Positions 1 to 25,931 of a stretch of 25,931 nt of DNA are shown one piece after another; within the stretch, counting starts at the first letter, position 1; every line of letters starts with the position of its first letter. The notes beneath the pieces are model-generated. The model had not been told where the DNA came from. It did no database searches and saw only the letters and a list, made by a program, of their open reading frames with translations. The stretch comes from a virus, in IMG/VR virus record IMGVR_UViG_3300017666_000007, positions 1 to 25,931 of that record; one strand, written 5' to 3'. A program made the position numbers and the translations under genes.

Positions 1-2
1 AG

Positions 3-554
3 AAACGAGGAAAAAAGCCGTCTTGGTCGGTCTGTCAGATCTGGGACATTTGCCAGCGCTGGGCGATCGCACATGACAATCGGCAAGTGATCTTGAGTGA
101 GTTCATGTTCCTTCAATACGTTTGGCGTAAGCAGGTCGATTGGGGCTTGTTGAAAGTCGAAATCAACGAGACATTAGGAACCTGGAACGTTCAGAAAGCG
201 TACGTCGAAAATGCTCACTTTGGCGCCGCGTTAGTCTCTGAAATTCGTTCGTGTCAATCGGAGTTGATTGGTCCAGTGTTACCAGGGATGGGTGACCATG
301 GCGAGGGAGCCAAGCTAGAGCGAGCCATTGCTTCAGGAATGCTTTCGCGTTTCGAGCAGGGCAAGATATTCATTCCCTACCTCGATGCAGAGAATGAGTA
401 CTGGTTGAGGCCTTTATTGTCTGAGTTCCGAGGATGGACCGGAGATCCAGAGGATGAGGCCGATCAGATTGATACCACGAGTTATGCGACTTACGTAAGC
501 AAAATCTCCACGGGAACGTGGGGTGGACCAATTCCAGCAAAGAAGGTGAGATGA
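3..554 (+). CDS. Large terminase subunit, C-terminal nuclease part (5' end outside window)
   Basis: The frame is open from the first bases, so the gene begins upstream; 183 codons are visible. The protein is the C-terminal RNase H-like nuclease region of a phage large terminase, which cuts concatemeric DNA and works with the portal during packaging. The typical signature is present: a charged stretch GEGAKLERAIASGML, then FEQGKIFIP (the 'K.ERA..ame.G.v.lP' pattern), then the acidic DEADQIDTTSYA near the end, matching the last metal-binding Asp and the 'DA..ya' motif of TerL nucleases. The ATPase part is not in the window. The stop overlaps the next start region (ATGATG), so the HTH gene is translationally coupled. 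The family assignment is fairly secure; the packaging type cannot be read from this part. Confidence 0.82.
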   Translation, partial: KRGKKPSWSVCQIWDICQRWAIAHDNRQVILSEFMFLQYVWRKQVDWGLLKVEINETLGTWNVQKAYVENAHFGAALVSEIRSCQSELIGPVLPGMGDHGEGAKLERAIASGMLSRFEQGKIFIPYLDAENEYWLRPLLSEFRGWTGDPEDEADQIDTTSYATYVSKISTGTWGGPIPAKKVR

Positions 555-820
555 TGAGTAAATCACAGCGTGACGAATTGACGGATCTGAACACCGACAA
601 GGACGATCCTTTTCTCCATCTTTCGACCGTGGCCGATGCTCTAGGCCGATCTCCTCAAACGATAGGACGCTGGGTTGTTGATGGGTGTTTGCCGTCGGTC
701 CTTATGCCAAACGGGATGCGCAAGATTCGAAAATCCCAGCTTGTGCAATGGCTGGAGGTGACGAGGTTCGGGGAAGACGCTGGAGCTTTGGAGAAGGCGT
801 TGGAGTTGGTCGAGAGCTAA
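554..820 (+). CDS. Small helix-turn-helix DNA-binding protein (HTH_17/excisionase-like)
   Basis: This 88-aa protein has the segment HLSTVADALGRSPQTIGRWV at about residues 17-36, followed by a turn, PNGMRKIRKSQLVQWLE. This is the winged HTH pattern of the MerR/AlpA/excisionase (HTH_17) group: a helix that reads DNA, a short wing, then an arginine-rich helix. A strong ribosome site (AAGGTGAG, 543-550) precedes two adjacent ATGs at 551 and 554; 554 has the better spacing. It directly follows the terminase, so it may be a late-region regulator or a small packaging-associated DNA-binding protein (small-terminase-like HTH proteins exist). The role is not determined. Confidence 0.7.
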   Translation: MSKSQRDELTDLNTDKDDPFLHLSTVADALGRSPQTIGRWVVDGCLPSVLMPNGMRKIRKSQLVQWLEVTRFGEDAGALEKALELVES

Positions 821-879
821 CTCTTAGGATGTAAATCTCTAGTAATCGTCTTGATTAGCCAGCGAATTTGTTATTGTTA

Positions 880-907
880 TTGACATACTGCGATGACTCT
901 CCACAAT
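880..907 (+). promoter_or_regulatory. Sigma70-like promoter for the EEP cassette
   Basis: A perfect -35 box, TTGACA (880-885), is followed after 16 bases by CACAAT (902-907), a 4/6 match to the -10 consensus. It lies in the 137-base gap after the HTH gene and points into the EEP nuclease gene, with about 45 bases of leader. The cassette therefore need not rely on late phage transcription. Confidence 0.5.
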
Positions 908-917
908 AGGCGAGAGT
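896..917. promoter_or_regulatory. Inverted repeat overlapping the -10 box (candidate operator)
   Basis: ACTCTC (896-901) and GAGAGT (912-917) form a 6-bp dyad with a 10-base centre that contains the CACAAT -10 box. A repressor dimer bound here would block the promoter. Nothing in the window says which protein binds; the HTH proteins at 554-820 and 2380-2673 are candidates. Confidence 0.35.
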
Positions 918-957
918 TCGGTAGATAAATTAGAAATGCTGCAAGCTACCTCGCATT

Positions 958-1809
958 GTGGATCCAAACCCTTCAAACTTGCGTTCCGAAAAATTGACGC
1001 GCGTACTTTTCTGGAATGTGAAAAAACGGGACCTTTCACCGATCGTCTGCGCACTTGTAAAAAGCACAAAAGCAGACGTAATCGTTCTTAACGAGCCACC
1101 GACCACAATCGGGACAACCTTAGACCTTCTCAAGCACGAGGTTTCGAATGATTTCCATGTGCCAGTATCAGCTACCGAGAACAGATTTCACTTATTCTGT
1201 CGACATCCAGGATTGGATCTGACCGAAATTCACGCCGGATTCCGAACAAGCTTTCGAAGAATGCGACTGGGTGAGGATAGATTGATATTGGCGTTAATCC
1301 ATGGGGTAGATGTTCGAAATTACGACTCCGATGCAAGACTGTCTTTCGCACATGAATTAGCAACCGAGATTAGTTTCGTGAATATACAGCATGCAACTAA
1401 TCGACTCGTTTTGCTAGGTGATTTCAACATGAACCCTTATGAACGGAGCATGAACCTTGCTGCAGGATTGAATGCAATGATGACCAGGGATTGCGTGAGA
1501 GCCGGAACAAGGAAACACTTGAAAAAAGAATACGAACTTTACTACAATCCGATGTGGAGTCTTTTCGGGGACAATACAGATGGTCCTCCTGGAACTGTAT
1601 ATGACGTAAGCAACCAAGGCCCGTACGGTTGGAGCATGTTTGACCAGGTGCTCTTCAATCACTCGATAGTTGATTTGTTCGAAAAGGTTCAAATCTTAGA
1701 TGAAGCAGGAATTTATCGGCTGACGGACGACCGCGGGCGTCCAGATAAAAAGAATGCTTCAGATCACCTTCCAATCCTCGTCTCACTTAAGGGAACCAAA
1801 CATGAGTAA
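958..1809 (+). CDS. Endonuclease/exonuclease/phosphatase (EEP) family protein
   Basis: This 283-aa protein carries the complete metal-dependent phosphodiesterase signature of the EEP superfamily (exonuclease III / DNase I / sphingomyelinase fold). The motifs are LFWNVKK with N20, VIVLNEPP with E46, LVLLGDFNMNP with D155 and N157, GWSMFDQVLF, and SDHLPI with D269-H270. It is probably a Mg-dependent nuclease or phosphodiesterase acting in the cytoplasm; there is no signal peptide. GTG at 958 is the only reasonable start: a stop in frame lies at 931 and LTRVLFWN begins at about residue 13. No good ribosome site is visible. Its last 8 bases overlap the next gene. The position between terminase and protease, with its own promoter, marks it as accessory cargo (moron). 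Substrate unknown: DNA, RNA, lipid and small-molecule phosphodiesters are all possible for this fold. Confidence 0.8.
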   Translation: MDPNPSNLRSEKLTRVLFWNVKKRDLSPIVCALVKSTKADVIVLNEPPTTIGTTLDLLKHEVSNDFHVPVSATENRFHLFCRHPGLDLTEIHAGFRTSFRRMRLGEDRLILALIHGVDVRNYDSDARLSFAHELATEISFVNIQHATNRLVLLGDFNMNPYERSMNLAAGLNAMMTRDCVRAGTRKHLKKEYELYYNPMWSLFGDNTDGPPGTVYDVSNQGPYGWSMFDQVLFNHSIVDLFEKVQILDEAGIYRLTDDRGRPDKKNASDHLPILVSLKGTKHE

Positions 1810-2335
1810 TTACTGGCCCGATATTGATTTAACCGATACAAGTTCGCCCCTGGAAATTCTTCGTCAGGCGCAAACTGATTGGGAGAGCGGCAGTGGAGGT
1901 TTGATGACACTGGTATTGCAGCAAGCAACATCGAAAACTGGCAATGACATGATTGTTGTTCACGCTCACCATATTCCGAGCAGCCGAACAGGTGCGTTAT
2001 TCTCTGTGGTGCATCGTCCAAACAACTTCTATCCTGTAACAATTGTTCCAACTGAAAACGATCTGCCTAATTTCTTAAAAAAGTCGTATTACGAGCCTGG
2101 CTACAATATGATGGCAGAATTTGCAAAGACGACCATGGGTAACGTTCCGGGAAGCACCGTTGAAAATGAGTGGGTCGCGGAGACTCCCGGCGAATTCCGA
2201 AGTCAACTCAGAAAAGCTTTTAAGCTTGGAACAGTCAAGAGCATTCTGTTAAACCTTAGTTCAACTAATGACTCGTCAAAAAATGCAAATGAGGTCAAAG
2301 TTGTCGGTAACCCAGCGCAATCTGACCCTGAGTGA
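1802..2335 (+). CDS. Unknown 177-aa protein partnered with the EEP enzyme
   Basis: I do not recognise the family. The start ATG at 1802 has the ribosome site AAGGGA and overlaps the end of the EEP gene by 8 bases, so the two are made from one message in a coupled way. The N-terminal half is a mix of short strands and helices (LMTLVLQQA, DMIVVHAHHIP, GALFSVVHRP). A helical part follows (LPNFLKKSYYEPGYNMMAEFA), and the C-terminal 25 residues are polar and probably disordered. There is no signal peptide or membrane segment. The context allows an inhibitor/immunity protein, an activator or a sensor for the EEP nuclease; none of these can be shown from sequence alone. Confidence 0.7.
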   Translation: MSNYWPDIDLTDTSSPLEILRQAQTDWESGSGGLMTLVLQQATSKTGNDMIVVHAHHIPSSRTGALFSVVHRPNNFYPVTIVPTENDLPNFLKKSYYEPGYNMMAEFAKTTMGNVPGSTVENEWVAETPGEFRSQLRKAFKLGTVKSILLNLSSTNDSSKNANEVKVVGNPAQSDPE

Positions 2336-2379
2336 CAATCAAAGGTGTTAGATAATTCGACCACATGAAATCCCTGTGT

Positions 2380-2673
2380 TTAATCTTGCAACTCACCCAA
2401 CCACTTTTCGATCACATCGATCGATTCTTTCGGTGGGTATGACGTTCCAGCGAGCCATCGCGAAACCGTTCCTCGGTTAACGCCACACAGCTCGGCAATG
2501 TAGGCTCCTGAGCGGTAGTTTGTTCCAGCCGCATAATTTCGATCAACGACTTCAAGCGCTTCGTTGGCCTTCTTGCGCAGCTTGTTCCAGCGAGGATCTG
2601 GTTCCCGACGTGGTTTACCTTTCGGCCAAGGGGCATCTTTGCCTACGCGTTCTGCTCGATTTGGATCTGTCAT
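2380..2673 (-). CDS. HTH DNA-binding protein (last gene of the reverse operon)
   Basis: This is a 97-aa protein with a basic N-terminal half (PWPKGKPRREPDPRWNKLRK) and a C-terminal helix-turn-helix, GAYIAELCGVNRGTVSRWL (about residues 57-75), ending with a helix ESIDVIEKWLGEL. The helix pair resembles XRE/Cro-type or transposase-type HTH domains. The ATG at 2673 is two bases after the nucleotidase stop (TGA-CT-ATG). A TTG six bases upstream would overlap that stop and is less likely. It is the fourth gene of the minus-strand operon and converges on the EEP cassette. It may regulate this region; the target is unknown. Confidence 0.68.
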   Translation of the reverse strand: MTDPNRAERVGKDAPWPKGKPRREPDPRWNKLRKKANEALEVVDRNYAAGTNYRSGAYIAELCGVNRGTVSRWLAGTSYPPKESIDVIEKWLGELQD

Positions 2674-2675
2674 AG

Positions 2676-3173
2676 TCAACGCATGCTATCATCGTTGCAG
2701 CATTGAAGCAACATATCGAGCAAACTCTCCCACTTTTCACGGGTGAACAGATAGGCCATTCCTCCAGCGAGCTCCCAGGCATCGACCACCTTTTGGCGAT
2801 CATCGATCAGGATCCCATCTTTCGATGCAAACCAGGCTTTAGAAGCGGTATTCAAGCAGAACGCCACAGGATATTCCTCAAATCCAACCGAGCTAAGGAA
2901 ATCAAGCTTTTGCTTGGCAATGTTGAGGTGCATTTTCCCGCCGCCAGTCGAGGTCATGAAGCTAAACTTCAGACCTGCTTTAATCAGCCCGTTAACCAGA
3001 GCAATCCCCTCAGGAATCGGCTTTAGGTTCGCGAAAAACCGATGAGCTGCGCAGTCTGAATTCCAAAACTCCTTTTGCCCAGCTTTGGTAAGTGACTCGA
3101 AATCTTTTCCGTAAAGCTCTAGGATTCCGTTCTCGAAATCCGCCACGAGCCCGTCCATATCGATGTAAATCAT
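2676..3173 (-). CDS. HAD-superfamily 5'-(deoxyribo)nucleotidase, NT5C type
   Basis: This 165-aa protein opens with MIYIDMDGLVADFENG, the DxD motif I of the HAD superfamily (nucleophile D5, acid/base D7). It ends with GILIDDRQKVVDAWELAGG, motif IV followed by the helix typical of cytosolic 5'(3')-deoxyribonucleotidases. The segment FSFMTSTGG supplies the motif II Ser/Thr. These enzymes remove phosphate from (d)NMPs, so a role in nucleotide pools during phage growth is likely. The ATG overlaps the stop of the DUF4942 gene (ATGA), so the two are translationally coupled. The length fits bacterial/phage NT5C members. The fold is secure, the exact substrate is not. Confidence 0.78.
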   Translation of the reverse strand: MIYIDMDGLVADFENGILELYGKDFESLTKAGQKEFWNSDCAAHRFFANLKPIPEGIALVNGLIKAGLKFSFMTSTGGGKMHLNIAKQKLDFLSSVGFEEYPVAFCLNTASKAWFASKDGILIDDRQKVVDAWELAGGMAYLFTREKWESLLDMLLQCCNDDSMR

Positions 3174-4006
3174 TGTTTTTCCCCCAATCGGTTTCGACCA
3201 CAGATCAGATTGAATCGGTCAAGTAAATCGATTCGCTTGAATTCCAGGTGCAAGTTTCCGTTCTTGAAGCACTTGAACTTGAAATACTCGGTTTCGCCAG
3301 CTCCATCGGAATTGTGAATCGCATCAACCAGCGGACCGTGAACTCCGCTGGCTATGCAACCTTGCCCATCAAGCAGGTGAAAGATGTTATCGATCGAGGT
3401 CAAGTGTCTTCGTCGATCCCAGTTGGTTTCCCATCTGTTCCAACTTCGGGAAATCATGTATCCCTTGATCACTTTCTTATCAAGTCGATATTGGCTTTTC
3501 TTGTTGGTTTTCAGCTTCTCCCACTGGGAATGCGACTTGAAAAAGTCGTATTCTTCACGAATTGCTTCTTCGAGAAACTCTTCTGCACTGGAGCAGTAAC
3601 CGGCAATGACTTCGTTGATACCTTCGGCGGTGATATCGGGAAGTTTATCGACGTCGCAAAGATTGTTGCTGTAGAGCACTGAATCGAGTTCCTTTTGTCT
3701 CGCAGAAGACATTACCTTTTGAACTCCAAGCCTTGCGATGAGGATCCGCCAAGCATTCTGTTTGAACGCTCGAGCGATATCCTCGGTTCCATTCGATCGG
3801 TAGTTCGAAGTTTGAATCTTCGCTTCGAATGCATTGGAACGAAACTTGTCCTCGGGCTGAAACGCTTCGTTTAAGTGCTCCAGCGCATTTCGCAAGAGGT
3901 TTTGAGATTCCGCGATCGCTTCCATAGATCGCTCGAACGCATCGGCCATTTGACTGACCGATGAGAATGGAATCATTTCAGAGTTAACGATAGATGCTTG
4001 GATCAT
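3170..4006 (-). CDS. DUF4942-domain phage protein
   Basis: This 278-aa protein resembles DUF4942, a domain found in phages, prophages and plasmids. In other phages it is often fused to a SAM-dependent methyltransferase, which is absent here. Recognisable parts are NAWRILIARLGVQKVMS, then FLEEAIREEYDFFKSH, then the central KVIKGYMI...LTSIDNIFHLLDGQG, and the C-terminal FKFKCFKNGNLHLEFKRIDL followed by FNLICGRN. The last block ('K.FkNGNvHl.F.r.DL...N') is the clearest family mark. The molecular function of DUF4942 is not established. The gene is coupled by ATGA overlaps at both ends. Confidence is good for the family, low for any role. Confidence 0.72.
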   Translation of the reverse strand: MIQASIVNSEMIPFSSVSQMADAFERSMEAIAESQNLLRNALEHLNEAFQPEDKFRSNAFEAKIQTSNYRSNGTEDIARAFKQNAWRILIARLGVQKVMSSARQKELDSVLYSNNLCDVDKLPDITAEGINEVIAGYCSSAEEFLEEAIREEYDFFKSHSQWEKLKTNKKSQYRLDKKVIKGYMISRSWNRWETNWDRRRHLTSIDNIFHLLDGQGCIASGVHGPLVDAIHNSDGAGETEYFKFKCFKNGNLHLEFKRIDLLDRFNLICGRNRLGEKQ

Positions 4007-4368
4007 GCTGCCACCTTTTCATATATTGCGTGTCGATATGGCTTGTTCCATTTCCCAAAATTGATGGAAACATACCAGCCTATGTCAAAATAATCAGTCA
4101 TCACATCACTGTTGTCGTGATTGCCTTCCATCATTGCGTCTCGCAACTCCTTCAGAAAGCTTGCCAATTCGCTGCTGTAGTCTCGATCGATGTAGTAATG
4201 ATTCACCTGGTGGTAGTCGTCTTCGATTTCAAACGGCGACTCAGAAATAGTAACAATCAAAGTTGAATAATTGTGTACTGAAATACTGCCCTTCGCTTTG
4301 TACTTCTGAAGTACCGCTTTGATTGCTGGAGCTAGTTTGCTCTTCTTTTCTTGGTTCATGTGAGCCAC
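4003..4368 (-). CDS. Conserved 121-aa phage/plasmid protein
   Basis: This is the first gene of the minus-strand operon. I chose GTG at 4368 because AAAGGA (4375-4380) lies six bases before it; an ATG at 4359 is possible but too far from that site. The protein has a basic helical N-terminus (LAPAIKAVLQKYKAKGS), a strand pair SISVHNYSTLIVTISES, and a C-terminal block GNHDNSDVMTDYFDIGWYV followed by FGKWNKPY. I recall similar NSD..TDYFD.GWY and G.WNKPY segments in unannotated proteins on proteobacterial phages and plasmids. The function is unknown. Its stop overlaps the DUF4942 start by ATGA. Confidence 0.7.
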   Translation of the reverse strand: MAHMNQEKKSKLAPAIKAVLQKYKAKGSISVHNYSTLIVTISESPFEIEDDYHQVNHYYIDRDYSSELASFLKELRDAMMEGNHDNSDVMTDYFDIGWYVSINFGKWNKPYRHAIYEKVAA

Positions 4369-4665
4369 GATTTTTCCTTTCGGTTGCTGTGTATTTCAAA
4401 GAAAAAGGCCTTCGGATTCATGATTCCGATCGTGCCCAGGCCAGTGGGCAGGTGCTCAGTTCGCAGTTTTAAGTCCCCCGAATCGCACCTCGCAAAGAGA
4501 CCGGGGCAAGGTTCGCTTTCCAGCAACCCTCAACCCACATAATTATTATTCGTCGTTGCGCAACTAAAGCAATAGCGCAACAACGAAAACGGAGAATCTT
4601 TTTCCATTTTTTCCAAAACTTCCAAATCGCTTGCGATGAACTGTTGCGTTGGTAGCTTTTGATTC
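4369..4665. promoter_or_regulatory. Divergent intergenic control region with several dyads
   Basis: These 297 bases separate the minus-strand operon from the head genes and hold no convincing gene. Visible structure: a near-perfect 18-bp palindrome at 4412-4429 (TCGGA, centre TCATGA, TCCGA; 16 of 18 positions symmetric); TGCCCA-N6-TGGGCA at 4433-4450; an AT-rich run at 4538-4550; and a TTGCG-rich block from 4551 to 4648. I see no good sigma70 promoter toward 4666, and the head gene there has only a weak ribosome site, so late transcription may need an activator. Confidence 0.45.
4551..4585. repeat. Inverted repeat CGTCGTTGCGC / GCGCAACAACG
   Basis: Arms 4551-4561 and 4575-4585 are inverted copies with one mismatch and a 13-base spacer. 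The left arm also overlaps a perfect 10-bp palindrome, GTTGCGCAAC (4555-4564). The same core TTGCG recurs at 4631-4635 and 4644-4648. No T-run follows the right arm, so a protein-binding array fits better than a terminator. Confidence 0.5.
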
Positions 4666-5856
4666 ATGGGTGCGTTCAAGAAATCAATGCTGTCGCTCGG
4701 AACATACGAGAGCCCCGAAGGAACAATCGTGGTTACTCCTGATCGACTTATGCATTGGCAGCAAGCAGTAAAGAGGGTTCAGGATGCTGGGTACCAAATC
4801 CCAATGCGTTGGAACCACGCTGATCTAACTGACATAAAGAACCTACAACCGATCAAGCGATTGTCGACGCAGGAGTCATCCGAGAGAACCGCAGGTCATT
4901 TAGTTGATTTTCGTGTGTCCGAAGATGGTAGATCTGCAGAGATCATCGTTGAAACGTTAACCAAAACTGCAACAGAGGCTGTTGAATCGAATGCGGTTTT
5001 CATTTCACCGGTGCTTTTCGATGAGTGGGAGGACGGCCATGGCCAAACTTACTCCGACATTATTGGTTCCGTCGATCTGGTTGATCTTCCTGTTGATTAT
5101 TCGCAAAAACCATTTCAGCCAACCGTAATGGCGATGTCAACGAGTCGCAGGGCTCCATCGATTATTCGGATGGCAACCAAACCAAACAACGTGTACCGGC
5201 TTTCCACTGAGGCAAACATGGATCCAGAATCGCAAACAATCGACGAAGAAACGAATGCCGAATCCAATCCCAGCGAGGATCCAGCGATTCCCGAATCGTC
5301 GAGCATGCTTTCATCGGTGATCTCAGGACTGGCACAGTTGAAGATTGCATTGCCAGCGGACACGAATACCGAGAACTTTCTCGATCGATTGAACACCGCT
5401 TTGATGACTGCAGCCGCTCAGACAGCGGAAGAAGAGAATCCAAACCAAGTTGTGGATCCAGGAAATCCTGAACCTGTTTCCCCTGCAGTGGCAACCATGA
5501 GTACTCGCGTCAAGCAACTTGAGGATCGGATCCTCACTGAAGAAAGAGCCAAGGTCAAGAATCGCTTGGACAACCTGCTAACGACCGGCCGCATGAGCCC
5601 CGCAGAACACGCCGAGAAATCGACGGCTCTTGGAGTTCAACGAATGAGCCTGGGAACTGACGGAACAGTTAAGCAAGGCCGAATTGGTGATTTTATTGAG
5701 TCCCGAGAGGCGATTCCAGAGGGTGCCTTTTGGGATCCAAAGGAAAAGATCAAGCGGTTGAGTACTGCGACTCCCAAGAGCACTTGGACTAAAGGTGCGC
5801 CCGATGATGTCGAAGCGATGAAGCAACAGAAAAAACAAATGCTGCGCCGTGCGTAG
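4666..5856 (+). CDS. Prohead protease with C-terminal scaffold (Mu gpI-like)
   Basis: This is a 396-aa two-part protein. Residues 1 to about 150 look like a phage head-maturation protease: IPMRWNHADL supplies a His (H51) in the usual place, RTAGHLVDFRV follows, then AVFISPVLFDEW with S114 as candidate nucleophile, then DIIGSVDLVDLPVD. Residues ~185-396 are acidic and low complexity, then helical (RVKQLEDRILTEERAKVKN), ending in a basic tail, as in scaffold proteins. The fusion and the position just before decoration and capsid genes match the Mu I/Z and lambda C/Nu3 arrangement. The protease would cut scaffold and capsid proteins inside the prohead. The start ATG at 4666 has only a weak ribosome site. 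Catalytic residue assignment is by pattern only. Confidence 0.68.
   Translation: MGAFKKSMLSLGTYESPEGTIVVTPDRLMHWQQAVKRVQDAGYQIPMRWNHADLTDIKNLQPIKRLSTQESSERTAGHLVDFRVSEDGRSAEIIVETLTKTATEAVESNAVFISPVLFDEWEDGHGQTYSDIIGSVDLVDLPVDYSQKPFQPTVMAMSTSRRAPSIIRMATKPNNVYRLSTEANMDPESQTIDEETNAESNPSEDPAIPESSSMLSSVISGLAQLKIALPADTNTENFLDRLNTALMTAAAQTAEEENPNQVVDPGNPEPVSPAVATMSTRVKQLEDRILTEERAKVKNRLDNLLTTGRMSPAEHAEKSTALGVQRMSLGTDGTVKQGRIGDFIESREAIPEGAFWDPKEKIKRLSTATPKSTWTKGAPDDVEAMKQQKKQMLRRA
5218..5856 (+). CDS. Candidate nested scaffold protein (internal in-frame start)
   Basis: Inside the protease gene, ATG at 5218 is preceded by TGAGG (5208-5212) with a 5-base gap, a better ribosome site than that of the full-length gene. 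It lies exactly where the protease part ends and the acidic, coiled-coil part begins (MDPESQTIDEETNAES). A separate 212-aa scaffold made from the same frame is known for lambda Nu3 and Mu Z, which share their C-termini with the protease. The expression here is inferred. Confidence 0.45.
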   Translation: MDPESQTIDEETNAESNPSEDPAIPESSSMLSSVISGLAQLKIALPADTNTENFLDRLNTALMTAAAQTAEEENPNQVVDPGNPEPVSPAVATMSTRVKQLEDRILTEERAKVKNRLDNLLTTGRMSPAEHAEKSTALGVQRMSLGTDGTVKQGRIGDFIESREAIPEGAFWDPKEKIKRLSTATPKSTWTKGAPDDVEAMKQQKKQMLRRA

Positions 5857-5902
5857 TGTTCCACAATCCAAGCAACCAAGCGATTTTTTGAGGTAAAAAA
5901 GC

Positions 5903-6745
5903 ATGTTAGCAAATCACGGGTTCGCAGCTCCTGGAGTAGGCGCAGCCGCATTCTCGCAAAACAACCAATACATTTGGGGTGGTTCGCGAGCAGAAGTTAT
6001 CGACATGGAGTTTTATATTAACGAAGCGGCTGTCGATGCTGGCTCGAACTTGAACAAGGTTCTGCGGCCAGGCCTCCTTATGGGCCGAGTGATCGCCAAC
6101 GGTGAACTGCGAGAGTTTGATATCAATGCTGTTGATGGCTCACAGAATCTCATCGGTCCACTGAAAGAGGAAACTCCTCTCATCGATGGAATTGGGCGAC
6201 TTGTGAAAGGCTTTGCTCCAGTCGTGATCAAGGCTCCATTGAAGGCACGAAACGTTCTATATCGAGGGGTCTCGATCATTGGTCATCCCGACGAAGTTGC
6301 GATTCGTCGACAACTGCGAGGTCGATTCTTGCTTGATGATGAACTGCAGTTTCCACAGTTATCGTTAACCCAGTCCATTCGAACTCGTGTTACGACAGCT
6401 CAAGTCAATTCGGGATTCGAGCTTTTGCCCGCCGTCCCTGGTCTTCGGTATCGTGTCAACGATATGTCGCTTATTGCGATCGGTGGAGCGGCCGCGACGG
6501 CAACCAGTGTTGACATTCGAGCCACTCAGGCTGCAGCCTCGGTCAATTTGCTTTCCGCAGCTGTCGCAGGATTGACGCAAAACACTCTTTTGAGAGCGGG
6601 CGCGGCAAATGCTGCCATCTTGAACAACGGTTCGTCGTTTGTGCCCAACGATGCCAATACTCCAATCACGCTAGCGAGAACGGGCTCCAATCTCGCGACG
6701 GCAACCCACATCGATGTCCTGTTGAGCTACGAACTCGTTCCGTAG
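5903..6745 (+). CDS. Head decoration-like protein with C-terminal beta domain
   Basis: This is a 280-aa protein between protease and capsid genes. The N-terminal half has the layout of capsid decoration (gpD-like/HDPD) proteins: LNKVLRPGLLMGRVIANGEL, an 'I..GtvlG.it..g' type strand pair, and later PVVIKAPLKARNVLYRGV. The C-terminal part (about residues 170-280) is Ala/Thr/Val rich and ends in strands (HIDVLLSYELVP), suggesting an added Ig-like or fibre-like domain exposed on the capsid. GAGGT (5889-5893) precedes ATG 5903. The order protease-decoration-capsid is standard. No enzymatic motif is seen. An alternative is a second capsid subunit; the decoration role is inferred from shape and place. 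Confidence 0.55.
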   Translation: MLANHGFAAPGVGAAAFSQNNQYIWGGSRAEVIDMEFYINEAAVDAGSNLNKVLRPGLLMGRVIANGELREFDINAVDGSQNLIGPLKEETPLIDGIGRLVKGFAPVVIKAPLKARNVLYRGVSIIGHPDEVAIRRQLRGRFLLDDELQFPQLSLTQSIRTRVTTAQVNSGFELLPAVPGLRYRVNDMSLIAIGGAAATATSVDIRATQAAASVNLLSAAVAGLTQNTLLRAGAANAAILNNGSSFVPNDANTPITLARTGSNLATATHIDVLLSYELVP

Positions 6746-6793
6746 TTTTCAGATTTGAATTCAAGGAATTGAAGAAAAGAAAGAGAACCAATT

Positions 6794-7954
6794 ATGTACT
6801 TTCCACTGTTAGCTCCACAGGTCCTTACGAACGTCATCAGCCAACAAGCTGCTGTTTCTGAGTGGATTCTGAATCTATTTGGCGTCAACCACGGTGCCGA
6901 TGTCTCGGATCCGTTATTTGATTCAGAAACCGATGTTGCCAAAGGCGCCAACGTCCTCAACTTTGGGCATGGACGCAATGGAGCGTTCAGCGTGTTCGAC
7001 AACAGCCGAAGGGTTGCCAAGGGGCGTGCACCTGGAACGGCTGCCGCGCAATCGGGACTTCAAGACGTTGGAACGGTCCCGTTCACTTACCCTCGGATGT
7101 ACGATTCGATTAGGTTACTCGCTGAAACCTTTCACAATCTCGGTCTGATCAACGATCCTGCCCAACGGGACTTAATGGGTCGACGAATGATCGAGATGCA
7201 AACCCGAGTCAAGGCACAGGAGGCTGCGAACTGGCGGAAAGCAGCATTGATCGGTTCGTTACGATCCACACTGCGAGCACGTCGGAGCGGTGAAGATGTT
7301 CACTGGTCATTCACGACTGGTAATAGTGTTTCTCAGCAGATCCCGGCTGGAAATCTCGGTCAGTTGAACATGTTGGGAGCGGGTAACATTATTACAGCCT
7401 CGTGGGCCAATGCAGCTACGCGTATTAATGATCATCTCGATGGTATCAACACCGGGTTTCAACGTCTCTGCGGTGGAGCTCTTAAAGCATCGATCATTCC
7501 TGGTAGCGTTTGGTCGGCAATCATTGGAAACGATCAGATTCGAAATTTGGCGGGTATCGCAAATCCTCCTTTCGAAACTTTGAAGGTCGACGTCAACAGC
7601 AAAGTTGCTGTGACGATGAAGAACGTCAAGATTGCAAAGATTGTTAGCCAGCCCCAATGCACGTTCTACGTAACCGACGAAAACGTCATCCTCGATGATG
7701 GCGAACAGTCAATCGTTCCGACCGGAACCGGAATGTTTTTCGGTTTTGAACCAGACGACGGAACTGTCGCAGTCTATGAGGGATCCGAACCAGTTGCTGA
7801 ATACGATGGCGGTCCGGAAACGCTGCGAACTGGTTTTTCGTCCTGGTACGTGAAGAGGAGCAACCCGACGGCAACCGAGGTGTTCTTCTTGGATAACGCG
7901 ATGCCTGTGATTCACGTTCCTCGCGCTGTCGCTTTTGCAAACCTGATTTTCTAG
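6794..7954 (+). CDS. Major capsid protein
   Basis: This 386-aa protein directly follows the protease and decoration genes and is itself followed by a strong terminator, as is common for the most abundant virion protein. It starts with a helical arm (YFPLLAPQVLTNVISQQAAV), carries the long helix MGRRMIEMQTRVKAQEAANW (the spine-helix region of HK97-fold capsids), and has a C-terminal beta-rich part with FYVTDENVILDD and VFFLDNAMPVIHVPRA. I cannot name the exact capsid family. The ribosome site is a weak purine run (AAGAAAGAGA). The assignment rests on length, position and secondary-structure pattern. Confidence 0.72.
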   Translation: MYFPLLAPQVLTNVISQQAAVSEWILNLFGVNHGADVSDPLFDSETDVAKGANVLNFGHGRNGAFSVFDNSRRVAKGRAPGTAAAQSGLQDVGTVPFTYPRMYDSIRLLAETFHNLGLINDPAQRDLMGRRMIEMQTRVKAQEAANWRKAALIGSLRSTLRARRSGEDVHWSFTTGNSVSQQIPAGNLGQLNMLGAGNIITASWANAATRINDHLDGINTGFQRLCGGALKASIIPGSVWSAIIGNDQIRNLAGIANPPFETLKVDVNSKVAVTMKNVKIAKIVSQPQCTFYVTDENVILDDGEQSIVPTGTGMFFGFEPDDGTVAVYEGSEPVAEYDGGPETLRTGFSSWYVKRSNPTATEVFFLDNAMPVIHVPRAVAFANLIF

Positions 7955-8014
7955 TCAGCTTTCGCACTTTAGATCCATGGCCAAAAGTCGCAGTTTCGCA
8001 ACCGACATTGGCAC

Positions 8015-8051
8015 GCAAGCCGTTGTAGTGCTCCTCAACGGCTTGCTTTTT
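8015..8051 (+). terminator. Intrinsic terminator after the capsid gene
   Basis: A perfect 11-bp stem, GCAAGCCGTTG (8015-8025) and CAACGGCTTGC (8036-8046), with a 10-base loop is followed directly by TTTTT (8047-8051). It lies between the capsid gene and the connector genes, so it should lower expression of connector and tail genes relative to capsid. No promoter is obvious between it and 8071, so partial read-through is likely. Confidence 0.85.
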
Positions 8052-8070
8052 ATCCAATCAGGAAATCATT

Positions 8071-8592
8071 ATGACCCCACTCACTTCAGCGCAAGAAATG
8101 CAGGACGCTCTGAGTCAAGCAGGGGTCGTTGCGTTTTCTGATCATAACAACGATGGATTCGAGGATACGAATCTTGTCGATTCTTGCATTGTATTTGCTA
8201 CTGGTTTCATTGGCGGAAAGCTCGCGAAACTGTTCACGCTTGTCGCTCTCGCGACAGCTCCAGTCATTCGCGAGTTTGCAACCATAGTTGCTGTGCGAAC
8301 GTTATGCACACGTAGGGGAAACCCTATTCCCGAATCGATCGAAATGCGATACCGCGAGATCGTCGACAAGGATGGTTTCCTCGATCAGATCGCCAAAGGT
8401 GGAATGTCATTGCTTGACGAAGACGGGGAGCTTTTAGTAGGAAAAAGTTTTGCACCAACGATGTCCAATTTGGTGGTTGATCGACGTCACCTATCCCGAA
8501 AGATCCGAGTCAAACAGGGATCAAGCTCTCAGGCTGTCACTCCACTAAATCGCAATATTGCGGGATATGCGAGGGATGGCCATGTCTACTGA
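8071..8592 (+). CDS. Head-tail connector, DUF1320 / Mu gp36-like
   Basis: This is a 173-aa protein with the helical layout of head-tail adaptor proteins of the DUF1320 (Mu gp36) type. Early residues MTPLTSAQEMQDALSQAGVV are followed by an acidic DHNNDGFEDTNLVDSC helix. Then comes the long helix PVIREFATIVAVRTLCTRRG with 'IPESIEMRYREIV...FLDQIAKGGMSL', where Mu gp36 members have 'p..v...y..a...L..ia.G...L'. CAGGAAA (8055-8061) is the ribosome site. Such proteins form the ring between portal and tail. Position after the capsid gene agrees. Its last 11 bases overlap the next gene. Confidence 0.65.
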   Translation: MTPLTSAQEMQDALSQAGVVAFSDHNNDGFEDTNLVDSCIVFATGFIGGKLAKLFTLVALATAPVIREFATIVAVRTLCTRRGNPIPESIEMRYREIVDKDGFLDQIAKGGMSLLDEDGELLVGKSFAPTMSNLVVDRRHLSRKIRVKQGSSSQAVTPLNRNIAGYARDGHVY

Positions 8593-9394
8593 TATCGTGT
8601 TCAAGGGAAAGAGCGAACAGGCCAGACACGCTTTACGTGCGTTCGTGGCAATGCTAACTGGTCGGCATCCCGATAACTTCCAAATCGCTCGCAGCGTTTT
8701 TTACGTTTTAGGGTTCCAAGCCTTAACTGACATCCAATCCGACTTCATCCGAAAATCTCGAGGTGGAGTGGGAGAGGATGGCGTCAAGTGGCCTCCTTTG
8801 TCACCTGAGTATCTTGCATATGGTCGACGCTTCGGGAAAGGCGAGAAAGCTGCTCTCAAGAAAGCAGCGGGGCTTGATCGCAGTCATTCCAGGGGAGTCG
8901 GCGGAAAGGGAGGGCTCCTCAACGCGCAGCAACAGCAACGCTGGAGGAAAGTGTATTCGCAAACGTTAGCGGCCATGGCTGCTCGTTATGACATCTCACA
9001 GGCTAAGCAAATCGCGGCAGGTCACGCTTGGAATGTGATCAAATCCGAAGGAGCAAAAACAAAGCTAGAAGTCTTTGGGAATCGCCAAGTCGAAATGTTG
9101 CGAGATACCGGAATCTTGTTCAATTCGCTGAGTCCTGGAACTGTTTCGCCTGATGGATCGGATTATCAACAGCCAACTGGGGAAGGGGGTGATCAACAGA
9201 TCTTTCGTGCCTTGTCTGATGGAATCGTTGTTGGTTCCAATGTGGCCTACGCAGACTATCAGAACCGCACGCGACCATTCTTGCCAAAAGAGATTCCTAG
9301 CGCATGGCAGGCACGCTGGGAATCTATGGTGGCGAGGATTATCCCAACAGCCCTTCGGATCTATTTTGATCGAAGTGGGGGAGCTGCAGCATGA
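8582..9394 (+). CDS. Tail completion / virion morphogenesis protein (Mu gpG / tail-S-like)
   Basis: This 270-aa protein shows features of the Mu gpG / P2 gpS virion morphogenesis family: DFIRKSRGGVGEDGVKWPPL ('F....GpdG..W..l'), then MLRDTGILFNSLSPG ('l.~tG.L..Si'), then IVVGSNVAYADYQN and RPFLPKEIPSAWQARW ('y...hq.G....~ipaR.fL'). A long insert between the W-P motif and the TG motif makes it larger than usual. I chose ATG 8582 because GAGGG lies six bases before it; ATG 8576 is an alternative. Its role would be to complete or connect the tail to the head. The stop overlaps the next start (ATGA). Confidence 0.68.
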   Translation: MSTDIVFKGKSEQARHALRAFVAMLTGRHPDNFQIARSVFYVLGFQALTDIQSDFIRKSRGGVGEDGVKWPPLSPEYLAYGRRFGKGEKAALKKAAGLDRSHSRGVGGKGGLLNAQQQQRWRKVYSQTLAAMAARYDISQAKQIAAGHAWNVIKSEGAKTKLEVFGNRQVEMLRDTGILFNSLSPGTVSPDGSDYQQPTGEGGDQQIFRALSDGIVVGSNVAYADYQNRTRPFLPKEIPSAWQARWESMVARIIPTALRIYFDRSGGAAA

Positions 9395-9975
9395 TTGACG
9401 GCGAAGTTGCACTTCTCGAAGCGGTCCGCGATACGATTCGAGGAAAACTCCAATTGTCCGAGGTCGAATGTGATTGCGAGTATGACGAACAAATTCCCGC
9501 GATCGCGAAGGATCGCTATGTCGCTGTGATTCCGGCTGGATGTGATCCAGGTCCAAAACATCAGCAAGCTGCGGGAGTCCACGATTCGCTTCATGCCGTT
9601 CAGGTAATGGTGCTTATACGTTCCACAGCGGTTCCCCGAGATCGAAGACGTTCGATTTTCTTGAACCAATTGACTGGAATCAATCAACTGCTCACACAGA
9701 TTATCAAAGTATTGGATTGGCAACTGGACTTGTTTTCACTGACTAATCACTACATGGAACAACAGGTACCTGGTTCCGATCCATTCACTGAGTTGTTGAG
9801 GCTGACTCGCGTTGACTCCAAGCCCCGAATGGTTTCCACGGAAACTTATGATTCCAGCAAAGTGTCGCTAAACGGGACAACACCCTATACCGCTATGGCT
9901 CGATCGGCCTACTTTGGTCGATGCCGTCGGATGCAGAACGTTGTACAAACTCCACCGATCCACAGGTCCGTATGA
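9391..9975 (+). CDS. Tail terminator-like protein (Mu gp37 position)
   Basis: This is a 194-aa protein with an N-terminal helix EVALLEAVRDTIRGKLQ, then strands (RYVAVIPAGCDPGP, HAVQVMVLIRSTAVPRDRR), and a second helix FLNQLTGINQLLTQIIKVLD. The strand RYVAVIP...VQVMVLIR followed by a basic turn and a long helix is the usual look of tail terminator proteins (lambda gpU / Mu gp37 type), which cap the tail tube before head joining. The position between tail completion and tail tube supports this. ATGA overlaps connect it on both sides. The family match is by structure pattern, not a motif. Confidence 0.5.
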   Translation: MIDGEVALLEAVRDTIRGKLQLSEVECDCEYDEQIPAIAKDRYVAVIPAGCDPGPKHQQAAGVHDSLHAVQVMVLIRSTAVPRDRRRSIFLNQLTGINQLLTQIIKVLDWQLDLFSLTNHYMEQQVPGSDPFTELLRLTRVDSKPRMVSTETYDSSKVSLNGTTPYTAMARSAYFGRCRRMQNVVQTPPIHRSV

Positions 9976-10400
9976 TCAAACCAGTTCCCTTTAATCCGAA
10001 CGCTAGCGGAGTTGTTATCCCAGATGAACGATCCATCAAGCAAAGGCAATTTGCATTCTGCGCGAACCCAGAATGTGCGGAAAACGGTGAGGAGTTCGAA
10101 TGGGAAATCGAACATACGCTTTCGCCATGTCCCAAATGCGGCGCGTGCAAACCTCCGATGGTTGGCATTAAGGCGAAGGTTCATTTGATGATCCGAGATC
10201 GAATGGGGCCATTCGAGGGAGTGGGCGGTCTCAGGTATCGAATCGCTTGCGATACCCAATCGAAACGGCATGGAATATCGACGCTCACGAATCATGAGGT
10301 CGGCACGGACGATCGATCGGTTTGTAACTGTATCGATTGCCTGATCGAAGCCAACAAAATCAACGCGCCCGCTCGTTCGGGCATTCAACTGCACACCTAA
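9972..10400 (+). CDS. Zinc-ribbon-containing hypothetical protein
   Basis: This 142-aa protein starts at the ATG that overlaps the previous stop (ATGA at 9972); no separate ribosome site is seen. It contains CANPEC and, about 23 residues later, CPKCGAC, which together form a four-cysteine zinc ribbon at about residues 30-65. Two more cysteines (CNCIDC) near residue 117-122 could bind a second metal. A zinc ribbon between tail terminator and tail tube genes is unusual, and I know no structural counterpart. It could be a virion protein, an assembly factor or a nucleic-acid-binding protein. Confidence 0.65.
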   Translation: MIKPVPFNPNASGVVIPDERSIKQRQFAFCANPECAENGEEFEWEIEHTLSPCPKCGACKPPMVGIKAKVHLMIRDRMGPFEGVGGLRYRIACDTQSKRHGISTLTNHEVGTDDRSVCNCIDCLIEANKINAPARSGIQLHT

Positions 10401-10420
10401 TCCTCAGGGAGTTACTAATC

Positions 10421-10963
10421 ATGTCTTTCATCGCTGGTTCCTATTTGCTTGTTTACAACGGCAAAGTATGTGGCCAAACCGAAAACGGTATCGAGTTTCG
10501 ACGCGAAATCTTCAAACGTTTGATCAGTGGCGATTGGTTCGGAGATGCTCCCCAGGAAGGAATCTATCGAGGTATGGGGCTTACCTCGATGGCAACATTT
10601 CTTGAGGCCGATGCAGCTGCGATGCATGACATCATGAACCCATATCAAGGTGGGAACGCTGTAACGTCGCTTCATGGTGGCTTCGCTGGTTTAATGGATG
10701 TAAAGCACGGAATTGCGCGTTCCCTCGTTGCAACGTCACTCCTAACGGCTTCCGTAATCAATCAAAACGGAGTAACCGGCGGAGTTTCGATCACTCCTCT
10801 GACTCGAACGCTGCCGAGAACGGTAGCGGCCGATGGCCAACAGATCAGGCAGGCCTTCAACAGTAATCTGCGCGACATCCCTGTCATGTTCCGCCATTAT
10901 CCTTCCCAATGGGTTCAAGGAGGATCTATGACACTTGGTGGCGAATTCGGAACGGAAACCTAA
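10421..10963 (+). CDS. Tail tube (major tail) protein
   Basis: This is a 180-aa protein with the pattern of tube proteins: an N-terminal SYLLVYNGKVCGQTENGIEF ('y....G...g.tekGi'), then a short helix, DWFGDAPQEGIYRGM ('D..g..p.d.i..G'), EADAAAMHDIMNPY, and a C-terminal strand-rich half ending in SMTLGGEFGTET. Such proteins stack as hexameric rings to form the DNA channel of the tail. CAGGGAG (10405-10411) is the ribosome site for ATG 10421. No sheath gene lies next to it, so the tail should not be contractile. The assignment is by fold pattern and gene order. Confidence 0.65.
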   Translation: MSFIAGSYLLVYNGKVCGQTENGIEFRREIFKRLISGDWFGDAPQEGIYRGMGLTSMATFLEADAAAMHDIMNPYQGGNAVTSLHGGFAGLMDVKHGIARSLVATSLLTASVINQNGVTGGVSITPLTRTLPRTVAADGQQIRQAFNSNLRDIPVMFRHYPSQWVQGGSMTLGGEFGTET

Positions 10964-10966
10964 ACA

Positions 10967-11302
10967 ATGGATCAACCACCAATTCTAAAACTCGACAATG
11001 GAAAGCGGGCCTTTCAGGTGCAAACCTCGGAGGGCGTTTTCCGCTGGGAGTATGACGTCCTTACCATCAAACTGACAGCAGAAGAGCTGGAAGCAAAATT
11101 TGGACTGCGCAAGCTCGGTGAGGATAAGGTCGTTTCGCCGACACCCGCGTTCCTGCAGGCCTTCGCATTCCGTTTGCATGAATTCGGGCTAACAGACTGC
11201 ACAGTCGATGCAGCCTTTGCGGTTTATGAAATCGTAAATACGCAGTTCATCCAGTTGTCTTCTGCGGTCAGTTCCCAAATCAATTCCATCTTAGCCACAT
11301 AG
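10967..11302 (+). CDS. Tail assembly chaperone candidate
   Basis: This is a 111-aa protein between tube and tape measure genes, the place of tail assembly chaperones (lambda gpG type). It has an N-terminal beta part (AFQVQTSEGVFRWEYDVL) and a helical C-terminal part (EFGLTDCTVDAAFAVYEIVN). Chaperones of this type coat the tape measure during tube assembly. Many are made in two forms by ribosomal frameshifting, but I see no slippery heptamer leading into a suitable second frame, so only the short form is supported. The start ATG 10967 is three bases after the previous stop. Confidence 0.5.
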   Translation: MDQPPILKLDNGKRAFQVQTSEGVFRWEYDVLTIKLTAEELEAKFGLRKLGEDKVVSPTPAFLQAFAFRLHEFGLTDCTVDAAFAVYEIVNTQFIQLSSAVSSQINSILAT

Positions 11303-11312
11303 AGGTGGATCC

Positions 11313-12650
11313 ATGGCCGCTGAAATGGTCATCCGGTTGGTAGATGGATCCTCTGATACATCTGCGAGCCTATCGCCAGCTAACCAACTTCCAACAGCCC
11401 ACAATCCGGATGTTCCCACCGTTGCAAGCTCACGCGCTGAGCGATCGTCGCAAACCCTAGCAACTGCGGAAACAGATCCGCGAAAATCGCAGCCACAGTC
11501 GACAGCTTCAACGAACGGGACTTCAGAGGTTCGCACCTCGGATGCAATCATCGTTGACTCCATGGAGGAGTTTACTCGACGATTGGAACAAGCGATCCAA
11601 GAATTAGGAAAGCGATCTCAACCGAGTGAGAAACGACCAAACGAACAAAGCACCACTCAGGCCAGATCGACAACGCAGCAAGTTCTAGACGCAATCGAAC
11701 AGCGTTTATCGGGTAGAACCCAGTCAGCGTTCAAACGAATGCGCAGGGCTAAGGTTTGGCAAAATCCGACTGTAAGGAACGCGATCAATCGGGCAAAGAA
11801 TGCGACCAAATCGATTGCCAGACGGGTAGGGAAAAGTCGAATCGCTCGACGATTGATGGCAAGTAGAATCGGTCGATCACTCAAGGCTCGGGGTTCTGCT
11901 TTATTCTCTCGATTGGCTACCGGGGCCCGAGGAGCAACTGCTGTCGGCGGAACGGGAGCTGTTGCGGCTAGTGGCGGAACTGCAGCTGGAGCGGCTGCGG
12001 GTACTGGAGCGGGTGGAGCAGCCGCCGCAGGAGGAACAGCGGCCGTTGCGGGAGTCGCCGCAGTTGCTATTCCAGTGGCGGCTACTGTTGCAGCTTTTGT
12101 TGCGTTAGTTGGTGCGACTTATGCCTTGCATCGAACCTTCAAATCAACAGCAGATGATCTAGAAGGGTTTTCTGGTCAGATATCCGCAGCTAGAGCGAGA
12201 GCACAGGCGAACACGACAATCAACATGGCAGAGCGAGCGCGAGCCGTGGGTCCTCAGCTTGGACGGCTTGAGAATGCCAATACTCGGTTCCAAGATAGTA
12301 CTGAAAAACTCTGGACAGCCATTTTGCAAGTACTTTTGAAATTCGAGCCAGCGATTACAAAAGTAGTCGATGGCTTAACCGTAGGGGTCGACTATGGCGC
12401 TAAGATCATTGCTCAATTGGAAGTAGTAAAAGCGGCGATAACAGTACTGGATAAAAGCGATGACAAAGCGGCAGCACAAAGTCTAGCGGAAGCGACCAAG
12501 CGATTAAATGAATCCATGGCCGTTTTCCTAGGTGGCTTACCACCTACAAATAACAACTTGTTCGACGATCAGCTAAAGGCTTTCCTGCAGCAAAATTTAC
12601 CTAACAACAATTGGCAAAACCCACCTCCAATGGGCGGAGGGATGTTTTAA
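11313..12650 (+). CDS. Short tape measure protein
   Basis: This is a 445-aa protein with typical tape-measure traits: a Ser/Thr/Gln-rich start, a helical basic middle (RMRRAKVWQNPTVRNAINRA), a long Gly/Ala-rich low-complexity run at about residues 204-250, and a hydrophobic segment AIPVAATVAAFVALVGATYA near 252-271. Then come coiled-coil-like helices and a Pro/Asn/Gly-rich end. Tape measure proteins set tail length and help DNA entry through the inner membrane; the hydrophobic segment fits this. At about 1.5 angstrom per residue the tail would be roughly 65 nm, at the short end. AGAGGTGG (11302-11309) is the ribosome site. The stop overlaps the next start (TAATG). Confidence 0.72.
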   Translation: MAAEMVIRLVDGSSDTSASLSPANQLPTAHNPDVPTVASSRAERSSQTLATAETDPRKSQPQSTASTNGTSEVRTSDAIIVDSMEEFTRRLEQAIQELGKRSQPSEKRPNEQSTTQARSTTQQVLDAIEQRLSGRTQSAFKRMRRAKVWQNPTVRNAINRAKNATKSIARRVGKSRIARRLMASRIGRSLKARGSALFSRLATGARGATAVGGTGAVAASGGTAAGAAAGTGAGGAAAAGGTAAVAGVAAVAIPVAATVAAFVALVGATYALHRTFKSTADDLEGFSGQISAARARAQANTTINMAERARAVGPQLGRLENANTRFQDSTEKLWTAILQVLLKFEPAITKVVDGLTVGVDYGAKIIAQLEVVKAAITVLDKSDDKAAAQSLAEATKRLNESMAVFLGGLPPTNNNLFDDQLKAFLQQNLPNNNWQNPPPMGGGMF

Positions 12651-14362
12651 TGCCTAACGCATCGATTATCTACAACGACTATGAATTCAACGAATTAAGT
12701 TCGTACGAAGTAACTGAGCGATTCGAGTATGATGAGGCTGAAACAACGGTCGTTGGCACTTCCTTTCAGATTCGAGCAAAAACATTTATAGCGGCTGAAC
12801 CAGAGTCGCCTGGAAACGTTCACACAGACAGCAGTTTCTACGCTGGTCCTGTAATGCATCCAATCAGGCAAAAACTATCTAAACCTGGGAAGCAACTGAT
12901 TTTCAAGCATGATGGATTTGGGCCTAGTCCTTCATACATTGACATCAACAATCCATCTGCAGGTTCAACCCTCAAGGACATTTCCGGAGGACCAAAGCCA
13001 AGAGTTTTGCAGTGGATACCTGTTGGGAATACGGCGTCTGCGGAAATGGTTTGGGAGTGCGAAACAACCATTGCAGTTTGCGATGGAGAGACATCTCCAC
13101 GGGTTACCGGCGTTAAGGCCTTTAACTATGCGATGCAATACGACATTGACGCAAGCGGATACACAACAAGACGAATCACTGGATACATCGAAATTACGAT
13201 GACCAGAAAGAATCGGGAAATTCCGGATAGCGTTGATGATTATCGGGGTTATGTACGATTCCAGAAGCCGAATAACTTTTCGAGAGAGATGAGTTGGAGT
13301 GTTTCCGCCAATAAACGCAGGGCGGACTTTGTAATCGTTGATACCGAAAAGAGAACCTCGAATCCGTTTCCACCCAACGTGATCGATATTCAGGCAAAAC
13401 ACCGAGTTGGTTTGTCTCGCAGAAACATCGCATCATCTGCGAATACGATTTCAGCCCAAATCACGCTCAGTCCATTGGTTCCTCGCGTTAACGCTTGGCT
13501 CATTTTTCGAGCTATTGTGCAGTCCAGAATCACGTATGCATTCGTCACCGGGGCGTACACCATGTTGGAAAGTCTTGAAGTAGAAGAGGACATTTTTAGT
13601 AATCAATTCTCCTTCAACTTGAGATATACAACTATCGGTCCTGGCAATTCGAACGTCGTATCCTTGATGGGATTATCGGGCTTGTTCCAACCACTTGGTT
13701 TCACGTGGCCTAATTGGGATAACTCAGTGAAGATCCTTGGGCCATTTCAAAACCTGAATCAAGATTACGGGATCGCAGCCTTAAAGCACAATCATGAAGA
13801 TGACAGAATTGTCGATCTTTGCGACGATGGCAACTCTAGAAACCACACAGGACAGTCAAACTCCCTTTACAACACGCCAACCGCCCTATCACCTTTTGTA
13901 AATCCATGTCCTACCCCTGAACGAAGTTGGGTTCATTTCGAAGCACATTTCAAGTACCACGAAGAAGCGAAAGCGAGCGCTTCCGTAACGCTTGGGCCGA
14001 ATGGACTTAGCTACGCAACTTTTGATCCAGCTAAAGCGGATGCGACTTTCGAACCTTCTGACGAAGCGGGAATCGAACGATGGATTGAGAACTATGCAGG
14101 AGGAATGATCATTTACTGGATTGGAGGAGCGGAACGTGTTTGCTACGAAATTCCACCTCCAGGAAAAATAACGGTCGGTGATCTGACGCTTGTTCCTACA
14201 GGAAAGAAAAAATTCCAGACGAATCTTGTTGGCTATCTTTTCGGTCAGCCTCTCTATCGTGCTTTTTGGATCGTGCCTTACAGACTAAAGCGACGTCCAA
14301 CGAAAGTTGTTGGAGCAGACGCGCAGAAAGTCACCAACGAGGATGAGGAGGAGGAAGCATGA
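12650..14362 (+). CDS. Large tail protein (distal tail / hub candidate)
   Basis: This is a 570-aa protein right after the tape measure, where siphovirus phages encode distal tail and hub components. It is mostly strand-rich; it begins ASIIYNDYEFNELSSYEVTE and contains SAEMVWECETTIAVCDG and ITGYIEITMTRKNRE, which suggest stacked beta domains. The C-terminus is acidic (NEDEEEEA). No peptidase or lysozyme motif is visible. GGAGG (12636-12640) precedes ATG 12650, which overlaps the tape measure stop (TAATG). I do not recognise the exact family. A virion role is inferred from place, size and predicted beta content. Confidence 0.6.
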   Translation: MPNASIIYNDYEFNELSSYEVTERFEYDEAETTVVGTSFQIRAKTFIAAEPESPGNVHTDSSFYAGPVMHPIRQKLSKPGKQLIFKHDGFGPSPSYIDINNPSAGSTLKDISGGPKPRVLQWIPVGNTASAEMVWECETTIAVCDGETSPRVTGVKAFNYAMQYDIDASGYTTRRITGYIEITMTRKNREIPDSVDDYRGYVRFQKPNNFSREMSWSVSANKRRADFVIVDTEKRTSNPFPPNVIDIQAKHRVGLSRRNIASSANTISAQITLSPLVPRVNAWLIFRAIVQSRITYAFVTGAYTMLESLEVEEDIFSNQFSFNLRYTTIGPGNSNVVSLMGLSGLFQPLGFTWPNWDNSVKILGPFQNLNQDYGIAALKHNHEDDRIVDLCDDGNSRNHTGQSNSLYNTPTALSPFVNPCPTPERSWVHFEAHFKYHEEAKASASVTLGPNGLSYATFDPAKADATFEPSDEAGIERWIENYAGGMIIYWIGGAERVCYEIPPPGKITVGDLTLVPTGKKKFQTNLVGYLFGQPLYRAFWIVPYRLKRRPTKVVGADAQKVTNEDEEEEA

Positions 14363-14838
14363 TTCTCCAGATTGGTGATAAGCAAATCGAGCTCGATCTA
14401 TTGAAAGCGGAAGAAACGCGAGACAAACTGCGAACGAACATGCTGAAGGGAAATTGGCTTCTCTTCGACCCAAAAACGTTGACAGCCTTTGCCGAATCTA
14501 TCGGAGCAGAAACTGTTTCCGAAGCATGGCAAATCTGGACCGTTCTCGACGCATGGATGGATCACATAAGCCAACGAAATCGCATTCGAGCCGATATTGC
14601 CTATTGGTTCGGAATCAACGCGTTTGAGTTAACAGACGTACAAATACTAAGTTTGCGGGAAAACCTACCTCGTGTCAGGGCACAAAAGACAATCGAGGAT
14701 GGCAATTATGATCCGACAGACTACGAACGAGTCTATCAATTGTTCCTGCAGGCTTTTGATGATGAAAATCTCGCGAGGAAGCGACAAACGGAATCCTTTA
14801 AGCTGTATCTGCAAAAGGCATCTAAGAATCCAAAATAG
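14359..14838 (+). CDS. Unknown 159-aa protein between tail and portal genes
   Basis: This is an acidic, almost fully helical protein. It starts with a strand pair (ILQIGDKQIELDLLKAEET) and has Trp-rich helices (EAWQIWTVLDAWMDHISQ, DIAYWFGINAF) and a basic end (RKRQTESFKLYLQKASK). The ribosome site is strong (AGGAGGAGGA, 14345-14354) and the ATG overlaps the previous stop. I do not recognise the family. The start resembles the first strands of small tail assembly factors, but that is weak. It is the last gene before a 58-base gap and the portal. Confidence 0.6.
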   Translation: MILQIGDKQIELDLLKAEETRDKLRTNMLKGNWLLFDPKTLTAFAESIGAETVSEAWQIWTVLDAWMDHISQRNRIRADIAYWFGINAFELTDVQILSLRENLPRVRAQKTIEDGNYDPTDYERVYQLFLQAFDDENLARKRQTESFKLYLQKASKNPK

Positions 14839-14896
14839 CTGATATATTGTCGGTTGCGAAACTGCGACGTTTGGTGATTCACTTGAGGAAGAACCG

Positions 14897-17800
14897 ATGT
14901 TGCAAAAAATCAAATCTTTATTCACAAGACGGCCAACTTCGGACCAACCTACAACGCCGGTCACGAAGGGCTATAAGCCTATGGTGCGCACGTGGTTTCA
15001 ACAGCCACGAGATCTACCGCCATTTAGTTTCGATACGATCTATTCGATGCTCTTGGACCCGCAAGTGCGTCTCTGTCTTGCCATGCGACAGGCACCAATT
15101 CATAACGTGCAGCTCGCCTACCAAAAAGGATTCGATTCCAGCGGCAAACCAATCTGGATCAATGGAGTTAAAGCCAGAAATCCTGCTGTCGCCGCATGGG
15201 TACAAAGGCAAGTTCAAACTATCTGGACGAACTACCTACCCGAAATCTTAAAGGCACAGGTTTGGGGCTGGAGTGGCGGCGAAGTCACGGTTCGACTATC
15301 CGAACACAATCTACTTGAAATCGATCGATTGCTTCCGAGGCACGCTGCTGACGTTTTGCTCCTGAAAGACCATGGAGATCGATACGGAATTCGAGTAAAG
15401 CGGATAACGAATTGTGGCGAGGTCGATCTTCCATTTCCGTATTGCTGGTTTCACACCTTCAATCCCGATGCAGGCGAAGACTACGGAAATCCAGTACTCT
15501 TGGGAGCGTATTCGCCATGGGCTGATAAGTGGCTCGATGGAGCGGCGCTCGATACTCGTAGGCTTTACATGCATAAAGACGCCTATGGCGGGATGAAGAT
15601 CGGCTATCCCGAAGAGTCTGTATACGTCGATGGGCAAGAGAAGCCGGTCTCGGCTAGGGATCTCGCGCTACAAATCGCAGAACAGCGGGCAGCCGGTGGA
15701 ACCGTCACCTATCCCACAACCAGAGATGGAATGGGTAACGCCAAATGGGAAATCCAAGACGCGACGGTATCGAGTAACCCCGCCCACATCTTGCAGTTTC
15801 CTAAGGATCTCGATGATGAGATTCGAATCGGAATGGAAATTCCCGATGATGTAATCAGCTCCGATGGAGTTGGTGGCTGGGCCGGTAAACGCGTAACGCT
15901 AGCAGCGTTTTATTCAGGTTTGGATTCTTGGGTGACTCAAATCTTCAGGGATTTGAGACTCACTTTGGAGCCGCTCGTAATGCTGAACTGGGGCAAGGCT
16001 CTGGATTTTGATATTTGCTTCAAACCGCTTGAGCAAGTGGCCATGGAGCAACAATCGGGAGCGGGCGGTTTCCAGCCAGGTCAACAACAAGCACAGCAGC
16101 CAGCTGCACCTGGAAACCCAGCTCTTCAAATCCCTTCGCGATTGATGAGCACAGTACGCGTAGATGAAAAGGACATCGATCCGAATCTTTCGGCAGAAGC
16201 GATCGCAGAGATACTGCAAAGTATCTTTGGCGATGATGCGGAGAAGATGTTCGAAAAGGCCTACTCCGAACCCGTAAAGCGGATGGGTACCTGGAAAGCA
16301 ATCGATCACCCGCGAGGGCCAGACGGGCGATTCATCGAAAAGAACAGCCCTCAAGCGGTTTCTGCGGCTAAGGACAAGATCCAAAACGTCCTTCAGGGAG
16401 AGCGAACCGAAACGGCTTTGCGCGAGATCTCTTCACACCTTTCGATTCTTACTACCAAGCAACTGCGAGAGCTCCAGCGCGAGAACAACATTAAAGCGGG
16501 TGGAGCGAAACCTTCCCTTGTAGCGAAGATTGCAGAACGGTTGCATGGCAAACCGGTTGAATCCAAAAAACGAGACGATTCAACACCTAAGAATCCTGAC
16601 AACCAAGACGTCTACACTGTTCCAGTAGATAGCCTGAAGGTCGATCCAAAGCGATTCCAGTACAAAGTAAAAGGGGTCGACGATACGGGCGTTACTGCGG
16701 AACTGAAGGGCGTTGGTAAATGGAATCCCGAATTGGCGGGAGCACTTCTCGTTTGGCGAGATCCAGAAACCGGACAGGATTTCGTTGTTAATGGTCACCA
16801 CAGGCACGAACTAGCGACGCGGTTGAACGCTGGCCAAATCAACGTTCGTTACATCCAAGCCGAATCTGCACAGGAGGCACGCGCTCGGGGGGCGTTGGCA
16901 AACATCGCCGAGGGGCGAGGATCCGCGATCGATGCTGCAAAGTATCTGCGAGACTCTGGGAAGAACATCGATCACCTGAAGGAAGCGGGTATCTCGATGA
17001 CTGGCAAGGTTGCTGCGGATGCATCAATCTTGAAGGATTTGGCGGAAAAGCCGTTCCAGTTGGTCACCGAGGGGCGGCTGGACGAAGACAAAGCGATCGC
17101 GGTTGCACGTCATTTGAAGGATCCAGATCTTCAGCAAAAGCTATTCAAAAAGCTCGAGGATCGAGAATCGAACGATCAGCGCGAGTGGACGAATCGGGAA
17201 ATCGAAACGGCAGCTCGTAAGATGGCTTCTGCTGGATCGGTTACCCAAACAGGTTTCGATCTTTTCGGAGCTTTCGAAGAGGAACAATCGACGTTTGATC
17301 AAGAGGTTGAGCTTGAGGCTCACGTCTCTCGATTGTTGCAACAGGAGGCCAACGACTATCGAGCGGTTGCTAACAAGCGACGCGCCGAAAGGGTAACGGA
17401 TGCCGGGAACGTTTTAGCAGTTGATGAGAATGCAAAACGGGCGGACGCTGCGGAAAGTGCAGTGTCTGATTTTGACCGTCAGTCGAGAATTAAAGGATCC
17501 GTCAGTGAGGCGATTCAATCGCAAGCTGCGGCGCTCGCATCTGCAAAAACTAAGAAAGATCGGGATGCGATCAAAGAGCAAACCCTGGGAGCGGTTCGTG
17601 CTGCTCTTGGTGTCCAAAAGTCTGGCGATCGAAATCTGGAATCAGGTTTAGTCTGGCAGGGTGATAAATGGAGTCGAGATGAGCGAACCGGCGGTTTGGT
17701 TGAAAAAGCAACCATGCGCAACGCCCAACGCAATTGGCCAGAGCACCGAAATGCCTATGTCAAAAACTATGGAAGGCTCGGAGATGATGGAAAACTCGCA

Positions 17801-18535
17801 GGAGTCGTATTAAATACGGACGATTGGCGTTCGCAGTTCCCGCAATACAAAGGAACCAACGCACATGAGGTACATGAGGCAAGCGCGGAACTGAACAATC
17901 GGCTTTACAAAGAGGCCTTAAAGGAGACCAAGGGAAAGGGCAATGGTCGGATGTTGATCTTGGCTGGCGGAGGCGGATCTGGAAAAGGCACAGCGACGAA
18001 AAACCATTTCGATGTCAATGAATACCCGCTGGTTCTCGATCAGGCTTCAGCTAACTATCCAAAACTTGAAAAGAAACTCGATGAGGCGATCTCGGCTGGA
18101 TTCACTCCTCAACACGTTTTTATCGATCGAGGCGTCTCCGGTGCAACGGGTGGTGTGATTGGTAGAGCCATGAATGCACTGAAACGAGGAGAAATGCCAC
18201 GCACAGTTCCATTGTCGATCGCTATGGAAGCAAACATCGATTCAAGAAAAGCAACTTTGGAATTGTTGAAAAGAAGAAAGGATATTGACACATCGGTAAT
18301 CGATAATACAAGTGATAGAGGCGAGACACGACTGATCAAAGATAGAAATGAAGCGATCAAGTATCTTGAAGCTCGCATTGAAGAAGAAGACCGCAAATTA
18401 GGCGAATTTAAGGCCACAATGGAACTCGATTTGGCCAATAAGCTTAGATCTGGAGAGATTCCGGATGATGTAGCTATTGGGCTTATGGGGCAACAGTGGT
18501 TCGATAAAACAAAGGGCACAAGCGATGGAACTTAA
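14897..18535 (+). CDS. Portal protein fused to ParB-like and zeta-toxin-like domains
   Basis: This is one uninterrupted 1212-aa frame with ribosome site GAGGAAG six bases before ATG. Residues 1 to ~390 look like a DUF935/Mu gp29-type portal: PQVRLCLAMRQAPI, AQVWGWSGGEVTVRL, PYCWFHTFNPDAGEDYGNPV, then a helical stem. A Gln-rich linker (about 390-410) leads to a SAP-like stretch LTTKQLRELQRENNIKAGG. Residues ~573-690 form a ParB/Srx-type domain: VPVDSLKVDP, then GKWNPELAG, VVNGHHRHELA (about 631-640) and ARGALANIAEGRGSAIDAA. Helical linkers follow. Residues ~965-1212 form a zeta-toxin-like kinase with Walker A GGGGSGKGT (1024-1032, K1030) and candidate catalytic D1048 (LVLDQ). Normal portals are 400-550 aa. 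The fusion could deliver effectors with the virion; whether it is cut by the protease is unknown. Confidence 0.78.
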   Translation: MLQKIKSLFTRRPTSDQPTTPVTKGYKPMVRTWFQQPRDLPPFSFDTIYSMLLDPQVRLCLAMRQAPIHNVQLAYQKGFDSSGKPIWINGVKARNPAVAAWVQRQVQTIWTNYLPEILKAQVWGWSGGEVTVRLSEHNLLEIDRLLPRHAADVLLLKDHGDRYGIRVKRITNCGEVDLPFPYCWFHTFNPDAGEDYGNPVLLGAYSPWADKWLDGAALDTRRLYMHKDAYGGMKIGYPEESVYVDGQEKPVSARDLALQIAEQRAAGGTVTYPTTRDGMGNAKWEIQDATVSSNPAHILQFPKDLDDEIRIGMEIPDDVISSDGVGGWAGKRVTLAAFYSGLDSWVTQIFRDLRLTLEPLVMLNWGKALDFDICFKPLEQVAMEQQSGAGGFQPGQQQAQQPAAPGNPALQIPSRLMSTVRVDEKDIDPNLSAEAIAEILQSIFGDDAEKMFEKAYSEPVKRMGTWKAIDHPRGPDGRFIEKNSPQAVSAAKDKIQNVLQGERTETALREISSHLSILTTKQLRELQRENNIKAGGAKPSLVAKIAERLHGKPVESKKRDDSTPKNPDNQDVYTVPVDSLKVDPKRFQYKVKGVDDTGVTAELKGVGKWNPELAGALLVWRDPETGQDFVVNGHHRHELATRLNAGQINVRYIQAESAQEARARGALANIAEGRGSAIDAAKYLRDSGKNIDHLKEAGISMTGKVAADASILKDLAEKPFQLVTEGRLDEDKAIAVARHLKDPDLQQKLFKKLEDRESNDQREWTNREIETAARKMASAGSVTQTGFDLFGAFEEEQSTFDQEVELEAHVSRLLQQEANDYRAVANKRRAERVTDAGNVLAVDENAKRADAAESAVSDFDRQSRIKGSVSEAIQSQAAALASAKTKKDRDAIKEQTLGAVRAALGVQKSGDRNLESGLVWQGDKWSRDERTGGLVEKATMRNAQRNWPEHRNAYVKNYGRLGDDGKLAGVVLNTDDWRSQFPQYKGTNAHEVHEASAELNNRLYKEALKETKGKGNGRMLILAGGGGSGKGTATKNHFDVNEYPLVLDQASANYPKLEKKLDEAISAGFTPQHVFIDRGVSGATGGVIGRAMNALKRGEMPRTVPLSIAMEANIDSRKATLELLKRRKDIDTSVIDNTSDRGETRLIKDRNEAIKYLEARIEEEDRKLGEFKATMELDLANKLRSGEIPDDVAIGLMGQQWFDKTKGTSDGT

Positions 18536-18953
18536 ACTTGCTGACAACAACCGATTTCCGCTAACGACTCAAGCAGGGCTTTCCGAGGAAGATCAAGCTC
18601 TGATTGATTCAATCAATCTCGACCAATTACGAGAAATGATCGAGCTAGAAGAACCGATGAACGATCGGCAAAAAGCGAGATTGCTGGAACTTGAAGAAAA
18701 GCATTCTTTACGAGTCGAGGCAGCGAAAAAAGCTGGAATTCGATTCACAGGAGAACCTGTTCCCGAGAAAACGAAGGAACCGGAAGAAAATCCGGAAGCT
18801 AATACGGAACAACCTCAAGCACAAGAAGAGGTCTATCGCGGGGATCCACGATTCCGTTTAACGGATGAACAAGCGGCAAGAGTCGCGAAGGGGCATAGAG
18901 ATATGATGGAGATGCCAAACAAACCTCCGATTGATTTGACGAAGGATGATTAA
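18525..18953 (+). CDS. Acidic 142-aa protein coupled to the portal fusion
   Basis: ATG 18525 lies after AAAGGG and overlaps the last 11 bases of the portal gene; the stop overlaps the MuF start (TAATG). The protein is acidic, with helices at LSEEDQALIDSINLDQLREM and NDRQKARLLELEEKHSLRVE. A Pro/Glu-rich, probably disordered linker (PEKTKEPEENPEANTEQPQ) follows, then a C-terminal helix RLTDEQAARVAKGHRDMMEM. I recognise no domain. Because it directly follows a zeta-like toxin domain, it could restrain that domain. A packaging, scaffold or head protein role is equally possible. It does not resemble the classical epsilon antitoxin. Confidence 0.65.
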   Translation: MELKLADNNRFPLTTQAGLSEEDQALIDSINLDQLREMIELEEPMNDRQKARLLELEEKHSLRVEAAKKAGIRFTGEPVPEKTKEPEENPEANTEQPQAQEEVYRGDPRFRLTDEQAARVAKGHRDMMEMPNKPPIDLTKDD

Positions 18954-19960
18954 TGGTTGCAATCTCGGAATCGCTTATTCAGCAGTCATTGTTTGAGGCC
19001 CAATCGCTTTACGCATTGGTTCAGAAGGACATCGCCTCAACCCTGCTAAATTCAAGTGTCATCATGCCAAACGCGATTCCGACGTTAATTCAACGGGCTG
19101 TTGATGCCTATCGTCCTGTGTTGATTTCTCATCTCACGGCATCAAAGCTGTCGAGCTGGATCCTAGGGGCGGATCAAGTAGCCAAGCAATTTCCCGAGTG
19201 GCTTCTCCGCGAATTTTCGACAGGTGTTCGATCAGATCGCAATCCTCCGAGCTGGTTTCAAGAGGAAACTCAAGAAGCTTCCGATCCCGAGCCGCGATTC
19301 TCGATCATTCTTAATGCCATGGAGCGGCTATCGGAGCGAAACATCATTTCGCGCGAACAGTGGGATCTTGCAAGCGATGTCGCCCAACAGAACGCGTTCA
19401 TGATCACTGGCGAAATTACTCTCGATACGATCGAGCGCGTTCGTGACGAGTTGATTCAAGATCTTTCGACTGGTACCTCCCTCGGTGGGTTCAAGAATCG
19501 AGTTGGAGAGATTCTCGTAAGATCAGGTCTAGGCGACGCGAGAATTGAAACGATTTACCGAACCAACGTTCAGTCAGCATTTCGCGACGGTAGGGAAACT
19601 ATCGCTCGCGATCCGCTCGTGATGGAGGCCTTCCCGTATCAGGCTTACCTCGCTATTCACGACGCGCGAGTTCGAAGTAATCATTTGGCACTTGAATCTC
19701 TGGGATTGAGCGGAACGAATATCTACCGTCGAGACGATCCATTTTGGGATTATTGGACCCCTCCAAACGGTTTCAATTGTCGCTGTGGTGTTCAACTCAT
19801 GACCGTGGAGCAAGCAGCTGCAGCTGGTGTAAGAGAGGCAATCCTGTGGCTCGAATCAGGCAGAACACCTGAGAGACCGGAACATCGGCTCAACTACATT
19901 CCATTTGAACCGGAACCAGGTTTCGGTTTCAGTGGGCGTTACGGGGCGATGGTGGCGTAA
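18953..19960 (+). CDS. Phage Mu F-like minor head protein (SPP1 gp7 family)
   Basis: This 335-aa protein has the MuF/SPP1 gp7 core in its C-terminal two thirds. The family sequence is clear: ETIYRTNVQSAFRDGRE (YRTN at 202-205), then AYLAIHDARVRSNHLAL, then DPFWDYWTPPNGFNCRCGVQ with the NCRC metal-type motif at 275-278. The N-terminal part is helical and specific to this phage. MuF proteins sit on or near the portal inside the head and are needed for proper particles and DNA ejection. No toxin domain is appended here, in contrast to the portal. The gene is coupled on both sides by TAATG. Confidence 0.85.
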   Translation: MVAISESLIQQSLFEAQSLYALVQKDIASTLLNSSVIMPNAIPTLIQRAVDAYRPVLISHLTASKLSSWILGADQVAKQFPEWLLREFSTGVRSDRNPPSWFQEETQEASDPEPRFSIILNAMERLSERNIISREQWDLASDVAQQNAFMITGEITLDTIERVRDELIQDLSTGTSLGGFKNRVGEILVRSGLGDARIETIYRTNVQSAFRDGRETIARDPLVMEAFPYQAYLAIHDARVRSNHLALESLGLSGTNIYRRDDPFWDYWTPPNGFNCRCGVQLMTVEQAAAAGVREAILWLESGRTPERPEHRLNYIPFEPEPGFGFSGRYGAMVA

Positions 19961-21333
19961 TGGCAGACATGATTTCGTACACATGGGAAGTTCTAGGGCA
20001 TCGTTCATTAAATCCCGATGATTTTGAAGATGCACGAACCTTCATAGAGACCGAAAGAGGGCCCTATCCCGGAAAAGCAGTACTCTTGTTTCGCGAAGCA
20101 GATGCCAGCGAAATTATGGGCAACGCCGGTCCACTCTCAATTACAATTCGAAAGTGGATTTTCGAGGATGACGAATGGACCGAAGAAGAGTCTTATGAAT
20201 TTCATGGTTATTATCCCGTTCATTCTCGGGTCCCCGACGGGATGGATCATACCGTTGTCGAGGTGACTCTCAAGGATGCACGAAAGCTCCTGGCCGATGT
20301 GATGGTCCAGCGTCGATTTAATGTGATCATCGAAGTGATTGATGAGGATGCTGAAGAATTCCTTTACGAAAAATCGACAATCAATGGCGACGAACCCTGG
20401 GAATTCGGAGAGATCCTGCAGGAACTATTTGCTTTGTCACCTTTGGCTCCATCAGTAGCTAGTGCTGATAGTTCGATTCCTACGAATATCGTCTTTCAAA
20501 ACGAGAGTCTCGCGAGTGCGATCGAAAAGCTACTCGCATCGAAAGCCCTGGCGTACGTGTACGAACTCAGTACCGGGATCGCTAAGACGGTTGATTTACA
20601 GTCTGCGGGAAGTCGTGAAGCTATCGCAGCTGCCATCGGAGAGAAAAGGTTGAAATGGGATTTCCATCCAGACATTGTTCAGCCATTGGAAGCAGAAATT
20701 CTCCCCTGGAGTGCCAAGGATCCAACAACACCGATTACGCAATTGGCATGGCAATCTCATTCGACATCAGCTGGAGAGCCTAAGAAAGTTGTTATTCAAC
20801 ACTTCCATCCGAAGGTTGACGATTTGAATTTACTTGCTGAGGCCTGGTACAAAGTAATTGAGTCGCCACTCGACCAGATTCTACAGGGAGTAGTCGAACA
20901 AGAGCTTAATCCTGCACTAACCCATGCACGTTTCTGGTATGAAAAAGGGGAATCCTCTTCGCGATTCCAGAACAAGCTTCAAAAGGAAATCCCTTGGCCA
21001 ACTCCTCCGGTTTCGATCTACATGGGAGGCAAGATTGAATTTGACATTCTGAGCGCAGCTGAAGCTGCAAGCGGTCCCTACACAGGGCGGATGGTTGCAA
21101 CCGTTGAGATAACTAGAGCCTCTTCCACTGATTTGATCGGTGAAACCGTCGACGTCGTAGACCATAGTGGATGTGTATTTGATTTGGATCCAGCGGAACT
21201 CATTGGATACCACGGTTGGGCATCTTGGGGAACGGTTGCGGACGGTGAAGAGTTTGCACCGTTCCATTGGTGTGCCGATGATCGATGCTGCGAGAAAACC
21301 GGATATGGTTACGGCTATGGGTATGGAGGCTAA
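19960..21333 (+). CDS. Tail hub-like virion protein with GYGYGYGG tail
   Basis: This is a 457-aa protein coupled to MuF by TAATG. Its first 200 residues alternate strands and acidic loops. The segment NIVFQNESLASAIEKLLASK followed by ALAYVYELSTGIAKTVDL resembles the 'sl..ai..l....g...~' region of tail hub / baseplate hub proteins, though I cannot confirm it. The C-terminal 60 residues contain CVFDLDPAELIGYHGWASWG, then a Cys/His cluster (HWCADDRCCEK) and a GYGYGYGYGG end. The last part might bind metal or act as an adhesive tip. I regard it as a tail protein of the host-contact end; the exact function is unknown. Confidence 0.5.
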   Translation: MADMISYTWEVLGHRSLNPDDFEDARTFIETERGPYPGKAVLLFREADASEIMGNAGPLSITIRKWIFEDDEWTEEESYEFHGYYPVHSRVPDGMDHTVVEVTLKDARKLLADVMVQRRFNVIIEVIDEDAEEFLYEKSTINGDEPWEFGEILQELFALSPLAPSVASADSSIPTNIVFQNESLASAIEKLLASKALAYVYELSTGIAKTVDLQSAGSREAIAAAIGEKRLKWDFHPDIVQPLEAEILPWSAKDPTTPITQLAWQSHSTSAGEPKKVVIQHFHPKVDDLNLLAEAWYKVIESPLDQILQGVVEQELNPALTHARFWYEKGESSSRFQNKLQKEIPWPTPPVSIYMGGKIEFDILSAAEAASGPYTGRMVATVEITRASSTDLIGETVDVVDHSGCVFDLDPAELIGYHGWASWGTVADGEEFAPFHWCADDRCCEKTGYGYGYGYGG

Positions 21334-21338
21334 ATCGC

Positions 21339-22535
21339 ATGTCTACTCGCCGATGTTGCTGCGCTGATTGCAAACTGGGGGATGACACCTTTACCCGAGT
21401 TGATGCAACGCCACCTTCTGGAAGATGGTATGAAATTGACGGCGAATGGAGTCTTACAGATCAGTTCGTGACCGACAACGGAACCGAGGGGATTCTCGCA
21501 ACTACCATTTGTCATCCTCCCCAATATGAGAAAGGGAGCTGGATCGCGAACTTTCGACTGATGCAGGTACGCTCTAGAGAGAAGTTTGTTGTTCGTGCGG
21601 GTAATCCCCTGTCTGATGTTTATGAGATTTGGTACGAACCTTTGGACATGGATCTGCCAAACGCAAGAATCAAGATCACAGTATTTAATGAGGTCGGAGA
21701 GAAAAGCGTTGAACATCCTTGGCCGGTTAGCCCACTTGGCGGGAGCGCAGATGCGGTCGACGCTTTTGCTTGTTATCAACCAGGCGTAATGCTTCGAGCT
21801 TCTATCGGATCCTTCGGAGGATTGGTGCCAGTTGCTGCAATCTGCATCGGAGGAATGGGAGAACCATGCTACACCGTTGAAGATGTGAAGGTCGGGAATT
21901 TCTCGTTCATTCGTGGCGCCTTCGACAATTGGCAGTACTGGGCAACCGCGATCGATGATTTGTCGTGTATTCCATGCGGCTGCTTCTGCCTAAAGGGAGA
22001 AAAATCGGCTGATAAGTTTGATCCTGAAGCGAGGTGTTTTCCAGATAAGCTCAAGGCGATCTTCCAGCTTGTTGAGTCTGATATTGTTGATCCAGATTGC
22101 CCAATGAATGACTTCGAATTGGAGCTTAATTTATTCGGAAACAATCGCGACCAATGGTTAAGTGGTAATGCAACGATCTGTTCGACCACATTCGCCATAA
22201 AAGTCAACTGTGAAGTATTTGATGAAGACGATCGAGTGTTTCGAGCTCTAACTTTGCAAATGCTTAATGGAGTCGACAATCAGACCGCTGCAATCGCTTT
22301 TCAGTGGGAGAATCCAGACATCGAAGCAGGCGAAACGACATGGATCAAATATCCAGACTACGAAGAGTCAACCTGTGAACCGGTCAGTCTAGTTTACAAG
22401 TATCTTAAGTTGTCTTGCTTCTTTGGGAACTGTGCTGTTCCAGGGCAATTTGGACAGATCCCATTTTGTTGTCCGACTATTTGTTCACCGACTTGTCCTC
22501 GAATTGTCTACAAAGTTACCTTGGTGGCAGCATGA
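21339..22535 (+). CDS. Cys-rich tail-tip / receptor-binding candidate
   Basis: ATG 21339 follows GGAGG (21325-21329). This 398-aa protein has about 23 cysteines, nearly 6% of residues, which is very high for a phage protein. The N-terminus is STRRCCCADC, the middle has CIPCGCFC, and the end has FCCPTICSPTCPR. Between them lies a beta-rich region (RWYEIDGEWSLTDQFVTDNG, then VRAGNPLSDVYEIWYEP) that resembles concanavalin-like/jelly-roll carbohydrate-binding folds. With its place after the hub-like gene this suggests a receptor-binding or tail-fibre protein stabilised by disulfides or metals. I recall Cys-rich starts of this kind in planctomycete phage proteins, but I cannot confirm homology. 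Confidence 0.5.
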   Translation: MSTRRCCCADCKLGDDTFTRVDATPPSGRWYEIDGEWSLTDQFVTDNGTEGILATTICHPPQYEKGSWIANFRLMQVRSREKFVVRAGNPLSDVYEIWYEPLDMDLPNARIKITVFNEVGEKSVEHPWPVSPLGGSADAVDAFACYQPGVMLRASIGSFGGLVPVAAICIGGMGEPCYTVEDVKVGNFSFIRGAFDNWQYWATAIDDLSCIPCGCFCLKGEKSADKFDPEARCFPDKLKAIFQLVESDIVDPDCPMNDFELELNLFGNNRDQWLSGNATICSTTFAIKVNCEVFDEDDRVFRALTLQMLNGVDNQTAAIAFQWENPDIEAGETTWIKYPDYEESTCEPVSLVYKYLKLSCFFGNCAVPGQFGQIPFCCPTICSPTCPRIVYKVTLVAA

Positions 22536-23710
22536 CTACTTGTGAATGTGCAATGGCGGGTTTCTGTGAGCGGCATCGCGTTGATAAGACGCTCCATTTG
22601 CGACATCTGTGCGAAACCAATCCAGAGTACTTCGAGGCCTGGGAGATGGGCCGCGGTCCAGGGCAGTTGTCCAGCGAGCAAGATAAGTCCAAACGGCAGG
22701 TCATTCGCAAGCGTCGAGTTATCCTTCGAGATAAGTATCTAAAACTCTGGAATCGACTGTTCAACGAAGTGCATACTGTGGCACAGCTGCGAGATTGGGA
22801 GCGGGGAATACCTAGTTTCGGTTGCGACTGCAATCGATTCTATCAATGCTGGATAAAGGTAAATCCTCCCGTTATAGTCGACTTCGAGTGGAAATGGCGA
22901 TTGAAGACAGCCGTCAATCATAAACTTGGGAAAGACAATCTGGAGCTTGATGAAGCGCGAGCGGTATTGGGGGCACCATCCGATTTCGCGAACTCGAAAC
23001 GCGATGATATCGTTGCGGTAACATCATTCTCACCCAAATTGCATTCACTGGAAAAGCAGCAAAGCAGCGTCAAATCTTGGATCCACTTTGGGTTGAAGGT
23101 TTACGCACGGAACACAGGAAATGAAATTGAGCAACTTCGACCCCACTTCCCCGATGTCATATGGATAGTGGATGAGCTGAGGTGCGAAGGTTACGCGTAT
23201 CCCACCCAGCGCATTCGGAATCTAGCTCGAACAGCGATTGAGCTCGACAAGCCAGTTCTGGTGATCAACAGCGACTGTTCGCTTCGGGGCGCTGGAGAAT
23301 GGCTCGAATTTGACGAGAAGCGGCAATTTGTCGGGATCCGATGGAATTACGAACCAGGGATTCCGGAGGTCGTGAGTGAATTCCGATGGGGTTTAGATGC
23401 GTTTAGCTTCACTCCTGGTCAAGCCGCATTGTTGCCAGAGAGTTTTCCATTTGCGATCGGGCATCCCATGTGGGACTATGCTGTGCCAGCATTGATGCAA
23501 TCGCAAGGAGTTGAGTTGAACATTGTTCATCGGCCGTTGATTTATCACGAGAACCACGTCCAGAACTGGATCAAGCAAGATTGGTTTAGGGGGCAGCGAT
23601 GGGTAAGAGAAAATCTAGGGGTGCAGATCGAGTACTCGAGTCCAGTCTTCCGCGATTCTCTCGATCCGGGATATCGGTACAGCCAGACGAGGTGGGTAGC
23701 TACGGGTTGA
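22532..23710 (+). CDS. GT-A-type glycosyltransferase with Cys-rich N-terminus
   Basis: This 392-aa protein begins at an ATG overlapping the previous stop (ATGA). Residues 1-30 have a metal-type cluster (C4, C6, C12, H15, C27), and a second set lies at C98, C100, C106. From about residue 160 the protein follows a GT-A pattern: IVAVTSFSPKLHSLEKQQSS, KSWIHFGLKVYARNTGNEIE, DVIWIVDELR, then VLVINSDCSL (NSD at 246-248 as the metal/nucleotide-sugar site), WGLDAFSFTPGQ, FAIGHPMWDYAVPALM, and RPLIYHENHVQNW. It would transfer a sugar from a nucleotide donor, perhaps onto the tail proteins just upstream or onto the host surface. There is no membrane segment. It is the last gene of the phage late operon. 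Confidence 0.65.
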   Translation: MTTCECAMAGFCERHRVDKTLHLRHLCETNPEYFEAWEMGRGPGQLSSEQDKSKRQVIRKRRVILRDKYLKLWNRLFNEVHTVAQLRDWERGIPSFGCDCNRFYQCWIKVNPPVIVDFEWKWRLKTAVNHKLGKDNLELDEARAVLGAPSDFANSKRDDIVAVTSFSPKLHSLEKQQSSVKSWIHFGLKVYARNTGNEIEQLRPHFPDVIWIVDELRCEGYAYPTQRIRNLARTAIELDKPVLVINSDCSLRGAGEWLEFDEKRQFVGIRWNYEPGIPEVVSEFRWGLDAFSFTPGQAALLPESFPFAIGHPMWDYAVPALMQSQGVELNIVHRPLIYHENHVQNWIKQDWFRGQRWVRENLGVQIEYSSPVFRDSLDPGYRYSQTRWVATG

Positions 23711-23726
23711 TACCAAATTGATACCA
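23707..23726. repeat. Two direct repeats TTGATACCA (possible integrase arm sites)
   Basis: Two identical 9-mers lie at 23707-23715 and 23718-23726, an 11-base period that puts both on the same face of the helix. The first covers the stop codon of the glycosyltransferase gene. They sit about 95-115 bases inside the putative attachment core, where arm-type integrase sites are expected. The role is inferred. Confidence 0.35.
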
Positions 23727-23926
23727 CGAAGTATCTAAAATGGCAGTTTTCTACTAGTTTTGCACAGTGTAGAATGTCGAAAGACGTGAAAAACCCCCAG
23801 TTTTTGATGAGTAACCTCAGTTCCTAAAGCTGAGGTCGCAAGTTCGAACCTTGCCGGGGGTACTAGGTGTTCTGTAAATGTTTTGCCTAGGCGAAACTCT
23901 TTGTCCTTGCTGCTCACTACTGTACC
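23711..23926. other. Right junction region of the prophage (attR)
   Basis: These 216 bases have no supported gene. They hold one of the TTGATACCA repeats and part of the other, a small inverted repeat AAAAAC-CCCCA-GTTTTT (23789-23805), a 7-bp dyad ACCTCAG-N9-CTGAGGT (23814-23836) and the tRNA 3' half. The 7-bp arms around a 9-base centre look like the core site of a tyrosine recombinase, with the central bases in the anticodon loop. Phage genes end on the left, and unrelated genes begin on the right. Confidence 0.5.
23821..23862 (+). tRNA. 3' half of a tRNA-Arg(CCT), attachment-site remnant
   Basis: Reading back from the T-arm (stem GCAAG/CTTGC, loop TTCGAAC, 23838-23854), the preceding AGGTC is a standard variable loop. 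AGCTG (23828-23832) is then the 3' anticodon stem, and TTCCTAA (23821-23827) is a 7-base anticodon loop with T33 and anticodon CCT. The acceptor 3' strand is CGGGGGT, then A; no CCA is encoded. The bases before 23821 do not supply a matching anticodon 5' stem or D-arm, so this is only a half gene. It is what integration into an anticodon loop leaves at the distal junction. Confidence 0.6.
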
Positions 23927-24139
23927 TTGTACCAGTCCGACATCAATCGATTGCTCGCAGCGAGTCTTGGCGCTAATGCCAGCTTTCCCGCAGAACCTGG
24001 ACTAGACTTACAAGCCCAACTGGCTGCTATAGTGAAGGCGTCGTATTCATCCCTGCCGGTTAAACTGGCATATTGGCACCATTTCGCTTCAAGCATCGTT
24101 GAATCGCTGCTTAAACTCGAGCTCGTGCGGTATGAGTAA
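23927..24139 (+). CDS. 70-aa unknown protein, possibly truncated
   Basis: A TTG start at 23927 gives 70 aa; the frame is open back to 23891 without an ATG, so it may be the 3' end of a gene cut by the prophage. The sequence is helical and Leu/Ala-rich (INRLLAASLGANASFP, QAQLAAIVKASYSSL, FASSIVESLLKLE). The last 8 bases (ATGAGTAA) overlap the start of the DUF4062 gene, which argues that it is or was part of that operon. I do not recognise the family. Confidence 0.4.
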   Translation: MYQSDINRLLAASLGANASFPAEPGLDLQAQLAAIVKASYSSLPVKLAYWHHFASSIVESLLKLELVRYE

Positions 24140-24748
24140 GAAACAAAATAAGCCCATCACAATTATGGTCTCGTCGACCGTATACGGTAGCGAAGATGTT
24201 CTCGATCGTGTTTACGACTTGCTCACATCTTTCGGCTATGAAGTGTGGATGTCTCACAAAGGAACTCTGCCAGTGTTCTCTAAACAGTCCGCATTTGAGA
24301 ATTGTCTGGAAGGAGTTCGCCGGGCACTCGTTATGGCACTGGGATTAAAAAACAGGATCCAGATTCGCTATCCATCGTTCACCAAGAGTTGCGACTTGCT
24401 ATTGAACTCAAGAAAGCTAGATGGCTTCTTGCGCATGAGAATATTCTGACGGCACGAACCCTCTTCTCTAAACTAGGGTATGTGGGAGTCGAAGGACGAA
24501 AGTCCCTCACTTTAAAACCCTCCGACGTGCTGGAAGATAAACGGCTTATCGACATGTATGAGGAGGCTACTTTTGACCGATTGCCGCTAGATGAAAGAAA
24601 GGGTAATTGGGTTCAAAAGTTTCATGACTATCAAGACTCAGGTCGCTACATTATCTTTCAATTCCGTCGGTATCAGGAAATAGAAGCTTATATTCGCGAG
24701 GGATTCGATGCGGTACCTCCGTTCTCGGAATTAGGAGGTTCGTCATGA
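24132..24748 (+). pseudogene. DUF4062-domain gene broken by a frameshift
   Basis: The first 65 codons from ATG 24132 give a clear DUF4062 start: ITIMVSSTVYGSEDVLDRV, then FGYEVWMSHKGTLPVFSKQS and FENCLEGVRRA. The family normally continues with a 'DlFlGii...YG.G' strand. Here that strand is missing and the remaining GTRYGTGIKKQDPDSLSIVH continues in another frame, up to the stop at 24748. The break lies at about 24319-24332 and fits a small deletion of a length equal to 1 modulo 3. The C-terminal part (AIELKKARWLLAHENIL, FHDYQDSGRYIIFQFRRYQE) is otherwise intact. DUF4062 is a Rossmann-like domain linked by others to TIR-like conflict proteins. Either the gene is inactive or the assembly lacks bases here. 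Confidence 0.7.
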
Positions 24749-25931
24749 AGGCAAGCGACATTTGCGAACAGTTGAGTTTGGGGGATGCTCTTCAGGTTGA
24801 GTTTAAATCCAAGCTAGTTCCCTTTGATAGTATTGGCCGCGTGATTAGCGGTCTTCTCAATACTTCCGGTGGGTTTGTGATCTGTGGCATTGGTTCCGAG
24901 AGCGAAATCTTGGGAGTCAATGTTAAAATGGAGCAATTGGCTGAGTTCGAGAGTCGTCTTCATGCGAGCATCTCTCCGAAAACAATGATCTCTGTCCAGC
25001 CACAGACCTTGCAGGGGAAACAGCTTGTTGTCATCGAAGTGCCGAAGGGGCATGATGTGCCCTACTCCTTTAAGAACGTGATTTATCTTCGAGACGGAAA
25101 TCAAACCAAGCCAGCCGACGGTGCTACGATTCGGCAATTGGTTTTAAATGCAGAGATCGCTCCAGAGCGATGGGAGCGTCGCCTCTCGTTAGCCAATATT
25201 GAGACAGATGTTGCTTCTGATGCGGTCATGGCTACTGTTCGTGATGCCCAGCGAGTTCAACGAGCCTTCTTCTCCGATCCGACAGATGTGGTTCGCACTT
25301 TGGAGGATCTGTCCGCCGCCAAATACGGGCGACTTACTAATGGTGGTGATGTTCTTTTCGCTCGTAACCCTGCCGAGCGTCTGCCTCAAATTCGAATTCG
25401 AGCGATTCGCTACAACTCTGACAAAGCAGGTGACAAGTTTAGCGACATGAAGTCCTTTGAAGGGCCGCTAAGCAGTATCTTCGAGGAGGCGTATAGCTTT
25501 ATTGTTCGTAACATTCCCAGTATCTCTAGGTTTCTAAGGGGGGATCCGAAACGACATGACTCGCCACTTTATCCTGAGGAAGCTGTTCGGGAAGCACTAA
25601 TCAATGCGTTAGCTCATCGCGACTACAGTGCATCATCGGGTGGGGTAAGCATTCACGTGTTCCCTCGTCGATTGGAGATTTGGAACTCAGGCCCATTACC
25701 CGAGGGAGTCACCGAGGCCAATCTCCTCAAAGGGCATATCTCGGTACTTCGCAATCCAGACATCGCACATGTTCTCTATCTACAAGGTCTCATGGAAAAG
25801 GCAGGGCGGGGCAGCGTTCTAATGGTAAAGCAATGCCAGGATGCTGGGCTACCAGCGCCGGCGTGGAAATCTGATCCCAAGCTCGGCGTTACCGTTGTTT
25901 TCCAGGCCCCCGAAGTCACCCCCGAAGTCAC
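24745..25931 (+). CDS. AlbA_2/Schlafen-type ATP-binding protein (RecG-like, 3' end outside window)
   Basis: ATG 24745 overlaps the DUF4062 stop (ATGA). The frame is open to the end of the window, 395 codons. The N-terminal 120 residues match AlbA_2 (Schlafen/SLFN-like): LQVEFKSKLVPFD with E19, K21, then LLNTSGGFVICGIG and VPYSFKNVIYLRDG. Residues ~270-385 match the RecG-associated HATPase domain: EEAVREALINALAHRDYS (N box), LEIWNSGPLPEGV (G1 box) and LMEKAGRGSVLMV (G2 box). The frame then enters a PEVTPEVT repeat, encoded by 12-base units from 25909, the usual linker before a C-terminal winged helix. Such proteins are probably DNA-binding ATP-dependent regulators; several occur in defence islands. 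It is chromosomal or island DNA, not phage late region. Confidence 0.8.
   Translation, partial: MKASDICEQLSLGDALQVEFKSKLVPFDSIGRVISGLLNTSGGFVICGIGSESEILGVNVKMEQLAEFESRLHASISPKTMISVQPQTLQGKQLVVIEVPKGHDVPYSFKNVIYLRDGNQTKPADGATIRQLVLNAEIAPERWERRLSLANIETDVASDAVMATVRDAQRVQRAFFSDPTDVVRTLEDLSAAKYGRLTNGGDVLFARNPAERLPQIRIRAIRYNSDKAGDKFSDMKSFEGPLSSIFEEAYSFIVRNIPSISRFLRGDPKRHDSPLYPEEAVREALINALAHRDYSASSGGVSIHVFPRRLEIWNSGPLPEGVTEANLLKGHISVLRNPDIAHVLYLQGLMEKAGRGSVLMVKQCQDAGLPAPAWKSDPKLGVTVVFQAPEVTPEV

Follow-up and report, generated by a model that had tools for sequence, protein, structure and literature searches.

Enzymes of the EEP superfamily (PF03372 Exo_endo_phos / PF19580 Exo_endo_phos_3; TDP2, DNase I, nocturnin and phrog_24714) have in common a DNase-I-like fold and the catalytic residues N, E, H, DxN and DH, all of which recur in the enzyme described here. 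Its subfamily is set apart from the rest of the superfamily by invariant W-N, NPxW and DQ motifs and by a partner gene that always follows the enzyme gene, whereas generic EEPs come without such a partner. Type II toxin-antitoxin systems resemble this EEP-partner pair in being overlapping two-gene units, mobile, patchy in their distribution and co-inherited with a protein partner. Unlike in most type II operons, however, the enzyme gene of the pair comes first and the partner gene second, and the enzyme is large (about 300 aa), with a neutralisation by the partner that we only infer. Abi_2 (PF07751) systems are a third point of comparison, since on three Acinetobacter plasmids the pair comes immediately after a gene of the Abi family, but neither pair protein matches Abi_2 and the pair mostly occurs without it.

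PADLOC-DB 2.0.0 returned no match for the EEP or the partner of the window (the whole 25,931-nucleotide stretch of viral DNA analysed, IMG/VR record IMGVR_UViG_3300017666_000007) and none of significance for their relatives. A search of the literature, at the level of accessible main texts, found no description of the pair and no report of the EEP fold as a toxin-antitoxin toxin; an EEP system is likewise absent from the main texts of a functional-selection paper (PMC9519451) and of the DefensePredictor paper (PMC13092281). We propose, with moderate confidence, that the pair is a mobile two-gene defence or toxin-antitoxin unit whose partner restrains the EEP nuclease.

The pair occupies a variable site of the prophage

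The features of the window on which the analysis bears are the following.

3-554: terminase-related gene (phrog_38 match)
816-2378, no strand: extent of the cassette, from breaks in blastn collinearity with L118 and from GC content
880-907, plus strand: promoter-like pair TTGACA-N16-CACAAT ahead of the EEP gene, within chance expectation
896-917, no strand: putative operator-like dyad ACTCTC-N10-GAGAGT, overlapping the -10-like hexamer
958-1809, plus strand: EEP-fold enzyme gene (PF03372, 9e-8; phrog_24714, 5e-10; alignments, AF2 and Foldseek)
1802-2335, plus strand: partner gene, 177 aa (orthologues, profile bridge and AF2)
4666-5856: gene called protease

Two phages sharing the window gene at 6794-7954, the presumed major capsid protein gene, were found for comparison: L118 (88% identical) and L119 (70% identical). 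The window and L118 are collinear, with 91% identity at 6-815 and 87% at 2379-3173 (blastn), and the 1563 bp in between (816-2378), which hold exactly the EEP-partner pair, are missing from this near relative, where 353 bp of unrelated DNA take their place. L119 has a different gene at the same site, and the GC content of the cassette segment is 44.6% as against 51.5% and 49.9% in its flanks. Because the pair is absent from L118 between collinear flanks, these data are direct evidence that the site is a moron site and that the pair is swappable; they demonstrate the existence and the mobility of a two-gene module. The original prediction, which had placed a moron between terminase and protease, is thereby upheld on both counts, its location resting on the phrog_38 match and on the collinearity with L118. 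When the L118 replacement is read by eye, its opposite strand seems to carry a small HTH-like gene. A second cargo gene, encoding a DUF4942 protein (3170-4006, minus strand; PF13708, 1e-31), lies in the same variable region as the pair, and window positions 3174-4001 are likewise missing in L118.

The signals that had been taken to give the cassette its own promoter fared less well. The TTGACA box is present, but this hexamer occurs 12 times in the window where 16 are expected. Promoter-like pairs between 700 and 2700 number 2 against an expected 2.1; that at 880-907 reaches a score of 10/12, and its -10 is weak. Similarly, the predicted operator-like dyad exists (896-917), but 6-bp inverted repeats are common around the cassette and this is one of several; a single terminator-like site (2408-2424) is within chance. 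The argument from an own promoter thus stands at chance level, and promoter and operator were dropped as evidence for the module. An own promoter for the pair is plausible.

A distinct subfamily of EEP enzymes

The EEP gene lies in a stop-free run of 291 codons, as compared with at most 171 in shuffles of the region. Its product is 283 aa long from GTG 958 and 271 aa from TTG 994; the latter is probably the true start, because a TTG stands at the equivalent place in L061, L063 and L064 and because the first ~10 residues of the longer version are modelled with low confidence. The complete active site that had been claimed for this protein is borne out, all the residues named being kept across 39 homologues (N20, E46, D155, N157 and H270 invariant, D269 at least 90% conserved), and the full catalytic set reads N20, E46, H115, D155, N157, D269 and H270. 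The invariant W-N, NPxW, DQ and DH motifs that mark the subfamily include W19-N20, N197-P198-x-W200 and D229-Q230 in the window protein.

The AlphaFold model (pLDDT 94, pTM 0.91) confirms the EEP fold in Foldseek searches, where TDP2 is the best PDB match (2.5e-12), with DNase I (1.6e-10), nocturnin and ANGEL2 among the other matches; the best PDB match of the sequence profile is nocturnin (E=4e-7). The enzyme is thus predicted from its sequence to be a metal-dependent phosphodiesterase with an intact active site. Its substrate may be protein-capped 5' DNA ends, as suggested by TDP2, the closest fold, or NADP-like nucleotides, as suggested by nocturnin.

The partner protein

The partner gene overlaps the stop of the EEP gene by 8 nt (ATGAGTAA). 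It had been described as an overlapping 177-aa protein of unknown family, and so it proved: the open reading frame is present at 1802-2335, and its product has no sequence match in Pfam, NCBIfam, PADLOC, PHROGs or PDB. The AF2 model (pLDDT 81) has a core made of a helix (16-30), four strands (35-43, 49-57, 62-71 and 79-83) and two further helices (129-140 and 143-153), with a YPV motif at 77-79. It gave no significant Foldseek match in PDB or BFVD, and no DNA-binding fold was matched in profile and fold searches. The protein is acidic (pI 5.4), as are most of its relatives, the pI being below 6 in 32 of 39 partners.

When the window partner alone was used to look for close relatives, none turned up among genomes, viruses, phages and plasmids, and relatives were reached instead by tblastn with the EEP. 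Partner orthologues in L061-L064 are 40-51% identical to it. Profile alignment with hhalign joins the window-type partners to those of a middle group (A7-A8; 96%, E=3.6e-9) and the middle group to the gammaproteobacterial partners (A8-A5; 97%, E=2e-10). The window-type and gammaproteobacterial profiles align only weakly with each other (39%), and the single window partner does not match the latter significantly, so that homology is shown by way of the bridge group; on the strength of this profile bridge, all partners form one superfamily. The groups share a (Y/F)P(V/C) strand, after which comes a helical segment at the C-terminus. Two phage protein families of unknown function, phrog_10179 and phrog_24185, are matched directly by the gammaproteobacterial partners and belong to the same superfamily, the window type through the bridge, although the window partner itself has no PHROG match and carries an insertion of roughly 45 aa after the YPV motif. 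Some partners (L028 2084-2965, L032 3736-4641, L039 6401-7462 and L051 2585-3898) have long histone-H1-like KPAAAKPAA tails, which suggests nucleic-acid binding in one branch of the superfamily.

Pairing and co-inheritance

A profile built from seven EEPs retrieved 48 viral loci, of which ~40 are distinct, the L014 partner recurring in L015-L021 and L024. A homologous partner lies directly downstream of the EEP gene in all 48 viral loci and in 20 chromosomal loci, the spacing in loci with two intact genes being -17 to +11 nt; in the reverse direction, an EEP gene stands upstream of all eight partner matches in Pseudomonas. Generic EEPs devoid of the W-N...LSP signature (mostly flavobacterial), which served as the outgroup, have no partner beside them. 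As far as gene content can tell, these counts show the pairing to be obligate and bear out the dedicated partner that had been predicted; the subfamily was never found alone, and within late operons the position of the pair varies. From their overlap, the two genes are probably co-transcribed.

The trees of EEP and partner are concordant (39 pairs, Mantel r=0.78, 0/2000 permutations), and they are so in the large clade taken by itself (r=0.57, 0/2000 permutations). This is to be expected if the two proteins move as a unit and, probably, also function as one. The overall correlation is at most consistent with binding of the EEP by its partner. Among decaying copies, the EEP is broken and the partner intact in seven loci and the reverse is seen in one, an asymmetry that is not significant given gene length (binomial about 0.2); some of the breaks may be sequencing errors. 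This 7:1 ratio fits a restrained enzyme, as does the acidity of the partners, but it was dropped as proof, the cases being too few.

The same observations could be read differently, the EEP and its partner making up one active complex in which the partner activates, specifies or senses and so guides the enzyme to incoming foreign nucleic acid, in a restriction-like manner and with no antitoxin. The partner is as obligate as a subunit would be, its gene comes after that of the nuclease, the two trees agree, and the KPAAAK tails of the L028, L032, L039 and L051 partners are expected to bind DNA. However, neither a recognition nor a modification domain can be seen, the partners are mostly small and acidic, and no match to the partner fold indicates nucleic-acid binding; we consider such a complex unlikely.

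Distribution across hosts and mobile elements

The genome scan yielded four window-type pairs, in Leptolyngbya, Cyanothece, a Planctomycetales bacterium and a Chloroflexota MAG, whose EEPs are 62%, 57%, 54% and 52% identical to that of the window, respectively. It also yielded middle-group pairs in Bacteroidota, Methylovulum, Lachnospiraceae and Zavarzinella and ten further pairs of the gammaproteobacterial type. The distribution is patchy. Eight partner genes were found in 7 of 249 Pseudomonas genomes; the pair occurs in one of 369 genomes of Gammaproteobacteria at large and the window type in one of 392 of Planctomycetota, and in both cases the genome concerned was the one on which the search was centred. 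Gammaproteobacteria gave one further, weak partner match (L117), which has no EEP gene adjoining. In the Methylovulum MAG (L067 7995-9218), the pair appears by eye to sit between carA-like and carB-like genes; close behind it on the downstream side are a short gene and one that resembles ParE/RelE.

On viral contigs the pair is found next to integrase, baseplate, head or replication genes, in no fixed position. In Acinetobacter prophages it adjoins the integrase, in one record beside the tmRNA and with an FRG gene downstream, and it is present on a filamentous Vibrio phage and on a conjugative Photobacterium plasmid. A virion or packaging role was rejected on these grounds, since the neighbours are variously integrase, baseplate and head genes and L118 does without the pair.

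Plasmids of 3.1-3.5 kb from K. pneumoniae, E. coli and Edwardsiella, including ColE1-type plasmids of 3 kb, consist of replication genes, the pair and little else; a search of E. coli complete genomes for close copies of the pair on pEC904 found none. A bacteriocin was considered and rejected, no receptor or translocation domain being seen and no lysis gene being annotated beside the pairs examined. That the pair is almost the sole cargo of these plasmids, in an overlapping two-gene format typical of addiction modules, would fit a unit that maintains plasmids and prophages and has no role against phages. We regard this as improbable, as the pair also resides on chromosomes with no evident element nearby, for instance between the carA-like and carB-like genes of L067, and behind Abi_2 or CBASS genes.

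Defence genes beside the pair

Among these neighbours are the Abi_2 family genes of the three Acinetobacter plasmids, on one of which a type I R-M system follows the Abi_2-EEP-partner set. Two such sets (L121 3234-5536 and L123 4847-7245) are 83% identical in the EEP, 74% in the partner and 27% in Abi_2, which implies either that the pair has acquired different Abi neighbours on separate occasions or that Abi genes diverge much faster; the Abi component of these operons seems, by comparison of the sequences, to be exchangeable. On one viral contig (L037 3423-6797), a CBASS cyclase and a likely 2TM effector lie directly upstream of the pair. Abi_2 or CBASS genes adjoin some pairs, but most chromosomal window-type copies lie outside evident defence islands, the neighbours having been counted beside the pairs alone.

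The L037 locus also bears on a possible counter-defence function, whereby the EEP would hydrolyse a host immune signal (a cyclic oligonucleotide, a 2'-5' oligonucleotide or an NADP-like molecule) and so shield the phage or plasmid. The frequent carriage of the pair by mobile elements would suit such a function, as would the resemblance to nocturnin, an NADP(H) 2'-phosphatase that is the best PDB profile match and a fold match as well, together with ANGEL2. A hydrolase of this type, however, would need no obligate, co-inherited partner, the closest window-type copies are chromosomal, and an anti-CBASS role would be self-defeating for the copy that adjoins a CBASS cyclase on the same element; counter-defence is, in our view, improbable.

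A possible mode of action

Obligate pairing, co-inheritance, carriage by mini-plasmids and Abi_2 or CBASS neighbours point indirectly to an anti-phage or toxin-antitoxin function. If the pair is indeed a defence or toxin-antitoxin unit, the prophage would carry the cassette as a moron conflict module, and the small acidic partner, most likely an inhibitor, would keep the EEP inactive in the uninfected lysogen. Another phage or element perturbing the cell would then release the EEP, and the freed enzyme would damage nucleic acid or nucleotides, with the result that the infection is aborted and the lysogen protected. The steps of this scheme, from inhibition by the partner through trigger and substrate to the effect on the infecting phage, are what we infer. 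More tentatively, and with less than even confidence, we suggest that the pair represents an undescribed anti-phage family spread across several bacterial phyla and several classes of viruses and plasmids, made up of an EEP toxin and a small acidic protein of new fold that would be inhibitor and infection sensor at once. Should a defence or toxin-antitoxin function be confirmed, a well-known enzyme fold would join the controlled bacterial toxins and two phage protein families of unknown function would gain a testable role. The module lends itself to such work, being compact (about 1.4 kb), available in minimal natural versions on 3 kb plasmids and clear in its catalytic residues.

Other loci in the window

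The 1212-aa product of the portal open reading frame (14897-18535) begins with a Mu portal domain, shows by eye a ParB-like stretch in mid-protein and contains, close to the C-terminus, the P-loop of a zeta-toxin-like kinase (PF06414, 5e-5), a combination that, going by these matches, would be an unusual fusion for a portal protein. The minus-strand open reading frame at 23735-23917 encodes PPARFELATSALGTEVT, a peptide that frequently arises where the 3' end of a tRNA is translated in frame. ARAGORN found no tRNA there, and the segment is a possible attachment-site remnant. At the end of the window (24099-25931), a DUF4062 gene with an apparent frameshift near 24300 precedes an AlbA_2/HATPase_c_4 gene that runs off the window end and matches the PADLOC pAgo and SIR2-argonaute models; the phage may already have ended here, and this region may be host DNA or another conflict locus.

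What the first reader, a model, noticed from the sequence alone, without database searches (positions are those of the whole stretch)
14897..18535. Portal protein carrying ParB-like and zeta-kinase-like domains in one chain
One open frame of 1212 residues joins a DUF935-like portal to a SAP-like stretch, a ParB/Srx-type domain (VVNGHHRHELA) and a zeta-type P-loop domain (GGGGSGKGT, D1048). Toxin and ParB domains are known in MuF-linked and 'polyvalent' phage proteins that enter the cell with the DNA, but here they hang on the portal itself, of which a virion has twelve copies. The portal C-terminus faces the head interior, so the domains could be packaged and, if released by the prohead protease at the Gln-rich linker, injected. 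This would be an effector-loaded portal aimed at rival elements or host cell-wall precursors (UDP-GlcNAc is the classical zeta substrate).
Basis: partly seen in the sequence, partly recalled or inferred. Interest (0 to 1): 0.88.

Follow-up and report, generated by a model that had tools for sequence, protein, structure and literature searches.

The report
Phage portal carrying kinase effector cargo
A virus of bacteria has welded a DNA-binding module and a likely cell-wall-poisoning kinase onto the ring protein through which its DNA is packaged, and a small neighbouring gene looks like the kinase's antidote; cargo on this ring protein is already known, but I found no description of this combination or of the antidote gene.

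Summary
One intact frame (14897-18535, 1212 aa) joins a Mu-type portal, a SAP-bearing header, a two-domain ParB-like module and a zeta-like kinase; a 91%-identical copy and a third, more distant copy on other contigs make a frameshift artefact very unlikely. The novelty is less than claimed: a 2017 paper already describes effectors fused to portals and zeta kinases fused to MuF, and PHROG_21 ("portal protein") already contains this ParB extension. Two things are new to me. (1) The kinase is not a classical zeta: its blocks run Asp-block, P-loop, DxT-block, the rewired order of Neisseria ng_zeta1, and its model fits ng_zeta1 at Z 22.4 against 12.6 for classical zeta. That predicts C4' rather than C3' phosphorylation of UDP-sugars. 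(2) A small gene (18525-18953) overlaps the kinase end. In three of five distinct relatives with this kinase its homologue lies out of frame inside the big gene, each with AAGGAG-N7-ATG. A profile of the non-nested copies finds the nested ones at 41.6-47.0 bits, among 102 loci only in kinase-bearing contigs. I read it as a candidate antitoxin. Packaging, injection, kinase activity and neutralisation are inferred, not shown.

The parts
14897..18535 (+). portal-ParB-kinase fusion gene, 1212 aa
   Evidence: same frame in L002 and same architecture in L077
14897..16096 (+). portal domain (about residues 1-400), Mu-type
   Evidence: Pfam Portal_Mu above cut-off over residues 49-212; PDB profile rings portals only, weakly; MuF gene downstream
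16073..16141 (+). Gln-rich linker (residues 393-415)
   Evidence: sequence
16196..16576 (+). header module (about residues 434-560): AEAIAEIL..., DHPRGPDGRFI motif at 470, SAP-like stretch 525-559
   Evidence: repeated twice in L066-type portals and present in both L077 proteins; SAP sub-threshold
16427..17611 (+). ParB-like module as modelled and searched, with the end of the header (residues 511-905)
16592..16915 (+). ParB N-domain (residues 566-673), NGHHRHELA at 632
   Evidence: model md9331b495f22 residues 56-163
16874..17236 (+). ParB/Noc-like DNA-binding-domain region (residues 660-780)
   Evidence: VIA match to the Noc DNA-binding domain 6y93, Z 6.5, model residues 150-270; weak taken alone
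17684..18532 (+). rewired zeta-type kinase as modelled (residues 930-1212)
   Evidence: model mab5b016ed792, best match 6eph/6epg/6epi
17807..17830 (+). Asp block VLNTDDWR (residues 971-978), upstream of the P-loop
17966..17992 (+). P-loop GGGGSGKGT (residues 1024-1032)
18525..18953 (+). small gene, 142 aa, ATG overlaps the fusion's stop by 11 nt; candidate antitoxin/immunity protein (N-terminal half)
18953..19960 (+). MuF minor head protein, separate gene
   Evidence: Pfam Phage_Mu_F E 2.3e-11

Best explanation
The gene is a portal used as a chassis for exchangeable cargo. Shown from sequence and models: portal, then a header that recurs in relatives and ends in a SAP-like segment, then a ParB-like module, then a rewired zeta-type kinase. 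Inferred: portal subunits assemble with their C-terminal cargo inside the head, where SAP and ParB hold it near the packaged DNA; cargo is freed by a protease and enters the next cell with the DNA. There the kinase would phosphorylate UDP-sugar precursors of the cell wall at C4', as ng_zeta1 does, stalling wall synthesis of the infected host or of competitors. The small gene overlapping the 3' end would make a protein that binds the kinase and keeps it silent during virion production or in a lysogen. The ParB module is probably the more general cargo and the kinase an add-on.
For: Frame kept in three records. ParB module in the same ORF as a portal in 22 of 76 ORFs examined: window-type 9, lambda-type PF05136 10, Mu-type PF06074 3, near-duplicate contigs counted; in one MuF protein with canonical zeta; in large proteins at the internal-core position of two T7-like phages. 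Cargo differs between close portals: L007-type carry LPD1 and 2H/Acb1-like domains instead of the kinase; header recurs ahead of cargo. Kinase fold: Foldseek E 2.5e-10, TMq 0.68, VIA Z 22.4 (258 aligned, rmsd 3.9) to ng_zeta1 against Z 12.6 (189 aligned) to classical zeta; Pfam profile segments 47-93 and 94-189 flank the P-loop in L002; published block swap and C4' chemistry. D975, R978, K1030 and R1090 match D56, K59, K115 and R175 of ng_zeta1 by spacing only. Small gene.
Against: No virion, cleavage, injection, kinase or neutralisation data. Identity to ng_zeta1 is about 15% in the structural alignment and profile search found no zeta chain in the PDB up to E 10. K59 is Arg here; N75 and R181 could not be placed. 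No HExxH protease motif in the 26 window ORFs checked; the head-protease match is weak (E 0.019). In the genome loci with kinases of this class the small partner was not found: best 5.0 bits among 528 ORFs of nine loci with short flanks. Pfam showed no effector domain in six of the seven portal-ParB fusions scanned (L043, L048, L055, L060, L063, L012; L007 has some), so ParB may serve packaging rather than attack.
Confidence: 0.5

Rival explanations
1. The SAP-ParB part is a DNA-handling device of the head (packaging, ordering or post-entry protection of the genome), and the kinase acts on a nucleotide or sugar during assembly or early infection; no toxin is delivered.
For: Portal-ParB fusions without the kinase dominate: of 22 portal fusions only L002 and L077 (plus the window, not counted) have it. 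The ParB model includes an N-domain and an HTH-like domain.
Against: The kinase matches a characterised bacterial toxin. Other portals of the same type carry 2H/Acb1-like domains, which PMC5512222 discusses as conflict domains.
Confidence: 0.25
2. The small gene is a head assembly or cargo-loading factor, not an antitoxin.
For: Its C-terminal half has a weak counterpart (E 2e-5 and 4e-5) out of frame in L013 and L012, which lack the kinase; it lies between portal and MuF in the window.
Against: Its N-terminal half is found only in kinase contigs (16 of 16 profile hits over 102 loci, re-fetched contigs counted; the same 6 contigs as), also where the kinase is not on a portal. L007-type phages, which have no kinase, gave no homologue of it, and only 67 bases separate their portal and MuF frames.
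Confidence: 0.35
3. The nested out-of-frame small ORFs are chance open frames of a low-complexity linker.
For: Frame openness alone is unremarkable in L014: 1580 of 3000 synonymous resamples stay open (558 in L079, 176 in L080). Third-position bias is modest, 18 of 38 and 18 of 40 differences. The AAGGAG also encodes kinase residues.
Against: 41.6-47.0 bits to a profile of non-nested copies, against a best of 15.2 in 9000 resamples; AAGGAG-N7-ATG in all three distinct nested copies; beyond the kinase, identity of L014 to L079 or L080 is 28-29 of 45 in the nested frame against 20-21 of 44 in the main frame.
Confidence: 0.1
4. Assembly or frameshift artefact: separate genes joined by error.
For: L013 has portal and ParB as separate neighbouring ORFs; L042 and L044 are split by 52- and 56-nt deletions.
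Against: Two further contigs keep the frame.
Confidence: 0.02

Closest known systems
Polyvalent proteins and portal/MuF effector fusions (PMC5512222, J Bacteriol 2017; passages read)
   Same: Effector domains on head proteins including portals (2H, PBECR, InPase); zeta-like kinase on MuF; DdrB-like ParB in phage late genes
   Different: Portal, ParB and kinase in one chain, a rewired kinase and a partner gene are not named in the passages read
ng_zeta1 of Neisseria gonorrhoeae (PMC5923241, Nat Commun 2018; passages and sections 6 and 9 read)
   Same: Kinase fold with two sequence blocks swapped; P-loop late in the chain; catalytic Asp to P-loop Lys spacing 59 there, 55 here
   Different: Plasmid-borne toxin with an added OB-fold domain and its own antitoxin; here the kinase ends a portal and a different small gene follows
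MuF polymorphic toxins (PMC5576092, BMC Biol 2017; passages read)
   Same: Head protein gene next to the portal with toxin domains
   Different: Carrier here is the portal; MuF is a separate 335-aa gene with only the MuF domain matched
PHROG_21 'portal protein'
   Same: Profile positions 958-1348 match this ParB module
   Different: The window's portal half gave no stretch in it
ParB/Noc/KorB proteins
   Same: N-domain plus HTH-like fold in the model; weak PHROG 'ParB-like partition' matches in some relatives
   Different: No Pfam ParB match in 35 members; the recalled ENxxR motif reads NIAEGR here

Membership tests
Mu-type phage portal (PF06074) | Pfam score above the curated cut-off | tested here: met
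   29.9 against 23.9 bits, partial profile 5-154 of 336; L077's portal is below it, 19.8; hhalign of the five-member profile against single L063 and L043 portals was not significant
Mu-type phage portal (PF06074) | Twelve-fold ring in the virion | not testable with these tools
   needs structure or virion mass spectrometry
Zeta toxin (PF06414), classical block order | P-loop before the Asp block | tested here: not met
   Asp block 971-978, P-loop 1024
ng_zeta1-type rewired zeta kinase | Swapped order Asp block, P-loop, DxT-like block | tested here: met
   swap published in PMC5923241
ng_zeta1-type rewired zeta kinase | Fold closer to ng_zeta1 than to classical zeta | tested here: met
   Z 22.4 against 12.6; TMq 0.68 against 0.53
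ng_zeta1-type rewired zeta kinase | Residues D56, K59, N75, K115, R175, R181 | tested here: inconclusive
   D56, K115 and R175 by spacing only; K59 is Arg; N75 and R181 not placed; no residue alignment available
ng_zeta1-type rewired zeta kinase | C4'-OH phosphorylation of UDP-sugars | not testable with these tools
   needs assay
epsilon/zeta toxin-antitoxin system | Cognate small antitoxin gene | tested here: inconclusive
   conserved overlapping small gene in all seven kinase records, window included; binding untested
ParB/Noc family | ParB N-domain and HTH fold | tested here: met
   Z 10.6 to Noc 7nfu over model residues 58-270, 192 aligned, rmsd 5.6; Z 10.5 and 2.5 A over the N-domain alone; the HTH part alone is weak, Z 6.5
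ParB/Noc family | CTP motifs GERRxxA and ENxxR (recalled) | tested here: inconclusive
   G, R, A of the first invariant in 35 members; second altered
DdrB-like ParB (PMC5512222) | Asp/Asn at the end of strand 2, conserved Arg, extra helix with Tyr | tested here: inconclusive
   Asn and Arg invariant; Tyr helix not identified; no ParB-type Pfam family among the matches of 35 members
Polyvalent protein | Several effector domains on a virion-borne protein | tested here: inconclusive
   domains present; virion location inferred

The most novel reading that the evidence does not exclude
A virion-delivered, portal-borne toxin-antitoxin unit: a rewired C4' UDP-sugar kinase loaded on the packaging ring, whose antitoxin is encoded by an overlapping gene that in related phages is nested entirely out of frame inside the toxin-bearing polyvalent gene, so the cargo can be exchanged only together with its own immunity.
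Probability: 0.33. Interest if true: 0.82.

Novelty: new variant of a known kind. Interest (0 to 1): 0.62.

Why it matters
If true, the portal is a second delivery chassis beside MuF, with modular cargo that can be swapped behind a recurring header. The kinase gives a direct, testable substrate prediction (C4' phosphate of UDP-sugars). An antitoxin written in another frame of the cargo gene would explain how phages make a toxin as part of the virion without harming their own factory, and would offer a sequence rule for finding immunity genes that annotation pipelines may skip.

Tried and rejected
Tried, little or nothing gained: tblastn of the portal part (E up to 0.01) and of the kinase part (E up to 0.1) against 50,697 phage records gave no match, the kinase against 72,556 plasmids none, the small protein against phages none up to E 10. 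The kinase against the PDB by sequence gave no zeta or related kinase; ParB likewise no ParB. NCBIfam named nothing in the fusion. Automatic peptide patterns for the kinase gave nothing confirmed, then only L076 and L077, and nothing in genomes. A P-loop pattern over the genome collection gave 7 places, none of this family by reading their translations. Profile A3 rang in 0 of 4 genomes, 0 of 398 of the phylum of G006 and 7 of 288 of the phylum of G005, a Verrucomicrobiales record. Of the nine places behind those 7 genomes, eight read as this kinase or a part of it, with the Asp block visible upstream of the P-loop in six (four genomes), and one (L109) looks like chance.

Rejected: that the small partner is universal to this kinase class. 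In nine genome loci no homologue was found (best 5.0 bits); in the seven whose frames after the kinase I tested, open runs were not unusual (179 or more of 1000 resamples reached them), although L106 and L111 show a start with a 4- or 5-base Shine-Dalgarno match. Rejected: programmed frameshift in the L042/L044 group; the split comes from 52- and 56-nt deletions relative to the fused copies. Considered: that the homology of the small gene in L014/L080 was kinase conservation read in another frame; the small ORF sits in a different register to the kinase there, so this fails. A profile of canonical zeta domains (6 sequences) against the six kinases gave only weak, partly out-of-order segments, best 11.3 bits.
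Full report
What is there. The frame 14897-18535 is open for 1212 codons from an ATG. The record is a 25,931-base virus contig. The same 1212-residue frame exists on a second contig, L002 (IMGVR 3300044941_000221, 91% in the best segment), and a third contig, L077 (3300005525_000955), has a diverged 1369-residue frame with the same order of parts. A sequencing frameshift is therefore very unlikely. Head genes around it are Mu-like: Phage_Mu_Gp36 at 8071-8592, above its cut-off, and MuF at 18953-19960; a major head protein at 6794-7954 and a head protease at 4666-5856 are only weakly matched (E 0.005 and 0.019).

Portal. Pfam Portal_Mu matches residues 49-212 above its cut-off. The profile of five related portals rings six PDB sequences, all named portal, but each only at E 0.036-0.047. 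hhalign of that profile against single Mu-type and lambda-type portals was not significant. With MuF two genes downstream I accept the portal, at perhaps 0.95.

Header. About residues 434-560 contain W.AIDHPRGP.GRFI.KNSP.A..AA followed by a SAP-like stretch. A similar block of about 140 residues occurs twice in the 1984-residue portals of L066 type (motif at 561 and 1542), once in the L077 portal and again in the next L077 gene; pairwise identity runs from 60 of 144 to 86 of 145 positions. The strict motif was in 8 of 76 ParB-bearing ORFs, all with window-type portals, and in the window itself. It precedes cargo and looks like a cargo boundary or recombination anchor (inference).

ParB module. 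A scan of viral contigs with residues 511-905 gave 70 loci from 75 matching stretches. With the other fetched records I examined 76 ORFs, dropping the window itself and re-fetches of the same contigs. A portal lies in the same ORF in 22 of 76: 9 window-type, 10 lambda-type and 3 Mu-type. Many are near-duplicates; in the reduced set of 37 representatives the portal is in the same ORF in 11. It is a separate neighbouring ORF in L013, L042 and L044. One ORF, L049, joins MuF, two canonical zeta domains and two ParB modules. tblastn found the module in 19 phage records: 17 Prochlorococcus phages, one uncultured phage, one Ruegeria phage. I opened one of each. In the Prochlorococcus and the uncultured record it lies in a large protein four genes after the annotated tail tubular gene, the region of internal virion proteins that are ejected in T7 (recalled); in the Ruegeria record it lies in a giant protein among unnamed genes. 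The model (pLDDT 81.6, pTM 0.62, 35 sequences) matches ParB, Noc and KorB over N-domain and HTH-like domain: Z 10.6 for Noc with 192 aligned at 5.6 A, and 2.5 A over the N-domain alone with ParB 7bm8. No ParB family is among the Pfam matches of the 35 members; some relatives have PHROG 'ParB-like partition' matches. PHROG_21 matches the module at E 1.5e-100, so the fusion sat in a public profile under the name portal protein.

Kinase. The motifs run VLNTDDWR (971), HEVHEAS (990), P-loop GGGGSGKGT (1024), VLDQAS (1046). In a canonical zeta such as L049's, the P-loop comes first, then the Asp and the HEES helix, then VLDGT. Pfam's profile shows it independently: in L002 profile positions 47-93 lie upstream and 94-189 downstream of the P-loop (position by arithmetic). 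The model (pLDDT 83.8, pTM 0.82, six sequences) matches ng_zeta1 of Neisseria gonorrhoeae best (Foldseek E 2.5e-10; VIA Z 22.4, 258 aligned, rmsd 3.9), then classical zeta (Z 12.6, 189 aligned) and another zeta-like kinase structure (4z8t, Z 11.6). After deriving the swap from the sequence I found it reported for ng_zeta1 in PMC5923241: two blocks swapped, the substrate turned by 180 degrees, phosphate on C4'. By spacing alone D56, K59, K115 and R175 correspond to D975, R978, K1030 and R1090; these four residues of the window are invariant in the six aligned kinases. The rewired order is also visible in six loci of four genomes from the phylum of a Verrucomicrobiales record; PMC5512222 mentions zeta-like kinases in polyvalent proteins of Verrucomicrobium.

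Where the kinase occurs. Six viral contigs match the P-loop pattern: those of L002, L077, L014, L015, L079 and L080, besides the window. L014 and L015 read alike in this region, so I count five distinct relatives. In all of them the kinase is C-terminal to a ParB module in the same ORF. In L002 and L077 the carrier is the portal; in L014, L079 and L080 it is another large protein, and a separate, distantly related portal ORF is found in L014, L015 and L079.

Small gene. In the window ATG 18525 overlaps the fusion's stop by 11 bases and the gene runs to 18953. Related small proteins follow the kinase in L002 and L077. In L014, L079 and L080 they are encoded in the +1 frame inside the large ORF, starting within the end of the kinase; the L079 copy is cut by the contig end. 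A profile from the three non-nested copies only finds the nested ones at 41.6-47.0 bits (E 8.7e-11 to 1.8e-12 among 12,364 ORFs from 102 loci); all 16 hits at E up to 0.1 come from kinase contigs, re-fetches of the same contigs included. The best of 9000 synonymous resamples scored 15.2. All three distinct nested copies have AAGGAG-N7-ATG, expected by chance 0.04-0.10 times per locus; L014 has one further match elsewhere. Past the kinase, nested-frame identity of L014 to L079 or L080 is 28-29 of 45 against 20-21 of 44 in the main frame, which equals the third frame; for the close pair L079 and L080 it is 43 of 45, 38 of 44 and 40 of 44. A pattern made from the small protein hits exactly the same six contigs of the viral collection; it was built from these copies, so it shows specificity, not completeness. 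I conclude that it is a real gene tied to the kinase (0.85) and most likely its antitoxin or silencer (0.55).

Against this. The C-terminal half of the window's small protein has a weak counterpart out of frame in L012 and L013, which have no kinase, so that half may do something else. Kinases of this class in the genome loci have no recognisable partner within their short flanks and no unusual nested frame. The AAGGAG lies in kinase codons, so its conservation is not independent.

Mechanism, with steps marked. Shown: fusion, fold class, linked small gene. From published families: portal C-termini lie on the head side (recalled); ng_zeta1 drains UDP-sugar pools at C4' (PMC5923241). Inferred: packaging, release, injection, target, neutralisation. 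The window has no HExxH motif in the 26 ORFs checked, whereas the L077 neighbour gene carries the header, an HEFGH motif and a weak metallopeptidase match (E 0.0037, below its cut-off), so a releasing enzyme remains open.

Novelty. Portal-effector fusions and MuF-zeta fusions are in print (also portal fusions of 2H and Nudix domains in PMC9503650, passages). In six searches for portal with ParB, zeta, MuF or nested antitoxins no listed title or abstract start describes this architecture or the nested partner; two searches listed 12 of 160 and 12 of 14 papers, and the library lacks most subscription journals. I therefore rate it a new variant of a known kind.

Noticed in passing
L012:8884-9222 and L013:3217-3555: A second out-of-frame small ORF, after ParB, with the motif LTxEQ..RV..HR.MM..P..PIDLT shared with the C-terminal half of the window's small gene, in phages without the kinase.
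   Followed up: partly
L007/L008/L009/L010/L066, portal ORF of 1984 residues: Relatives of the window portal carry LPD1 and a 2H phosphoesterase resembling the anti-CBASS protein Acb1 instead of the kinase (Pfam on L007 and L066 only); a portal-borne anti-defence candidate.
   Followed up: partly
L049:3867-9086: One MuF protein with two canonical zeta domains and two ParB modules.
   Followed up: partly
L042 and L044 against L043, L045: 52- and 56-nt deletions in the portal-ParB linker split an otherwise fused gene; the linker DNA seems deletion-prone or misassembled.
   Followed up: partly
L077:7595-10189: 865-aa protein joining a small-gene homologue, a header/SAP block and a weak metallopeptidase match with HEFGH; possible cargo-releasing protease.
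   Followed up: partly
window 24099-25929: A DUF4062-like frame followed by an AlbA_2/Schlafen-like frame running off the end (names recalled, not searched); may be a defence or accessory pair.
   Followed up: no
window 3170-4006 and 2676-3173, minus strand: DUF4942 protein (E 1.2e-31) next to a weak 5'-nucleotidase match (E 0.0005, below cut-off).
   Followed up: no
   Followed up: partly
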